From Paracoccus marinus (lineage in GTDB: Bacteria > Pseudomonadota > Alphaproteobacteria > Rhodobacterales > Rhodobacteraceae), in assembly GCF_007018965.1 (NCBI RefSeq), contig NZ_VJYZ01000005.1, positions 124,001 through 188,000 on the forward strand: 64,000 nt of DNA, in the 5' to 3' direction. The number at the start of each line of letters is the position of its first letter. Position 1 is the first letter of the stretch. Below the pieces are notes generated by a model. The model worked only from the letters and a program-made list of their open reading frames with translations, had not been told where the DNA came from and made no database searches. Shown in pieces: positions 1 to 64,000 of the stretch. The translations under genes were made by a program, and so were the position numbers.

Positions 1-785
1 TCTCGCAGCGTCGCGAGATCATGGAATCGGGCGACGTGGGCGACATCGCGGCCGACATGCGCGCGCAGGTGATTGACGACCTCGTCGACGATCACATGCC
101 GGCCCGCAGCTACCCCGAGCAGTGGGACCTCGCCGGTCTCAAGGCGGCGCTGGTCGAGCGGCTGAACATGGACCTGCCGGTCGCCGAATGGGCGGCCGAG
201 GAAGGCGCGGATCAGGAAACCATCCGCGCCCGGATCGCGCAATCGACCGACGAATACATGGCCCGCAAGGCCGAACAGTTCGGGGCCGAGAGCATGGCCC
301 AGATCGAAAAGCAGGTGCTGCTGCAGCAGATCGACGCCAAGTGGCGCGAGCATCTGGTGACGCTGGAGCATCTGCGCTCGGTCGTGGGCTTTCGCGGCTA
401 CGCGCAGCGCGATCCGCTGTCCGAATACAAGACCGAGGCGTTCCAGCTGTTCGAAGGGCTGCTGGACGGGCTGCGCGGCGACGTGACCCAGAACCTCGCC
501 CGGATCCGCCCGCTGACGGACGCCGAGCGAGAGGCGATGATGCGCCAGTACCAGGACCAGCGCGACCAGCAGGAAGCGGCGATGCAGCCCTCGCACGAGA
601 ACGACGGGGGCGGCAGCGGTGTCGGTGGCGAGGCGGGTGCGAACGGCGCAGGCAACGCGGTTTCGGCCCGCGCCCCGGGCTTCGACGAGGCCGACCCGGC
701 GACGTGGGGCAACCCGTCGCGCAACGACCCGTGCCCGTGCGGCTCGGGCGAGCGGTTCAAGAACTGCCACGGGCGGTTGGTGTGA
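1..785 (+). CDS. secA: Preprotein translocase subunit SecA, C-terminal part (5' end outside window)
   Basis: The reading frame is open from base 3 and encodes about the last 260 residues of SecA, the cytosolic/membrane-associated ATPase that drives Sec-dependent export through SecYEG. The first half matches the SecA helical scaffold/wing region, with the family-typical stretch around [21 protein letters not shown] low-complexity Gly/Ala linker follows, and the protein ends in the SEC-C zinc motif [13 protein letters not shown] (CxCx8CH), which binds zinc and interacts with SecB. The ATPase domains lie upstream of the window. The gene is complete at its 3' end and is convergent with the glycosyltransferase at 1108-2136. 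Confidence 0.97.
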
Positions 786-1107
786 TCTGATCGGGTAGGC
801 TGGCGGCGGTGGTGGGGTCGGCCTTTGCTGCCCGCTGATCGCGCCAACGCTATTTTCGTTGCCGATGCTGGCGTGACAGGCAGCGTCCGTCCTTTTGTGA
901 CCTGAGGTTTGCCGTTGCTGTCAGGGCAGCGGCGCGCCTCGCCTGATGCTCGTCTCAGACCCTTGCTAACAATTTTGTGGTGCGCTGGCGTGGCATCGGG
1001 TGCCGGTCATCTCGTCGACCTGCGCCCAGACTGCGGGCAGCGACCTAAGGCGGCAACCCGCAGGCAGACCGGCGAACAATCCGTGTGGGCTGCCCACGCC
1101 GACCCGT
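786..1107. other. Gene-free stretch between secA and a convergent glycosyltransferase
   Basis: These 322 bases lie between the secA stop and the stop of the minus-strand GT2 gene. The short open frames here have no recognisable motif and look like by-products of GC-rich sequence. I see no strong rho-independent terminator, tRNA or repeat. Confidence 0.6.
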
Positions 1108-2136
1108 TCATCCTCGCTCGCGCAGCCGTCCCGCCGCCGCGGCCGCAAGCAGCGCCGCGGTCCCTGTCGATGTCTGCCGGTAAAGCCCCATCCGCGCCAT
1201 CCGCACAGCGGCGATCGGCCCCGGCGCGGTCAGCGCCGCCGCGAACCCGTCCAGCAGGGCACGGCTCGCCGGATCGAGCAGATGCCGCGCCCCCTGCAGC
1301 GCCGCGACGTTCGCGCGCAGCCAGGTGCCGTAATCTCCCGCCCCCAGCATCGCCACCCGCGCCAACCGCGCTCGCCACGTGTCGTTCCGCCCCATGACAT
1401 TGCCGCGATGCTGGCGGTAAAGCACGGTCGTCTGCGGATCCCTGACCAGCCGCGCTCCGGCGCCGGACAGAAGCTGGTAGGCCCACCAGTCGTGCGAAAT
1501 CACCCCCGCCTCGGATGCCGCCCCCGCGCCTTCGCGCAGCAGCGCCGCTGCGGCCGGGTTGGCGAGGAACGTGTTCCCCGGCATGCAGGCCTGCACCAAT
1601 GCGTTCCGGAACGACGGCGGCCGCGTGTAAAGCGGCGCGGGTGCGAGTTCCCGCAGGTCCTCGTCGCAGATGATGGTTCGCGATGACGTGGCCGCCGGTC
1701 GGTCGGCTGGTGCCGCGCCGGATGCGAGCGCCGCCATCCCGCGCGACAGCCGATGCGGCAGCCAGGCATCGTCCTGATCGCAGAACGCCAGCCATTCACC
1801 CGGTTCCGCTTGACCCAAGAGCGACAGGAAGTTGCGCGTCGCACCGCCTCGCGGCCCCTCGACGACGCGGATGTCGCGCCCGGGATGGCGTCGCGCGAAA
1901 TCCTCCACCAGCCGCCGCGTGGCGTCGGTCGAGCCGTCGTCGGACACGACCAGCCGCCACGCGGGCCAGTCCTGCGCGGCGAGGCTGTCCAGCTGGCAGG
2001 CGATGTGCCGCGCCCCGTTGAACGACGCGAGCAGGATCGCGACCTGCGCGCCGCCCTTCACGCCATCATCGCGACCGGTGGCCCTGTCCGGCCAACCGGT
2101 AATGTCCTGACTTCGACCTGACGCTGGATCGCTCAT
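1108..2136 (-). CDS. Glycosyltransferase family 2 protein, rhamnosyltransferase-like
   Basis: The 342-residue product has a GT-A fold signature. A start of the type AQVAILLASFNG at about residue 31 is followed by VVSDDGSTDATRR, with the nucleotide-sugar-binding acidic residues, and then FCDQDDAW, a DxD-like metal site typical of rhamnosyl- or other deoxyhexosyl-transferases of surface polysaccharides. The C-terminal part holds an SHDWW motif seen in this GT2 subgroup. The substrate cannot be read from sequence. It stands alone, convergent to secA and 74 bases from fliL. The first 30 residues are not conserved-looking, so the true start may be internal. It could serve the capsule system at 36370-38953, but that is inference. 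Confidence 0.85.
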   Translation of the reverse strand: MSDPASGRSQDITGWPDRATGRDDGVKGGAQVAILLASFNGARHIACQLDSLAAQDWPAWRLVVSDDGSTDATRRLVEDFARRHPGRDIRVVEGPRGGATRNFLSLLGQAEPGEWLAFCDQDDAWLPHRLSRGMAALASGAAPADRPAATSSRTIICDEDLRELAPAPLYTRPPSFRNALVQACMPGNTFLANPAAAALLREGAGAASEAGVISHDWWAYQLLSGAGARLVRDPQTTVLYRQHRGNVMGRNDTWRARLARVAMLGAGDYGTWLRANVAALQGARHLLDPASRALLDGFAAALTAPGPIAAVRMARMGLYRQTSTGTAALLAAAAAGRLRERG

Positions 2137-2210
2137 GCAGACGGGCTACCCAAACACCGTCCCATACGCCAGCACCCGCATGACTGGCGCAGCGGTCCGG
2201 GACGCTCGGT

Positions 2211-2921
2211 TCAGCGCGCCTCTTGCCGGGCGATGTCGCCGATCAGCACGGCACTGATCTCGGGCACCGTCGCCTGCGCCGTTCGGGCCAAGTCCGCGCG
2301 CAGCGTGCGAAGCTGCGGCTCGGCGGTGAAGTTGCCGTCGAAGCCGCCGGTGTTGGCGTGGATCAGCAGCTGCCGCAGCACCGCGTCGCGCAGCTTGAGC
2401 TCGTGGGCGTAGACGATCTCGGCCGATCCCGCCGGCACCTCGAGCGACAGGCTCAGCACCATCGTCGATTCAAGCCGTCCGTTGCGCATGACCGGCACAA
2501 AGAACTGCTGCGGAAACTGGAACCAGGTGGTGTCGCCGCTGGTCCTTTCGCCCGACCCGCCGCTCGACTCGTCGTCTGATCCGCCGCCGTGCTCGCCCGC
2601 TGAGGATCCACCATGCGCCGCGGCTTTGCCATGGTCCGCCGGCTTCTTCTCATCCGCGGCGGCGTGCCCCGCCGTTCCGCCCGCGCTGGCGGCAGAATGG
2701 TCCTTTGCATCCGTCACCGCCTCCGCGTCCGCTTCGCCCGGCGCTGCCACCGGAGACGCGCCGTGATCCCCCCCGCCTTCGGCCGCCTCACCGCCCGCCG
2801 CCTCGACCGCGTGCCCGCTTTCGTCAGCCGCCGCCGTGCCGCCGCGCAGATAGTCGCCCGCACCGGCGCCCGCGATAAACGCCACCAGCGGCAAGGCCAG
2901 CCCCAGGATCTTCCGGATCAT
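2211..2921 (-). CDS. fliL: Flagellar basal body-associated protein FliL
   Basis: This is the last gene of the flgB-type flagellar operon. FliL is an inner-membrane protein that surrounds the stator and supports motor torque. The start chosen (ATG at 2921, reading MIRKILGLALPLVAF) gives a short N-terminal membrane anchor at about residues 4-24. About 100 residues of Ala/Gly/His/Glu-rich low-complexity sequence follow, and then a C-terminal FliL domain from about residue 140 (FQFPQQFFVPVMRNG onward). The linker is much longer than in usual FliL proteins (about 160-180 residues in total). A longer frame runs upstream into flgH and is not the start. Ten bases separate it from the flgH stop. Confidence 0.9.
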   Translation of the reverse strand: MIRKILGLALPLVAFIAGAGAGDYLRGGTAAADESGHAVEAAGGEAAEGGGDHGASPVAAPGEADAEAVTDAKDHSAASAGGTAGHAAADEKKPADHGKAAAHGGSSAGEHGGGSDDESSGGSGERTSGDTTWFQFPQQFFVPVMRNGRLESTMVLSLSLEVPAGSAEIVYAHELKLRDAVLRQLLIHANTGGFDGNFTAEPQLRTLRADLARTAQATVPEISAVLIGDIARQEAR

Positions 2922-2931
2922 CGGCACGCCC

Positions 2932-3681
2932 TCAATACGGCAGCACGATGTCGGCCAGTTGCTGGCCGTAGCGCGGCTGCTGGACGTCGCTGATCTGCCC
3001 GCGCCCGCCATAGGATATCCGCGCGCCCGCGATGCGGTCGTAGGCGATTTCGTTCCTGCGATCCACGTCCGACGGGCGGACGAAGCCGCTGACGGTCAGC
3101 TCGCGCATCTCGTAGTTCACCCGCACCTCCTGCGTGCCCTGGATCCGCAGGATCCCGTTCGGCAGCGTGTCCACGATGGTCGCCGCGACCCGCAGCGTCA
3201 GCTTGTCGCGGCGCGAGATCGAGCCGCTTCCCTTGAAGGACGACGACGACTTCGCCTGCGCCAGGTCCTCCATGCTGGCGCCCTCGGGCAGGATCTCGTC
3301 GATCCGCTGCGGCAGACCCACGAGCGAGGGGATGCTGACCTTTTCGCCCGCCGTCCGCGACCGGCCGCTGGAGTTCGACATCTCGGCGCGGTCGTCGATC
3401 TCGATCACCACAGTCAGGATGTCGCCGCGGGTCGATGCGCGGCGGTCGCCCACCAGCGACATCGGCTTGCCCGTCCAGAGCGAGGCTTGCGCGTCCGCCC
3501 GCACCGGCGCGTCGGGGAACAGTATCGGCGGCTCGGTCATCGCCTGGAACTCCTCGGTCGTCCGGGGTTCGGTCATCCGGGGCGGCTGGCCCACATCGGC
3601 GACCCGGCTGCAGGCCGACAGCGCGGCGGCGGAGCACAGAAGGACGATCGGCAGGCGGGAAATGTGTCGTTTGCTGGTCAT
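2932..3681 (-). CDS. flgH: Flagellar basal body L-ring protein FlgH
   Basis: FlgH is the lipoprotein that forms the outer-membrane L-ring around the rod. The 249-residue protein starts at MTSKRHISRLPI, with a hydrophobic signal segment ending in the lipobox LSAC (lipidated Cys at about residue 24). The mature part shows typical FlgH stretches: DQRASxxGDILTV-like DRRASTRGDILTVVIE, and near the C-terminus the RPSDVD and NEIAYDRIAGARISYGG region. It lies between flgA and fliL in the same operon. Confidence 0.95.
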   Translation of the reverse strand: MTSKRHISRLPIVLLCSAAALSACSRVADVGQPPRMTEPRTTEEFQAMTEPPILFPDAPVRADAQASLWTGKPMSLVGDRRASTRGDILTVVIEIDDRAEMSNSSGRSRTAGEKVSIPSLVGLPQRIDEILPEGASMEDLAQAKSSSSFKGSGSISRRDKLTLRVAATIVDTLPNGILRIQGTQEVRVNYEMRELTVSGFVRPSDVDRRNEIAYDRIAGARISYGGRGQISDVQQPRYGQQLADIVLPY

Positions 3682-3691
3682 TGCGTATCTT

Positions 3692-4138
3692 TCAGTTCTG
3701 GCGTTCGGCGACGGACAGGCTGCCGTCGGCATTGACGCGGGCGTTGAGCATCGCGCGCGAGGAAAGGTTCATCACCCGGACCGTTGCGCCGGCACTGCCC
3801 GATCCCAGCGCGCGCCCCTCGGTCTCGATCGTGAGGCGGCCGCGTTCGTAGCGCAGGGTCACGACCTGGTTGCGCGACACGAGGTCGGGGGCGGACAGGT
3901 TGCCCGCCTGGATCGGGCGGCCGGCATAGACGGCAACGCGGGTCTGAAGCCCCAGCGCCACCGCCGGGTCGATCCCCGCGCCCGGACCGGATGCGATGTC
4001 GGCCGCCGACAGGATCGTGCCGGCCGGCAGGTTCCGCCCCGCCACGGCGCCTGCATCCTGCGCCAGACCCGGGAAGGGCAGGGAGAAAACAACGCAGGCG
4101 GGCAGGGCCAGCCGCAGGGCGATCGCGCGCGCGCCCAT
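3692..4138 (-). CDS. flgA: Flagellar basal body P-ring formation protein FlgA
   Basis: FlgA is the periplasmic chaperone for P-ring (FlgI) assembly. The product is about 148 residues: a signal peptide of about 27 residues ending near GLAQD, then an SAF-like domain with AGRNLPAGTILSAADI and a C-terminal region of the FlgA type (RVMNLSSRAMLNARVNADG). It is short for the family (about 140-220 residues). The ATG at 4138 overlaps the flgG TGA by one base; a GTG one codon upstream (4141) is also possible. This is typical translational coupling. Confidence 0.92.
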   Translation of the reverse strand: MGARAIALRLALPACVVFSLPFPGLAQDAGAVAGRNLPAGTILSAADIASGPGAGIDPAVALGLQTRVAVYAGRPIQAGNLSAPDLVSRNQVVTLRYERGRLTIETEGRALGSGSAGATVRVMNLSSRAMLNARVNADGSLSVAERQN

Positions 4139-4923
4139 CACCGCACCTGCACCGTGGCGCCCATCATCTGGTCGGCGGCGGTGATGACCTTGGCGTTCAG
4201 CTCATAGCCGCGCTGCGCCTTGATGAGTTCCGAGATCTCGCGCACCGGATCGACGGCGCTGTCTTCCAGGTAACCCTGCCGCAGCGTGCCGAGGCCCTGT
4301 TCGCCCGGCAGCGCGATGGTGGGCGCGCCCGAGGCGGGGGTTTCGAGAAACAGGTTCGATCCCGTCGCCTCGAGCCCCTTTTCGTTGACGAAGCCCGCAA
4401 GCGTGATCTGGCCCAGGTTCTCGGGCTCAACCCGGTCGTCGAAGAAGGCGTTGACCTCGCCCGTGGCGCTGATCGAGATGCTGCGCGCCTCGGCCGGAAT
4501 GGTGATGCCCGGCGCCAGCGGGAAGCCGTCCGAGGTCACGATCTGCCCGTCCGCCGACCGCTTGAGCGCGCCGTCGCGGGTATAGGCCGACGCGCCCGAG
4601 GGCAGCGTCACTTCAAGATAGCCCGGCCCGTCCATGGCAAGGTCCAGGTCGCCGCCGGTCTGGGCAAGCGAGCCCTGCGCCAGCGTGATCGACACCGTCG
4701 TGGGCCGCACGCCCAGGCCCAGCTGGACGCCTGCGGGAACCATCGTCCCCTCGGCCCCCGTGATCGTTCCCGGCCGCGTCGCCTGCTGATAGGCGAGGTC
4801 CGCGAACTCGGCGCGGCGGGCGTTGTAGCCGGTGGTCGACATGTTGGCGAGGTTGTTCGAGATCACCTCGACCCGCGTCTGCTGCGCGCTCATGCCGGTG
4901 GCGGCGATGTGGAGGGCCTTCAT
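4138..4923 (-). CDS. flgG: Flagellar basal body rod protein FlgG
   Basis: FlgG forms the distal rod. The 261-residue protein opens with MKALHIAATGM and the rod-protein signature around VISNNLANMSTTGY. The FlgG C-terminal helix is recognisable in LIKAQRGYELNAKVIT. Length matches the family (about 260). It lies between flgF (11 bases upstream) and flgA (one-base overlap) in the flagellar operon. Confidence 0.97.
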   Translation of the reverse strand: MKALHIAATGMSAQQTRVEVISNNLANMSTTGYNARRAEFADLAYQQATRPGTITGAEGTMVPAGVQLGLGVRPTTVSITLAQGSLAQTGGDLDLAMDGPGYLEVTLPSGASAYTRDGALKRSADGQIVTSDGFPLAPGITIPAEARSISISATGEVNAFFDDRVEPENLGQITLAGFVNEKGLEATGSNLFLETPASGAPTIALPGEQGLGTLRQGYLEDSAVDPVREISELIKAQRGYELNAKVITAADQMMGATVQVR

Positions 4924-4934
4924 GCGTTCACCTT

Positions 4935-5648
4935 TCAGCGTGTGAGGGATGTGATGGCGGCGCGGATCCGCTGGTCCTCGGCGTCGAGAAACGACTGGCC
5001 AAGCTCGTATGCGCGCTGGACCTCGACCATGCGGGCGATTTCCAGCACCGGATCGACGTTCGATCCTTCCAGAAAACCCTGGCGCACCGTCGCCCGGGGC
5101 AGGGGCTGGGCCCCGTCGGCCCCGAACAGCGTGCCGCCGAAATGGCGCATGTCCTGGGACTGCCCGGGCGCGAAGATGCCCACGCGCGCAAGCGGCAGCC
5201 CGTCGGCGGCCACGGTCCCGTCGGGGGCCACGGACACCGACCGCGCGCCCGGCGGCACGATAATCGGCGCCTGGCCGTCGTCCAGCAGCGGATGGCCGTC
5301 GCCGTTGACGACCTGCCCTTCGGCCGAAGGCGTGAAGCTACCCGCGCGGGTCAGCCGGTTGCCCTGCGGCGTCGCGACCATGAAGAAGCCGTCGCCTTCA
5401 AGGCCAAGATCCCAGGTCCCGCCGGTGCCCGACAGCGAGCCGGGGCGCAGGTCCACGTCGCGGCCGCGCGCGTTCGCCATCGACAGCGTCTCGCCGGCGT
5501 GGTCGAGCGAGGTCATGTGTTCGGAAAACACCACGCCCTCGCGCCGGAAGCCGGTTGTGTCGGCGTTGGCCACGTTGTTGGCGACCGCGCGCATCTCGCG
5601 CATCAGGCCGGACTGGCGGGTGAGGCTGGCGTAGATCGCGTTGTCCAT
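4935..5648 (-). CDS. flgF: Flagellar basal body rod protein FlgF
   Basis: FlgF is the proximal rod protein paralogous to FlgG. The 237-residue product starts MDNAIYASLTRQSGL, has the rod motif at AVANNVANADTTGFRREG, and ends with the conserved helix ARMVEVQRAYELGQSFLDAEDQRI. Only one base separates its ATG from the fliQ stop, so the two are expected to be coupled. Confidence 0.95.
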   Translation of the reverse strand: MDNAIYASLTRQSGLMREMRAVANNVANADTTGFRREGVVFSEHMTSLDHAGETLSMANARGRDVDLRPGSLSGTGGTWDLGLEGDGFFMVATPQGNRLTRAGSFTPSAEGQVVNGDGHPLLDDGQAPIIVPPGARSVSVAPDGTVAADGLPLARVGIFAPGQSQDMRHFGGTLFGADGAQPLPRATVRQGFLEGSNVDPVLEIARMVEVQRAYELGQSFLDAEDQRIRAAITSLTR

Positions 5649-5649
5649 C

Positions 5650-5916
5650 TCAGCCGCCCCCGACCAAAGGCAGGATCTGATCGGTGAAGAAGCCCGACAG
5701 CAGCGTCGTCATGAAGCTCATCGTGACCCAGAAGACGGCGAGCATCAGGCCCACCTTGGGCACGAAGGTCAGCGTCATCTCCTGCACCGAGGTCAGCGCC
5801 TGGAACAGGCCGATCGCCACGCCCGCGACCAGCGCCACGATCAGAAGGGGCGCGGACATCTGCACCGCGATCCACAGCGCCTGCCGGGTCATGTCGAAGA
5901 TCTGGGTCTCGTCCAT
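5650..5916 (-). CDS. fliQ: Flagellar type III export protein FliQ
   Basis: FliQ is a small inner-membrane component of the flagellar export gate with FliP and FliR. The 88-residue protein has two hydrophobic helices (about residues 14-38 and 53-76) and the family-typical LIVALVAGVAIGLFQALTS stretch in the first. It is embedded between fliE and flgF, as in other alphaproteobacterial clusters. The partner genes fliP and fliR are not in this window. Confidence 0.93.
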   Translation of the reverse strand: MDETQIFDMTRQALWIAVQMSAPLLIVALVAGVAIGLFQALTSVQEMTLTFVPKVGLMLAVFWVTMSFMTTLLSGFFTDQILPLVGGG

Positions 5917-5921
5917 GATCG

Positions 5922-6206
5922 TCAGACCGGCATCCGCAGGATGTCCTGGTAGGCCTCGACCACCTTGTCGCGGATCGCCACCGCCGTCTCGAGCGCAAGC
6001 TGCGCCTCGGCGATCGACTGGACCAGCTGGTGGGTATCGGCGGCGCCGGTCATCGCGCCCTGCGCGGCGATGTCGGTCTGCGCCATGACCTGGGTGAAAT
6101 CGGCGGCGGCGCCGGACAGCGCCTGTCCCAGACCCGCGCCGGGGGTGGCAGAGGGCGCCACGGCGGGGCGGGCGGCGGCATAGGCGGAAACGGCGTTCTG
6201 GATCAT
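5922..6206 (-). CDS. fliE: Flagellar hook-basal body complex protein FliE
   Basis: FliE joins the MS ring to the proximal rod. The product is 94 residues, the usual length for the family. It has an Ala-rich N-terminus and the diagnostic C-terminal helix LALETAVAIRDKVVEAYQDI followed by LRMPV. It sits between flgC (11 bases) and fliQ (5 bases). Confidence 0.92.
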   Translation of the reverse strand: MIQNAVSAYAAARPAVAPSATPGAGLGQALSGAAADFTQVMAQTDIAAQGAMTGAADTHQLVQSIAEAQLALETAVAIRDKVVEAYQDILRMPV

Positions 6207-6217
6207 GGCAACGCTCC

Positions 6218-6607
6218 TCAGCGGCGGATCAGGTCAAGAAGGGCGGACGACATCTGGCGCGACTGCTCGAACACCTTGAGGTTCGCCTCGTAGCTGCGGC
6301 TCGCCTCGCGCGAGTCGGCGATCTCGATCACCAGATCGACGTTCGAGCCGAGGTAGTAGCCGTCGTCGCCCGCCATCGGGTTGCCCGGATCGTAGATTTC
6401 GGGCAGGGCGGCGCGGTCGTGCTGGCTGCGGCTCGTGGTGACGGCGCCGGTGTCGCGGCCGTGAGCGTGCTGGGGTTCGAACTCGACCAGCTTGCGGCGG
6501 TAGCCGGGCGTGTCGGCGTTGGCGATGTTTTCCGAGATGTGGCGCAGGCGCACGGATTGCGCCTTCATCCCCGAGGCGGCGATGGCGGTGGCGGTCAGTT
6601 CGGCCAT
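6218..6607 (-). CDS. flgC: Flagellar basal body rod protein FlgC
   Basis: FlgC is a proximal rod subunit. The 129-residue protein carries the rod signature IAASGMKAQSVRLRHISEN followed by IANADTPGYRRK, and the C-terminal helix EASRSYEANLKVFEQSRQM. Length and motif order match the family. It is preceded by flgB with an 8-base gap. Confidence 0.96.
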   Translation of the reverse strand: MAELTATAIAASGMKAQSVRLRHISENIANADTPGYRRKLVEFEPQHAHGRDTGAVTTSRSQHDRAALPEIYDPGNPMAGDDGYYLGSNVDLVIEIADSREASRSYEANLKVFEQSRQMSSALLDLIRR

Positions 6608-6615
6608 GATCCGCC

Positions 6616-6996
6616 TCAGCGCCGGCCGAGGCTGGTGCGCAACAGCGACAGCCCGGACTGATAGACCGACAGGGACAGGTCGAACTGCCGCTTGGTATCG
6701 GCCTGGCGCACCAGCTCGTCCTCGATCGAGACCGTGTTGCCGTTGGGCGAGGGCTCGCCGCCCGCGTCGATGTGCGAAAGGGCGCCGGTCGGTTCGCTTG
6801 CGGGGATATGCTGGCGGCGCGTGGCGCGCAGGCCCGTCGCGGGGGCGTCAATGCTGTCGGTGAAGTCGCGCAGGTCCTGCGCCCGGTAGCCGGGCGTGTC
6901 CGCGTTGGCGACGTTGCGGGCCACCTGGGACTGGCGCGCCGCGGCGTGCGCGCCCATCTGGCCCGCCATCCGCATGATTCCGATTCTGTCCAGCAA
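6616..6996 (-). CDS. flgB: Flagellar basal body rod protein FlgB
   Basis: FlgB is the most membrane-proximal rod subunit and the first gene of the minus-strand flagellar operon. I start it at the TTG at 6996, which reads (M)LDRIGIMRMAGQ and is preceded by GAGGAG six bases away. The next candidates are ATG at 6975 and 6969. The 126-residue product has the rod motif VARNVANADTPGYRAQD and a C-terminal helix (KRQFDLSLSVYQSGLSLLR). The much longer open frame that continues upstream is antisense to fliI and not real. Promoter sequences, including a CtrA-type box, lie in 6997-7089. Confidence 0.93.
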   Translation of the reverse strand: MLDRIGIMRMAGQMGAHAAARQSQVARNVANADTPGYRAQDLRDFTDSIDAPATGLRATRRQHIPASEPTGALSHIDAGGEPSPNGNTVSIEDELVRQADTKRQFDLSLSVYQSGLSLLRTSLGRR

Positions 6997-7073
6997 GGGC
7001 TTCTCCTCTTGTCCGATAAACCCGGTCTTAACCCTGAGATGTTTATAAACGGTTGAGACGCTTGTGTTTTTCG

Positions 7074-7088
7074 TTAACGGGGACTTAA
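7074..7088. promoter_or_regulatory. CtrA-type binding site between flgB and fliI
   Basis: The sequence is TTAA-CGGGGAC-TTAA, an exact TTAA-N7-TTAA CtrA consensus, ending one base before the fliI ATG. A second half-site, TTAACCCT, lies at 7028-7035. Both lie in the 93-base divergent promoter region of fliI and the flgB operon. The match is read directly; CtrA control of these genes is inferred from other alphaproteobacteria. Confidence 0.65.
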
Positions 7089-7089
7089 C

Positions 7090-8433
7090 ATGGACGCTGC
7101 AGAAGCCGTCGCCGCCCGCATCCGCCGCCTGCGCGTGGCGCGCGTATGGGGCGAGGTGACGGCGATCAGGGCGGGACTGGTGATCGTCGGCGGGCTGGGA
7201 CGCCGCGCGTCGATCGGCGACCGGGTGAGCCTTGGCGACGGGGCGCTGTTCGGCGAGATCGTGGCGCTGGGCGCGGACCAGGCCGAGGTCCTGCCCGAAG
7301 GCGCGGCCGACGGGCTGTCGGTGGGCGCGCCGGCAGAGCTTCTGTTCGCCCCGGCGATCGCCACATCCGATGCATGGGTGGGGCGGATCGTCGATCCATT
7401 CGGGCGCCCGCTCGACGGACGCCCGCTTGCGCCGGGGCGGACCGAGCGGGGTTTCCAGACGCCGCCGCCGCCCGCCGCGGGGCGCAACCGGCTGGGCGGC
7501 AGGCTTGGGACCGGGCTTGCCGTATTCGACACGCTGCTGCCGCTGGTCCGTGGCCAGCGGATCGGGTTGTTCGCCGGGTCGGGCGTCGGCAAGTCCACGC
7601 TGCTGTCCGCGCTCGCCCGCGGGGTCGAGGCCGACGTGGTCGTGATCGCCATGGTGGGCGAGCGCGGGCGCGAACTGCGCGAGTTCGTGGAAACCACTTT
7701 GGGCCCTGAAGGCATGGCCCGCGCGGTCGTGGTCGCCGCCACATCGGACCAGCCGCCGCTGATCCGCCGCCGCTGCGCCTGGGCCGCGATGGCGGTGGCC
7801 GAACATTTTCGCGACCAGGGCCGCCACGTGCTGTTCCTCGCCGACTCGATCACCCGTTTTGCCGAGGCGCACCGTGAAATCGCGCTCGCCTCGGGCGAGG
7901 CGCCGAGCTATCGCGGCTTTCCCCCTTCGACCTCGCAGACGATCATGTCGCTGGCCGAACGTTCGGGCCCGGGGCCCGAGGGATCGGGCGACATCACCGC
8001 GATCTTCAGCGTGCTGGTCGCGGGCTCGGATATGGAGGAGCCGGTCGCCGACATCCTGCGCGGGGTCCTGGATGGGCACGTCGTGCTTGACCGCAAGATC
8101 GCCGAGCGCGGGCGGTTTCCCGCCGTAGACGTGCTTCGGTCGGTCTCTCGTTCTTTGCCGCACGCGGCGTCGGCCGCCGAGAACGCGCTGATCGGTCGCG
8201 CGCGCGCCGCGATGGGGGCCTATGCCGAATCCGAACTGATGATCCGCGCGGGTCTTTACGCGCAAGGGTCGGACCCCGTTCTGGACGAGGCGGTGCGGCT
8301 TTACCCCGGTCTCGACAGCTTCGTCACCCGCACCGCGCAGGGCACCGATGACAGCTTCCGGTTGCTTGCCGCGGCACTGGAAAGCGGTCGCCGAGCAGCC
8401 CCGGCGGCATCCGGTTCCCCGCCCCGCCTCTGA
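7090..8433 (+). CDS. fliI: Flagellum-specific ATP synthase FliI
   Basis: FliI is the hexameric ATPase of the flagellar type III export apparatus, related to F1-beta. The 447-residue product has an N-terminal beta-barrel domain, a Walker A motif FAGSGVGKST at about 161-170, the RGRELREFVE region and a Walker B-type segment at VLFLADSITRFAEAHREI. It is divergent from the flgB operon and shares its 93-base promoter region with a CtrA-type site. The usual neighbours fliH and fliJ are not next to it here. Confidence 0.97.
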   Translation: MDAAEAVAARIRRLRVARVWGEVTAIRAGLVIVGGLGRRASIGDRVSLGDGALFGEIVALGADQAEVLPEGAADGLSVGAPAELLFAPAIATSDAWVGRIVDPFGRPLDGRPLAPGRTERGFQTPPPPAAGRNRLGGRLGTGLAVFDTLLPLVRGQRIGLFAGSGVGKSTLLSALARGVEADVVVIAMVGERGRELREFVETTLGPEGMARAVVVAATSDQPPLIRRRCAWAAMAVAEHFRDQGRHVLFLADSITRFAEAHREIALASGEAPSYRGFPPSTSQTIMSLAERSGPGPEGSGDITAIFSVLVAGSDMEEPVADILRGVLDGHVVLDRKIAERGRFPAVDVLRSVSRSLPHAASAAENALIGRARAAMGAYAESELMIRAGLYAQGSDPVLDEAVRLYPGLDSFVTRTAQGTDDSFRLLAAALESGRRAAPAASGSPPRL

Positions 8434-8476
8434 CATTTGGTCGCAGGCGACGGGCCACCCAAGCACCGGAAGCGCC

Positions 8477-8501
8477 GGAACTTTCACACCCGGCGGGTGT
8501 T
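8477..8501 (+). promoter_or_regulatory. Candidate EcfG-type (general stress sigma) promoter for the DUF2382 genes
   Basis: GGAAC at 8477-8481 is followed after 16 bases by TGTT (8498-8501), close to the alphaproteobacterial EcfG consensus GGAAC-N16/17-CGTT. It lies 67 bases before the ATG at 8568. The assignment is by motif only. Confidence 0.5.
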
Positions 8502-8567
8502 GGAATGCGCACGCCGGGACGACTGCCCCGGCGAGTTGACGAGCGCAGTTTTGCCCAAGGGGTGGCC

Positions 8568-9119
8568 ATGTCCGATCTTACCCGCGATCAACTTCCCGGC
8601 GAAGCGGTATCGGCTGCCCCGACGCAGGTCGCGGGTGTGGCGGGTCTGAATGACCCGTCGAACCGCGACCTTCGTCAGACCCTGGAACTTGCCGAGGAAT
8701 TCGCGACGGTGGAAGTCGTCCGCGAGGAAACCGGCCTGATCCGGGTGCGGACCGTGACGGATTCCTTCGACGACGTCGTTCCCGCCACCGTGCGGGCCGA
8801 GATCGTCGAGGTGACCCGCCACGCCGTCGAACGGGAGGTCGATACCGCCCCCGAACCCCGCACCGAAGGCGACGTGACCATCATTCCCGTCGTCGAGGAG
8901 CGCGCGGTCGTCGTGACCCGTCTTTTCGTCACCGAGGAAATCCACGTCCGCCGCGTCGTCACGCAGGAGCCGACAGAACTGCCGGTCAACCTGCGTCGCC
9001 AGCGCGTGGTCGTGGAACGCGTCGATGCCGAAGGCCGGGTCTCGCCCGTGTCCAAAGGCGCGGGCGCGTACGACCCGGCCGGGACATCCCAAGAAGTCCC
9101 GGACCGCAAGACTGTCTGA
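8568..9119 (+). CDS. DUF2382 (YsnF/AvaK-type) domain protein
   Basis: The 183-residue protein contains one DUF2382 domain, found in bacterial stress-associated proteins of unknown biochemical function. The recognisable stretch runs from FATVEVVREETGLIRVRT, through VEVTRHAVEREVD, to VVVTRLFVTEEIHVRRVVT, near residues 45-160. It has no signal peptide or membrane segment and is rich in alternating charged and Val residues. I start it at ATG 8568 because upstream in-frame codons would include promoter-like sequence. It is followed 52 bases later by a second DUF2382 gene, probably in the same transcript. Confidence 0.85.
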   Translation: MSDLTRDQLPGEAVSAAPTQVAGVAGLNDPSNRDLRQTLELAEEFATVEVVREETGLIRVRTVTDSFDDVVPATVRAEIVEVTRHAVEREVDTAPEPRTEGDVTIIPVVEERAVVVTRLFVTEEIHVRRVVTQEPTELPVNLRRQRVVVERVDAEGRVSPVSKGAGAYDPAGTSQEVPDRKTV

Positions 9120-9171
9120 ACCGTCAGCGACAAACTCTCTTCAACCAACCTTCATCGATAGGAATGTTACG

Positions 9172-10101
9172 ATGGCCATGGAACAAGACTACCAAGCCGG
9201 CGCGGCTCGCAGCCTTTCCGCCATGTTCGACACCCGTGAGGACGCTGACCGCGCCGTCGCGCGGCTGAAGGAAGTCGGCATCGCCGACGTGGTCCTGACC
9301 GGCGAAGAAAACGGCGGCTACTCCGTCGATACCGCCCCGGGCGTCACCGACCGTGACCGCGGCTTCTTCGAGTCCATCGGCGACTTCTTCTTCCCCGAAG
9401 AAGACCGTTATGCCTATGCCGAGGGCCTGAACCGCGGCGGCTACCTGGTCACCGTGTCGAACGTGCCGGAAAACATGTACGACCGCGCGCTCGACATCCT
9501 CGATGACGAAGGCGCCGTCGATCTGGACGCCCGCGAAAGCGAATGGCGCAGCCAGGGCTGGCAGGGCTACACCGGCGCGGGTGCCGCGACCGGCGCGGCC
9601 GTCGGCTCGACCTTTGCCGACCGCGACGTGACCGCGACCGACCGCGACCTCACCGACCGCAACCTGCGCGGCGGCGAACACATCGACGTGGTCGAGGAGC
9701 GTCTGAGCGTCGCCAAGCGCGAAACCGATGCCGGCCGCGTCCGCGTCCGCTCGTATGTCCGCGAGATCCCCGTGGAACAGGACGTGGACCTGCGCAGCGA
9801 GACCGTTCAGGTTCAGCGCCGCCCCGTCGACCGTCCGGCCGAGACCGGCGCGTTCGAAGAGCGCACGATCGAGGCCCGCGAGTACCGCGAGACCCCGGTC
9901 GTCAGCAAGGACGCCCGCGTCGTCGAGGAAATCGACCTGAGCAAGAACGTCGAAAGCCGCACCGAAACGGTTCGCGACACGGTCCGCAAGACCGAGGTCG
10001 AGATCGAGGACGAGCGCACCGCGATCGACCGCGACGTGGACAGCACGATCGACCGCACCGTCGATCGCAACCTGACCGACCGCGACGACACGTTCCGCTG
10101 A
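9172..10101 (+). CDS. Stress protein with N-terminal YflT-like and C-terminal DUF2382 domains
   Basis: The 309-residue acidic protein starts MAMEQDYQAG. The first 110 residues resemble the heat-induced stress protein YflT/GSP17M domain (SLSAMFDTREDADRAVARL). A middle segment of short DRD/TDRDL repeats (about 145-165) leads into a DUF2382 domain at about 168-285 (EHIDVVEERLSVAKRETDAG onward). The C-terminus is again rich in TxDR repeats. No membrane segment is present. Two in-frame ATGs (9172, 9178) compete for the start. A strong terminator follows at 10123-10151. Function is unknown; a role in envelope or desiccation stress is inference. Confidence 0.85.
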   Translation: MAMEQDYQAGAARSLSAMFDTREDADRAVARLKEVGIADVVLTGEENGGYSVDTAPGVTDRDRGFFESIGDFFFPEEDRYAYAEGLNRGGYLVTVSNVPENMYDRALDILDDEGAVDLDARESEWRSQGWQGYTGAGAATGAAVGSTFADRDVTATDRDLTDRNLRGGEHIDVVEERLSVAKRETDAGRVRVRSYVREIPVEQDVDLRSETVQVQRRPVDRPAETGAFEERTIEAREYRETPVVSKDARVVEEIDLSKNVESRTETVRDTVRKTEVEIEDERTAIDRDVDSTIDRTVDRNLTDRDDTFR

Positions 10102-10122
10102 TCCGTTCGGCCCATTGACCGT

Positions 10123-10151
10123 CGGGTGGCCCATGCGGGCCACCCGTTTTT
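10123..10151 (+). terminator. Rho-independent terminator after the DUF2382 pair
   Basis: A perfect 10-bp stem (CGGGTGGCCC/GGGCCACCCG) with a four-base ATGC loop is followed by TTTTT. It ends the transcript of the two DUF2382 genes. Confidence 0.9.
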
Positions 10152-10239
10152 ATTCGTGTTGCTTTTTGTCAATAATCCGCATCACTTCGACTAAAGCTGC
10201 CGCAGGTCGCTCTGGGGCAGCCTCATCAGGACATATCAA

Positions 10240-10968
10240 ATGGCACTAGGCGGCTACTTCACGCGCTTTCTTCAGCTGCGTGATGAACTTTCCGAAGACG
10301 ACCTGGCGCGGCTTGCCGCCATGCCGACCAGGCTTGAGACGTTCCAGCCGGGCGAGGTCATCGTATCGCCGGGTCCGCATACCCGCAGCTGCCTCGTGGT
10401 GTCAGGGCTCGCCGGCCGGGTCACGATGCTTGCGGGAAAACCTGCGGTGCAGGCCATCACCGCCCTGCATGTTCCGGGCGATTTCGTCGATCTGCACGCC
10501 TTTGTCCTGAAGGAACTCGACCACGCTGTCGTGGCGTTCGGCCGGGTCGAGGTCGAGTTCGTCGACCATACCGAGCTCGCCCAGATGACCGAGCATTTTC
10601 CGCACCTCACGCGGCTGTTCTGGATGACCACGGCCATCGACGCCGCTGTTCACCGGCAATGGCTGTTCGCAAGCTCGGTCCTTCGCTCCAGCGCCCATCT
10701 GGCGCATCTCATCTGCGAACTTTACGTGCGGATGTCGTCGGTGGGCGCTGTCCGCGACTACATCATGACGGTGCCGCTGCTGCAGCGCGAACTGGCCGAG
10801 ATCCTGGGCTATTCCTCGATCCACATCAACCGGGCGGTGCGTGACCTGCGCGACCGCAAGCTGGTCCGCTGGCAAGGGTCCGAGGTCGAGATCCTGTCGT
10901 GGGATGGGCTGACGCGGCTGGCGCGGTTCGACCCGACCTACCTGGAAATCGGCTACCGGCCGCGCTGA
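10240..10968 (+). CDS. Crp/Fnr family transcriptional regulator
   Basis: The 242-residue protein has the Crp/Fnr layout: an N-terminal cyclic-nucleotide-binding-like beta-roll at about residues 20-130 (GEVIVSPG, VPGDFVDLHAFV), a long dimer helix, and a C-terminal winged helix at about 165-230 with the recognition region LAEILGYSSIHINRAVRDLR. It lacks the N-terminal Cys cluster of Fnr and the canonical cAMP-contact arginine signature is not evident, so its effector is unknown. It is monocistronic; the next gene downstream is convergent. Confidence 0.9.
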   Translation: MALGGYFTRFLQLRDELSEDDLARLAAMPTRLETFQPGEVIVSPGPHTRSCLVVSGLAGRVTMLAGKPAVQAITALHVPGDFVDLHAFVLKELDHAVVAFGRVEVEFVDHTELAQMTEHFPHLTRLFWMTTAIDAAVHRQWLFASSVLRSSAHLAHLICELYVRMSSVGAVRDYIMTVPLLQRELAEILGYSSIHINRAVRDLRDRKLVRWQGSEVEILSWDGLTRLARFDPTYLEIGYRPR

Positions 10969-10977
10969 GGCGGCGCC

Positions 10978-11913
10978 TCACTGGCAAAGACGATAGCCGC
11001 CGTTCCGCGCCTTGATGTCGAGGTGCAGGTGGTCGGAATGGGCGTCATTCGATCCGGGGCCAAGGACGGTCGTGAACGCCAAGCAGGCGCTGCTGCGCAC
11101 CGCCGCCTGGAACGATTCCAGCAGGTCGCCGCTGTCCTCGCGCGGGGCGACGGTCAGGTCGGTGCCGTCGTCGAAGCGGAAGGCCGCAATGTCGATGGCG
11201 TTGCCGACCGCGTGTTCCGACAGGCGCGAGGTGCTGGCGCCGCCCACAACCGGCCGGCAGAAATAGGTCGTCCCAAGCGTCATTGCGGTCACGCGCGGGG
11301 CGCCGGGCAGGCGCGCGGCCGCGGGCTGGACGAAGTCGCGGGTCCAGTGGGCCAACGCACGCGCGGTGTCGCAGCGCATGTCTGCGCCGCCTTCCAGCGC
11401 GAGGCCCGGCAGGATCTCGGTCACGCGGATGGGGCGCGCGATCCCGCAGTCGCGGTCGGCCGGGTCGGTGATCCCGGCCGCATCTTCAAAGGTCGCGCCG
11501 AGGACCGTCAGTTCCAGCTTGCAGGCGGATAGGTCGAAGTCGCTTTCGCGCAGAAGCTGGGGAACGGGCGGGCCGAGCGGCGTGGGCGGGACCGACGCTT
11601 GCGATCCGGGCGGGGGCGGCATGTCCTCGGGCGGGATCAGCCGGCCCTGCGTCTTGGGCTTGGCTCCGTCATCCGGCGACACGGGCGGCGCCTCGAAATC
11701 CTCGGGCGGGATCAGTTTTCCCTGCGTCTGGCGCGTATCGGGTGGCGGGCTGTGACCTGCCGCGGTCGGGTCCGAGGGGCGTTCGGGCGGGCGGTCCGCC
11801 GGGGCGGGATCGATGGACGCGCCGGTGCGGTCGGGTGGCGGCGTCTGCGCCAACGCGACCACACCGCCCGCAAGCGCCAGCGCGGCGGCCGCGGCAAGGA
11901 CGCGCACGCGCAC
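10978..11913 (-). CDS. Extensin-like C-terminal domain protein, exported
   Basis: The 311-residue protein has a signal peptide (about residues 1-22, cleavage near ALAQT). A Pro-rich linker follows with a repeated unit of the form QGKLIPPEDFEAPPVSPDD / QGRLIPPEDMPPPPGSQ at about 64-105. The C-terminal extensin-like domain runs from about 135 to 311 (SACKLELTVLGATF, CGIARPIRV, SEHAVGNAIDIAAFR, HSDHLHLDI). The HAVGNAID and HLHLD segments resemble the metal-binding histidines of LAS-type peptidases, so a cell-wall role is plausible but unproven. The start is GTG, directly abutting the stop of the upstream L,D-transpeptidase gene, which suggests one operon for envelope proteins. Confidence 0.85.
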   Translation of the reverse strand: MRVRVLAAAAALALAGGVVALAQTPPPDRTGASIDPAPADRPPERPSDPTAAGHSPPPDTRQTQGKLIPPEDFEAPPVSPDDGAKPKTQGRLIPPEDMPPPPGSQASVPPTPLGPPVPQLLRESDFDLSACKLELTVLGATFEDAAGITDPADRDCGIARPIRVTEILPGLALEGGADMRCDTARALAHWTRDFVQPAAARLPGAPRVTAMTLGTTYFCRPVVGGASTSRLSEHAVGNAIDIAAFRFDDGTDLTVAPREDSGDLLESFQAAVRSSACLAFTTVLGPGSNDAHSDHLHLDIKARNGGYRLCQ

Positions 11914-13575
11914 TCAGCGATCCGACATCGACGGGGGCAGGACGGTCGCGGCGGGCTCCACCACCGGGGGGATGGCGGCGCGCGGAACGGCGACCGGGGC
12001 CGCGAAAGGATCGATCACCAGCTGCCCCGGCGCCATCGGCTGGACCTGCCGCGCAGTCGGCTGCGTCTGCATCTGGGCCGGAACGGCAGTCTCAGGGGTC
12101 CCCACGGGCGGCAGTTCGAAGGGGATCGGCTGCTCGGAAGCGACGTTGCCGGGCAGCGGCATGGGCTGTGCGGCCATCGAGGGGTCCGCCAGATCCTGCG
12201 TGGTCTGCACCATGTCCGCCGGCAGCGGCACCGTTTGCGTGGCGGTCATGTCCGGCATCTCGGTCGCCGTCGCTGCCGTCGCTGCCGTCGCTGCCGTCGC
12301 TGTTGCGGACGCGACGCCACGCAGCGGGTTCGCGCCGGGACGCTGCGAGGTGACCAGCGTCAACGCACCCGCGCTGCCGCCGATCGCCTGCGCGACGGCC
12401 ACGTCGGTCGCGCTGCCGCCCGGCAACGACAGGTCGCCCGCGGGCCGCGCCGACGCAGGCGGGCGGCTGCCCGCCATCGTGGCCCCCACGCCCGCCGCAT
12501 CGGCGATGCTGACGCCGGGTGCCAGGAACTCCACCTCGGTGCTGCCCGGCTGGACCATGTGGGCAAGTTCTCGCGCGTCCCAGTTGGTCAGCCGGACGCA
12601 GCCATGCGACTGCTGGACGAACAGCCGCGACGGCGAGGGCGTGCCGTGCAGGCCGTATGTCGGCTCGCTGAGGTCGATCCACACGTTGCCCACCGGCGCG
12701 TTCGGGCCTGCCGGCACGACCAGCACACGGTCGTTTTCACCCTGCTTGAAGTTCTTGGACGGATCGTAGGTATAGGTCGGGTCCAGCGCCACCGCCGTCA
12801 CCTTGTGGATCCCGTGCGGCGACGGCGTCTCGCCCGATCCCACGGTCGCCGGATAATCCGCGACCATGCGCCCGTCCGCGTCATAGGCCGCGACCCGGCT
12901 CGTCTGCTTGTCGACGATGATGCGCGCGACCTTGGCCCTGATCGGTTTCGCGGGCAGCGTGATGCGGATCGTCTCGCCGGGAACGAACGACGCGCCGGGG
13001 TTCAGCTGGGCCAGGAACTTGTCGTCCATGTGAAACCGCTCGCCCAGCTTCTCGACGACCGAGGTGTAGCCCTGCGAGGTCATCGCGGCCTTTTCGGCGT
13101 AGTCCGACGGAATGCTTTCGACCAGCCCCTCGGCGTCGGCATCGACGATCGTGTAGTCGGTCGTCATCGGCGCGTCCGCATAGGCGTGAAGCAGGTTCCA
13201 GATGTCGGGGTCCATGATCCCGTCCTGCGCCAGGCCGTGCCCCCGTTCGAAGGCAAGGATCGCGCTCTGGCTCATCCCGCCCTTGAAGCCGTCCACGACG
13301 CCCGGCGACACGCCCGATCGGTCGAGCAGGATCTGGATCCGCGCGGTCAGCGCCGACTGCCCCTGCGGCAGGTCGCCGCCGGTGTATTCCGCAAGTTCGA
13401 TATCCTGCGAGTTGATGTCCGCGCGGGCCGATGGCGACTGCGCCCCGGCCGCGAGCGGCAGCGCGCCGAGCGCGATCAGGCACAGCGCGGCCGCGCGGAA
13501 GCTGCGGAGGCGGGGCTGCGGCATTGCGACCTGCATCGCGGCTGGCATCGTGACTGGCATCGTGACCGGCATCAT
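11914..13575 (-). CDS. L,D-transpeptidase (YkuD) with peptidoglycan-binding domain
   Basis: The product is predicted to crosslink or anchor peptidoglycan in the periplasm. From MMPVTM at 13575 it is 553 residues. After a run of in-frame Met codons comes a signal-like hydrophobic segment (FRAAALCLIALGALPLAAGA). A peptidoglycan-binding-like region follows (ARIQILLDRSGVSPGVVDGF), then a LysM-like or linker part. The YkuD catalytic domain has HGTPSPSRLFVQQSHGCVRL, with the conserved His and the SHGCVR nucleophile Cys. The C-terminal 170 residues are Ala/Pro/Met-rich low complexity, including a 9-nt DNA repeat. The start is uncertain because five ATGs lie in a tandem repeat; the frame also stays open upstream to 13791. 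Confidence 0.9.
   Translation of the reverse strand: MMPVTMPVTMPAAMQVAMPQPRLRSFRAAALCLIALGALPLAAGAQSPSARADINSQDIELAEYTGGDLPQGQSALTARIQILLDRSGVSPGVVDGFKGGMSQSAILAFERGHGLAQDGIMDPDIWNLLHAYADAPMTTDYTIVDADAEGLVESIPSDYAEKAAMTSQGYTSVVEKLGERFHMDDKFLAQLNPGASFVPGETIRITLPAKPIRAKVARIIVDKQTSRVAAYDADGRMVADYPATVGSGETPSPHGIHKVTAVALDPTYTYDPSKNFKQGENDRVLVVPAGPNAPVGNVWIDLSEPTYGLHGTPSPSRLFVQQSHGCVRLTNWDARELAHMVQPGSTEVEFLAPGVSIADAAGVGATMAGSRPPASARPAGDLSLPGGSATDVAVAQAIGGSAGALTLVTSQRPGANPLRGVASATATAATAATAATATEMPDMTATQTVPLPADMVQTTQDLADPSMAAQPMPLPGNVASEQPIPFELPPVGTPETAVPAQMQTQPTARQVQPMAPGQLVIDPFAAPVAVPRAAIPPVVEPAATVLPPSMSDR
12266..12301. repeat. Four tandem copies of a 9-nt unit inside the L,D-transpeptidase gene
   Basis: GCCGTCGCT occurs four times without interruption, encoding an Ala-Thr-Ala repeat in the low-complexity tail. 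The unit length is a multiple of three, so copy-number change would keep the frame. Confidence 0.9.
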
Positions 13576-13579
13576 GACC
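13520..13579. repeat. Five degenerate 12-nt tandem repeats over the L,D-transpeptidase start
   Basis: Five 12-base units of the form GGCATCGTGACC, with one to four changes each, run through the 5' end of the gene. Read on the minus strand each supplies an in-frame ATG (MPVT-MPVT-MPAA-MQVA-MPQ). Slippage here would add or remove start codons without a frameshift. Confidence 0.85.
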
Positions 13580-13811
13580 TCGGGGCGACGTTTCTTGTTG
13601 GCTCGTTTGCTTGTCGGCAAGAACGGGGGCGCGGGCAAGGGCAGGGCGGCGTGCGTCCGGTCAACAATCCTTGAATCCATGCCGGGGCAGCGCGCCCTGG
13701 CCGCAGCGTAGCGGCCGACGGGACTTGCGGGGGCGGCGCGGCGTGCGTGAAATGCGGCGCGAACCCGGGCGGCTTTGCGCCCCCGCGCCACCAGCAGGAA
13801 GGAACGTTCCC

Positions 13812-14627
13812 ATGGCCGCCGAATGTGAGATCATCGACAAGGGCGACCGTCTGGTCGTCGTCAACCGCAACGTGGCGCGCCGCAACGCGATGTCGGCCGA
13901 ATGGACCGCCGGGATGCGCAAGGCCTTCGCGCAGGCGGCGGCAGAGCCGCGCATCGCCGCCGTGATCCTTGTCGGCGAGGGCGGATTTTTCTGCGCGGGC
14001 GGCGATCTCAACATGCTGATGAAGGCCGCGTCGGTCGGCGAGGAACAGCGCCACGAGGGGATCGCCAACCTCGCCAACCTGATCCGCGACATCATGCGCT
14101 GCCCCCGCCCGGTGATCGCGGCGGTGGACGGCGGCGCGGCGGGGGCGGGGTTCTCGATCGCGTTCGCCTGCGACCTGATCGTGGCGGCGCGAGACGCACG
14201 CTTTACCGCCGCCTATGTCAACGCGGGCCTCGTGCCCGACGGGGGGCTGTCGGCCAGCGTCGCGGCGGCGCTGCCGCCCGCGCTGGCGGCCGAACTGCTG
14301 CTGACGGGGCAGCCGATCGGGGCCGAGCGGCTGCACCAGCTTGGCGCGATCAACGCATTGGCCGAGCCCGGCCAGGCGCTGGACGCGGCGCACGCGCTGG
14401 CGGACCGGCTGGCGGCGGGCCCGGCCGAAGGGCAGGCGGCGATCAAGTCCCTGCTGACGAGCGCGCGCGAACAGCTGATGGAACGCCAGCTTGCCGCCGA
14501 GACCCCGCTGATGGCCCGCGCGATCGGCAGCCCCGAGGCGTACGAGGGGATGGCCGCCTTCCTGGGCAAGCGCGCGCCCGACTATCCGGCGCTGCGCCGG
14601 GCGGCCGGGGACGCGCCCGCAGGGTAA
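13812..14627 (+). CDS. Enoyl-CoA hydratase/isomerase family protein
   Basis: The 271-residue protein belongs to the crotonase superfamily, which acts on acyl-CoA thioesters. The oxyanion-hole segments are visible: GGFFCAGGDLNML at about residues 56-68 and VDGGAAGAGFSIAFACD at about 103-119. At the position of the second catalytic acid the sequence reads VNAGLVPDGG, which lacks the usual Glu-Glu pair of true hydratases, so it may be an isomerase-like or oxepin-CoA-hydrolase-like member. The start at ATG 13812 follows an AGGAAGGAA ribosome-binding region. It is separated by about 160 bases from the MFS gene downstream. Confidence 0.88.
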   Translation: MAAECEIIDKGDRLVVVNRNVARRNAMSAEWTAGMRKAFAQAAAEPRIAAVILVGEGGFFCAGGDLNMLMKAASVGEEQRHEGIANLANLIRDIMRCPRPVIAAVDGGAAGAGFSIAFACDLIVAARDARFTAAYVNAGLVPDGGLSASVAAALPPALAAELLLTGQPIGAERLHQLGAINALAEPGQALDAAHALADRLAAGPAEGQAAIKSLLTSAREQLMERQLAAETPLMARAIGSPEAYEGMAAFLGKRAPDYPALRRAAGDAPAG

Positions 14628-14787
14628 GCGTGGCGAGCGAACGGCCGGGGGCTGAAAAAGCGGCCGGGGGGCGTTGACATTCGGCAGCCGCAAGCGCCCC
14701 TTCCGGGCACCCCGGCGCGGCGGTCCACCGACGCGCCGGCCTTTCCCGCCCGCCGTTTTTCGTTCGTCCAAGCACCGGAAATCCGCC

Positions 14788-16038
14788 GTGAGCCACCCCA
14801 CCGCGTCCCACCCCGCCACGACCCACTCCACCGCGACCGTCACCCCCGCCAATTCGCAATCCGCCTCTGCCGCAGCCGTCACCGCGTGGTCGGTGCTGGG
14901 CGCGATCAGCCTGTGCCACATGGTCAACGACGTCATGCAGTCGCTGCTGTCGGCGATCTATCCCCTGCTGCGGGCGGAGTTCAGCCTGACCTACGCGCAG
15001 GTCGGATTGATGACCTTTGCCTTTCAGGTGACGGCCTCGATCCTGCAGCCGCTGGTGGGGATCGTCACCGACAAGCGGCCGATGCCGAAATCGCTGGCGG
15101 TGGGGATGCTCACGACCTTCTGCGGGGTGGCGCTGCTGTCGCAGGCGCCAAGCTATGGCTGGCTGCTGGTCGGCGCGATGCTGATCGGAATCGGGTCGTC
15201 CGTGTTCCACCCGGAAAGCTCGCGCGTGGCCCGCATCGCGTCGGGCGGGCGGTTCGGAACCGCGCAGTCGCTGTTCCAGCTGGGCGGCAACTTCGGTCAG
15301 GCGCTGGGGCCGCTGCTGGCCGCGTTCCTGGTGGTGCCGCTGGGGCGGCCGGTGATCGGCTGGGTCGCGCTGTTCGCGCTGGCGGGCGCCGCCGCGCTGT
15401 GGCGCGTGGGCGCCTGGGCCGAGGGGCGGCGCCGCGCCGCCAAGACGCTTGCCGCGCCCACGCCGCGCCTGCCGCGCGGCCGGGTGGTCGGCGCGATCGC
15501 GGTGCTGGCGCTGCTGGTCATGACCAAGAACTTCTACACCGCCAGCCTGTCGAGCTACTACACCTTCTTCCTGATCGAGAAGTTCGGCGTCAGCGCGCAG
15601 ATGAGCCAGGTCATGCTGTTCCTCTTCCTCGGCGGGATGGCGGCCGGGGTGATGCTGGGCGGGATCATCGGCGACCGTGTCGGCGCGCTGACCGTGATAT
15701 GGGTGTCGATCCTCGGCGCGCTGCCGCTGACGCTGCTGCTGCCGCATGTGGGGCTGATCCCCACGGGCATCCTGTCGGTGCTGATCGGGCTGGTGCTCGC
15801 CTCGGCCTTTCCCGCCATCGTCGTCTACGCGCAGGAACTGGTGCCGGGCCGCACCGGCATGATCGCGGGGCTGTTCTTCGGCTTTGCCTTCGGCATGGGC
15901 GGGGTCGCCGCCGCGCTGCTGGGGCAGGTCGCCGACGCCCGCGGGATCGAGTTCGTGTACCTGCTGTGCTCGTTCCTGCCGGTTCTGGGCCTGGCCACGA
16001 TCCTGCTGCCCAGCGAGAAATCGCTGCGCGCCGCGTGA
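14788..16038 (+). CDS. MFS transporter of the fosmidomycin resistance (Fsr) type
   Basis: The protein is about 416 residues with about 12 hydrophobic helices. Sequences typical of the Fsr-like MFS group are visible: HMVNDVMQSLLSAIYPLL in helix 1, the MLTTFCGVALLSQAPSYG region, GSSVFHPESSRVA, and GRFGTAQSLFQLGGNFGQA. Such proteins are proton-driven exporters; the substrate is unknown here. I chose GTG 14788 (VSHPTASHP); the frame extends upstream to 14674 through Arg/Pro-rich sequence unlikely to be coding. The stop overlaps the GTG start of the next gene, so the two should be co-translated. Confidence 0.88.
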   Translation: MSHPTASHPATTHSTATVTPANSQSASAAAVTAWSVLGAISLCHMVNDVMQSLLSAIYPLLRAEFSLTYAQVGLMTFAFQVTASILQPLVGIVTDKRPMPKSLAVGMLTTFCGVALLSQAPSYGWLLVGAMLIGIGSSVFHPESSRVARIASGGRFGTAQSLFQLGGNFGQALGPLLAAFLVVPLGRPVIGWVALFALAGAAALWRVGAWAEGRRRAAKTLAAPTPRLPRGRVVGAIAVLALLVMTKNFYTASLSSYYTFFLIEKFGVSAQMSQVMLFLFLGGMAAGVMLGGIIGDRVGALTVIWVSILGALPLTLLLPHVGLIPTGILSVLIGLVLASAFPAIVVYAQELVPGRTGMIAGLFFGFAFGMGGVAAALLGQVADARGIEFVYLLCSFLPVLGLATILLPSEKSLRAA

Positions 16039-17810
16039 CGTCGGGCGATCCGGCGCCCGCATCCGCGCCGACCCGGCGGCAGGTCATCCACGTCGGCTTC
16101 GACAGCTGCGGCGGGCAGGCGCTCGCCCGGCTGTTTCGCCGCAACGGCCTGCCGGTTCTGTGCTGGGACCGGGGCGCGGCGGCGGCCGAGATCGCCTATC
16201 TGGCCGCCGCCGGGCGGCCACCGCAGCCGGGCTGGCGCGATCTGGCGCTGCTGGCCGAGCTGCACAGCCACGCCGGACCCGCCCGCCCGCCGATCGAGGC
16301 GTTTCGCGAACTCGACTGGATCGACCGCCATTTTCCCGACGCGCTGATCGTGATGACCACCCGCGAGGTCGAGGCGTGGCTGGTCGAGCGGCTGTGCGCG
16401 ACCGACCTGAACCGGTCGGCGCCGATGACCGCGCTGCATCGCGGCTGCGCGGTGTCGGACCTGCCGCGCCTGTGGTCGGACGATTGGCACGCGCATCTCG
16501 ATGCCGTCCGGGCACGGTTCGGCGCGAGTGGACGCTACCTTGAACTGGATATCGACGCGCTCGACCCGCCCGCGCTGCGGAGGGCGCTTGCGGCGCAGGT
16601 GCCGGACCTCGCCGTGGCCGCGTCCCCCCTGCGTTCCGCGCCGCCGGACCCGGCACGGGCGCTTGCGCTTCTGGACGACGACCGCCCGCCCGCGACCCGC
16701 GCGCGCGGCCTTGTCGATCAGGCCACCGTGGACCGCCTGGTGGCGCATTGCGTCGGCCGGGTGTCGCCGGGAACAGGGGATGTGACGGCGGCCGTGTCGC
16801 CGCTTTACGCGTGGTTCAACGGCCGGCAGGGCGCATGGCGGCGCGACGGGGGGCGCTGGCCGCTGGCGCTTGGTGCCGATACGGGTCCGCCGCGCCGCAT
16901 TTTCGCCCGCCCCGGCCCGCACAAGATCGAGCGGCTCGAGGGGGTCGTGAACGACCTGCGTGCGGTGGCGTTCGGCAAGCCGTTCCACATCGACATGCAG
17001 GACGGCCGCCGGATCGGGTCGGACGAAGGCGCGCCGGTGGGCGAGCCGGTGCTGGCCTACAACCGCCGCGCGGACGCCGTGAACGTGGCGCTGTGGCCCT
17101 TGCCCGGCGTCCACGCGATAGGCAATCCGGCCTATGCGCTGGCCGAAAGCGATGACGACCTTTCCTTTGCGGACAAGATCGACGCGGTCGTCTGGCGCGG
17201 CAGCCTGTCGGGGAACAGCCGCGCGCCCGACGGCACGCTCGGCCCCGCCGCGCACACGCTTTTCGCCCGCGCGTCCCGCACGGCCGGCGATCCGTCCTCC
17301 TGGGTCGATGCCGAACGCGCCGCCGCCACCATTCCCCGCGCCGCGATCCTGCTGGCGCATGCGGACAACCCCGACATGAACCTGGGCCTTGTTCCCGCGC
17401 GCGTCCTGCGACCATTTGCCGACCGCGCGCCCCTCGCGCAGCTGATCCGGCCCCGGCTGTCGCGCCGTGAGATGCTTGGCTATCGCTATCAGCTGTGCCT
17501 CGCGGGCTTCGACGTGGGCACCAGCTTCATCTGGGCCGCGAACTCGAACTCTGTTGTCCTCAACGAGGAAGCGGGGTGGGAGGTTTATTACTCCGCCCTG
17601 TTCCGGCCGTGGGAACACTATATCCCGCTTGAGCCCGGCTGCGGCGACCTGGCCCTGCGGCTGGACTGGGCGCGCGCGAACCCGAACGCCTGCCGCGCCA
17701 TGTCCTCCGCCGCCCGCGCCGCGGTTCGGATGCTGTCGGACCGGGGCGGTCAGCTGGCGGTCATGCGCGCCGTGGCCGAGACGCTGCCGCCCGCCACCTT
17801 TCCGTTCTGA
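16035..17810 (+). CDS. Two-domain protein: N-terminal sulfotransferase-like, C-terminal GT90 (CAP10-like) glycosyltransferase
   Basis: The 591-residue product starts at a GTG that overlaps the MFS stop (GTGA). Residues about 15-200 look like a sulfotransferase-type domain: IHVGFDSCGGQALARLF corresponds to the usual HVGxxKTGTT loop, and FPDALIVMTTREVEAWL matches the 3'-phosphate-binding strand, but the lysine of the KTGT loop is absent (CGGQ). The C-terminal part resembles glycosyltransferase family 90/CAP10: VVWRGSLSGN, ANSNSVVLNEEAGWEVYYS, FRPWEHYIPLEPGCGDL. No membrane segment or signal peptide is present. It probably modifies a surface glycan; acceptor and donor are unknown. Loss of the lysine may mean the N-terminal domain is not an active sulfotransferase. 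Confidence 0.75.
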   Translation: MTSGDPAPASAPTRRQVIHVGFDSCGGQALARLFRRNGLPVLCWDRGAAAAEIAYLAAAGRPPQPGWRDLALLAELHSHAGPARPPIEAFRELDWIDRHFPDALIVMTTREVEAWLVERLCATDLNRSAPMTALHRGCAVSDLPRLWSDDWHAHLDAVRARFGASGRYLELDIDALDPPALRRALAAQVPDLAVAASPLRSAPPDPARALALLDDDRPPATRARGLVDQATVDRLVAHCVGRVSPGTGDVTAAVSPLYAWFNGRQGAWRRDGGRWPLALGADTGPPRRIFARPGPHKIERLEGVVNDLRAVAFGKPFHIDMQDGRRIGSDEGAPVGEPVLAYNRRADAVNVALWPLPGVHAIGNPAYALAESDDDLSFADKIDAVVWRGSLSGNSRAPDGTLGPAAHTLFARASRTAGDPSSWVDAERAAATIPRAAILLAHADNPDMNLGLVPARVLRPFADRAPLAQLIRPRLSRREMLGYRYQLCLAGFDVGTSFIWAANSNSVVLNEEAGWEVYYSALFRPWEHYIPLEPGCGDLALRLDWARANPNACRAMSSAARAAVRMLSDRGGQLAVMRAVAETLPPATFPF

Positions 17811-17833
17811 CCGGAACCCGTCAAATATCAGCC

Positions 17834-17858
17834 GGAACGCACCGCGCCGCCTGACGTT
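17834..17858 (+). promoter_or_regulatory. EcfG-type promoter before the PfpI-family gene
   Basis: GGAAC (17834-17838), 16 bases, then CGTT (17855-17858) is an exact match to the GGAAC-N16-CGTT general-stress promoter consensus of alphaproteobacteria. It lies 30 bases before the ATG at 17889. Confidence 0.65.
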
Positions 17859-17888
17859 TTCCGAGCGAACCATATGGAAGGAAAACCG

Positions 17889-18428
17889 ATGGCACAGGAC
17901 CTGACCGGCAAGCGCGTCCTCTTCATGGCGACCGACGGCTTCGAGGAAGTCGAGCTGACCGAGCCGCTGAAAGCGCTGGAAAAGGCCGGCGCGACGGTCG
18001 AGATCGCGTCGCTGAAGACCGGCAAGATCCAGGGCTGGGACAAGACCGACTGGGGCAAGAGCGTCAAGGCCGGGATCGCCATCGCCGACGTGAAGATCGA
18101 CGAATGGGACGCGCTGGTGCTGCCGGGCGGCCAGATCAACCCCGACAAGCTGCGCGAGGAAAAGTCGGCCGTCGATCTGGTCCGCAACTTCGCCGCCGCC
18201 GACAAGACCGTGGCCGCCATCTGCCACGCGCCGTGGCTGCTGATCGAGGCCGGGCTGACGCAGGGCAAGAAGATGACCTGCTACACCAGCATCCGCACCG
18301 ACCTGAAGAACGCGGGCGCCGACGTGCAGGACGAAAGCGTCGTGGTGGACGGCAACTACATCACCAGCCGCAATCCCAAGGATATCCCGGACTTCGTGGA
18401 CGCGATCAAGGCGGCGCTCGCCCGCTGA
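17889..18428 (+). CDS. PfpI/DJ-1 family protein (type 1 glutamine amidotransferase-like)
   Basis: The 179-residue protein belongs to the DJ-1/PfpI superfamily, members of which act as deglycases, glyoxalases or stress chaperones. Visible family features are the N-terminal strand [16 protein letters not shown] with the conserved Glu, the turn [14 protein letters not shown], and the nucleophile elbow [10 protein letters not shown] with the active-site Cys at about residue 111. The start at ATG 17889 has GGAAGGAAAA upstream; an in-frame ATG at 17874 is less likely. An EcfG-like promoter precedes it, which fits a stress role. It is followed by an inverted repeat before rnhB. Confidence 0.9.
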
Positions 18429-18435
18429 CGAACCT

Positions 18436-18470
18436 GCACGCCCCTGCGGGGTTTTCCCGCGGGGGCGTGC
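18436..18470 (+). terminator. GC-rich hairpin after the PfpI gene
   Basis: GCACGCCCCTGCGGG pairs with CCCGCGGGGGCGTGC around a GTTTT loop, giving a stem of about 15 bp. No U-tract follows, so it may be an intrinsic terminator of the weak type or an mRNA 3'-end stabiliser. Confidence 0.5.
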
Positions 18471-18498
18471 TGCGCTAAGGTCCCGGCGATCAGGGGAC

Positions 18499-19198
18499 AT
18501 GCGCGCCATGAAGGATCTTTTCGGACCGCAGCTGCACGACCCGCGCCCGCGCCCCCGCGCGCGGCCGGGCGCGCCCTGCGGGATGCGCCACGAACGCGAA
18601 GCGTTGGCCGACGGCGCGATCCTCGTCTGCGGCGTGGACGAGGCGGGGCGCGGCCCGCTTGCCGGTCCGGTCACGGCGGCGGCGGTGATCCTGCCCGCCC
18701 GCGGCATCCCGCGCGGCCTCAACGATTCAAAGAAGCTGAACGCCGCCGAGCGCGAGCGGCTGGCGCAGCGCGTCATGGCCTGCGCCGACTGGGCCGTCGC
18801 CCACGCCACCGTCGAGGAAATCGACGCGATCAACATCTACCACGCCGCGCACCTTGCGATGTGCCGCGCGGTCGAGGCGCTGCGGGCGCGCCCCTGCGTG
18901 GCGCTGATCGACGGCAACCGCCTGCCACGCGGGCTGTCGGTCGCGGGCCGCGCGATCATCGGCGGCGACGCGCAATCCGCGTCGATCGCGGCCGCCTCGA
19001 TCATCGCCAAGGTCACGCGCGACCGGATCATGGTGGATTTGGCGCAACAGCACCCCGGCTACGGGTGGGACATCAACGCGGGCTATCCGACGCCCGCCCA
19101 CAAGAAGGCGCTGCGGGAACTGGGCGCCACCCCGTTCCATAGGCGCGACTTTGCGCCCGTCCACAACATCTTGTGTAAAGATGAAATCGCAAGTACTT

Positions 19199-19200
<2 letters not shown>
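18499..19200 (+). CDS. rnhB: Ribonuclease HII
   Basis: RNase HII cleaves the RNA strand of RNA-DNA hybrids and removes single ribonucleotides from DNA. The 233-residue protein has the catalytic [13 protein letters not shown] motif at about 46-58 (Asp, Glu), the NDSKKL motif, the LIDGNRLP strand with the third acidic residue, and the [12 protein letters not shown] region with the fourth. About 30 residues precede the catalytic core, and the alternative ATG at 18508 would shorten them by three. It lies directly upstream of ccrM, an order common in alphaproteobacteria; its stop codon overlaps the first GANTC site of the ccrM promoter region. Confidence 0.95.
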
Positions 19201-20441
<1,241 letters not shown>

Positions 20442-20500
20442 CCGGCTCGCCGGCGTCCCCTTGCCCGTGGTTCCGTCACGGGGCTGAAGGGGACAAACTC

Positions 20501-20537
20501 GCCCCGCCGCGCGGTGACGCCCGGCGGGGCATTTTTA
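20501..20537 (+). terminator. Rho-independent terminator after ccrM
   Basis: GCCCCGCCG pairs with CGGCGGGGC (9 bp) around a 12-base loop and is followed by ATTTTTA. Confidence 0.85.
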
Positions 20538-20562
20538 TAGATCCGTCAGGTGAGCCGCCCGC

Positions 20563-20967
20563 TCACGCGGGCAGGTCGCCGCGATGGACGACGTGGACCT
20601 TGTTTCCGTCGGGGTCGCGCAGGTAGGCCCCGAAATAGGCGTCCCCGTAATGCGGCCGGGGGCCGGGCGCCCCCTCGTCGCTGCCGCCCGCCGCAAGCCC
20701 GGCGGCATGGGCAAGGCTCACGGACGCTGGCGTGGGCGCAAGGAACGCGACCATGGTGCCGTTCCCCGCCGTCGCAAGCGCGCCGTCGAACGGAAGATGC
20801 GCGTAAAACCGGGGCAGGGTCGCCGACCGGCCGACCCAGCACCGCCAGTCCGGTGCGGCGCCGGTCGGCGGGACGCGCTGGACCAGGCCCAGCGGCCCAA
20901 GCACCGCGTCGTAGAACCGCGCCGCCCGATCCAGATCGGCGACTCCGACGGTCACGTGGCTGAACAT
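20563..20967 (-). CDS. VOC (glyoxalase/dioxygenase superfamily) protein
   Basis: The 134-residue protein has one vicinal-oxygen-chelate domain: MFSHVTVGVADLDRAARFYDAVL at the N-terminus with the first metal-binding His, then HYGDAYFGAYLRDPDGNKVHVVHRG near the C-terminus. Members act as glyoxalases, antibiotic-binding proteins or dioxygenases, and the substrate cannot be told here. The start at ATG 20967 is set by homology to the domain; the open frame continues 49 codons upstream without motif. It lies 26 bases downstream of the alkB stop and may be cotranscribed with alkB. Confidence 0.88.
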   Translation of the reverse strand: MFSHVTVGVADLDRAARFYDAVLGPLGLVQRVPPTGAAPDWRCWVGRSATLPRFYAHLPFDGALATAGNGTMVAFLAPTPASVSLAHAAGLAAGGSDEGAPGPRPHYGDAYFGAYLRDPDGNKVHVVHRGDLPA

Positions 20968-20993
20968 CGCTGCACTCGCTTTTCTGGTTGTTC

Positions 20994-22121
20994 CTACAAC
21001 GCCCCACGCGGCCGGGGGTTTTCGGCCCGGTTGTACGGGCCCCAGTCGTCGATCTCGGGATAGAACTGCCGCCGCCAGGCGCGCACGCGCGGGTTCATGC
21101 GCCGCCGCCACCACGGCGGCACCATCGCGACAAAGGTCATCGCCGGATAGCCGAAGGGCAGCTGCGGCGCCTCGTCCGCCTCATAGGTCTGCAGAAGCGG
21201 GAAGCGACGGTCCGGCTTGTAATGGTGGTCCGAATGGCGCTGCAGGTTGATGAGCAGCCAGTTCGACGCGGTGTGGCTGGCGTTCCAGCTGTGGCGCGGC
21301 ATGACATGTTCGTAGCGCCCCGCGCCCAGATGGCGCCGCGTCAGCCCGTAATGTTCGACGTAATTCGTAAGCTCCAGCTGCCAGATCGCGACGAACGCCT
21401 GCCACGCGAACAGCAGGACGCCCTGCCAGCCGCCGAGCATCCCCGCAAGCGCCAGCATCCCGAGCTGCAGCGCGCCGTAGCGCCAGAACGGGTTGCGCCG
21501 GTCGCGGACCTTGCGCCCGGCGCGGGCCAGAAGCTTCGTCTCGGCCCGCCACGCCGATCGCGGGCAGGACCACAGGACCCGCGCGAAATAGCGGAAGAAC
21601 CCCTCGTTATAGCGCGCCGACACCGCGTCCGCGGGCGTCGCGACCCAGGAGTGATGGACCAGCAGATGTTCGGTCCTGAAATGCGAATAGAGCGTCGATG
21701 CCAGCAGCAGGTCGCCCAGCCAGCGCTCGTGCCCCGGCTTCTGGTGCAGCAGTTCGTGGGCGTAGACCATGCCGATCGTGCCCGACATGACGCCGATTCC
21801 GAAGAACAGCCCGAGCTTTTCCCATGCGCCCAGATGACCCACCTGCGCGACGTACGAGATCGCGCCAAAGATCACCGCCGCCTGCACCGGAAACCAGATC
21901 ACCGTGATCGCGCGATGCCAGAACAGCGCATCCGCGGGCGTCTCGGGGTCGGGATTGTCGCCGTTCAGGCCCAGAAGCGCATCGAGCGCCGTCACCAGGT
22001 ACCACGCGTAAACCGGCATCAGCGCGAACCACCAGCCTCCCCGCCAGGTGGCCAGCGCCGCCAGCGGGACCAGCCCGAGCGACATCCAGAACGGGGCGGC
22101 GGATCGAAGGCGCGTGTTCAT
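20994..22121 (-). CDS. alkB: Alkane 1-monooxygenase (AlkB type)
   Basis: The 375-residue integral-membrane non-haem diiron protein shows the histidine boxes of AlkB: AHELLHQ at about residue 117, EHLLVHHSW at about 148, LQRHSDHHYKP at about 290, plus the AlkB-typical NYVEHYGL. About six hydrophobic helices precede and separate these boxes. AlkB hydroxylates the terminal carbon of medium- to long-chain alkanes using electrons from rubredoxin. No rubredoxin or rubredoxin reductase gene is adjacent, so electron donors must come from elsewhere. The start at ATG 22121 removes an unconserved upstream extension of 36 codons. Confidence 0.92.
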   Translation of the reverse strand: MNTRLRSAAPFWMSLGLVPLAALATWRGGWWFALMPVYAWYLVTALDALLGLNGDNPDPETPADALFWHRAITVIWFPVQAAVIFGAISYVAQVGHLGAWEKLGLFFGIGVMSGTIGMVYAHELLHQKPGHERWLGDLLLASTLYSHFRTEHLLVHHSWVATPADAVSARYNEGFFRYFARVLWSCPRSAWRAETKLLARAGRKVRDRRNPFWRYGALQLGMLALAGMLGGWQGVLLFAWQAFVAIWQLELTNYVEHYGLTRRHLGAGRYEHVMPRHSWNASHTASNWLLINLQRHSDHHYKPDRRFPLLQTYEADEAPQLPFGYPAMTFVAMVPPWWRRRMNPRVRAWRRQFYPEIDDWGPYNRAENPRPRGAL

Positions 22122-22223
22122 GGCGCCGACCCTAGCGCGCGGGAAAACGCCCCGCCAGACCCGGGAAGCGCCGCCCGGAAGCTTGCCCGCGCGGCCCGGT
22201 TCCGGCACAAGGGCCACGCGTCG

Positions 22224-22543
22224 CCTCACGTGGCGAAACTGGTAAACGCAGCGGACTTCAACGGAGTGCCCGCGTGGAAACGCGCGGAGTAGAACGGCTC
22301 AAATTCGGGGAAACCTCACGGGTCGCGCCGGTGGCAATCCCGAGCCAAGCCCCGCTACGGCTAAACGGTCGCGGGGAAGGTGTAGAGACTAGACGGGCCG
22401 CAGCTTACGGCAGCCTTTCGGGGCCGCCCTGCTGAAGGGATAGTCCAGCCCACGAACGCCGCGTCATGCGGCGGCGGCGGAAGCCGAAGTGGGACGAAAA
22501 TCCGCCGCCTTCGGGCTTCCCGGTTCGAAGCCGGGCGTGAGGA
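22224..22543 (+). tRNA. tRNA-Leu(UAA) split by a group I intron
   Basis: The exons 22224-22258 and 22497-22543 join into a complete class II cloverleaf. The acceptor stem is CCTCACG/CGTGAGG with discriminator A, and T8-G9 is present. The D-arm is GCG-AAACTGGTAAA-CGC, the anticodon arm GCGGA-CTTAAAA-TCCGC gives anticodon TAA, and the variable arm has GCC-TTCG-GGC. The T-arm is CCCGG-TTCGAAG-CCGGG. The intron interrupts the anticodon between U34 and A35, the same site as the cyanobacterial tRNA-Leu(UAA) intron. Two oddities: the first pair is C1-G72 rather than G1-C72, and CCA is not encoded (ACGC follows). It lies alone between divergent alkB and convergent sufS. Confidence 0.92.
22259..22496 (+). 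ncRNA. Group I intron (subgroup IC3-like) in the tRNA-Leu anticodon loop
   Basis: The 238-base intron has no open frame of note. P1 can form between exon ACTT (22255-22258) and intron GAGT (22264-22267), with a U-G wobble at the splice site. P2 is CCGCGTG-GAAA-CGCGCGG. P4 pairs TCGGG (22305-22309) with CCCGA (22339-22343). P6 pairs CCCCGC (22350-22355) with GCGGGG (22371-22376). P7 pairs GACTA (22387-22391) with TAGTC (22441-22445). The Q-like GGCAATCCCGAGCCAAGC and R-like AGAGACTAGACGGG segments closely resemble those of cyanobacterial tRNA-Leu introns, and the last intron base is the expected G (22496). Confidence 0.9.
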
Positions 22544-22618
22544 CGCGCAGCCTGCGACGGGGCATCTTCTGTCCCTGAATATCCCCTGTTCCGGGGCGGC
22601 GCGCCCCGGAAAGACGCC

Positions 22619-23830
22619 TCAGCCGAACAGCTCGCGGCAGAACACCAGCCCGTCGATCAGCGCATCGGCGTCCCGGGTGGTGTTGTACATCGCAAAGCTC
22701 GCGCGCGCGGTCGCGGTCAGGCCGTAGTGCTGCATCAGCGGCATCGCGCAATGCGTGCCGGCGCGCACCGCGATCCCGCGCTTGTCGAGCACCGTCGAGA
22801 TGTCGTGCGCGTGCGCGCCCTGCATCGTCAGCGAGAAGATGGCGCCCTTGTGGGGCGCGTCGCCCTGAACGTCGATCCAGTTCAGCTCGCGCAGGCGGTC
22901 CCGGGTATAATCGCGCAGGGTCGCCTCGTAGGCCGCTATGTTTTCCATGCCCAGGTCCATCAGGTATTCCAGCGCGACGCCCAAGCCGATCTGGTTGACG
23001 ATACCGGGCGTCCCCGCCTCGAACTTCAAGGGCGGGTCGGCGTAGGTGACGGCGTCGCGGGTAACCTCGCGGATCATGTCGCCGCCGCCGATGAAGGGGC
23101 GCATCTCGGCCTGCCGCTCGCGCGAGATCCAGATCGCGCCGGACCCGGACGGGCCGTACAGCTTGTGCCCGGTGATCGCGTAGAAATCGCAGCCGATCGC
23201 GGCCACGTCCACCGGCATGTGGACCGCCGCTTGGCTGCCGTCGACCAGCACCGGCACGTCGGTGCCGCGCGCGATGGCGGCCACGTCGACGATGGTGCCG
23301 GTCACGTTCGACATGTGGGTGACGGCCACCAGCCGCGTGCGCGGCCCGATCGCCGCCAGCACCTTTTCGGGGGGCAGGCTGCCGTCGGGTTCCGGCTCGA
23401 CCCACTTCAGGACCACGCCCTGGCGTTCGCGCAGGAAATGCCAGGGGACGATGTTGGCGTGGTGTTCCAGCACGCTCAGCACGATCTCGTCGCCCGGCGC
23501 CAGCCGCGGCGCGGCGAAGGCGTAGCTGACCAGGTTGATCGCCTCGGTCGTGCCGGTGGTGAAGATCACCTCGTCCTCGTGCGGGGCGTTCAGAAACCGG
23601 GCGATGATGGCGCGCACCCGCTCGTAATTGTCGGTCGCGAGGTTCGACAGGAAGTGCAGGCCGCGGTGGACGTTGGCGTATTCGCCGGCATAGGCGGCGC
23701 CGATCGCGTCGATCACCACCTGCGGCTTCTGCGCGCTGGCGCCGCTGTCCAGATAGACCAGCGGACGCCCGTTCACCTGCCGCGACAGGATCGGGAAGTC
23801 GGCGCGGACGCGGGTTGGGTCGAAGCTCAT
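22619..23830 (-). CDS. sufS: Cysteine desulfurase SufS
   Basis: SufS is the PLP enzyme that takes sulfur from cysteine for Fe-S cluster assembly. The 403-residue protein is a group II desulfurase: the PLP-lysine segment YAITGHKLYGPSGSGA is at about 223-238 and the persulfide Cys at VRAGTHCAMPLMQHYG, about 358-373. The start at ATG 23830 gives the usual SufS length and N-terminus (MSFDPTRVRADFPIL) and overlaps the stop of the upstream Yip1-type gene (ATGAGC-type overlap). It is the last gene of the suf operon here; sufE/sufA-like genes do not follow. Confidence 0.95.
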   Translation of the reverse strand: MSFDPTRVRADFPILSRQVNGRPLVYLDSGASAQKPQVVIDAIGAAYAGEYANVHRGLHFLSNLATDNYERVRAIIARFLNAPHEDEVIFTTGTTEAINLVSYAFAAPRLAPGDEIVLSVLEHHANIVPWHFLRERQGVVLKWVEPEPDGSLPPEKVLAAIGPRTRLVAVTHMSNVTGTIVDVAAIARGTDVPVLVDGSQAAVHMPVDVAAIGCDFYAITGHKLYGPSGSGAIWISRERQAEMRPFIGGGDMIREVTRDAVTYADPPLKFEAGTPGIVNQIGLGVALEYLMDLGMENIAAYEATLRDYTRDRLRELNWIDVQGDAPHKGAIFSLTMQGAHAHDISTVLDKRGIAVRAGTHCAMPLMQHYGLTATARASFAMYNTTRDADALIDGLVFCRELFG

Positions 23831-24408
23831 GCGAACACCTCCGGCATGATGCCGAGCGACGCGGCCAGCAGGCTCAGCGCAAAGGCGGCCACGAACACCG
23901 TGCCGACGATGCCGAGCGCCACCAGCAGCGGATTGCGAAAGCCGTGGACGGCACGGATCAGTTGCACGGCCAGAACGAAATAGAGCGCGAAGGACAGCAT
24001 GCTGAGGATGCCGCCCACCGCGGGAACGGCCATGCTGAAAAGGATCTGCGGGACCTGCACGAACAGCATCGCAATCTCGAGCCAGGCGGTGACCAGCAGC
24101 GCGTCGTCGAAGCGTCCGGTGCCGCCGAACATGCGTCCGACGCGGTCCACGAGTGCTGCGAAAAGCGCAGCCGCCCCGACCTGCAGCAGCGCCATGACGA
24201 TCGGCTGCAAGGTCAGGCGGTCCAACCCCGCCTCGGCCCCGGGCAGCGTCCGCATGACGAGCCACGAAAGGATCGCGCCGACCGATGCGGCGAGGAAGAT
24301 CGCGCGCCAGCTTTCGCGCGGGCCGATGCCCATGCCCTGCAGCGCGGCGACGGCGGCATCGGGGTCGCGGACGCTGACCCCGATCAGATCGACGATGCGG
24401 CCGATCAT
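23827..24408 (-). CDS. Yip1-domain integral membrane protein (second copy)
   Basis: The 193-residue protein has about five hydrophobic helices and the general layout of bacterial Yip1 family proteins, beginning MIGRIVDLIGVSVRDPDAAV with PRESWRAIFLAAS before the first helix. Function is unknown. It lies inside the suf operon between sufD and sufS, overlapping the neighbouring genes on both sides by four bases, and is paired with another small membrane protein at 24405-24917. The pair probably forms one membrane unit, but a link to Fe-S assembly is inference from position only. Confidence 0.75.
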   Translation of the reverse strand: MIGRIVDLIGVSVRDPDAAVAALQGMGIGPRESWRAIFLAASVGAILSWLVMRTLPGAEAGLDRLTLQPIVMALLQVGAAALFAALVDRVGRMFGGTGRFDDALLVTAWLEIAMLFVQVPQILFSMAVPAVGGILSMLSFALYFVLAVQLIRAVHGFRNPLLVALGIVGTVFVAAFALSLLAASLGIMPEVFA

Positions 24409-24917
24409 GGCGCGCCGCGCGGATCGCGCGGGCGGTCGTCCAGCGCGCGCAGGTTGATGAACCACAAGACGACGAAGGCCACACCGGCGATGCCCTGCGT
24501 CAGGTCCGCGGCCGGCCCCGGACCGACCAGCCCCTGCGTCATCCCTGCGAGAAGCATCAGCGGCGTGATCATCGCCAACGTCCAGATCAACGCCAGCCGC
24601 GCGTCCGCGCCCGTGCCCGTCCAGCCGAACGCGCGCGCGACGACCCCGGACAGCGCCGCCAGAAGATAGACGAGCAGCGGCATCAGGAACATCGTCGCCA
24701 TCAGCGCGCCCCCAAGCCGCGCGCCCTGCGGGATCGAGGGATCGACCTCGGCCGCACGGACGTGGACGGGCCACTGAGCCACGAAGTACATCGCCAGCGT
24801 GCCGAGCAGCAGCGCCAGCAGCGCCGGGTCGCGCATGCCCCGCAGGCTGCGGACGGTGCGCGCGGGCGCGCGCCATCCCATCGCCAGCCGCGGGATCAGG
24901 CCCGGCGCCGCCGTCAT
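24405..24917 (-). CDS. Yip1-like integral membrane protein (first copy)
   Basis: The 170-residue product starts MTAAPGLIPRLAMGWRAPA and has about five hydrophobic segments (for example LLALLLGTLAMYFVAQWP and LMATMFLMPLLVYLLAALSG). It resembles Yip1-domain proteins by length and hydropathy; the assignment is weaker than for its neighbour. The start at ATG 24917 overlaps the sufD stop by one base. It is cotranscribed with sufBCD. Confidence 0.65.
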   Translation of the reverse strand: MTAAPGLIPRLAMGWRAPARTVRSLRGMRDPALLALLLGTLAMYFVAQWPVHVRAAEVDPSIPQGARLGGALMATMFLMPLLVYLLAALSGVVARAFGWTGTGADARLALIWTLAMITPLMLLAGMTQGLVGPGPAADLTQGIAGVAFVVLWFINLRALDDRPRDPRGAP

Positions 24918-26298
24918 CAGGCGGTCGCCTCGCGCCGGCCGTCGGCGATCGCGTGACGGTTCAGCCACAGCTCCAGCCGGTCGCCGATCTCGGCCCGCAG
25001 GTCGTCATCCTCGACCTCGGCCAGCGCCTCGGCCAGGAACGACAGGACCAGCATCACGATGGCCCGGTCCTTCGGCACCCCGCGCGAGCGCAGGTAGTAA
25101 AGCGCCACCGGGTCGATCGCGCCGGTGGTCGAGCCGTGGCTGCAGCGCACGTCGTCGGCGTAGATTTCCAGCTCCGGCTTGGCGAGGAACTGGCTGTCGT
25201 CGTCCAGCAGAAGCGCCTGGCTTATCTGGTAGCCGTCGGTCTTCTGCGCGCCGGGCTTCACGAGGATCTTGCCCTGGAACACGCCGACGGCGCCGTTCTT
25301 CAGGACCTTCTTGAACACCTGCCGGCTTTCGCAGCGTTCCGCCCCGTGGGTCACGAACACCGTGTCGTCGTGGTGGAACGGCCCCTGTGCGCCGTCGCCC
25401 AGGACCGCGCCCGCGACGTGGGCCACGCTGTCGTCTCCGGCGATGTCGATGATGGATTCGTGGCGCATCATCGTGCCGTTGAGCGAAAGGGTGAACGACT
25501 TGAAGGCCGCGTTCGCGCCGACGCGGCCGAAGATGTGGCGCGCGCCGATGCGGGTGTCGGCCGCGCGGATCGCGGCGATGTGGTGCAGCCGCGCGCCGTC
25601 CGCCAGATCGGCCTCGATCACCGTGTTCTCGCGCGCGCCCGCCATGCCCGTCTCTATCAGCGTGAGTTCGCCGCCCGGATCCAGCTTCAGGACGTGGTGC
25701 AGGACGATGTCGGCCGCCTCGTCGCGGCGGCGGTGGATGATGTGGATCGGGCGCGCGACCTCGGCCGTGACGTGGATCGCCAGGCCGTTCACCGCGACGG
25801 CGGTGTTCAGCGCGGCGAAGGGACGCACGACCGGCGTCTGTCCGGCCGCTTCCAGCGCGCCGTAGCTGCCGGCGATCCAGTGGCCGGGCTGCGCGTCGGC
25901 GGCCGCCAGCGTCTCGATCCGCACGCCGTCCGCGTCCAGCGGGTCCGAGGCGGCGGCGTCGAACACGCCGTCCACGAACACCAGCCGCAGCCGGTCGAGC
26001 GCGTCGAACATCTGCGGCTCTTCGTCGGCGATGGCGACGGGGGCGGGGGTGTCGGCGTTCAGGGTCCTGGGATCGGTGTAGCGCCAGTATTCGTCGCGGG
26101 GCTTCGGCAGGCCGGCCGCGACCAGGCGCTGCATCGCGGCGCGGCGCGCGCCGGCCGTGCAGCCGTCCTGCGGCGCCTGCAGCGCGGCCAGGCGCGGCGC
26201 GGGCGCGGGCTGCGTGCCGCCCACCACGTCGGGGGTCTGGATCCCGGACGGCGCCGCGCGGGCGGCGTCGTCGCGGCTGCGGGTGGCGGCGTCGGTCA

Positions 26299-26299
<1 letters not shown>
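24917..26299 (-). CDS. sufD: Fe-S cluster assembly protein SufD
   Basis: SufD is a scaffold subunit of the SufBCD complex. The 460-residue product has the SufBD beta-helix core: GARENTVIEADLADGARLHH, GTMMRHESIIDIAGDD, KTDGYQISQALLLDDD and the conserved C-terminal DVRCSHGSTTGAIDPVALYYLRSRG with the functional His. The N-terminal 50 residues are variable and Ala/Pro-rich. Its ATG overlaps the sufC stop (TGATG); a GTG one codon upstream is possible. The neighbours confirm the SUF system. Confidence 0.96.
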
Positions 26300-27054
<755 letters not shown>

Positions 27055-27068
27055 ATCGTCACATCCAT

Positions 27069-27887
27069 TCAGTTCGCCCGCAGCTCGGCCGGGAAGCTGT
27101 CGCGCAGCGCCTGCTTGGCGGCTGCGATCCCGTCGGCGTAGGGCAGTGTTTCGGGCATCGTTTCAGACCGGAGCGCGGACAGATAGCCCGGCACCTGATC
27201 GGGGTCCAGCGGCGCGCCCAGAAGGCGGCCGATGGCGGCGGCGTAGTCGATGAACTTGAGCGTGGGCGTCGCGTGCGCCCCGATGGGGGTGAGCCAGTGG
27301 TTGGCGATCCCCAGCGCGTCGGCGACGATCAGGCCGTGCAGCGACGAGGACAGGACAAACCCGCACGCCGCGATCCGCCGCACGACCGACAGCGCGTCGG
27401 TGGTGCGCGGGTCGATCAGGTCGACCCGCGGGTCGCGGGCAAGGTCCTGCATCTCGGGCGTGTCCACGAGCCGCCAGTGCGGGACAAGGCCGATCCGGTC
27501 GGTCCGTTCGGGGCGTTCATCCAGCAGCTCGTCAGCGAAAAGGCCGGGATCGCCGAAGGGCAGGGCGGGTGCCTGATCCGTCAGCGCGGCGGTCATGGGG
27601 CCGCGCAGAGCCACGACCTCGATCCGCGACATGAAAGGCGAGGGGCGGGGCGACAGGATCCCGCTGCCCCACATGAAGGGGCGATGACCGTTCGGCTCGG
27701 CCTGCGCAAAGCGGTCGCCGATCAGGCTAATGACCGATCCGACGGCGAACAGGTCGCATTCGACCGGGCCGGACCAGACGGCCGGGCGGCCGCTGACATG
27801 GGCCACCACGTCGCGGGACAGGGCGTCGCCGAAGTTCTCGCCGCGCCAGTGAAAGACCTTGATCGGCTTCACCACTTCGTCCCGCAC
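27069..27887 (-). CDS. Polysaccharide pyruvyl transferase family protein
   Basis: The 272-residue protein resembles the ExoV/CsaB type of pyruvyl transferases that add ketal-linked pyruvate to surface glycans: FHWRGENFGDALSRDV at the N-terminus, MWGSGILSP, VALRGPMTAALTD and SSSLHGLIVADALGI near the C-terminus are the expected blocks. It sits between the YbjQ-family gene and sufC inside the suf operon, 7 and 14 bases from its neighbours, so it is surely cotranscribed. Why a glycan enzyme lies in an Fe-S operon is unclear; a polysaccharide role is predicted from family only. Confidence 0.82.
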   Translation of the reverse strand: MRDEVVKPIKVFHWRGENFGDALSRDVVAHVSGRPAVWSGPVECDLFAVGSVISLIGDRFAQAEPNGHRPFMWGSGILSPRPSPFMSRIEVVALRGPMTAALTDQAPALPFGDPGLFADELLDERPERTDRIGLVPHWRLVDTPEMQDLARDPRVDLIDPRTTDALSVVRRIAACGFVLSSSLHGLIVADALGIANHWLTPIGAHATPTLKFIDYAAAIGRLLGAPLDPDQVPGYLSALRSETMPETLPYADGIAAAKQALRDSFPAELRAN

Positions 27888-27894
27888 GATGCCG

Positions 27895-28451
27895 TCACCC
27901 CGCCTCGGCGATCGTGACCGCCGTGCCGGAGGCCGACACCATCAGCATGCTGTGGATCACCTCATAGTCCAGGTCTACGCCGACGACGGCGTTTGCGCCC
28001 TTCGCCCGCGCGCGATTGATCATCTCGCCGATTGCAGTGTCGCGAGCCTCGGAGAGAGACCGCTCGTAGGCAGCAGACCGGCCGCCCACGATGTCGCGAA
28101 TGCCCGCAAACACGTCGCGGAAGATGTTTGCGCCAAGGATGGTCTCGCCCGTGACGATGCCGTGATAAGAAGAAATGCTCCGGCCCTCGACGTGCGATGT
28201 GGTTGTAACAACGAAAGCGGAGGTGGCGGCCTTCGCCGTAAGCTGAGCCTCTTTCGCACGGATATTGCCGTAGTGACTTCCGGTAATGGTCACCGTTTCG
28301 AGCCGATCAGTGAAAATATCGCCATTCACTGCCCCAGATACCGTCAGCAGGTAAGGCCCTGCCAAGACGTTGCCGTTCACCACGCCAGCAATGTCGGTAT
28401 CTTGGCTGAGGGAATACGATCCTTGATGGAGGCCGGAAAGAACCTTAGCCA

Positions 28452-28452
<1 letters not shown>
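27895..28452 (-). CDS. YbjQ (DUF74/heavy-metal-binding) protein with bactofilin-like N-terminus
   Basis: The 185-residue product has two parts. Residues about 1-72 look like a short beta-helix of bactofilin type ([39 protein letters not shown]). Residues about 78-182 are a YbjQ/UPF0145 domain ([46 protein letters not shown]), which forms a pentameric ring of unknown function. Its ATG overlaps the sufB stop (TAATG). A hand count over 28021-28440 gives about 58% G+C against roughly 68-72% around it, which points to recent acquisition or an unusual origin. Confidence 0.82.
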
Positions 28453-29989
<1,537 letters not shown>

Positions 29990-29990
<1 letters not shown>

Positions 29991-31042
29991 CAACCTGTCT
30001 TTCCCTGCTTGCTTCGCCAGCGCGACCGGGCGGTAAGCCAGGCGTCGGCGAAGCGGTCCAATTCCTCTGCGGTCGTGGCCCGGCCGAACGACACGCGCAG
30101 CGCGCATGCGGCATCCGCCTCGGGCACGCCCATCGCGCGCAGCACGCCGCTTGGCCTGACCTTCCCGGACGAACAGGCGGATCCGGCCGAAACGGCAAAG
30201 CCCGCCAGGTCCATCTGCATCACCTGCGTCTCGCCCTTCCACCCCGGCGTCAGGATGGACAGCGTCTGCGGCAACCTGCGGGACGCGCGCCCGGGATACA
30301 TAGTGTTTTCGTCATCAATATCCAGAGCGTTCTGCAGACGGTCCCGCAGTTCGGCCTGTTTTTCGGCCGATCCCGCCGCAAGGTCGTCCTGCGCGGCCGT
30401 CGCCGCGGCGGCGAAGCCCGCGATGCCGATCAGGTTCTCGGTCCCCGCGCGGCGGCCCTGTTCCTGCCCACCGCCGCGGATGCGCGCCTGAACGTCCGTG
30501 CCCTTCCTGACGATCAGCGCGCCGATCCCCTTGGGACCGCCCAGCTTGTGGGCGCTGACGAACCCCGCCTCGATCCCCAGCCAGTCGAAGGCGAAGGGCA
30601 CCTTGCCGAAGGCCTGCGTCATGTCGCTGACGGCAAGCCCCTCGGGCAAGTCCTGCAGCACGCCGGTTTCGCTGTTGGCCATCTGCAGCGCCGTGCGCGA
30701 AGGGTCGGGCACGGCGACCCGGCCGCCCTCGTCGGCGGGCAGGCTGTCGTCGGACCACGCCCGCACGGCGTCATGCTCGATCGCCGACGACGCAAGCCCG
30801 CGTCCCGCCATCACCAGCGCCGCCGCCTCGGTCGCGCCCGAGGTGAAGATCACGTCCGCCGCCTGCGCGCCCGCCGCCTGCGCCACCGCCTCGCGCGCGC
30901 GTTCCAGCAGCATCTTGGCCGCGCGCCCCTCGGCATGGACGCTGGACGGGTTGCCGATCAGGTCCATCGCGTCCGCCATCGCCGCCCGCGCCTCGGGGCG
31001 CAGCGGCGCGGTGGCGTTCCAGTCGAGATAGACGCGGCTCAC
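29990..31042 (-). CDS. Cysteine desulfurase, IscS/NifS type
   Basis: The 350-residue PLP enzyme has the class V aminotransferase layout: [14 protein letters not shown] at the N-terminus, [26 protein letters not shown] with the PLP lysine, and the IscS-type flexible loop [17 protein letters not shown] with the catalytic Cys. It belongs to group I, so the operon carries two desulfurase classes (with SufS). The start is GTG 31042, overlapping the coaBC stop (GTGA); an upstream frame extension lies inside coaBC and is not coding. Confidence 0.92.
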
Positions 31043-32316
31043 CTGACGCCCGCGTCCTGCAGCGCGTCGGCGATCCGCGCGGCGAGCCTGCGCGCGACTT
31101 CGGCCTTGGCCAGCCGCGGCCACGGCTCGGCGCCGGTTTCGGTGACCAGCGTGATCTCGTTCTCGGCCCCGCCCATGATCCCGGTCCCGTCGCTCACGTC
31201 GTTGGCGACGATCCAGTCGGCGTTCTTGCGCTGCCGTTTCGAGGTCGCGTTGGCGACCACGTCGTTCGTTTCGGCGGCGAACCCCACGACCAGCGCGGGC
31301 CGGCGCGCATCCGACGCGATCCAGGCGAGGATGTCCGGGTTTTCCGCCATCTCCAGCGCCGGCGGACGCCCGGAGCCGTCCTTTTTCATCTTGCGGTCCG
31401 ATGCGTTCACGACCTGCCAGTCGGCCACCGCCGCGGCCATCACCGCCGCGTCGGCGGGCAGCGCGCGTTCCACCGCGTCGCGCATCTCGCGCGCCGTTTC
31501 AACGGCGATCACGTCCACTCGTTCGGGCGGGGGCACCGTCGCCGGGCCGGTGACGAAGCTCACCCGCGCGCCAAGGTCGCGCAGCGCCGCCGCCACCGCC
31601 GCCCCCTGCGCGCCCGAGGATCGGTTGGCGATGTAGCGCACCGGGTCGATCGGCTCATGGGTTGGGCCGGAGGTCACGATGACGTGGCGGCCTTTCAGCG
31701 GCTGCGGGGCAGGGGGCGTCACCAGCGTTTCGGGCGGCAGGCGCAGGGTGGCGGCGTCTGCGGGCAGGGACGGGCGCGCGGACAGCGCCGCGCCGATCGC
31801 GGCCACGATCGCGGCGGGCTCGGCCATCCGCCCCTCGCCCCATTCCCCGCAGGCCATTTCGCCCTCGTCCGGGCCGACGAACAGGATCCCGTCGCCGTCC
31901 AGCGTTGCCCGGTTCCGCCGCGTCGCCGCGTGGTCCCACATCCGCACGTTCATCGCGGGCGCGATCAGCACCCGCTTGTCGGTCGCCATCAACAGAGTCG
32001 AGGCAAGATCGTCCGCGTGGCCATGCGCCATCTTGGCCATCAGGTCGGCGGTGGCGGGCGCGACCACCACCATGTCGGCCGCGCGGGACAGCTGGATATG
32101 GCCCATCTCGGCCTCGCGCGTCAGGTCGAACAGGTCGGTGTGGCAGGGCGCGCCCGCCAGCGCCGACAGGGTCAGCGGGGTCACGAACTCCGCGCCCGCG
32201 CGCGTCAGCACCGGCGTCACCGCCGCGCCCGCCTTGCGGATCAGCCGCACCAGCTCGGGCGTCTTGTAGGCGGCGACCCCGCCCCCCACCACCAGCAAGA
32301 TCCGCTTGCCCTGCAT
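31039..32316 (-). CDS. coaBC: Bifunctional phosphopantothenoylcysteine decarboxylase/phosphopantothenate-cysteine ligase
   Basis: The 425-residue fusion enzyme makes 4'-phosphopantetheine, the precursor of coenzyme A. The N-terminal CoaC flavoprotein domain shows GGVAAYKTPELVRLIRKAGA, the catalytic His region, APAMNVRMWD (PAMN motif) and the flap MACGEWGEGRM with the active Cys. The C-terminal CoaB domain has SGPTHEPIDPVRYIANRSSG and the DRKMKKDGSG loop. It heads the minus-strand operon and is coupled to the cysteine desulfurase gene. It is divergent from comM. Confidence 0.96.
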   Translation of the reverse strand: MQGKRILLVVGGGVAAYKTPELVRLIRKAGAAVTPVLTRAGAEFVTPLTLSALAGAPCHTDLFDLTREAEMGHIQLSRAADMVVVAPATADLMAKMAHGHADDLASTLLMATDKRVLIAPAMNVRMWDHAATRRNRATLDGDGILFVGPDEGEMACGEWGEGRMAEPAAIVAAIGAALSARPSLPADAATLRLPPETLVTPPAPQPLKGRHVIVTSGPTHEPIDPVRYIANRSSGAQGAAVAAALRDLGARVSFVTGPATVPPPERVDVIAVETAREMRDAVERALPADAAVMAAAVADWQVVNASDRKMKKDGSGRPPALEMAENPDILAWIASDARRPALVVGFAAETNDVVANATSKRQRKNADWIVANDVSDGTGIMGGAENEITLVTETGAEPWPRLAKAEVARRLAARIADALQDAGVR

Positions 32317-32387
32317 GTTCGTGCCCTTCGCTTGGTCGCTTGCCCGGAACCTAGGCGCGCCCGGCCCCATCGGCAAGGAAGCTGCCG

Positions 32388-32420
32388 TTAACCCGGCGTT
32401 AACGCAGGGCCATTAACCAT
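32388..32420 (+). promoter_or_regulatory. CtrA-type sites in the comM/coaBC divergent promoter
   Basis: TTAA-CCCGGCG-TTAAC at 32388-32403 is a perfect TTAA-N7-TTAA(C) CtrA site, and TTAACCAT, the alternative CtrA half-site motif, follows at 32413-32420. They end 24 bases before the comM ATG. Confidence 0.65.
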
Positions 32421-32443
32421 TTTCCGGGCAGCAGGAGACGGGC

Positions 32444-33955
32444 ATGGTCGCGATCGCCTTCACGGTGGCGTTCGAGGGGGTAGAGGCGCGGCTGGTCGAG
32501 GTGCAGGCCTCGGTCAGCCCGGGCCTGCCGTCGTTCGGGATCGTGGGCCTGCCGGACAAGGCGGTCAGCGAGGCGCGCGACCGCGTCCGCGCCGCCTTCA
32601 ACGCCCTGTCGATCGCGATGCCCTCGCGGCGCGTCACTGTGAACCTGTCGCCCGCCGACCTGCCCAAGGAAGGGTCGCATTTCGACCTGCCGATCGCGCT
32701 TGCGGTGCTGGCCGCGCTCGACATCGTGCCGCTGGACGAACTGGCCGGGATCGTGTCGCTGGGCGAACTTGCGCTCGACGGGCGGCTGGTTCCGGTCGCG
32801 GGCGCGCTGCCCGCCGCGATGGCCGCGGCCGAGGATGACCGGACGCTGATCTGTCCCGCCGCCTGCGGGGCCGAGGCCGCGTGGGTCGCCTCGGTCCCCG
32901 TGCTGGCGCCCACGACGCTGAAGCAGGCGCTGGACCACCTGACGGGCCGCGCGCCCCTCGCCCGAGCGAAACCGGGCGAGGTCGCGGCCGCGCCGACCCT
33001 GCGCGACCTCGCCCATGTCCGCGGGCAGGAACGCGCCCGCCGGGCGCTGGAAATCGCTGCGGCCGGGCGCCACCACCTGCTGATGACCGGCCCGCCCGGC
33101 ACCGGCAAGTCGATGCTCGCCGCCTGCCTGCCCGGCATCATGCCGCCCCTGAGCCCGGCCGAGGCGCTGGAAACCTCGATGATCCATTCGCTGGCGGGCG
33201 TGCTGGCCGACGGCGGCATCTCGCGCGAGGCGCCGTTCTGCGAGCCGCACCACACCGCGTCGATGGCGGCGATCGTCGGCGGTGGACGCGGCGCGAAGCC
33301 TGGGCAGATCAGCCTTGCCCATAACGGCGTCCTGTTCTTCGACGAGCTGCCCGAGTTCTCGCGCCCGGTCCTCGAAACCCTGCGCCAGCCGATCGAGACG
33401 GGCGAGGTCGTCGTCGCGCGCGCGAACGCGCATGTCCGCTACCCGTGCCGCTTCCTGCTGGTCGCGGCCGCCAACCCCTGCCGCTGCGGGCACCTGGCCG
33501 ATGCGGCCCGCGCCTGCGCTAAGGCGCCGGTCTGCGGCACCGACTACATGGGCCGCATCTCGGGCCCGCTGATGGACCGCTTTGACCTGCGGATCGAGGT
33601 GCCGGCGGTGTCGGTCGCGGACCTCGAGCGCCCGGCGTCGGCGGAAGGATCGGCCGAGGTCGCGGCGCGGGTGGCCGCGGCGCGGGCGATCCAGTCCGAA
33701 CGCTACGCCGCGCACCCGCAGATGCGCGTGAACGCCGACGCGTCCGGCGCGGTGCTGGACGAGATCGCCCGCCCCGATGCGGAGGGACGCGACCTGATCC
33801 ACCGGGCGGCCGAACGCCTGGGCTTGACCGCGCGCGGCTATCACCGGGTCCTGCGGACGGCGCGCACCATCGCGGACCTGGACGGATCGCCCGACGTGCG
33901 CGCGCCACACCTGGCCGAGGCGCTGGGCTACCGGCTGAGCTATATGGGGATGTAG
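32444..33955 (+). CDS. comM: Competence-associated Mg-chelatase-like ATPase ComM (YifB)
   Basis: ComM is a hexameric AAA+ helicase that promotes branch migration during natural transformation and uptake of homologous DNA. The 503-residue protein has an N-terminal Lon-protease-like ChlI domain (FVGLPD-like FGIVGLPDKAVSEARDRV, VTVNLSPADLPKEGSHFDLP), Walker A MTGPPGTGKSMLA at about 213-225, Walker B GVLFFDELPEF, the NPCRCG Cys cluster and a C-terminal Mg_chelatase_C region ending LAEALGYRLSYM. Two CtrA-type sites precede it, which fits CtrA-dependent competence or gene-transfer-agent uptake in Rhodobacterales. Confidence 0.94.
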   Translation: MVAIAFTVAFEGVEARLVEVQASVSPGLPSFGIVGLPDKAVSEARDRVRAAFNALSIAMPSRRVTVNLSPADLPKEGSHFDLPIALAVLAALDIVPLDELAGIVSLGELALDGRLVPVAGALPAAMAAAEDDRTLICPAACGAEAAWVASVPVLAPTTLKQALDHLTGRAPLARAKPGEVAAAPTLRDLAHVRGQERARRALEIAAAGRHHLLMTGPPGTGKSMLAACLPGIMPPLSPAEALETSMIHSLAGVLADGGISREAPFCEPHHTASMAAIVGGGRGAKPGQISLAHNGVLFFDELPEFSRPVLETLRQPIETGEVVVARANAHVRYPCRFLLVAAANPCRCGHLADAARACAKAPVCGTDYMGRISGPLMDRFDLRIEVPAVSVADLERPASAEGSAEVAARVAAARAIQSERYAAHPQMRVNADASGAVLDEIARPDAEGRDLIHRAAERLGLTARGYHRVLRTARTIADLDGSPDVRAPHLAEALGYRLSYMGM

Positions 33956-34047
33956 TGCCGCATGCTGCGGGATTTAGCGGGAGAACGAGAAGCTCAGCAA
34001 CAAATCGCAAAGCTTTTCAGACAGTAACACGAGCTATCGGTGAAAAC

Positions 34048-34122
34048 TGGCTGGGGCGGTAGGATTCGAACCTACGGTACACGGTACCAAAAACCGATGC
34101 CTTACCACTTGGCCACGCCCCA
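34048..34122 (-). tRNA. tRNA-Gln(TTG)
   Basis: Read on the minus strand the 75-base sequence folds as a cloverleaf. The acceptor stem is TGGGGCG/CGCCCCA with encoded CCA (GCCA end), the D-arm GCC-AAGTGGTAA-GGC, the anticodon loop TTTTGGT gives TTG, and the T-loop is TTCGAAT. The U1-A72 pair is typical of tRNA-Gln. The outermost anticodon-stem pair is a T-T mismatch. Confidence 0.97.
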
Positions 34123-34234
34123 ACAGTGCGGGGGTGTTTAGCCAAGCTGCCGGGGGGGTGCAAGGGGGTGTTCGGCGACTTCGACAAAAACCTCGCTGCT
34201 GGCGTGCGGTCGCGCAAGCGGGTAGGTGGCGGGG

Positions 34235-35419
34235 ATGGAAACCTGGGATGTCGTCATACTCGGCGCGGGCGCGGCCGGGCTTTTCTGCGCGGGCGGGCTG
34301 GCCGGGGCGGGGCGGCGGGTGCTGGTTCTGGACCACGCGCGGCGGCCGGGCGAGAAGATACGGATCTCGGGCGGGGGGCGGTGCAACTTCACCAATCTGG
34401 CCACAACGCGCGAGCGGTTCCTGTCGGAGACGCCGCGGTTTTGCGCCTCGGCGCTGGCGGGCTATACGCCGCAGGACTTCGTGGCGCTGGTCGATCGCGC
34501 CGGGATCGCCTGGCATGAAAAGACGCTGGGGCAGCTTTTCTGCGATGGCAAGGCCGGGCAGGTGGTCGACATGCTGCTGGACCGCATGCGTGGGGCAGAG
34601 CTGCGCCTGAACACCGCGGTGTCGGGCGTGCGGCGGGTCGGTTCGGGGTTCGAGGTCCAGACGCCGGGCGGTCCGGTCGCGGCGCGGCAGGTGGTGGTTG
34701 CGACCGGCGGACGCTCGATCCCGAAGATGGGCGCGACGGGCGTGGGCTATGACATCGCCCGCGGGTTCGGCCTGCGGCTGGTCGATCAGCGCGCGGGCCT
34801 CGTGCCGCTGACCTTTGCCGAGCAGGACCTGGCGCGCACGAAGCCGCTTGCCGGTGTCGCGCTGCCGGCGCGGCTTGGCTGCGGCAAGACCGGCTTCGAC
34901 GACGCGCTGCTGTTCACGCATCGCGGCCTGTCGGGGCCTGCGGTGCTGCAGATTTCGAGCTACTGGCGGCCGGGCGAGACGATCGTGGCCGACCTCGCGC
35001 CCGGTCAGGACGCCGCGGCACTGCTGCGGGGGATCAGGGGGCAAGGCGGGCGGATGCAGGTCGGGACGGCGCTTGCGCGGCTGCTGCCCGACCGGCTGGC
35101 CGACGCGCTGGTCGCCGATGAGGGGCTGGCGCAGGCGCGGCTTGCCGATCAGCCGAATGCCGTTCTGGACCGGCTGGGGGCGCGGGTGAACGCCTGGACG
35201 TTCCGGCCGGTCGGGTCCGAGGGGTGGCGGACGGCCGAAGTCACCGTCGGCGGGGTGGACTGCCGCGACCTCGACGGGCGCACGATGCAGGCGCGCGCGG
35301 TGCCGGGCCTCTACTTCGTGGGGGAGGTGGTGGACGTGACCGGCTGGCTCGGCGGCTACAACTTTCAATGGGCCTGGGCGTCCGCCCACGCGGCGGCCCG
35401 CGCGATCCTTGCCGCCTGA
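34235..35419 (+). CDS. NAD(P)/FAD-dependent oxidoreductase of the HI0933 (YhiN/BaiN-like) family
   Basis: The 394-residue flavoprotein has an N-terminal FAD-binding Rossmann motif VVILGAGAAGLFCAGGLA, the family hallmark KIRISGGGRCNFTNL at about 42-56, VVATGGRSIPKMGATGVGY, THRGLSGPAVLQISSYW, and the C-terminal GLYFVGEVVDVTGWLGGYNFQWAWASA that closes the FAD site. Biological role is not established for most members. I start at ATG 34235; a GTG at 34226 is three codons earlier. It is followed by a convergent kdsA. Confidence 0.9.
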   Translation: METWDVVILGAGAAGLFCAGGLAGAGRRVLVLDHARRPGEKIRISGGGRCNFTNLATTRERFLSETPRFCASALAGYTPQDFVALVDRAGIAWHEKTLGQLFCDGKAGQVVDMLLDRMRGAELRLNTAVSGVRRVGSGFEVQTPGGPVAARQVVVATGGRSIPKMGATGVGYDIARGFGLRLVDQRAGLVPLTFAEQDLARTKPLAGVALPARLGCGKTGFDDALLFTHRGLSGPAVLQISSYWRPGETIVADLAPGQDAAALLRGIRGQGGRMQVGTALARLLPDRLADALVADEGLAQARLADQPNAVLDRLGARVNAWTFRPVGSEGWRTAEVTVGGVDCRDLDGRTMQARAVPGLYFVGEVVDVTGWLGGYNFQWAWASAHAAARAILAA

Positions 35420-35491
35420 AAGGCGGAGTCCGAGAAGCGCACAGGCTGACCTCGTCGGCCTTCCACCGTCGCCCCCGGCAGCCTGCCGTGG

Positions 35492-36373
35492 TCAGCCCAT
35501 CACCGGGTCGGCTTTCGCAAGCCGGTCGAACGCCATCAAGCTGTCGATGAGCCTCGGCATCCGCTCAAGGTGGATCATGTTCGGGCCGTCAGACGGCGCG
35601 CGGTCGGGATCCTCGTGCGTCTCGATGAAGACGCCGGCCACGCCCAGCGACACGGCCGCGCGGGCCATCACCGGTGCGAATTCGCGCTGGCCGCCCGAGG
35701 ATCCGCCCATCCCGCCCGGTTGCTGGACCGAGTGCGTCGCGTCCATCACCACCGGATAGCCCGTCGCCGCCATGATCGGCAGCGCGCGCATGTCCGCGAC
35801 CAGCGTGTTGTAGCCGAAGCTCGCCCCGCGCTCGGTCAGAAGGATGTTGCTGTTGCCGGTCGAGGCGACCTTGTCGGCCACGTTCGGCATGTCCCACGGC
35901 GCGAGGAACTGACCCTTCTTGACGTTGACGACCGCGCCCGTTCGCCCGGCCGCCAGCAAAAGGTCGGTCTGGCGGCTGAGGAAGGCGGGGATCTGGATGA
36001 TGTCCGCGACGCGAGCGGCGGCGGTTGCCTGGGCCGCGTCGTGGACGTCGGTCAGCACCGGGCAGCCGATCCGGTCGCGCACCGCCTCGAGCATGGCGAG
36101 CCCCTCGTCCATGCCGACGCCGCGACGGCCCGACAGCGAGGTGCGGTTGGCCTTGTCGTAGCTGGCCTTGAACACGAAGCCCGCCCCGGCGCGCGCGCAG
36201 GCGGCGGCAAGCGGCTCTGCGATCGACAGCGCGTGGTCCAGCGTTTCCAGCTGGCACGGACCCGCGATCAGCACCAGCGGCAGGTCGTTGCCGAAGGTCA
36301 CGCCGCGCGCCGCGACGTGCAATGGCGGTCGGGTCGCTGCAGGGTTCGACGCGGTGGTCTGGCCCGCCGTCAC
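35492..36373 (-). CDS. kdsA: 3-deoxy-8-phosphooctulonate (KDO-8-P) synthase
   Basis: KdsA condenses PEP with arabinose-5-phosphate to make KDO-8-P for lipopolysaccharide or capsule linkage. The 293-residue protein has the DAHP/KDO8P synthase barrel: LVLIAGPCQLET, FKASYDKANRTS, GCPVLTDVHDAAQA, IIQIPAFLSRQTDLL, NVKKGQFLAPWD, VMDATHSVQQPGG. Its N-terminal 20 residues are variable. The start is a GTG at 36373 overlapping the stop of the capsule export gene upstream, so it is translated with the capsule operon and may be a dedicated copy for a KDO-containing capsule or linker. Confidence 0.95.
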   Translation of the reverse strand: MTAGQTTASNPAATRPPLHVAARGVTFGNDLPLVLIAGPCQLETLDHALSIAEPLAAACARAGAGFVFKASYDKANRTSLSGRRGVGMDEGLAMLEAVRDRIGCPVLTDVHDAAQATAAARVADIIQIPAFLSRQTDLLLAAGRTGAVVNVKKGQFLAPWDMPNVADKVASTGNSNILLTERGASFGYNTLVADMRALPIMAATGYPVVMDATHSVQQPGGMGGSSGGQREFAPVMARAAVSLGVAGVFIETHEDPDRAPSDGPNMIHLERMPRLIDSLMAFDRLAKADPVMG

Positions 36374-38316
36374 GACGACACCTGTTCGCGCAGGATCGAC
36401 GCGGTCAGCGACAGCATCAGGTACAACGCCGCGAAGATCAGGAAGGCCACGATCGTGTTCTGGAACGCCTTGGGGTAGGTCGGCGTGTCGGCGGCGACCG
36501 GGGGCAGGGACATCGACAGGTAGCGGACCTGCTTGTTGGCCTCGAGCCGGGCCGATTCCATCTGCTCGGCGGCGCCCGCCAGCAGCGTCTGCCGGGTCTC
36601 GAGGTCGCTCTCGGCAATCCTGATCTCGCCCGAAATCGCGGCGAGCGAGGCGCGGTTGTCGGTGTCTTGCGTCAGCTGGCTGCGGGTCTCGGCGATCATC
36701 TGCTGCAGGCGCTCGATGTCGCCCTGAACGCCGACGACGCGGCTCTGGTTCGGCCGGGCGTTTGCCTGCAGCTGGCCAAGCTCCAGCCGCTTTTCGGTCA
36801 GCTCGCCCTCAAGCCGCGTGACCTGCGACATCACCGCCGATCCTTCCGCGACCGGGTCCAGCACGCCCATCTTCTGCTGCAGCGCCTGTACCCGATCCTG
36901 CGCTTCCAGCACCCGCGCCTCGGCATCCTGGTAGCTTTTGTCCGCGCCCTCCATCTGGTCGGCGCGCAGCCGGGCCGTCATCTGGTCCACCTGCCCCTCG
37001 GCATAGCCGATCAGCGCCAGCGTGAATTCTTGGCTGAGCTCGGGATCGGGCGAGATCACTTCCAGGTTGATAACGCCTTCGGTCGGGTCGTAGCCGATCT
37101 TCACCATGTCCTGGTAGATCTTGTAGGCGGCCTCGTTGCTGGCATCTTCGGGCAGGCGCAGGATCGGATCGACTGACGGGTCCTGGAAGGTGCGCTTGAA
37201 GCCCTTGTCCTCGTCCAGCCGCAGCATCGCGGCGCGCGAGTTGAGGTAGCTTTGCACCGACACGCTGTCGGGGTTGGTGGCAAGCTGGGTTCCGCTGAGC
37301 AGACCCCCGGCGCCGCCGACGCCGCCCGCATCGGCCTGCTGGATCAGGAACTGCGACTTGGTCGCGTAAAGGGGCGTCGCGACCGCGAAGTAGTAGATGC
37401 CGGCAAGGATCGTCGGCAGGACGACCATTACCGACAGCCGCGCGATCAGCATCCCGAGCCGGCGGCGACGGCGGCGGGCGAGGTCGCGCTGGATCTTCAT
37501 GATCTCGATCGCGCGCCGGTCCTCGGTCATTTCCTCACGCGAGGGAAGCTGGGGCGGGACGATCGGGGCGAGGTCGCGCCGGCCGGTGCGGGCGGGCGCG
37601 GTCTGGGGCGCGAGGGCCGGGATGTTGGCGGCCGGGGCGTTGCGGGCGCGCGCGCCTTCCTGCGACAGGACCTGGCCCACGGACTCGCGGTGGAAGGGGT
37701 CGATGCCGCGCGCGCGCAGCTTGATGACCGCGTCGTGGTCAGACGCGACCTCGATCCCGTTCATGGCGGCGATGCGGGATGCCATGCGCAGCTGGCGCTG
37801 GGTGAGGTTTTCGGCCTTGACCGATGCGATCGTGTCGGCCGGGGGACTGGCGGGTGCGCCGGTGGCGGTCGGGGTGGCCGGGCCAGCGGGCTGGGCCGGC
37901 ACCGATGCGGCGACGGTGCGCGCGGCGGCCGCAGCGGAACCGGGGAACGCCATGCCCTCGAACCCGTCCGAGGCGGGGGCGAACAACGCCTCGCCCGGTT
38001 GCTGGGCGGCCGGCTGCGCGGGTGGCCGGGGCGCGGGTCCCGCGGCGGCCGGTGCGCCCTTGGACCGTGCGGCGTCCGACGGCGCGGCGCGCAGGGGCGG
38101 TTCGCTGCGCCCATCCGCCCGGTCCGGGGCGCCGCGAGCGGGTTCTTGCGCGGCCTGCTGGGCGCGCGCGGTCTTGCCGCGCAGCAGTTCCACACGGACG
38201 CCGGCGGCGGGGTTGTCGGTCGGCTGCGGCGGCGCGGGGCGGTCGCCGCGGGCGCGGGCCAGCACGGATTCGTCGCGGCTCAGCCGGTAAAGACGGGCCT
38301 TAGGCGGAGTAGTCAT
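36370..38316 (-). CDS. kpsE: Capsule polysaccharide export inner-membrane protein, KpsE/CtrB type
   Basis: The 648-residue protein has the polysaccharide co-polymerase layout of KpsE/BexC: a transmembrane helix at about 287-311, a periplasmic domain with coiled coils at about 440-600 (KSYQDAEARVLEAQDRVQALQQK; LTEKRLELGQLQANAR), and a C-terminal helix at about 620-642. Unlike the usual family members (about 360-400 residues), it carries about 285 cytoplasmic residues before the first helix. These are mostly Pro/Ala-rich, with a folded-looking patch at 170-215 (LTQRQLRMASRIAAMNGIEV) and a basic cluster RRRRRR. The start at ATG 38316 overlaps kpsT by 17 bases. Confidence 0.88.
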   Translation of the reverse strand: MTTPPKARLYRLSRDESVLARARGDRPAPPQPTDNPAAGVRVELLRGKTARAQQAAQEPARGAPDRADGRSEPPLRAAPSDAARSKGAPAAAGPAPRPPAQPAAQQPGEALFAPASDGFEGMAFPGSAAAAARTVAASVPAQPAGPATPTATGAPASPPADTIASVKAENLTQRQLRMASRIAAMNGIEVASDHDAVIKLRARGIDPFHRESVGQVLSQEGARARNAPAANIPALAPQTAPARTGRRDLAPIVPPQLPSREEMTEDRRAIEIMKIQRDLARRRRRRLGMLIARLSVMVVLPTILAGIYYFAVATPLYATKSQFLIQQADAGGVGGAGGLLSGTQLATNPDSVSVQSYLNSRAAMLRLDEDKGFKRTFQDPSVDPILRLPEDASNEAAYKIYQDMVKIGYDPTEGVINLEVISPDPELSQEFTLALIGYAEGQVDQMTARLRADQMEGADKSYQDAEARVLEAQDRVQALQQKMGVLDPVAEGSAVMSQVTRLEGELTEKRLELGQLQANARPNQSRVVGVQGDIERLQQMIAETRSQLTQDTDNRASLAAISGEIRIAESDLETRQTLLAGAAEQMESARLEANKQVRYLSMSLPPVAADTPTYPKAFQNTIVAFLIFAALYLMLSLTASILREQVSS

Positions 38317-38953
38317 AATATTGCTTTGCCTCGTCCAGCGTCTCGAACATGTAAAGCCGGCCATCGCGAAGCACGGCGGCCGAGCGGCAGAATTTCTCAA
38401 GCGTACCCGGCTGGTGGGACACGACCACGACCGTCGCGGTCTTGAGCCGGTCGAACAGCACGCTGCCCGCCTTGCGGTTGAAGTTCACGTCGGTGGTGGC
38501 CGGCATGCCCTCGTCGATCAGATAGATGTCGAACTCCAGCGCGAGAAGCAGCGAAAAGTTCAGCCGCGACCGCATACCCGCGCTGTAGGTCGATACCGGG
38601 CGGTCGAAGTATTCGCCGATGTCGCAGAGCCAGCGGCAGAACGCCTCGATATAGTCGGGGTCGAGGCCGTAGATGCGCGCGATGTAGCGCGCGTTCTCGT
38701 TTGCGGACAGCTTGCCCACCACGCCGCCCATGAAGCCCAGCGGGAACGACACGCGCGAGGTGCGCCGGATCGACCCCTCGTCGGGCTTTTCCAGCCCGCA
38801 CATCATGTTGATGATCGTCGTCTTGCCGGTGCCGTTCGGGGCGAGGATGCCCAGCGAACGGCCCGGTTCCACCCGGAACGAGGCCTGGTCCAGGATCACC
38901 TTGCGCTGCGATCCGGTCCAGAAGGATTTCGAGACGTTGTCGAACTCGAGCAT
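38300..38953 (-). CDS. kpsT: Capsule polysaccharide export ATP-binding protein, KpsT type
   Basis: The 217-residue ABC ATPase drives export of capsule polysaccharide across the inner membrane. Walker A is APNGTGKTT at about 39-47, a Q-loop region is at FPLGFMGGVVGKLSANEN, the signature is YSAGMRSRLNFSL and Walker B FDIYLIDEGMPATTD, the last differing from canonical ABC as in KpsT. Its partner permease KpsM is not adjacent, which is unusual; the overlapping kpsE gene follows. The start is ATG 38953 with no upstream frame homology. Confidence 0.92.
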   Translation of the reverse strand: MLEFDNVSKSFWTGSQRKVILDQASFRVEPGRSLGILAPNGTGKTTIINMMCGLEKPDEGSIRRTSRVSFPLGFMGGVVGKLSANENARYIARIYGLDPDYIEAFCRWLCDIGEYFDRPVSTYSAGMRSRLNFSLLLALEFDIYLIDEGMPATTDVNFNRKAGSVLFDRLKTATVVVVSHQPGTLEKFCRSAAVLRDGRLYMFETLDEAKQYYDYSA

Positions 38954-39166
38954 GACGATGCGGAAACCACGCGCCCCGGGCCGTGCGCCCCTTTCAACCC
39001 GGGGGACGAGCGGCGATGTTGAACGAACCCGGACGCGGCGCGGGCCGCGAAGCGTCTCGGCCTCGGTCGGGAACATAGGGCGGGGCTCGCGTCCTGTCCA
39101 TCGCCGCAGGGTCGATGGTGAAAATGCGGGGTTTTTTGCGGCCGCGGCCGTGCCTATCTGGGGGCG

Positions 39167-39736
39167 ATGATCCAGGACGACATCACCGCCTGCCGTCTGT
39201 GCGCCACGCGTTTCAGCCTGACCGCGACCGCCCACGCGCCGCGCCCCGTTGCGTGGTTCCGGCCCGGCGCGCGCGTGCTGGTTGCAAGCCAGGCGCCGGG
39301 GCTGCGGGTCCACGGGTCGGGCCGGCCCTTCACCGACGCGTCCGGGCGGCGGCTGCGCGACTGGATGGGGGTGGACGAGGACACGTTCTACGACCGCTCG
39401 CGGGTGGCGATCGTGCCGATGGCGTTCTGTTTTCCGGGCTACGACGCCAGGGGATCGGACCTGCCGCCGCCGCCCGTCTGCGCGGCCACATGGCGGGCGC
39501 GGGTGCTGGCCGACCTGCAGCCGCGCGTGACGCTGCTCATCGGCGGCCACGCGATGCGCTGGCATCTGGGCACGTCCGGCGTGACGAAAGCCGTGCAGTC
39601 GTGGCGCGATCATGCGCCGGCGGTGTTCCCCTTGCCTCACCCCTCCTGGCGCAATACCGGATGGATCAGACGCAACCCGTGGTTCGAGGCCGAGCTGCTG
39701 CCCGAACTGCGCCGCACGCTGGCAGAGCTGCTGTGA
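39167..39736 (+). CDS. Uracil-DNA glycosylase family protein
   Basis: The 189-residue protein is a member of the UDG superfamily. Recognisable blocks are CRLCATRFSLTATAHAPRPV at the N-terminus, VASQAPGLRVHGSGRPFTD (the GxAPG-like active-site loop), SGRRLRDWMGVDEDTFY, and LPHPSWRN at the C-terminus in place of the classical HPSP motif. The LC-cluster of Fe-S family 4 UDGs is not complete, so it is probably a shorter non-Fe-S member. Activity on uracil is not certain. Its stop overlaps the next gene start by two bases. Confidence 0.82.
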   Translation: MIQDDITACRLCATRFSLTATAHAPRPVAWFRPGARVLVASQAPGLRVHGSGRPFTDASGRRLRDWMGVDEDTFYDRSRVAIVPMAFCFPGYDARGSDLPPPPVCAATWRARVLADLQPRVTLLIGGHAMRWHLGTSGVTKAVQSWRDHAPAVFPLPHPSWRNTGWIRRNPWFEAELLPELRRTLAELL

Positions 39737-40494
39737 CCCGACCGTCCGATCTCGACCGCCTGTGCGCGGTTCCGTTTCACATTGCGGACGACGCCACGCG
39801 CGCCGCCGTCCTGGGCCACCTGGCCGACGCCGAGCTGTTCGCGGCACTGGCAGAGGATCCGCGCGGCGACGTGGCCGACCTGATGCTGTTCGATATGGAC
39901 GGCACCCGCGCGGCGCTGGCCTGCGACGACGCGGCCGAACTGGCGGCGTTCGTGGGCCGCCCCGTCGCCCACGCGGCGGTGCCCGGCCGCGTCCTTGCCG
40001 GTGCGCTCGCGGCCGAGGGGCGGGCGCTGATCGTCAATCCCGGACGCCCGTCCGAGATGCTGCTGGATGCCCACGCGCTCGGTTGGCTGGAACGCGCGCT
40101 CGCGCAGCGTCCGGGCGAGGGCGAGGCGCGTCCCGAAAGCCTGGGCGCGCCCGAGGCTCACGTCGTCGCGGCGCTTGCGGGTCCGCTTGCCGCGCGGCTG
40201 GCGCGGATGGGCGATCTGCTTTCCGGGGCCGCACTGGTGGGCGCGGTCTGGCCGGGCGGCGCGCGCGGGACGCTGCTGGCGATCGAGGGGGCGGTCGGCG
40301 ACGAACAGCCCGCGATCGCCAAAGCGGTAGCCGAGCTGGTCGCGTTCCTGCCGCCGGTCGATGGCGGGGTGGACGTGACCTTTCAGCCGCTGCCCTTGCC
40401 GCCCGGCGCGCTGCGGCTGGAACTGACGCAGGCGCCCGCACCCGCGCCGGAACCGGCGCCGAAGCCCGACCTGCCGCCCAGGTTGCGCTGGTAG
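39733..40494 (+). CDS. SseB family protein
   Basis: The 253-residue acidic protein starts at a GTG overlapping the UDG stop (GTGA). The N-terminal half matches the SseB/enhanced-serine-sensitivity domain (LCAVPFHIADDATRAAVLG, ELFAALAEDP, ALIVNPGRPSEMLLDA); the C-terminal half is Ala/Pro-rich with a PEPAPKPD-type tail. Function in Rhodobacterales is unknown. It is convergent with the hydroxyacid dehydrogenase at 40502, only seven bases away. Confidence 0.78.
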   Translation: MTRPSDLDRLCAVPFHIADDATRAAVLGHLADAELFAALAEDPRGDVADLMLFDMDGTRAALACDDAAELAAFVGRPVAHAAVPGRVLAGALAAEGRALIVNPGRPSEMLLDAHALGWLERALAQRPGEGEARPESLGAPEAHVVAALAGPLAARLARMGDLLSGAALVGAVWPGGARGTLLAIEGAVGDEQPAIAKAVAELVAFLPPVDGGVDVTFQPLPLPPGALRLELTQAPAPAPEPAPKPDLPPRLRW

Positions 40495-40501
40495 CCGCCG
40501 C

Positions 40502-41449
40502 TCAGTAGCCGCGCGCCCGGTCCACGAGGTGCAGAAGCGCGCGCCCGTCCATCGCCCGGCGCAGGTTCTCGGCCACCACGGGCGCTGCGGTCGAGGGGCG
40601 CGTCTCAGCAGCGATGTGGGGCGTCACGATGACCCGCGGGTGGGACCAGAAGGCGTGCGCGGGCGGCAGCGGCTCGGTCTGGAACACGTCCAGCACGGCC
40701 AGCCCGACCTGTCCGCGATCCAGCGCCGCCAGTAGGTCGGCCTCGACGATCAGCGTGCCGCGGCCGGGATTGATGAGCGTCGCGCCACGGGGCAGCAGCG
40801 CCAGCCGGTCTGCGTCCAGCAGTCCCCGCGTGGCGTCGGTGTCGGGCAGAAGCGAGATCAGGATCTCGGCCCGCGCCAGCGCCGCGCCAAGGTCGGCCCC
40901 GGCCAGCGCCGTCACGCCATCGACGGCGCGACCCGATGCCGACCAGCCCGCCACGTCGAAACCAAGGGCCGCGAGCGCCTGCGCCACCGCGCCCCCCAGC
41001 GCGCCGGTGCCCAGCACAGTCACCCGCCGCTCTGCCGCGAGCGGCGGCACAACGTCGTTGCGCCAGACGCCGTCCTGCGCGTAGCTGTCCATCACAAGAT
41101 GCCCGCGCATGGCCCAGCCGACGCAGTATTCCACCATCCCCTGCCGCAGCCCCGGATCGACCATCCGGCACAGGGGCTGCGTGAGCGTCGGGTTGCCCAC
41201 GATCCGCTCGACCCCCGCCCACAGGCTTTGCACGAGCCTTGCGCGGTTGAAGGGCGTGAAATCCAGGGCCGCGCCCCCCGCCGGAAAGCCGGGCGCGTAG
41301 ATCAGGGCGTCGAAGCTGTCGGGCGCGCCGTCCTGAAGCAGCTCCATCTCCGGGCAGGCGGCGCGCAGGGGGCCGGACCAGCGGTCCCAGCCCTGCGCGG
41401 GCGCTGCGAACAGGACGCGCACGCGCTCAGCCCCTTGGACGGCTGACAT
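40502..41449 (-). CDS. D-2-hydroxyacid dehydrogenase, glyoxylate/hydroxypyruvate reductase A type
   Basis: The 315-residue NAD(P)H-dependent enzyme has the D-2-HDH fold: Rossmann motif VTVLGTGALGGAVAQALAAL at about 145-164, INPGRGTLIVEADLLAALD with the catalytic Arg region, and TPHIAAETRP with the catalytic His. It most resembles GhrA, which reduces glyoxylate and hydroxypyruvate. Its start lies inside the 3' end of rodA (23-base overlap), so it is the last gene of the mre/rod operon, a position with no obvious functional link. Confidence 0.88.
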   Translation of the reverse strand: MSAVQGAERVRVLFAAPAQGWDRWSGPLRAACPEMELLQDGAPDSFDALIYAPGFPAGGAALDFTPFNRARLVQSLWAGVERIVGNPTLTQPLCRMVDPGLRQGMVEYCVGWAMRGHLVMDSYAQDGVWRNDVVPPLAAERRVTVLGTGALGGAVAQALAALGFDVAGWSASGRAVDGVTALAGADLGAALARAEILISLLPDTDATRGLLDADRLALLPRGATLINPGRGTLIVEADLLAALDRGQVGLAVLDVFQTEPLPPAHAFWSHPRVIVTPHIAAETRPSTAAPVVAENLRRAMDGRALLHLVDRARGY

Positions 41450-42569
41450 GGGCGGACTGCACCATGCCGAACGCCATCAGCAGGATCATGAGCTGCGTCC
41501 CGCCATAGCTCACCAGTGGCAGCGGCACGCCCACCACAGGCATCAGCCCCATGACCATCGACATGTTCACCGCGAAATACAGAAAGAACGTGCCGCCCAC
41601 GCCGACCGTCAGCAGGCTCGCGAAGCGGTCCCGGTTGGTCAGCGCGGAGTACAGGCAGAACGCGAGGATCAGGGCGTACAGCGTCAAAAGCGAGATGGTG
41701 CCGATGAAGCCGAACTCCTCGGCCAGGGTAGTGAAGATGAAGTCGGTGTGCTTTTCGGGCAGGAAGTTCAGCCGGCTTTGCGTGCCCTGCATGAACCCGC
41801 GTCCCGACCAGCCGCCCGATCCCAGCGCGATCTGCGCCTGGGTGATGTTGTAGCCCGCGCCCAGGGGGTCGCTTGCCGGGTCGATGAAGGTGTCGATCCG
41901 GCGGTACTGGTAGTCGTGCAGAAGCTGCCAGTCCGTCCCGCGGCTTTCAAGGACGGCAAAGACGAGCCCGCCGACCACCGCAAGGACGCCCGCGAAATAC
42001 CACAGGCTGACGCCGGCCGCGAACATCATGATGCCGCCGCCCGCCACCAGCATCACCGAGGTGCCGAGGTCGGGCTGCTTCAGCACCAGCGCGGTGGGCA
42101 GCAGGATCAGCACCAACGGGATCAGTACCCATAGCGGCCGCGAGACGCGATCCATGTCGAGCCAGTCGTAATAGGCGGCCAGCACCAGGACGAGCGCGAT
42201 CTTGGTCAGTTCAGACGGTTGCAGCTTGACCGGGCCGAGGTCCAGCCACCGCTGCGCGCCCATGCCGATGTGACCCACCAGGTCCACCGCCAGCAGCATG
42301 ATGCAGCAGACGACATAGGCCGGGACCGAGATCGAGCGCCAGAACCAGATTGGCGCGAACGCGAGCGCGATCATGGCGACCATGCCGACCGCGAACCGCT
42401 CGATCTGCGGCTCGGCCCACATGTGCGGGCGCCCGCCCGACACGGAATACAGCATCAGGAACCCGGCCGAGGCCACCGCCGCCAGCAGGAACACCAAAGG
42501 CCAGTTCAGGTGCAGGATCTTGCGCCAGCCGGTTGGCGTCTGCGCCACCTTGTAGTCGAGATAGGTCAT
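41427..42569 (-). CDS. rodA: Rod shape-determining protein RodA (SEDS glycosyltransferase)
   Basis: RodA polymerises peptidoglycan glycan strands during elongation together with PBP2. The 380-residue protein has about ten membrane helices and SEDS blocks such as LGAQRWLDLG-like MGAQRWLDLGPVKLQPSELTKIA, LKQPDLGTSVMLVAGG, IALGSGGWSGRGFMQGTQSR, FLPEKHTDFIFTTLAEE and GVPLPLVSYGGTQLM. Its ATG abuts the mrdA stop with one shared base. Confidence 0.97.
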   Translation of the reverse strand: MTYLDYKVAQTPTGWRKILHLNWPLVFLLAAVASAGFLMLYSVSGGRPHMWAEPQIERFAVGMVAMIALAFAPIWFWRSISVPAYVVCCIMLLAVDLVGHIGMGAQRWLDLGPVKLQPSELTKIALVLVLAAYYDWLDMDRVSRPLWVLIPLVLILLPTALVLKQPDLGTSVMLVAGGGIMMFAAGVSLWYFAGVLAVVGGLVFAVLESRGTDWQLLHDYQYRRIDTFIDPASDPLGAGYNITQAQIALGSGGWSGRGFMQGTQSRLNFLPEKHTDFIFTTLAEEFGFIGTISLLTLYALILAFCLYSALTNRDRFASLLTVGVGGTFFLYFAVNMSMVMGLMPVVGVPLPLVSYGGTQLMILLMAFGMVQSAHVSRPRG

Positions 42570-44512
42570 CAGGCGCGCACCCGTGCGGATTTGGGCGGCT
42601 CGGGCGTGTCGAGCCGCAGTTTCGCCCGCATCTCGACCACCGCGTCGCGCTGGCCGGGCGGATAGGCGTCAAGCGGCGGCAGCCCGCCCGCCAGGGCGAA
42701 CAGAAGGATGTCTCGCGCGATCGGGGCCGCCACGGCCGAGCCGCCGCCGCCGTGTTCGACGACGACCGACACGGCATAGCGCGGCGCGTCCACCGGCGCG
42801 TAGCAGACGAACAGCGCGTGGTCGCGGCGCACCCAGGGCAGCTGGTCGTTCGAGATCACGCCCCGCGCGCGTTCCGCCGCGGTGATGTTGCGGACCTGGC
42901 TGGTGCCGGTCTTGCCCGCCATCCGCCACTCGGGCGCGAGAATCCGCGACTTGGCCGCCGTGCCGCGGTCGCCGTTCATCACCGCGTCCATCCCGCCCCG
43001 CGCGATCCGCAGGTTCATCGGATTGATGCCGAGATCGGGGAAATCCGGCGCGGGCTCGGCCACCCCGTCCACCGCGCGCACCAGCCGCGGCGCCACGGCA
43101 AGGCCGGTCGCCACCCGCGCGGTCATGATCGCCAACTGCAGGGGCGACGCCAGCACGTAGCCCTGACCGATCGAGGCATTGAGCGAATCGCCCACCTGCC
43201 ATTCCTCTTCGTGCTTGGCGCGCTTCCACGCGCGGTCGGGCGCGATCCCCTCGGCCACCGCCGACATCGGCAGGTCGTGGCGTACCCCGATCCCCAGCTT
43301 CCGCGCCATCTCGGCGATCCGGTCGATCCCCACCCGCTGCGCGAGTTCGTAGAAGAACACGTCGCAGGAATGTTCCAAGCTCTGGACCGGGTCGATTGAT
43401 CCGTGGCCGCCCCTGCTCCAGCAATGGAAGCGGCGGCCGGCGACCTGCAGGTGCCCCGGGCAGTAGAAGCGCGAGCCGCCGTTGATGACGCCGGATTCCA
43501 GCCCCGCCAGCAGCGTGACCATCTTGAACGTCGAGCCGGGCGGATACAGCCCCTGCACGGTCTTGTCGGCGAGCGGGCGGTGGTCGTGGTTCATCAGCGT
43601 GCCGTAATCGGTGCTGGTGATGCCGCGGACGAACTTGTTCGGATCGAACACGGGCGAGGACGCGATCGTCAGCACGTCGCCCGTCTGCACGTCCAGAACG
43701 ACGGCGGCGGCGGATTCGCCCCCCAGCCGCTGGATCGCGAAGTTCTGCAACCCCGCGTCCAGCGTCATCTGGACGGTCGCGCCCTGCTCGCCCTCGATCC
43801 GGCTCAGCTCGCGCATCTCGCGTCCGGCGCTGTTTACCTCGACCCGGCGGGTGCCGGCCTTGCCGCGCAGGATGCCTTCAAGCTTCGCCTCGACGCCGAC
43901 CTTGCCCAGCTGGAACTCGGGCAGCATCAGGACGGGGTCGGGGTTCTCGATCTTGGACAGGTCATAATCCGACACCGGGCCGACATAGCCCAGCACATGG
44001 GCGAAGTCGCCGCCGCGCGGATAGCCGCGCGACAGGCCGGATTCGGGCGTGACGCCCGGCAGCGCGGGCGCGTTGACGGCGATCGAAGCGAACTCGTCCC
44101 AGCTCAGCCGGTCCGCGACGCTGACGGGGGTGATCGCGCTGCGGCGGTCGATTTCGGCCATCAGCGCGGCGACCGAGCTGTCGGTCATGGGGATCAGGTG
44201 GCGCAGGCGCGCCATCACGGTGCTGACATCGCCCGCTTCCTCGCGGGTGATGGTCACGCGGTAATTCTGCTCGTTTCCGGCCAGCAGCACGCCGTGGCGG
44301 TCGTGGATCAGCCCGCGCGCGGGCGGCAACAGCCGCAGCTTGATCGAGTTTCCGTCGCTCAGCAGCCGGAACTCGTCCGCGCGGTCCAGCTGCATTGACT
44401 TGAGCCGCCAGCCCAGCGTGCCCACGACGGCGGCCTGGATCGCGCCCAGCATCAGCCCCCGCCGGCTGACCGACCGGGCGCTTTCGACGACATCCTTGGG
44501 TGATTTCCGCAT
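42569..44512 (-). CDS. mrdA: Penicillin-binding protein 2 (elongasome transpeptidase)
   Basis: The 647-residue class B PBP crosslinks peptidoglycan in the rod complex. It has a short cytoplasmic N-terminus, one membrane anchor (about 22-36), a dimerisation domain with RGLIHDRHGVLLAGN, and the transpeptidase domain with PPGSTFK (catalytic Ser about 327), SCD at 382-384 in the SxN position and KTGTSQV at 534-540. Length is as expected for PBP2. It lies between mreD and rodA. Confidence 0.96.
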   Translation of the reverse strand: MRKSPKDVVESARSVSRRGLMLGAIQAAVVGTLGWRLKSMQLDRADEFRLLSDGNSIKLRLLPPARGLIHDRHGVLLAGNEQNYRVTITREEAGDVSTVMARLRHLIPMTDSSVAALMAEIDRRSAITPVSVADRLSWDEFASIAVNAPALPGVTPESGLSRGYPRGGDFAHVLGYVGPVSDYDLSKIENPDPVLMLPEFQLGKVGVEAKLEGILRGKAGTRRVEVNSAGREMRELSRIEGEQGATVQMTLDAGLQNFAIQRLGGESAAAVVLDVQTGDVLTIASSPVFDPNKFVRGITSTDYGTLMNHDHRPLADKTVQGLYPPGSTFKMVTLLAGLESGVINGGSRFYCPGHLQVAGRRFHCWSRGGHGSIDPVQSLEHSCDVFFYELAQRVGIDRIAEMARKLGIGVRHDLPMSAVAEGIAPDRAWKRAKHEEEWQVGDSLNASIGQGYVLASPLQLAIMTARVATGLAVAPRLVRAVDGVAEPAPDFPDLGINPMNLRIARGGMDAVMNGDRGTAAKSRILAPEWRMAGKTGTSQVRNITAAERARGVISNDQLPWVRRDHALFVCYAPVDAPRYAVSVVVEHGGGGSAVAAPIARDILLFALAGGLPPLDAYPPGQRDAVVEMRAKLRLDTPEPPKSARVRA

Positions 44513-44533
44513 CTATCGCCGTCCCGGACCCGT

Positions 44534-45082
44534 TCAGAACCTTGAATCCTGCAACTCGCCCGGCCGGGCCGGGCGCAGGCCCAGAAGCCAGCGCGCCGCG
44601 ACCATGACCAGCGGGTAGGCGGCGACGGTTGCGATGACGTGCAGCAGCGCCTGTCCAAGCGGCGGGCGCGGCGCGGCCGCGTCGGTCACGAAGAACGCCG
44701 CCTGCACCAGCCTGTCGGCCATCATCATCCCCAGCACCAGCATTCCGACCCTGAGCCATTCAAGCAGAAACGGCTGCTCGCGCCAACGCTGTTCGCGCAG
44801 CCGCGCGGCCTCGGACCCCACCACCACCACGGCGGCCCAAAGCCCCGGCGGCCTGAGCATCAGCAGCCCCTCGATCAGGAACACGGCGGCGATCACCAGC
44901 ACCGGCACCTGCTCGGGGCGGCGCAGGACCCATGCGATGGTCAGGCACAGCAGCACGTCCGGTCCCGGCATCGCGACCCGGCCCGGCGACAGCGGCAGCA
45001 GCCGCACGAACAGGATCGCAAAGGCCACGACGACATAGACGGTCATCCCGGTCATCTGCCGGCGGCGGGCGGGGTCGATCAT
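44534..45082 (-). CDS. mreD: Rod shape-determining protein MreD
   Basis: The 182-residue protein has about five membrane helices and is placed between mreC and mrdA as usual. Sequence is poorly conserved in this family; the call rests on length, hydropathy (VYVVVAFAILFVRLLPLSPG at the N-terminus), the PDVLLCLTIAWVLRRPEQVP block and operon position. The start at ATG 45082 is preceded by mreC with a 7-base gap. MreD links cytoplasmic MreB to the periplasmic elongation machinery. Confidence 0.88.
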   Translation of the reverse strand: MIDPARRRQMTGMTVYVVVAFAILFVRLLPLSPGRVAMPGPDVLLCLTIAWVLRRPEQVPVLVIAAVFLIEGLLMLRPPGLWAAVVVVGSEAARLREQRWREQPFLLEWLRVGMLVLGMMMADRLVQAAFFVTDAAAPRPPLGQALLHVIATVAAYPLVMVAARWLLGLRPARPGELQDSRF

Positions 45083-45089
45083 CGCGGCC

Positions 45090-46067
45090 TCAATCCGTCG
45101 CGGCGGGCGCGCGGTCCGCGTTCGGGGCAGGAGCCTCGGGAACCGGGACGGCGGGAGCGGGCAGGTCAACGGCCAGCGCGGGCCGGGGCGGCATCGGCGG
45201 GCCGATGAAGTCGTCGGGCGGCGGCGGGATCAGCGTGCCCGCATCCGACAGCTGTTCGGCGGGATGACTTCGCAGCACGCGCAGGAACTCGAGCCGGCCG
45301 TAGTCGGCGGCCATCCGCACCCGCATCCGCCCGTCCGACGCCAGCACCGCCTGCCCGACGACCAGCCCGGACGGGAACACGCCCCCGTCGCCGGACGAGA
45401 TCACCCGGTCGCCCGGCCGCACATCGTCCGCGCTTTCGATGAAGTCGAGGACCGGCAGCGCGGTGTTGTCGCCCGCCAGAAGCGCGTGCTGGCCCGAGGG
45501 CTGGACCGTGACCGGCAGGCGCGAACTGGGGTCGGTCAGCAGCATGACGCGGCTGGTGGTCGGGCCCACGCCCGCGATCCGCCCGACGAGTCCAAGCCCG
45601 TCCATCGTGGCCCAGCCGTCCAATACTCCGTCGCGCGCGCCGACGTTCAGAAGCACCGACTGCCGGAACGCGCTGCCGCTGTCGGTCATCACCACGCCCG
45701 ACACGCTGGTCAGCGCCGGGTCGATCCGCACGTTGTTCTGCGCCAGCAGCTTGGCGTTTTCCTGTTCCAGCTGGACCGCGGCTTCTTTCCAGGCCGACAT
45801 GCGCTGCAATTCGCGCCGCAATTCCTGGTTCTGCTCGTAGATGCGGGCGTAGGACTGGAAGCCGCCGATCATCTGGCTGACCTTGGTCACCGGCCGCATC
45901 GCCCAGCCGAAGCCCGGCACGGTGCGGTCGATGAACATCGCCCGCATGCGTTCGGCCCGCGGCCCGTCGATGCGCCAGAACAGGAACAGCGCGAACAGGG
46001 TGAGGATCAGGACGGCGATCAGGACCCGGCGCGCCGGGGCCACGAAATCATAGCCCTTGCGCGCCAT
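45090..46067 (-). CDS. mreC: Rod shape-determining protein MreC
   Basis: The 325-residue protein has one N-terminal membrane helix (about 14-30), a coiled coil at about 80-115 (EQNQELRRELQRMSAWKEAAVQLE) and the two beta-barrel MreC core (SGVVMTDSGSAFRQSVLLNVG, PGDRVISSGDGGVFPSGLVVG). The C-terminus is Pro/Ala-rich, as often in Rhodobacterales. MreC scaffolds RodA/PBP2 in the periplasm. It follows mreB with a 10-base gap. Confidence 0.96.
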   Translation of the reverse strand: MARKGYDFVAPARRVLIAVLILTLFALFLFWRIDGPRAERMRAMFIDRTVPGFGWAMRPVTKVSQMIGGFQSYARIYEQNQELRRELQRMSAWKEAAVQLEQENAKLLAQNNVRIDPALTSVSGVVMTDSGSAFRQSVLLNVGARDGVLDGWATMDGLGLVGRIAGVGPTTSRVMLLTDPSSRLPVTVQPSGQHALLAGDNTALPVLDFIESADDVRPGDRVISSGDGGVFPSGLVVGQAVLASDGRMRVRMAADYGRLEFLRVLRSHPAEQLSDAGTLIPPPPDDFIGPPMPPRPALAVDLPAPAVPVPEAPAPNADRAPAATD

Positions 46068-46077
46068 GAGACCGGCC

Positions 46078-47166
<1,089 letters not shown>

Positions 47167-47285
47167 TCACCGTCAGGCGCCGCCCCCTATAGGCGTTGCG
47201 GCCGCGCGGCGAAAGCCTGTTTGCGCGGTGGCGGGATGGTTCCGCCGACGGCTGCGCGCCCACTCGCGATGTGGCGCGTCCGCAA

Positions 47286-47311
47286 CAGGGCGGGACCAGG
47301 GGCCCGCCCTG
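47286..47311 (-). terminator. GC-rich hairpin downstream of leuA
   Basis: CAGGGCGGG and CCCGCCCTG form a perfect 9-bp stem with an 8-base loop, eight bases after the leuA stop. There is no U-tract, so termination strength is uncertain. Confidence 0.5.
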
Positions 47312-47319
47312 CGCCGGCG

Positions 47320-48918
<1,599 letters not shown>

Positions 48919-48984
48919 CAAAGTGCTGCCTTGCTGCTGCGGCATTCGGGCCGGGTTCGTGTCGGGGAAGCCGGGCGCTGACCT

Positions 48985-49014
48985 GCTGAGCGGCGGCCCG
49001 GGGACCCGCTCAGC
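48985..49014 (-). promoter_or_regulatory. Attenuator-like hairpin between the leu leader and leuA
   Basis: GCTGAGCGG and CCGCTCAGC form a perfect 9-bp stem around a 12-base loop; the first arm overlaps the leader stop codon. No clear U-tract follows, so it could act as terminator or as a structure masking later signals. Confidence 0.55.
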
Positions 49015-49108
49015 GCAGCGTAAGAAGCAGCAGACCGCGGAGATGAACGGCCAGCCGCGCGCGGGCTTGCGCGTTGGGGGCGGTCGGGATCGGGCGGGTC
49101 CGGGTCAT
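49010..49108 (-). CDS. leuL: Leu-rich leader peptide upstream of leuA
   Basis: The 32-codon ORF starts ATG at 49108 and ends TGA at 49010-49012, 91 bases before the leuA ATG. The peptide has seven leucines, four consecutive (GLLLLTLR) at residues 26-29 just before the stop, as expected of a ribosome-stalling leucine attenuator. It is directly followed by a strong hairpin. A TATAGT -10 box at 49115-49120 would put the transcript start at about the ATG, so the leader may be read from a leaderless mRNA. It is too short to judge by codon bias; the support is position, Leu run and hairpin. Confidence 0.65.
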   Translation of the reverse strand: MTRTRPIPTAPNAQARARLAVHLRGLLLLTLR

Positions 49109-49162
49109 GGCCGCACTATAACGCAGCGTCAAAGGATGGGAAGAGGGTGCGCGCCGCCCGGC

Positions 49163-49576
49163 TCAGCGCGGAAACTCGATCTTCGGGCACTTGTCCTGCA
49201 CGACGGTCTTGCCCGCCGCCTCGGCCTTGGCCGCCGCGCCGGGGTGCATGACGCCGATCTGCATCCAGACGGTCTTGAGGTTCGGCAGCACCTCGAGCGC
49301 CTCGTCCACGATTGCGGGAACCGCGTCCGACTGGCGGAAGATGTCGATCATGTCCACCGCGTCCCGTTCGGGGATGTCCGACAGCGAGGCATGGACCGTC
49401 TCGCCCAGGATCTGCCTGCCGGCATGGCCCGGGTTCACCGGCACGATCCGGTGCCCGCGCGCCTGAAGGAAGCGGGCGACGCCGAAGCTCGGCCGTTCGG
49501 GCTTGGGCGAAAGCCCCACGACCGCGATGACCCGGGTTTCGGCGGCGATGCGGTCGATGTCGGTCTGGGTCGTCAT
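49163..49576 (-). CDS. CoA-binding domain protein (YccU family)
   Basis: The 137-residue protein is a single Rossmann-type CoA-binding domain, starting with a helix and then RVIAVVGLSPKPERPSFGVARFL, with PVNPGHAGRQILGETVHASLSDIP and VWMQIGVMHPGAAAKAEAAG as further family blocks. Function is not known beyond CoA binding by homologues. It precedes the leuA leader by 55 bases on the same strand, and is preceded by a minus-strand terminator at 49605-49636, so it should have its own promoter. Confidence 0.9.
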   Translation of the reverse strand: MTTQTDIDRIAAETRVIAVVGLSPKPERPSFGVARFLQARGHRIVPVNPGHAGRQILGETVHASLSDIPERDAVDMIDIFRQSDAVPAIVDEALEVLPNLKTVWMQIGVMHPGAAAKAEAAGKTVVQDKCPKIEFPR

Positions 49577-49604
49577 GGGGCACCCTTCTGAATGGCGGCG
49601 GATG

Positions 49605-49636
49605 AAAAAAGCCCGGCACTGACGAGCAGGCCGGGC
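49605..49636 (-). terminator. Rho-independent terminator, minus strand
   Basis: GCCCGGC/GCCGGGC form a 7-bp stem with a 12-base loop, followed on the minus strand by TTTTTT. It ends transcription coming from 49785 or further upstream, about 150 bases past the YHS-type gene stop. Confidence 0.85.
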
Positions 49637-49785
49637 GTTAGTCGCGGAACGAGGGACAGTGATCCGAACAAGACCGTTCCGTGGTCATGTTCACGAGATA
49701 AATGCGCCCGGGCGCCCTTTGGTTCCAGACCTGTCACCGCGATGTGACGGGGCGTGAAAATCGCGCGAGGGGGCTTTACGAGAAC

Positions 49786-50235
49786 TCAGCGGCGTGCGTT
49801 GCGGGCGGCGGCCAGCACGCCGTCGGGATCGGCCAGCAGCTCGTCCCGCAGCGCCTCGGACGAGGACAGATAGACCCGTCCGCCGATCATCACCGCAAGT
49901 TCGGGACGACCCTGCACCCGCGATCCGGCGGCCAGCGCCGCAGGGCACAGCCCGTCGAAGCCGGGCGCATAGCGGCGGGGATCGGCCTCGAACGCGGCGC
50001 GGTTGATGTCGGACACGAACAGCCACGCATGGCCGTGCCAGGCCGTCATCATGTCGGGACGGCCGGGCACTGAGCGGCCGGTGACGTACAGCTCCACCGT
50101 ATCCATGCCGCCCACGGCCACGTCCTGCGCGGATGCCGGTGCGGAACCAAGCGCGCCCACGGCAAGCGCGGCCGCGATGGCGAGCGGCACGATGCGGGGC
50201 AGGGATCTGGAAAGAAGCGTGGCGGGTGCGGTCAT
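49786..50235 (-). CDS. Exported protein with a YHS-like domain
   Basis: The 149-residue protein has a signal peptide (about 1-36, ending near APASAQD). The mature part resembles YHS-domain proteins of Rhodobacterales: a HAWLFVSDINRAAFEADPRRYAPGF segment equals the usual YHS core in which the substrate or metal site is formed, then GLCPAALAAGSRV. No Cys pair is complete, only the CPAA Cys. Function is unknown; periplasmic metal handling is a guess. It lies 87 bases downstream of rlmB on the same strand. Confidence 0.72.
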   Translation of the reverse strand: MTAPATLLSRSLPRIVPLAIAAALAVGALGSAPASAQDVAVGGMDTVELYVTGRSVPGRPDMMTAWHGHAWLFVSDINRAAFEADPRRYAPGFDGLCPAALAAGSRVQGRPELAVMIGGRVYLSSSEALRDELLADPDGVLAAARNARR

Positions 50236-50322
50236 GGCCCGGATGTGCCACCGGGCCCCGGAAATCTCAACCACGGCGGCGCCCTACACGCGCGCATGTG
50301 AACGGGATCGCGGCAGGCGCGC

Positions 50323-51198
50323 CTACCCGGCCTGCCGGACGGCATACAGCGCGACCGCCGCCGCGTTCGACACGTTCAGCGACCCGAAGTCCGCCGCGAA
50401 CGGGATCCGGGCCACGTGGTCGCAGGTCTCGATCGTCTTGTCGCGCAGGCCCGGCCCCTCGGCGCCAAGGACGATGCAGACCGGCCGGGTGCCCAGCGTC
50501 GCCAGCAACTCGGGCAGCGCCTGCTCGCCCGTGCCGTCAAGCGCGATCAGGACGTAGCCCAGCCCCTTCAGCTGGACGAGGGTGTCGGCCAGGTTGGTGA
50601 TCCGCAGATAGGGCTGGCGCTCCAGCGCGCCCGAGGCGGTCTTGGCCAGCGCGCCGGTTTCGGGCGCGGCGTGGCGGGCCGGGGCGATCACGGCCTGCGC
50701 GCCGAATACCTCGGCCGACCGCAGGATCGCACCCACGTTATGCGGGTCGGTCACCCGGTCCAGCGCCACCACCAGCGGCCGCAGGCCGGGCGGGGCCGCA
50801 AGCACCACGTCCTCGACCTTGCCCCAGCCGAGCGGCTTGACCTCGAGCGCGGCGCCCTGGTGAACGCTTTCGCCCGCCAGCGGCACGACCTTGTCGAAGC
50901 TGCGCGCGTCCACGATCTCGGGTTCCATGCCGGATGTGCCCACGATGCTGCCGAGCCGGTCGGCGGCGTTGCGGGTCAGGACCAGCCGCAGCCGCTCACG
51001 CGCGGGGTTCGCCAGCGCGTCGCGCACGGCATGAAGACCGAACAGCCACACCGTCTCGGCCGCCGACGCGCGGCGGGCGCGCTCCTTGTCGATGACCCAG
51101 GTCGGCTTCTTGGTGCGCGACCGGTCGGGCGCGTCGCCGCGCGGTCGGGTCGCGTCGCGCGGGCGGGCGGGGCGGTTCGGGGTGTCGTTATCCTGCAT
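50323..51198 (-). CDS. rlmB: 23S rRNA (guanosine-2'-O-)-methyltransferase RlmB
   Basis: RlmB methylates G2251 of 23S rRNA. The 291-residue protein has an Arg/Pro-rich N-terminal tail, a substrate-binding domain (WLFGLHAVRDALANP) and a SpoU/TrmH knot domain with the three motifs VTDPHNVGAILRSAEVFGA, IVLGAEGPGLR and FGSLNVSNAAAVALY. The N-terminal extension is longer than in E. coli. I start at ATG 51198 (MQDNDTP); the frame is open 14 codons further upstream. It is divergent to the tRNA-Tyr gene. Confidence 0.92.
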   Translation of the reverse strand: MQDNDTPNRPARPRDATRPRGDAPDRSRTKKPTWVIDKERARRASAAETVWLFGLHAVRDALANPARERLRLVLTRNAADRLGSIVGTSGMEPEIVDARSFDKVVPLAGESVHQGAALEVKPLGWGKVEDVVLAAPPGLRPLVVALDRVTDPHNVGAILRSAEVFGAQAVIAPARHAAPETGALAKTASGALERQPYLRITNLADTLVQLKGLGYVLIALDGTGEQALPELLATLGTRPVCIVLGAEGPGLRDKTIETCDHVARIPFAADFGSLNVSNAAAVALYAVRQAG

Positions 51199-51351
51199 GC
51201 GGCCTTCCTGCGCGCGCACGGGGTCGGACGCAAGGGGCACGCACGGACCGCCGCGCGCGAGGCGGGGCTGGGCGCGGCAGCGGGCGAGCAGACGGAACGC
51301 GGAAATCCTGCTTGACCGGCCCCGGCCGCGCGGCTAATCACCCCCGGCGTC

Positions 51352-51435
51352 GGGCGACGTGCTGCAAGGTGCGGCAGCGGACTGTAACTCCGCCGGGGAG
51401 ACCCATGCCTGGTTCGATTCCAGGGTCGCCCACCA
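51352..51435 (+). tRNA. tRNA-Tyr(GTA) with a non-canonical D-arm
   Basis: The 84-base sequence has acceptor stem GGGCGAC/GTCGCCC with encoded CCA, anticodon arm GCGGA-CTGTAAC-TCCGC giving GTA, a long variable arm with GGG-GAGA-CCC, and T-arm CCTGG-TTCGATT-CCAGG. The D-arm is atypical: position 8 is G instead of T, and the segment GTGCTGCAAGGTGCGGCA forms only a three-pair stem with extra bases before it. It is class II like other bacterial tRNA-Tyr. Confidence 0.85.
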
Positions 51436-51503
51436 TCCTTCGTGTTGGTGCCGAGTCGGAAACCCACCTCGTGCGCGGCCCCGCGCCGATGCCAGAGGTT
51501 CAG

Positions 51504-52766
51504 ATGACCGATCGCGACAAACCTCTCGACCCTGCGCGCAAGCCATCTTCGACGACCCTACCCGCTGACGCGGCAAGCGAGGACAAGGCCGCCGTCCGTG
51601 CCGCCCGGCAAGCCGCGAACAAGGCCGAGCGCGCGGCGCGCCAGGCCGAGAACAAGGCCGCGCGTGCCGAGACCGCGGAGGGCGGGCGGCGGGCCGCGAC
51701 GGCGCGAAAGGGAAACGGGCCCGCCCGCCGACCTGCAAAGTCCGACAAACCCGCGCAAGCAAGGAAAGCCGCCCCCGGCGCGACCCCCTTCAACATCCTC
51801 GCCATCGGCCAGTCCGGTCGGCTGGAACGCGAAGCCGCGCTGCTGGCCGCGAGCCTGCGCCGCAATGCGCCGGGCTTCACCGGCCGGCTGATCGTGGCGG
51901 AACCGCAACCGACCGGCGCGTGGGAAACCCGCGACGTCCGAATGTCACCCGTAGGCCGCGAGGCGCTGACCGCGCTCGGCGCCGAGATCGTGCCGCTGCA
52001 CGCGCGCGAGTTCGGGCGCGCCTATCCGCAAGGCAACAAGATCGAGGCGCTGGCGCTTCTGCCCGCGGGCGAGCCGTTCCTGTTTCTGGACAGCGACACC
52101 CTGGTCACCGGCGCGCTCGACCAGGTGCCGTTCGATTTCTCCCGTCCCACCGCGTCGATGCGCCGCGAGGGGACCTGGCCCGAACCGCCCCTGTATGGCC
52201 CCGGCTACGGGGCGATCTGGCAGTCGCTCTACGAACGCTTCGGCCTCGACTTCCCGTCCTCGCTCGACCCCGTCCAGCCCGACGAGCATTGGGAACGCTA
52301 TCTCTACTTCAACGCCGGCTGGTTCTGCGGCGCCGATCCGGCTGCCTTTGGCCGGCGCTACCTCGACTGGTCGCGCGAGGTCAGGAACGATCCCGGCGAG
52401 GCGCTGGCGACGCAGGAGCTTGACCCGTGGCTCGACCAGGTGGTGCTGCCGCTGATCATCCACAGCCTGGGCGGCGGCCGTCCCGGGCCGGACCTCGCCG
52501 GCATGGACGGCGACGTGACCTGGCATTACCGCAAGCTGCCGCTGCTTTACGCCTCGGGCCCCGACCGCGCGGTCGAGACGGTCGAGGCGCTGGCGTCGAT
52601 GCCGGAACTGAACGCGGTGATGGACGGCTGGGACGCCTGGCAGCAGCTGGTGGTCGCGGGGAACGGCCGCAGGCTGGCGCGGCCGCTGTTCGACCGCGCG
52701 CGGCTGCCGCGGCGCGAGCAGGCGATCCGGCAGACCCTCAAGGCGAACGCCTTGTGGCTTGACTGA
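51504..52766 (+). CDS. Conserved hypothetical protein, glycosyltransferase-like
   Basis: I do not recognise a named family. The 420-residue protein begins with about 85 residues of Ala/Lys/Arg/Glu coiled-coil-like low complexity. A globular part follows that looks like a GT-A nucleotide-sugar fold: a first strand FNILAIGQSGRLEREAALLA, an acidic motif FLFLDSDTLVTGAL at about 188-201 like the DxD of GT8-type enzymes, and a long C-terminal helical region. The start at ATG 51504 has AGAGG six bases upstream. It follows the tRNA-Tyr gene and precedes hisB by 65 bases, so cotranscription with hisBH is possible. Confidence 0.65.
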   Translation: MTDRDKPLDPARKPSSTTLPADAASEDKAAVRAARQAANKAERAARQAENKAARAETAEGGRRAATARKGNGPARRPAKSDKPAQARKAAPGATPFNILAIGQSGRLEREAALLAASLRRNAPGFTGRLIVAEPQPTGAWETRDVRMSPVGREALTALGAEIVPLHAREFGRAYPQGNKIEALALLPAGEPFLFLDSDTLVTGALDQVPFDFSRPTASMRREGTWPEPPLYGPGYGAIWQSLYERFGLDFPSSLDPVQPDEHWERYLYFNAGWFCGADPAAFGRRYLDWSREVRNDPGEALATQELDPWLDQVVLPLIIHSLGGGRPGPDLAGMDGDVTWHYRKLPLLYASGPDRAVETVEALASMPELNAVMDGWDAWQQLVVAGNGRRLARPLFDRARLPRREQAIRQTLKANALWLD

Positions 52767-52831
52767 TCGCGCGCCGCTTGCCGGACGGTCCCGCGATCCC
52801 GTAAACGGACCCTGACCCGAAGGGAGCCCCG

Positions 52832-53419
52832 ATGCGCCGCGCCACGATCACCCGCAAGACGAACGAGACCGACATAGCCGTCACGCTGGACCTCGACGGG
52901 ACGGGGGCGGCCACGATCCGCACCGGCATCGGCTTCTTCGACCACATGCTGGACCAGCTTTCGCGCCACGCGCTGATCGACATGCAGATTTCGGCTGCGG
53001 GCGACCTGCATATCGACGACCATCACACGGTCGAGGATTGCGGCATCGCGCTGGGGAAGGCGCTGGCGCAAGCATTGGGCGACAAGGCGGGCATCCGGCG
53101 CTACGGCAGCTTTCACCTGGCGATGGACGATGCGCTGGTGCGGGTCGCGCTCGACCTGTCGGGGCGGCCCTACCTGTGCTGGAACCTGCCGTTCGCGGCA
53201 CCCAAGATCGGCAGCTTCGACACCGAGCTGGTGCGCGAGTTCTTCCAGGCGGTGTCGGTACACGCGGGCATCACCCTGCACGTGGACCTGATCAGGGGCG
53301 AGAACGCCCACCACATCGCCGAGGCCGTGTTCAAGGCGCTGGCCCGCGCGCTGCGCGAGGCGGTCGAGCCCGACCCGCGGATGGAGGGGCGGCTGCCGTC
53401 CACCAAGGGCGCGCTCTGA
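52832..53419 (+). CDS. hisB: Imidazoleglycerol-phosphate dehydratase
   Basis: HisB catalyses the sixth step of histidine biosynthesis. The 195-residue protein has the two Mn-binding His motifs: [18 protein letters not shown] and [17 protein letters not shown], and the C-terminal [19 protein letters not shown]. It is the monofunctional form. The TGA overlaps the hisH ATG by one base. Confidence 0.98.
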
Positions 53420-54057
53420 TGCGGCTGGTGCTGATCGACTACGGCAGCGGCAACCTTCATTCGGCGGAAAAGGCGTTTGCGCTGATGGGGCGCTATGCGG
53501 GCGTGGCGTCGGTCGAGGTGACGGCCGACCCGGATGCGGTCGCGCGCGCCGACCGGATCGTGCTGCCCGGCGACGGCGCGTTTCCGGCATGCCGCGCGGC
53601 GTTCGACGCCCGGGACGGCCTGCGGGAGGCGCTGGACGAGGCGGTCGGGCGGCGCGGGGTGCCGTTCATGGGGATCTGCGTCGGCATGCAGATGCTGGCG
53701 GACCGTGGCCACGAACACACGGTCACGCCGGGCCTCGGCTGGATCGGCGGAGAGATCCAGGCGATCGCGCCCGAAGACGCGTCGCTGAAGGTGCCGCACA
53801 TGGGCTGGAACGACCTGACGCTGCGGCAGGCCCACCCGGTCCTCGATGGTCTGGCGACCGGCGATCACGCCTATTTCGTGCATGGCTGGCAGTTCGTGCC
53901 GTCGGACCCGGCGACACTGCTGGCGTCGGTCGATTACGGCGGGACGGTGACGGCGGTGGTCGGGCGCGACAACATCGTGGGCACCCAGTTCCATCCCGAG
54001 AAGTCGCAGCAGGTCGGGCTGCGGATCATCCGAAACTTCCTGGACTGGCGGCCCTGA
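53419..54057 (+). CDS. hisH: Imidazole glycerol phosphate synthase glutaminase subunit HisH
   Basis: HisH is the glutamine amidotransferase that delivers ammonia to HisF. The 212-residue class I amidotransferase has LIDYGSGNLHSAEKAF, the nucleophile motif MGICVGMQML with the active Cys at about residue 81, and the C-terminal catalytic pair in GTQFHPEKSQQ. The usual next genes hisA and hisF do not follow; a convergent chemoreceptor gene lies 193 bases downstream. Confidence 0.97.
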   Translation: MRLVLIDYGSGNLHSAEKAFALMGRYAGVASVEVTADPDAVARADRIVLPGDGAFPACRAAFDARDGLREALDEAVGRRGVPFMGICVGMQMLADRGHEHTVTPGLGWIGGEIQAIAPEDASLKVPHMGWNDLTLRQAHPVLDGLATGDHAYFVHGWQFVPSDPATLLASVDYGGTVTAVVGRDNIVGTQFHPEKSQQVGLRIIRNFLDWRP

Positions 54058-54112
54058 GGGGGTTTCGCCGAACCTGCGGCGGCTTCCGGCTTCCCACGAT
54101 CTACGCAGACGA

Positions 54113-54132
54113 CCGGCCCCTTTCGGGACCGG
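54113..54132. terminator. Hairpin between hisH and the chemoreceptor gene
   Basis: CCGGCCCC-TTTC-GGGACCGG gives an 8-bp stem with one mismatch between two convergent genes. No long U-tract is seen on either strand, so bidirectional termination is only a suggestion. Confidence 0.4.
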
Positions 54133-54250
54133 CCGCCATCTGGTGAAGGTTCAGCACGGGTTCGCCGGCTTGCCGGTCCTGCGCCGATGCGCGGCCCGCC
54201 CGGGCTTAGCCAAGCTTCAAGAACCTGCCGCATTCGCCGGCGGCGCGACC

Positions 54251-55957
54251 TCAGGCCGCGCGACCGGTGCGCCGCGCTTCGGGCACAGCGTTCCGCGCGT
54301 GGACGGGCAGGTCGCTGGTGCGGAAGGCATCCATCATCTGGCCCAGATCCTCGACCTGCGACGACAGCGCGCCGGCCGCCGCCGCGTATTGTTCCGACAT
54401 CGACAGGTTCGCCTGGTTCACCCGGTCCAGCTGCGACAGCGCCTCGGACACCTCGCGCACGCCATGCGACTGTTCGGTGGTCGCATGCGCGATGCCGGTG
54501 ATGTTCTGCACGACGCCGCCCACCGCCAGCTGGATCTGGTCGAGCGAGGTGCCCGCGTCGCGCACCAGCTTCACCCCCGCCTTCACCTCGGTTTCGCTTT
54601 TCCCGATCAGGTCGGCGATGTTCTGGGATGCCTTGGCCGATTGCTGGGCGAGGTTGCGGACCTCGTTCGCGACCACGGCGAAGCCGCGCCCGACCTCGCC
54701 CGCGCGCGCCGCCTCGACCGCGGCGTTGATCGACAGAAGGTTGGTCTGGAACGCGAAGCCTTCGATCACGCGGGTGAATTCGCCCATGCGCTTGGTGTGC
54801 TCGTCGATCCGTTCGATCGCGGCGATGGCCTGCGCCACCACGTCGGCCCCCTTCAGGACGACCTGCAGCGCGTCGCGGGCGGCGGCGTCCGCCTCGCGCG
54901 CGGACTGGCTTGTCATCGAGATGTTGCCCGAGATCTGGTCCACTGCCGCCGCAGTCTGTTCCATCGACGCGGCCTGCCCCTCGCCCCGGCGCGCCAGCTC
55001 GCCCGCGGCCAGTGCGATCGCCTCGGCCTCGGTGTTCATGGCGTTGGTGCGGCTGCGGACCTCGGTCACCAGCTCGCGCAGCGCCGACATCATGGTGTTG
55101 AAATTGGCGCGCACCTGCACGAACTCGCCGCCCGCGTTCTGGCCCAGGTTGTAGGTCAGGTCGCCGCTGGCCAGCGCGGCCAGCCCCTCGACCAGGTCGT
55201 CCACCGCCACCCGGCGGGCCGTCACGTCGAGCGCCAGCTTGATCACCGACACCACGCGGCCCTTGTCGTCGGTCACCGGCGCGTAGCTGCCGTTGATCCA
55301 GACCGGCGATCCGTCGTGGCGGGCGCGCTTGAATTCGCCCGTGCGGCTGTTGCCGAGCGCCAGCTGGGCCCAGAACTCCATCGACTGTTCCAGGTTCATC
55401 TCGGTCGCGGGGATGAACATGCGGTGGTGGCGCCCCGCGCATTCCTCGAGCCGGTAGCCCAGCAGCGACAGGAAGTTGTCGTTGGCGTGCAGGATCTCGC
55501 CGCGCGGGGTGAACTCGATCAGCGCCTGCGCGCGGTCGAGCGCGTTCAGCTTCGCTCGCGCCACCTGCGCCTCGGACCGCGACGCGGTGATGTCGATGCC
55601 GCACATGACGATCTGCGTCACCGCGCCGTCGGCGCCCCGGACGGGCGTGTGCATGGCGCTGATCCAGAACGGGCTGCCGTTCCGGGCGACGCGGCGGTAT
55701 TCGCCCACCATCGTCTCGCCCGAGCGCAGCCGTTCCCAGAAGTCGGCGATCCCGCCCGCCGCCGCGTCGTCGGGGTCAAGCAGGACCGAATGCGGACGCC
55801 CGACCAGTTCCTCGCGGGCAAAGCCGCACAGCGCGAGCGCGCGGGGGTTCGCGGCGAGGATCCGGCCCTCGGCCGAATAGATCACCACGCATTGCGAGGC
55901 GTCGATGGCGGCCAGCGTCTGGCTGGCGTCGGTATGGGTGAAGGTGGTTCCGGTCAT
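54251..55957 (-). CDS. Soluble methyl-accepting chemotaxis protein with two PAS domains
   Basis: The 568-residue protein has no membrane helix or signal peptide. Two PAS domains lie at about 15-125 and 138-250 (ANPRALALCGFAREELVGRP; HANDNFLSLLGYRLEECAG), each followed by a PAC-type segment. A HAMP-like region then leads into the MCP signalling domain with the tip hairpin FQTNLLSINAAVEAARAGE and GRGFAVVANEVRNLAQQSA at about 415-455. It probably senses an internal redox or energy signal by a bound cofactor. A near-consensus CtrA site is 58 bases upstream of the start. No other che gene is nearby. Confidence 0.93.
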   Translation of the reverse strand: MTGTTFTHTDASQTLAAIDASQCVVIYSAEGRILAANPRALALCGFAREELVGRPHSVLLDPDDAAAGGIADFWERLRSGETMVGEYRRVARNGSPFWISAMHTPVRGADGAVTQIVMCGIDITASRSEAQVARAKLNALDRAQALIEFTPRGEILHANDNFLSLLGYRLEECAGRHHRMFIPATEMNLEQSMEFWAQLALGNSRTGEFKRARHDGSPVWINGSYAPVTDDKGRVVSVIKLALDVTARRVAVDDLVEGLAALASGDLTYNLGQNAGGEFVQVRANFNTMMSALRELVTEVRSRTNAMNTEAEAIALAAGELARRGEGQAASMEQTAAAVDQISGNISMTSQSAREADAAARDALQVVLKGADVVAQAIAAIERIDEHTKRMGEFTRVIEGFAFQTNLLSINAAVEAARAGEVGRGFAVVANEVRNLAQQSAKASQNIADLIGKSETEVKAGVKLVRDAGTSLDQIQLAVGGVVQNITGIAHATTEQSHGVREVSEALSQLDRVNQANLSMSEQYAAAAGALSSQVEDLGQMMDAFRTSDLPVHARNAVPEARRTGRAA

Positions 55958-56014
55958 GCGACGCCCCTTGTGCTGCCGATGTGCTGCATTGCCCGACAAT
56001 TATGCGCGGCGGGC

Positions 56015-56029
56015 TTAAGGGCGGGTTAG
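56015..56029. promoter_or_regulatory. Near-consensus CtrA site upstream of the chemoreceptor
   Basis: TTAA-GGGCGGG-TTAG differs by one base from TTAA-N7-TTAA. It lies 58 bases upstream of the chemoreceptor ATG (55957). Confidence 0.4.
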
Positions 56030-56090
56030 CGGCGGGCTGCAGGCGGCGACCGGGGCGCGGAAACTGCCTAAAATGCGACCGACCGGCTGT

Positions 56091-56552
56091 TCAGCCGTCC
56101 TTCGGCGGATCGCCGAAGCGGCCCAGCATCCGGTCGCGGATCTGGTCGCGGGTGACGCGGTAGGCGGCCAGCTTCGCCTGCCGCCCCTCGGCCGCGCCAG
56201 ACGGGTCGGTGATCGGCCAGTATTCGACCGCCACGTGGGCGTTCGTGGTCAGGTCCAGCGCCTGCTGCTCGCTTGCGGGGCTCAGCGCGACGATCAGGTC
56301 GAACTGGCCCAGGTCGTCGCCGAACTCGCGCATGTCCGAAAAGCTGCGCGAGCGGTGGCGCGACAGCTCCACCCCCAGTTCGTTGCAGACCGCGACCGCG
56401 AAGCCGTCGATCTCCATGTCGTTGCGGACCCCCGCCGACTGGACATAGGCGCGCCTGCCGTAGAACTTCTTCATCAACCCCTCGGCCATCGGCGAACGGA
56501 TGGCGTTGTGATCGCAGCAGAACAGCACCGAGCTGGGAAAGCTGCCCGGCAT
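56091..56552 (-). CDS. Low molecular weight protein-tyrosine-phosphatase/arsenate reductase-like protein
   Basis: The 153-residue protein has the LMW-PTP phosphate loop FCCDHNAIRSP (C13-X5-R19) at its N-terminus and the WPITDPSG segment supplying the general-acid Asp near residue 113. This variant with DHNAIRS replaces the classical loop and is typical of the group found behind hisD in alphaproteobacteria. Substrate is unknown. It follows the UPF0262 gene with one base between them, in the hisD operon. Confidence 0.85.
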   Translation of the reverse strand: MPGSFPSSVLFCCDHNAIRSPMAEGLMKKFYGRRAYVQSAGVRNDMEIDGFAVAVCNELGVELSRHRSRSFSDMREFGDDLGQFDLIVALSPASEQQALDLTTNAHVAVEYWPITDPSGAAEGRQAKLAAYRVTRDQIRDRMLGRFGDPPKDG

Positions 56553-56553
56553 G

Positions 56554-57030
56554 TCAGTCGGGGATCAGCGCGCAGACGAGCGTGAACAGCCGCCGCGCCG
56601 TGTCGATGTCGATGTTGGCCTTGCCGTCCAGGCGTTCCATCAGCGTGCGCGCCCCTTCGTTGTGGATGCCGCGCCGGGCCATGTCGATCGCCTCGATCTG
56701 GGCGGTGGGCAGCTTGCGGACCGCCTCGAAGTAGCTGGAACAGATCTGCGAGTAATCCTTTACCGCCTGCCGGAACGGCCCCATCGCCAGGTGGAACTCG
56801 GCCACCGGGTCGCCGCCCTGCGTCGCGATGTCGAAGACGAGCCGCCGGTCGCGCACGGCAAGACTGAGCGCGTAGGGGCCGGGCCGCGCCGCCACCCCCT
56901 CGCGTCCCGGCAGGGTGAAGCTGTTGTCCTCGAGCAGGTCGAAGATCGCGACGCGGCGTTCCTGTTCCATCTCGATCGTCGCGGTGGGCAGGGCGCTGTC
57001 GTCAAGGTCGATGCGGATCAGCCGCGTCAT
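56554..57030 (-). CDS. UPF0262 family protein
   Basis: The 158-residue protein matches the UPF0262 family, conserved in alphaproteobacteria and without known function. Typical blocks are LIRIDLDDSALP, EQERRVAIFDLLEDNSF, HLAMGPFRQAVKDYSQIC and SYFEAVRKLPTAQIEAIDMARRG. Its ATG overlaps the hisD stop (ATGA). No membrane segment is present. Confidence 0.88.
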   Translation of the reverse strand: MTRLIRIDLDDSALPTATIEMEQERRVAIFDLLEDNSFTLPGREGVAARPGPYALSLAVRDRRLVFDIATQGGDPVAEFHLAMGPFRQAVKDYSQICSSYFEAVRKLPTAQIEAIDMARRGIHNEGARTLMERLDGKANIDIDTARRLFTLVCALIPD

Positions 57031-58340
57031 GGGGTCTGCCCTTCGTTGAGGCTGTCGAGCCGGGCCTGGATGGACCCTGCATGCGCCCCCAGCCCCTCGG
57101 CCAGCGCCAGCGTAACGGCGGCGGGGCCGATCGCGGCGAGCGCGCCGGGGGTCAGGCGCGACAGCGTGGTGCGCTTCATGAAGTCGATGACCGACAGGCC
57201 CGACGAGAAGCGGGCCGAACGTGCCGTCGGCAGCACGTGGTTGGGGCCGCTGACGTAGTCGCCCGCGGCTTCGGGCGTCCAGCCGCCCATGAAGATGGCC
57301 CCGGCGTGGCGGCAGCGCGCGGCCAGCGCCTCGGGGTCGGTCACGCACAGCTCCAGATGCTCGGGGGCGATCCGGTCGCTGAGCGCCGCCGCCTCGGCGA
57401 GGTCGCGGGTGACGATGATGGCGCCGTGGTCGCGCCAGCTTGCGCCCGCGATGGCCGCGCGGGGCAGGGTGGGCACCAGCCTGTCGACGGCGCGCGACAC
57501 GGCGCGGGCAAGGTCCGCGCCCGGCGTGACCAGGATCGACTGCGCGTCGGCGTCGTGTTCGGCCTGGGCCAGCAGGTCGAGCGCCAGCCAGTCGGGGTTC
57601 TGCGGCCCCTCGGCAATCACCAGCACCTCGGACGGGCCCGCGATCATGTCGATGCCCACGCGGCCAAAAACGCGGGCCTTGGCGGCGGCGACATAGGCGT
57701 TGCCGGGCCCGGTGATCTTGTCCACCGGCGCGATGCTGGCGGTGCCCCAGGCCATCGCGGCGATCGCCTGCGCGCCGCCGATCCGGTAAACCTCGTCCAC
57801 GCCGGCGATCTTGCAGGCGCGCATGACCAGCGGGTTCACCATGCCGCCCGGCGTGGGCACGCAGACGACGAGCCGCGCGACCCCCGCGACCCGCGCAGGG
57901 ATCGCGTTCATCAGGACCGACGAGGGATAGCTCGCCTGCCCGCCCGGCACGTAAAGCCCGGCGGCCGAGACCGGGGTCCAGCGCCAGCCGAGTTCGGCGC
58001 CTGCGGCATCGGTCCAGCGTTCGTCGCGGGGCAGCTGGCGTTCGTGATAGGCGCGGATGCGTTCGGCCGCGAGGTCCAGCGCCGCCGCATCGGCGGGCGA
58101 AACCCGGGCCGCCGCCGCGTCGATATCGTCCGTCGAAAAGCGCAGCTCGCCCGGCGAAAGCGTCACCCGGTCGAAGCGCGCGGTCAGGTCAACCAGCGCC
58201 GCGTCGCCGCGTGCGCGCACGTCGTCGATGATGTCCGAAACCGCCGCGCCCACGTCGGCCGCATCCTCGCGCTTGGCCGCCAGCAGCGCCGCGAAGCGCC
58301 GCTCGAAATCGGTGTCGGTCGTCGAGAATATCACCGGCAT
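57027..58340 (-). CDS. hisD: Histidinol dehydrogenase
   Basis: HisD carries out the last two oxidations of histidine biosynthesis using NAD and Zn. The 437-residue protein shows VSAAGLYVPGGQASYPSSVLM, GGAQAIAAMAWGT, KITGPGNAYVAAAKARVFG, IDMIAGPSEVLVIAE, LLAQAEHDADAQSILVT, IAPEHLELC and SGPNHVLPT with the active-site residues. I start at ATG 58340 (MPVIFSTTD); the longer frame crosses the divergent promoter region of csbD. It heads the hisD-UPF0262-phosphatase operon. Confidence 0.97.
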   Translation of the reverse strand: MPVIFSTTDTDFERRFAALLAAKREDAADVGAAVSDIIDDVRARGDAALVDLTARFDRVTLSPGELRFSTDDIDAAAARVSPADAAALDLAAERIRAYHERQLPRDERWTDAAGAELGWRWTPVSAAGLYVPGGQASYPSSVLMNAIPARVAGVARLVVCVPTPGGMVNPLVMRACKIAGVDEVYRIGGAQAIAAMAWGTASIAPVDKITGPGNAYVAAAKARVFGRVGIDMIAGPSEVLVIAEGPQNPDWLALDLLAQAEHDADAQSILVTPGADLARAVSRAVDRLVPTLPRAAIAGASWRDHGAIIVTRDLAEAAALSDRIAPEHLELCVTDPEALAARCRHAGAIFMGGWTPEAAGDYVSGPNHVLPTARSARFSSGLSVIDFMKRTTLSRLTPGALAAIGPAAVTLALAEGLGAHAGSIQARLDSLNEGQTP

Positions 58341-58411
58341 TCGGTGCGGCCTTTCCTGCGTTGCGCCCCTGTTAGCCGCTGGCCGGCCGGCCCTCAAGCG
58401 GGGCCGGGCTT

Positions 58412-58437
58412 GGAACCTTCGCGGACGCTTGCGGGTT
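58412..58437 (+). promoter_or_regulatory. Candidate EcfG-type promoter for csbD
   Basis: GGAAC (58412-58416), 17 bases, GGTT (58434-58437) resembles GGAAC-N16/17-CGTT. It lies 34 bases before the csbD ATG. Confidence 0.45.
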
Positions 58438-58471
58438 GTAAGGACGAGCAACAACCGAAAGGAGTGCCGCC

Positions 58472-58672
58472 ATGAACTGGGATGTCATCAAGGGCAAGTG
58501 GGACCAGGTCAAGGGTTCGGTCAAGGAACAGTGGGGCGATCTCACCGACGACGAGATCGCGCAGACCGAAGGCGATGCCGACAAGCTGTCGGGCAAGCTT
58601 CAGGAAAAATACGGCTGGGCCAAGACCGAGGCCGACGAGAAGATGAACGAGTTCGTTCGCAAGCACGGCTGA
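58472..58672 (+). CDS. CsbD family stress response protein
   Basis: The 66-residue hydrophilic protein has the CsbD pattern: MNWDVIKGKWDQVKGSVKEQWG, DLTDDEIAQTEGDADKLSG and LQEKYGWAKTEADEKM. CsbD-like proteins are induced by general stress; molecular role is unknown. A good ribosome-binding site (AAAGGAG) precedes it and a strong terminator follows, so it is a monocistronic unit. Confidence 0.95.
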   Translation: MNWDVIKGKWDQVKGSVKEQWGDLTDDEIAQTEGDADKLSGKLQEKYGWAKTEADEKMNEFVRKHG

Positions 58673-58694
58673 CCGGGCTACACGATTCCCAAGC

Positions 58695-58721
58695 GAAAGG
58701 GCGCCACTTCGGCGCCCTTTC
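58695..58721 (+). terminator. Terminator after csbD
   Basis: GAAAGGGCGCC-ACTTC-GGCGCCCTTTC is an 11-bp perfect stem whose own 3' arm ends in TTT, followed by TGCGTTTT. It may also serve the convergent gene from the other side. Confidence 0.8.
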
Positions 58722-58756
58722 TGCGTTTTGCGATGCCGTCATCTGTCCGGCCCGGG

Positions 58757-59797
58757 TCACGCCGCGTTGCGGCGGTTCCAGCGCAGCGACGACCACAGAG
58801 ACAGGCCGATCACGAAGGCACCGCCCAAGCCCGTCACGACCTCGGGAATGTGCCACATGCTTTGCGCGAACATGACGACCGACAGGATCAGGATCGACCA
58901 GAACGCGCCGTGTTCGAGATAACGGAACTCGGCCAGCGTCCCGCGCTCGACCAGCATCACGGTCATCGAGCGGACATACATCGCGCCGATCCCCAGCCCG
59001 ATCGCGATCAGGAACAGGTTCTGCGTCAGCGCGAACGCACCGATCACCCCGTCAAAGCTGAACGACGCGTCCAGCACCTCGAGATACAGGAACGCACCGA
59101 GTCCCGCCTTGCCGGCGGTGGCGGCGGTCGCCTGTCCCCAGCGGTCGAGGATGTGGCCGAGCGCGTCCACCGCGAGATAGGTCACGATCCCCCAGATCGC
59201 CGCGAACATGAAGCGGCGCTCTTCCTCGACCGGCAGCAGGATCGTGAACAGCAGGACGAACAGCAGGACGAACCCGACCTCCATCCCGCGCACGGCGCCG
59301 ACCTTGCGCAGCTGGCGCTCGATCCCGGCGATCCAGTCCACCTCTTTCGACTGGTCAAAGAAGTAGTTCAGCCCGACCAGCATCAGGAACGATCCGCCGA
59401 AGGCGGCGATGGGCAGGTGCGCCTCGCCGATCAGTTCGGCGTAGCGTGCGGGATCGGTCGCGGCGAGCTGGATCGCGGCCCACGGCCCGATCTTGGCGGC
59501 GATCACCACGATCATCAGCGGGAACACGATCCGCATCCCGAACACGGCGATGACGATGCCCCAGGTCAGGAAGCGGTGCTGCCATTCGGGGGTCATCGTC
59601 TTGAGCTTGTTGGCGTTGACGATGGCGTTGTCGAACGACAGCGAGATTTCCAGCACCGCCAGCACCGCGCCGATCAGGAAGAACGACAGCGTCCCGCTGA
59701 TCGTGCCCGAGAACTCCCACCCCAGGAAGGCGGCGAGCACAAGGCCCACGACCGTCACGATCAAGGGCCACTTCATGTATCGCAAGGTGGACTGCAT
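58757..59797 (-). CDS. DUF475 (TerC-superfamily) membrane protein
   Basis: The 346-residue protein has about nine membrane helices and the acidic membrane motifs of the TerC/DUF475 group: LEISLSFDNAIVNANKLK in the N-terminal half and LDASFSFDGVIGAFALTQN in the C-terminal half. Related proteins are linked to metal (Mn, tellurite) homeostasis, but DUF475 itself is uncharacterised. It starts at ATG 59797 and is followed by a convergent csbD. Confidence 0.88.
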   Translation of the reverse strand: MQSTLRYMKWPLIVTVVGLVLAAFLGWEFSGTISGTLSFFLIGAVLAVLEISLSFDNAIVNANKLKTMTPEWQHRFLTWGIVIAVFGMRIVFPLMIVVIAAKIGPWAAIQLAATDPARYAELIGEAHLPIAAFGGSFLMLVGLNYFFDQSKEVDWIAGIERQLRKVGAVRGMEVGFVLLFVLLFTILLPVEEERRFMFAAIWGIVTYLAVDALGHILDRWGQATAATAGKAGLGAFLYLEVLDASFSFDGVIGAFALTQNLFLIAIGLGIGAMYVRSMTVMLVERGTLAEFRYLEHGAFWSILILSVVMFAQSMWHIPEVVTGLGGAFVIGLSLWSSLRWNRRNAA

Positions 59798-59926
59798 GCC
59801 GGATCGCTTTCGTTCAGGTCGCTGGATGTGTCGGGGTGCAGATAGGCTCCGCGCGGGCTGACGGCAACCCGAAGGCTGGCCGGCGGCTTGGCCAGCGGTC
59901 AGGCCCGCAGGTGAACGGCCGGGCCG

Positions 59927-60892
59927 TCACAGCCACTTCATCAGCCGCGCGAGGATCCAGGTGCCCGCGGCCGAGGCGACCATCAGCCCGAGCGCCCAGA
60001 CGAAGCCGTATCTCCAGTGAAGTTCCGGCATGTGGTCGAAGTTCATGCCGTAGATGCTCGCGATCAGCGTCGGCGGCAGGAACAACGCGGTCACCACCGA
60101 CAGGATCCGCATCGTGCTGTTCTGAGCCAGGTTGATCATGCCCATCGTGGCGTCCACGATCAGCTGGACCCGCGTCGACAGGAAGTCGGCATGCACCTCG
60201 AGCGACTGGATGTCGCGCATGATCGCCTTGGAGTTCTGGCGCAGCGGCGTGCCCTTGTGGCCCGGATGCCCGGCCATCATCAGGTTGTGGAACGCAAGCA
60301 CCCGGCCAAGGCTCAGAAGCCCCAGCCGCACCCGCGACATCACCTCGGCCTGCGCGCCGGTGCGCTGGAGCGCGCGTTCAAGCTGCGCGGACCGGCGCTG
60401 GCTGGTCGGGCTGAACACGTCGGCCGACACCTCCTCCAAAGCGTATCCCGCGCCCTCGGACATGTCGGCGAGATAGGCCACGATGTCGTCCACCAGCCCC
60501 AGGAACACCCCATCCGGGCAATCGGGGTCGGTCGGCGCCAGACCTGCGCGCGGCGGGTAGGTGTAGAACGGGCGCGGCGCGTGATGGCGCACGGTGACAA
60601 GGCGGTCGGGCGTAAGGATAAAGGTGACCGGCATCGCCGTCGACTTGCCGTCGGGCAGTTGCCCCGGCAGCACCGCGGTCATGTACGAGACGTCGCCCTG
60701 CCGGTAGATCCGGTTGGACATCTCGATCTCTTCCATGTCCGCGAGGGTCGGGACCTTGACGTCCAGCGCCTCAACGAGCGCCACCTGGGAATCGAGCGGG
60801 CGGTACAGGTCGATCCAGATCGCGCGGTCCAGCGGCTCGTTCACGGCAAGGGGGCCGAGGCTCGAGCCGAAGGTCTTGTGCGCGTAAAGCAT
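59927..60892 (-). CDS. corA: CorA-family magnesium/cobalt transporter
   Basis: CorA is a pentameric Mg2+ channel. The 321-residue protein has a cytoplasmic N-terminal domain and two C-terminal membrane helices, separated by the signature YGMNFDHMPELHWRYG at about 284-299. The family feature of a short periplasmic loop after GMN is intact. Its start is ATG 60892. It is monocistronic; the neighbours DUF475 and DUF808 are also membrane proteins and lie on the same strand with gaps over 100 bases. Confidence 0.93.
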   Translation of the reverse strand: MLYAHKTFGSSLGPLAVNEPLDRAIWIDLYRPLDSQVALVEALDVKVPTLADMEEIEMSNRIYRQGDVSYMTAVLPGQLPDGKSTAMPVTFILTPDRLVTVRHHAPRPFYTYPPRAGLAPTDPDCPDGVFLGLVDDIVAYLADMSEGAGYALEEVSADVFSPTSQRRSAQLERALQRTGAQAEVMSRVRLGLLSLGRVLAFHNLMMAGHPGHKGTPLRQNSKAIMRDIQSLEVHADFLSTRVQLIVDATMGMINLAQNSTMRILSVVTALFLPPTLIASIYGMNFDHMPELHWRYGFVWALGLMVASAAGTWILARLMKWL

Positions 60893-61051
60893 CTGGGTCC
60901 GTGATCCTGAAGCTGCGATAAAGGTTTGCGGACCCGCCGCCGGGGTCCGGGCGCAGCGAACGACCTTGTGCGACGGCCGTCAAGCGCGACGGCGATCGGA
61001 CGGGCCTTAGGCCGCTGTCCCGCGCCGGCCGGTGCGCCGCAATTGGGGGCG

Positions 61052-62026
61052 TCAGTGCGCCTCGGCGCGTTTGCCGGTCACGGCGCCGATCAGCGGGCCG
61101 ATCACGTATTTCGCGACCGGGATCAGCGCCAGACCCAGCACCACCCCCGCCACGCCGTCGAAAAACGCCGTGACGCCCCAGCGCACGATGCCCGCCAGCT
61201 TGCCCGGCACGGCGTGGGACGCTTCTTCGGCCCAATGGTGGATCTGGTCGTACATGCCGCCGTATCCGAGGTCCGCGAGCCCATGCAGGACGATGTTGCC
61301 GCCCACCCACAGCATCGCCGCGGTGCCGACCACCGTCAGCGTGGACATGAAACCGGGCATGATCTTCACGATCCGCTTGCCCGCACGGCTCAGAAGTCCG
61401 GTGCGGGTCCGGGCCAGGGACAGCCCGTAGTCGTCGGCCTTCACGATCAGCGCCACGGCCCCGTAGACCGCCACGGTGATCCCCACCGCGACCGCGGCAA
61501 GCACCAGCGCCTCCATCCAGATGGGCTGGTGGGCGGGAATGGTGGCCAGCGCGATGGTCATGATTTCGGCCGACAGGATGAAGTCCGTCTTGATCGCGCC
61601 CTTGACCTTTGCTTCCTCGAGATGGGCCGGATCGCCCCCGGATTCCGCCTCGTCGTCGGCCGCATGGTCGCCGGGCGAAATGGCGTGCCACAGCTTCTCG
61701 GCACCCTCGAAGCACAGATAGGCCCCGCCGAGCATCAGCAGCGGCGAGATGGCCCAAGGGGCGAACACGCTCAGCAGCAGGGCCACGGGCAGCAGGATGA
61801 CGATCTTGTTGAAGATCGACCCGCGCGCGATCTTAAGGACGATCGGCACCTCGCGGTCGGCATCGAAGCCGTGGACGTATTTGGGCGTGACGGCGGCGTC
61901 GTCGATGACCGCGCCCGCCGCCTTGAGCCCCGCCTTGGCCGACATGCCCGCCACATCGTCGATCGACGAGGCCGCAACCTTGGCGATCCCCGCCACGTCG
62001 TCGAGCAGCGCAATCAGTCCGGCCAT
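61052..62026 (-). CDS. DUF808 (YedI-type) membrane protein
   Basis: The 324-residue product matches DUF808: it opens with MAGLIALLDDVAGIAKVAASSIDDVAGMSAKAG and has PKYVHGFDADREVPIVLKIARGS, then several membrane helices (KIVILLPVALLLSVFAPWAI, ILSAEIMTIALATIPAH, and a C-terminal pair). It is uncharacterised; a transport role is only suggested. The start is ATG 62026, followed upstream by a 230-base spacer with a large inverted repeat. Confidence 0.9.
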   Translation of the reverse strand: MAGLIALLDDVAGIAKVAASSIDDVAGMSAKAGLKAAGAVIDDAAVTPKYVHGFDADREVPIVLKIARGSIFNKIVILLPVALLLSVFAPWAISPLLMLGGAYLCFEGAEKLWHAISPGDHAADDEAESGGDPAHLEEAKVKGAIKTDFILSAEIMTIALATIPAHQPIWMEALVLAAVAVGITVAVYGAVALIVKADDYGLSLARTRTGLLSRAGKRIVKIMPGFMSTLTVVGTAAMLWVGGNIVLHGLADLGYGGMYDQIHHWAEEASHAVPGKLAGIVRWGVTAFFDGVAGVVLGLALIPVAKYVIGPLIGAVTGKRAEAH

Positions 62027-62169
62027 GTCGTCGGTCCCCGTCGTTTCGCGGCGCGGCGCGCGCAGCCTGTGTTCAACCCGCGTGTTTCATGTCGTCTTTC
62101 ACGTCCGCGGGGCAACGCGCAAGCGGTCCGATCGTTCAACCCGTACCTTTTCGCACCCACAAACGGGAT

Positions 62170-62196
62170 CGGACCCGCACCACCGGTGCGGGTCCG
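62170..62196 (-). terminator. Long inverted repeat downstream of the fasciclin gene
   Basis: CGGACCCGCACC and GGTGCGGGTCCG form a perfect 12-bp stem with a three-base loop, 60 bases past the fasciclin stop. Only three U residues lie nearby on the minus strand. The 3' end of the fasciclin transcript is a reasonable role. Confidence 0.45.
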
Positions 62197-62256
62197 CCCA
62201 AGGGCAAGGCCGGCCCCCACCACAAAGGCCGGCCCGCCCAACTCGGATCGCGTGGC

Positions 62257-62811
62257 TTACATCTTGGGCATAAGCACCGTGTCGATGACGTGGATCACGC
62301 CGTTCGACTGTTCGACGTCCGGGATCGTGACCGTGGCCATGGTGCCGTTCTCGTCGGTCAGCATCAGCTCGTTGTTGGCGCCGATCGACGCGGTAAGCGT
62401 GCAGCCGCCCACGGTCTTGACCGGGTGCTTGCCGCCGTCGTCCATGATCATCTTGCCGATCGCGGGCGAATGGGCGTCCACGGCCACGACGTGGCAGGTC
62501 AGGATCTGCGCCAGCTTGTCCTTGTTTTCAGGCTTCAGCAGGTCGTCCACGGCCGCCTTCGGCAGCTTGGCGAACGCGGCGTTGGTCGGGGCAAAGACGG
62601 TGAACGGGCCTTCGCCGCTCAGCGTCTCGGCAAGGCCCGCGGCCTGCACGGCGGCGACCAGCGTCGTGTGGTCGGCCGAGTTCATGGCGTTCTCGACGAT
62701 GTTCTTGTCGGCGAACATCTCGGCGCCGCCGACCATGGTGTTCTGCGCCGTGACCGGCGTGGCGAGGGCCAGGAAACCGGCGGCAAGGGCAGCTTTGCTC
62801 AGGAAAGTCAT
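62257..62811 (-). CDS. Exported fasciclin (FAS1) domain protein
   Basis: The 184-residue protein has a signal peptide (MTFLSKAALAAGFLALATPVTAQ, cleavage after about residue 22) and a single FAS1 domain: NIVENAMNSADHTTLVAAVQ, GPFTVFAPTNAAFAKLP (H1 motif), ILTCHVVAVDAHS and a C-terminal NGVIHVIDTVLMPKM (H2 motif). FAS1 proteins mediate adhesion or bind small molecules in the periplasm or outside. It lies downstream of the anti-sigma/ECF pair, as in SigK-RskA-MPT70 of mycobacteria, and is probably its target. Confidence 0.93.
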   Translation of the reverse strand: MTFLSKAALAAGFLALATPVTAQNTMVGGAEMFADKNIVENAMNSADHTTLVAAVQAAGLAETLSGEGPFTVFAPTNAAFAKLPKAAVDDLLKPENKDKLAQILTCHVVAVDAHSPAIGKMIMDDGGKHPVKTVGGCTLTASIGANNELMLTDENGTMATVTIPDVEQSNGVIHVIDTVLMPKM

Positions 62812-62906
62812 GTCATGCTCCTCCAGGATGCGGGCCGCTGTTGCGCCCGATGCCCCAAGACACGGAGGAAACCGGCGAGAGTTTCAGCCCCGCCGGAAAA
62901 ACGACA

Positions 62907-63623
62907 TCACAGGGTCGTGAGGGGTGCGGTCGCCAGCACCGGTCCGGTCGGCTGGCCGGTGGGCGAGCCGCCGCGCGGTTCGGACGACAGCGCGATCGTC
63001 ACCCCCTGGGCGTCGGCGGCGTGGGCGGCGACGTCGCGCGGCAGCGGCAGCGTGACGGTTCCGTCATGCGGGGCGAGCCCCAGCGAGACCGGGGCCGCGT
63101 CGGGCGATATCCACCACACCTCAAGGTCGCCGTCGGCAGGCGCCGGCCCTTCGGCAAGCGTCACTTCGACGGCGCCCGCGTCGGTGTCAAATGCCGTCGT
63201 GATCCTCAGGCCGCGATCGGGCACCGACAGTTCCGCGATCCGGTCCGCCTGCTGGGTCATGAGCGCCGGGGCGATCACAAGCGCCGCCACCGCAACCGCA
63301 GCTGCCGTCAGCGCGGCCGCCAGCCAGCCGCGCAATCCAAGCCCGCGGCGGGCGGGCGCAGCGAACAGCCGGGCGTCCAGCCGTTTCTTGACGGTGTAGT
63401 GCGGCGGCACCTGCGGCAGGTCGGCGGCGAGCCGAGCCAGCCGTTCCTGCCAGGCGCGGACCTCGGCGGCAAAGACGGGCTCGGCCCGCATCCGCACGGC
63501 GGCCGCCGCCGACTCTTGGGCATCGAGCAGCCCCAGCGCGTATTCGACCGCCTGCGCGCCCGCCTCGTCAAAGGCGGGATCGTCGGGTTCGGTCGCGGGA
63601 CCTGGCGTGGTGTCGTCGCTCAT
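62907..63623 (-). CDS. Anti-sigma factor of the RskA/ChrR-like zinc-free type
   Basis: The 238-residue protein has an N-terminal cytoplasmic anti-sigma region (about 20-85, AQAVEYALGLLDAQESAAAAVRMRA, as in RskA-type proteins), one membrane helix at about 101-121 (GWLAAALTAAAVAVAALVIAPALM) and a C-terminal periplasmic RskA domain (LEVWWISPDAAPVSLGLA). It should hold the ECF sigma factor encoded next to it until a periplasmic signal triggers proteolysis. Its ATG overlaps the sigma gene stop (ATGA). Confidence 0.88.
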   Translation of the reverse strand: MSDDTTPGPATEPDDPAFDEAGAQAVEYALGLLDAQESAAAAVRMRAEPVFAAEVRAWQERLARLAADLPQVPPHYTVKKRLDARLFAAPARRGLGLRGWLAAALTAAAVAVAALVIAPALMTQQADRIAELSVPDRGLRITTAFDTDAGAVEVTLAEGPAPADGDLEVWWISPDAAPVSLGLAPHDGTVTLPLPRDVAAHAADAQGVTIALSSEPRGGSPTGQPTGPVLATAPLTTL

Positions 63624-64000
63624 CTGTCCACGCAGTCCTTCAGCCGCATCAGGCTGCGCCGCAGCCACGTCCGGACGGTGTTCAGCGGCACGCCCTGCGC
63701 CTGCGCCATGTCGGCGTAGCTCATCCCTTCCAGGTAGACGCCGCGCACGGCCGTCGCCCGGTCCTCATCCAGCTCGTCCAGGCATTCCAGCAGGTGCTGC
63801 TGCTGTTCGGCGCGGATCGCGTGCGTCTCGCCGTCGGGCACCGGGGTGGGCAGGTCCACGGCATCCTCGGGCACCGCCGCGACCCCCTTGCGGGCACGCA
63901 GCCGGTCGATGGCGCGGTTGCGGGCGACCGTGATCAGCCACGTCATGGGCGACAGGCCGTTGACGGTATAGCGGCCGGCCGCGCGCCAGATGCTGACATA
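63620..64000 (-). CDS. ECF sigma factor, SigK-like (5' end outside window)
   Basis: The frame is open to the window edge. The visible 126 residues contain the end of region 2 (TWLITVARNRAIDRLRARKG), a linker and region 4 with the helix-turn-helix (LEGMSYADMAQAQGVPLNTVRTWLRRSLMRL). Region 4 resembles the ECF group that pairs with RskA-type anti-sigma factors. The N-terminal part lies upstream of the window. It is coupled to the anti-sigma gene by a four-base overlap. Confidence 0.92.
   Translation of the reverse strand, partial: YVSIWRAAGRYTVNGLSPMTWLITVARNRAIDRLRARKGVAAVPEDAVDLPTPVPDGETHAIRAEQQQHLLECLDELDEDRATAVRGVYLEGMSYADMAQAQGVPLNTVRTWLRRSLMRLKDCVDR

What the first reader, a model, noticed from the sequence alone, without database searches (positions are those of the whole stretch)
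22224..22543. tRNA-Leu(UAA) interrupted by a cyanobacterial-type group I intron
The two exons form a perfect class II tRNA-Leu cloverleaf. The 238-base insertion sits between U34 and A35, carries complementary P1, P2, P4, P6 and P7 elements, has a U-G pair at the 5' splice site and ends in G. Core segments (GGCAATCCCGAGCCAAGC, AGAGACTAGACGGG) strongly resemble those of cyanobacterial tRNA-Leu(UAA) introns. From general knowledge, alphaproteobacterial group I introns are best known from tRNA-Arg(CCU); whether tRNA-Leu(UAA) examples are already described in this order I cannot check. Lack of encoded CCA and the C1-G72 pair make the tRNA itself unusual.
Basis: partly seen in the sequence, partly recalled or inferred. 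Interest (0 to 1): 0.88.

Follow-up and report, generated by a model that had tools for sequence, protein, structure and literature searches.

The report
Self-splicing intron inside a leucine tRNA
A leucine transfer-RNA gene of a Paracoccus bacterium is split by a small RNA that very probably cuts itself out; such split tRNA genes turn out to be common in related bacteria, and some sit on inserted mobile DNA that has broken the host's own copy of the same gene.

Summary
Window 22224-22258 plus 22497-22543 spell a class II tRNA-Leu(UAA); 22259-22496 (238 nt) is a group I intron between U34 and A35. Rfam scores it 44.5 bits, E 3.5e-10, just below the curated cut-off of 50. A 58-pair structure holds in 95.3% of cells over 30 relatives, with 25 pairs changed on both sides, against 31-44% when slid.

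It is not unique. Paracoccus: 21 of 101 genomes have a match; class: 31 of 385; tRNA-Leu(UAA) is the commonest host parsed. The window intron forms a clade with three other Paracoccus genomes that share its odd exons: C1-G72, no CCA. No other UAA tRNA was found in the genome, yet UUA is unused in 16,186 window codons.

Relatives gave a stronger lead. In 12 of 51 intron-tRNA loci a truncated 5' half of the same tRNA lies upstream; two controls gave 0 of 51. In six genomes both halves of the native gene flank an insert carrying an intron-containing copy. The window shows no such relic, so its own origin stays open.

The parts
22224..22258 (+). 5' exon of tRNA-Leu(UAA): C1 to U34
   Evidence: sequence; spliced cloverleaf
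22259..22496 (+). group I intron, 238 nt, no room for an endonuclease gene
   Evidence: RF00028 44.5 bits, E 3.5e-10; covariation
22497..22543 (+). 3' exon of tRNA-Leu(UAA): A35 to A73; no encoded CCA
   Evidence: sequence; spliced cloverleaf
22255..22267 (+). P1: exon ACUU 22255-22258 with GAGU 22264-22267, U34-G wobble at the 5' splice site
   Evidence: paired in 30 of 30 rows, U-G in 30 of 30
22268..22290 (+). P2 with GAAA loop 22277-22280
   Evidence: 5 of 9 pairs changed on both sides, 90% of cells paired
22295..22400 (+). P3: 22295-22300 with 22395-22400
   Evidence: 100% of cells paired; one pair is G-C here, C-G or U-A elsewhere
22304..22344 (+). P4 (22304-22309 with 22339-22344) and P5 (22314-22315 with 22333-22334)
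   Evidence: 96.7% and 100% of cells paired; one P5 pair is C-G in 16 rows, G-C in 14
22345..22380 (+). P6 (22345-22346 with 22379-22380) and P6a (22350-22355 with 22371-22376)
   Evidence: 100% and 86.7% of cells paired
22387..22445 (+). P7, guanosine-binding helix: 22387-22391 with 22441-22445
   Evidence: 100% of cells paired, one A-U replaced by G-C in 3 rows
22401..22434 (+). P8: 22401-22404 with 22431-22434
   Evidence: 100% of cells paired, 3 of 4 pairs changed on both sides
22449..22493 (+). P9 (22449-22453 with 22489-22493), P9a (22457-22462 with 22468-22473), P9b (22476-22478 with 22483-22485, GGAA loop)
   Evidence: 89.3%, 94.5% and 100% of cells paired
22496..22496 (+). terminal G of the intron (omega G)
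   Evidence: invariant G in the 30-row alignment

Best explanation
This is an endonuclease-less group I ribozyme in the anticodon loop of the only tRNA-Leu(UAA) gene found in a Paracoccus genome. After transcription the intron folds, binds guanosine in P7, cuts after U34 at the U-G pair, then uses its terminal G to join U34 to A35, restoring the tRNA; CCA is added afterwards by the host enzyme. The structure is shown by covariation; guanosine chemistry, splicing and CCA addition are inferred from the known family. It has been inherited within a clade of at least four Paracoccus genomes.
For: RF00028 over the whole model, E 3.5e-10. 58 pairs, 95.3% of cells paired, 25 pairs changed on both sides, 0 of 500 shuffles as high on any measure, slid versions 31-44% paired. 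Complete tRNA-Leu(UAA) on splicing. No other UAA tRNA found: of 46 RF00005 matches 45 were read, and the tRNA-Leu among them are CAA, UAG, GAG, CAG; an anticodon-arm pattern with one mismatch finds only Leu(CAA). The same gene, intron and odd exons recur in three further genomes, clade support 99/100.
Against: Score below the Rfam cut-off. No transcript data. UUA is absent from 16,186 codons of 50 window ORFs, so need for this tRNA is unproven. The RF00005 search also missed the tRNA-Tyr that ARAGORN sees in the window, so the tRNA inventory may be incomplete; the assembly has 38 contigs.
Confidence: 0.92

Rival explanations
1. The gene is a leftover of an integrative element that once broke the native tRNA-Leu(UAA) and brought an intron-containing replacement; the element was later lost and the replacement fixed.
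For: Elements of this kind exist in relatives: same-tRNA 5' halves upstream in 12 of 51 loci; both halves of the native gene in G305, G396, G436, G668, G829, G1013. In three Paracoccus genomes a 5' half and an intron tRNA-Leu lie side by side without any 3' half in the stretches read, which could be the state after loss of an element. The window tRNA body is 67-76% identical to the congeners listed but up to 88% to other families (the latter were chosen as best hits).
Against: No 5' half within 2 kb of the window gene or its three clade mates; no other tRNA piece at E 0.01 in 20.5 kb around the window gene, and only weak pieces (E 7e-4 to 9e-3) of the 3' part near the clade mates; no relative of the two integrases in the window or the mates' stretches. 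The alkB-like neighbour flanks, in the same arrangement, the intron-less tRNA-Leu(UAA) of G023, so the gene may sit at an ancestral place.
Confidence: 0.4
2. The intron moved alone into a resident tRNA gene, by reverse splicing or recombination, and was then inherited.
For: The site U34/A35 is the same in 54 parsed tRNA-Leu(UAA) introns of the four genome surveys; in Paracoccus an intron-less gene (G207) and intron-bearing ones share upstream neighbours.
Against: The window clade's exons are set apart from congeners as its intron is, which fits transfer of the whole gene better.
Confidence: 0.35
3. Decayed pseudogene or chance resemblance.
For: C1-G72, no CCA, UUA unused in the window, Rfam score below cut-off.
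Against: All tRNA stems pair; exons 97-100% identical across four genomes; covariation of the intron.
Confidence: 0.05

Closest known systems
Group I introns of cyanobacterial and plastid tRNA-Leu(UAA)
   Same: Same tRNA; a review says the position is shared by cyanobacteria and plastids (PMC4033280, passages). That this position is U34/A35 is recalled.
   Different: No cyanobacterial sequence was fetched; direct similarity was not tested.
Azoarcus pre-tRNA-Ile intron (group IC3)
   Different: Other tRNA; in the tree it pairs with a tRNA with CAU anticodon of G829, outside the tRNA-Leu(UAA) group.
tRNA-Arg(CCU) introns of alphaproteobacteria
   Same: Same Rfam family; found here in L010, L016, L294, L309. 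That this host is the best known one in the class is recalled.
   Different: Inserted after position 36, not 34, in the three that the parser read so.
tRNA-Leu(UAA) and tRNA-Arg(UCU) introns of Beggiatoa and Thiomargarita
   Same: Same tRNA interrupted by a putative group I intron in Pseudomonadota (PMC4853749, passages).
   Different: Gammaproteobacteria; structures not determined there. A Pseudomonas tRNA-Leu(UAA) intron (Vepritskiy 2002) is recalled; that paper is not held.
IStrons
   Same: Partnership of a group I intron and a DNA element (PMC4227781, listing and passages).
   Different: There an intron and an insertion sequence form one element, mostly in protein genes; here an integrase element carries a whole intron-containing tRNA gene.

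Membership tests
Group I intron (RF00028) | Covariance match at the curated threshold | tested here: not met
   44.5 bits against 50; E 3.5e-10 over model 1-253
Group I intron (RF00028) | Conserved core helices P3, P4, P6, P7, P8 with covariation | tested here: met
   each 96.7-100% of cells paired; P3, P4, P7 and P8 include pairs changed on both sides, P6 never varies
Group I intron (RF00028) | P1 with U-G at the 5' splice site and terminal G | tested here: met
   U-G in 30 of 30 rows; G invariant
Group I intron (RF00028) | Guanosine-dependent self-splicing | not testable with these tools
   needs transcript or in vitro assay
Subgroup IC3 | Small core, GNRA loops on P2 and P9, tRNA anticodon-loop site | tested here: inconclusive
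   GAAA and GGAA loops seen; subgroup criteria recalled, no IC3 reference alignment available
tRNA-Leu(UAA) | Class II cloverleaf, UAA anticodon, A73 | tested here: met
   ARAGORN on spliced exons
tRNA-Leu(UAA) | G1 with C72 or U72, and encoded CCA, as in the congeners | tested here: not met
   C1-G72 and ACG in the window and three clade mates; GCGGACG/CGTCCGC in the 16 other genus loci parsed, of which 15 encode CCA and L069 reads CCC
Mobile intron with homing endonuclease | Endonuclease gene in the intron | tested here: not met
   238 nt, most of it placed in the ribozyme fold
Replacement tRNA on an integrative element | Truncated native tRNA beside the gene | tested here: not met
   none in 2 kb upstream of the window gene or its three clade mates, nor in the 20.5 kb around the window gene

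The most novel reading that the evidence does not exclude
Many tRNA group I introns of Pseudomonadota are parts of replacement tRNA genes on integrative elements. The element recombines in the anticodon arm of a host tRNA, destroys it, and supplies a whole copy of the same tRNA. In five of the six two-ended cases the intron site lies inside the sequence shared by both ends (in G668 with two mismatches), so the spliced RNA works while the DNA copy no longer offers the integrase its target. When the element is lost the intron tRNA stays; the window gene would be a late, cleaned-up case. The association in relatives is well supported (I would give it about 0.85); the shielding role and the window's descent are inferred, and counter-examples to strict shielding exist.
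Probability: 0.4. Interest if true: 0.87.

Novelty: new member of a known kind. Interest (0 to 1): 0.6.

Why it matters
The intron itself adds a Paracoccus clade with unusual exons to a known kind. The wider pattern offers a testable answer to an old puzzle: why endonuclease-less tRNA introns are patchy, move between bacteria and sit in the anticodon loop. If integrative elements carry them as replacement tRNAs, the intron is part of a mobile element's strategy rather than a neutral passenger. It also bears on annotation: a standard ARAGORN scan missed this gene.

Tried and rejected
Homing endonuclease: excluded by length. Single-copy curiosity: excluded by the family, genus, class and phylum surveys. 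Betaproteobacterial origin: the exons resemble those of Mycetohabitans and others, but its intron (L291) falls in a separate starred pair. Shielding as a universal rule: against it, G1013 is split in the T loop while its intron is in the anticodon loop; a second element of G305 carries an intron-less tRNA-Met(CAU) after a related integrase beside an intact one; G411 contig 20 has an intron-less tRNA-Leu(UAG) in that place; G524 has a degenerate tRNA-Leu-like half and no intron core in the locus. The first pattern for un-interrupted UAA arms had one N too many and was repeated correctly. The passages shown of a Sulfitobacter paper and of a mobile-element review held nothing on this.

Rows dropped and limits: my junction parser failed on 16 of 101 loci given and, by eye, misread L009, L016 and L293; L164 and L197 are doubtful; these five were left out of the tree. 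Alignment A1 used 30 of 59 references to parsed tRNA-Leu(UAA) introns. One search left out L362 (unparsed). One of 46 RF00005 matches (22 nt, E 3) was not fetched.

Full report
What is there. Spliced in a script, the exons fold as tRNA-Leu(UAA). Rfam finds a full-length group I intron at 44.5 bits, E 3.5e-10, under the curated cut-off of 50; in the whole genome it is the only match. ARAGORN in standard mode does not report the gene.

Is it more than chance. I wrote a 58-pair structure on the window intron and counted it on 30 tRNA-Leu(UAA) introns, 30 of the 59 parsed. 95.3% of cells pair, 25 pairs have changes on both sides, and no shuffle of 500 reaches any of the five measures; sliding the partners drops pairing to 31-44%. 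The P1 U-G pair is present in all 30 rows. In P3, P5, P8 and P9 the window clade differs from other rows by changes that keep the pairs. This is strong evidence for a maintained fold; splicing itself is inferred. The structure was drawn on the window row, which favours it over slid versions, above all on the share of cells paired.

Where it belongs. Named records with the same exon stretch and the intron are Paracoccus sp. 3-485-3Z, Paracoccus sp. Z118 and Paracoccus aeridis JC501, with the contig lengths of G234, G225 and G246. These three and the window form one intron clade, 99/100, inside a large set of mostly alphaproteobacterial tRNA-Leu(UAA) introns and apart from the other Paracoccus introns; 38 of 78 inner branches are open and the bootstrap had not settled. 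Flanking genes are an alkB-like membrane protein upstream and suf-type genes downstream, named by me from the translations without a family search.

How common. RF00028 matches occur in 16 of 198 family genomes, 21 of 101 Paracoccus genomes, 31 of 385 class genomes and 34 of 398 phylum genomes; these samples overlap, and the wide searches use stricter filters. My parser gave tRNA-Leu(UAA) for 19 of 19 further genus loci, 14 of 20 parsed class loci (29 given) and 11 of 16 parsed phylum loci (21 given). The 17 family matches read as 12 Leu(UAA), 2 Arg(CCU), and one each of Arg(UCU), Thr(GGU) and Thr(UGU), partly by eye. So the finding is ordinary as an intron, though I saw no paper that describes it in Paracoccus (listings; open-licence library only).

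The odd exons. C1-G72 and the lack of CCA are shared by all four clade members. Elsewhere in this genome 44 of 47 ARAGORN calls, some loci counted twice, encode CCA. No other UAA tRNA was found. UUA is used 0 times in 16,186 codons of 50 window ORFs chosen by codon-position G+C, so the gene may mainly back up UUG reading; this may explain why its exons could drift. The tRNA body is 67-76% identical to the congeners listed but up to 88% to other families, though the latter were selected as best hits.

A wider pattern. In three Paracoccus genomes (G204, G208, G243) the native tRNA-Leu(UAA) stops at the anticodon loop and a complete intron-containing tRNA-Leu(UAA) begins about 150 nt later. Comparing each of 86 spliced intron tRNAs with its own locus, mostly with 1.5-kb flanks, showed 5' halves upstream on the same strand in eight (L142, L145, L153, L155, L158, L293, L297, L302), a short match in a viral contig (L276) and an inverted half downstream of L007. 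I then fetched longer stretches and tested with a library of tRNAs: a same-tRNA 5' half lies within 2 kb upstream in 12 of 51 loci; the same search downstream gave 0 of 51, and hits by mismatched tRNAs alone 0 of 51. The 51 are not a random draw: they include the loci already noticed, so 12 of 51 is not a rate. Among 176 intact intron-less tRNAs the figure was 4: one tandem full copy, one unexplained case (L133) and two in viral contigs that also carry intron tRNAs.

In six genomes both ends were found: G305, G396 and G436 (Leu UAA), G668 (Lys CUU), G829 (CAU anticodon, taken as Ile) and G1013 (Arg UCU), with inserts of about 2.6 to 33 kb by coordinates. The outer acceptor halves of the broken genes complement each other by eye in G305, G396, G436 and G668; G829 has one mismatch. 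In five of six the sequence shared by both ends lies in the anticodon arm and spans the intron site of the carried copy (in G668 with two mismatches); in G1013 the break is in the T loop. Phage Daredevil carries a similar gene, read by eye as tRNA-Lys(UUU), near its annotated integrase, with a 16-nt copy of the spliced anticodon arm about 150 nt away.

Integrases. An integrase lies between the 5' half and the intron tRNA in G305, G396 and G678, and as a shorter frame in G411. Pfam supports those of G396 and G678 above cut-off; that of G305 is just below, and the G829 protein matches nothing, being named from its motif. None of the other stretches read, including G436, G668 and G1013, holds a relative of these two proteins at E 1e-6, so there the recombinase is unidentified. 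Searching 347 class genomes with the G396 protein found 12 genomes. Of 16 loci read, four have a tRNA-Leu(UAA) half before the integrase (G305, G396, G411, G621), and all four carry an intron tRNA-Leu after it; G621 was new to the set, and its contig ends inside the intron. Seven lie beside an intact tRNA-Met or tRNA-Arg and show no intron core within the locus; one has an intron-less tRNA-Leu(UAG), one (G524) a degenerate half without an intron core, and three no tRNA piece. The second G305 element carries an intron-less tRNA-Met(CAU) of its own. So carried tRNAs need not have introns.

No spare copy. In G305, G396, G436, G678 and G204 the only exact matches to an un-interrupted UAA anticodon-arm pattern are the truncated halves, so the intron tRNA appears to be the sole intact gene there, as far as one pattern can tell.

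I saw no paper on introns in element-borne replacement tRNAs (listings; open-licence library only).

The window in this light. Neither the window gene nor its clade mates show a 5' half or a related integrase. Its alkB-like neighbour also flanks the intron-less gene of G023 in the same arrangement. Whole-gene replacement, intron-only gain and old inheritance all remain possible.

Noticed in passing
L289 (NZ_CP139688.1) and L288 (NC_004464.2, pCTX-M3): A complete intron-containing tRNA-Leu(UAA) (read in L289) lies beside an AAA ATPase gene and aac(3)-IId on resistance plasmids. The window query hits 1286 of 72,556 plasmid records and 625 of 5426 E. coli genomes, with no annotated feature in the 20 E. 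coli rows shown; most hits were not inspected, and the plasmid table lists no RNA genes. Its left end is 82% identical over 51 nt to that of the Paracoccus G204 insert.
   Followed up: partly
L290, Gordonia phage Daredevil 41851-42108: Intron-containing tRNA, read as Lys(UUU), near the integrase gene, with a second copy of the spliced anticodon arm. A 2014 review says that phage introns observed to date sit in protein genes (PMC3984707, passage).
   Followed up: partly
L351/L382 (G305), L348/L386 (G829), L344/L388 (G396), L346/L396 (G436), L343 (G668), L347/L394 (G1013): Native tRNA genes split by inserts that carry an intron-containing tRNA of the same anticodon.
   Followed up: yes
window, 50 ORFs: UUA is used 0 times in 16,186 codons, while UUG is used 66 times.
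   Followed up: no
L291, Mycetohabitans megaplasmid: A betaproteobacterial intron-containing tRNA-Leu(UAA) also has C1-G72, but encodes CCA.
   Followed up: no
L419 (G305, about 2944031-2945185): A second element with a related integrase carries an intron-less tRNA-Met(CAU) next to an intact one.
   Followed up: partly
L142, L148, L150, L160, L182, L278: Introns parsed in tRNA-Lys(CUU) and tRNA-Lys(UUU) of class genomes and viral contigs.
   Followed up: no
L109 (G208): Upstream genes match those of the intron-less tRNA-Leu(UAA) of G207; two downstream genes also occur beside that of G217, but in the other orientation to the tRNA, so loss of an element there is unproven.
   Followed up: partly
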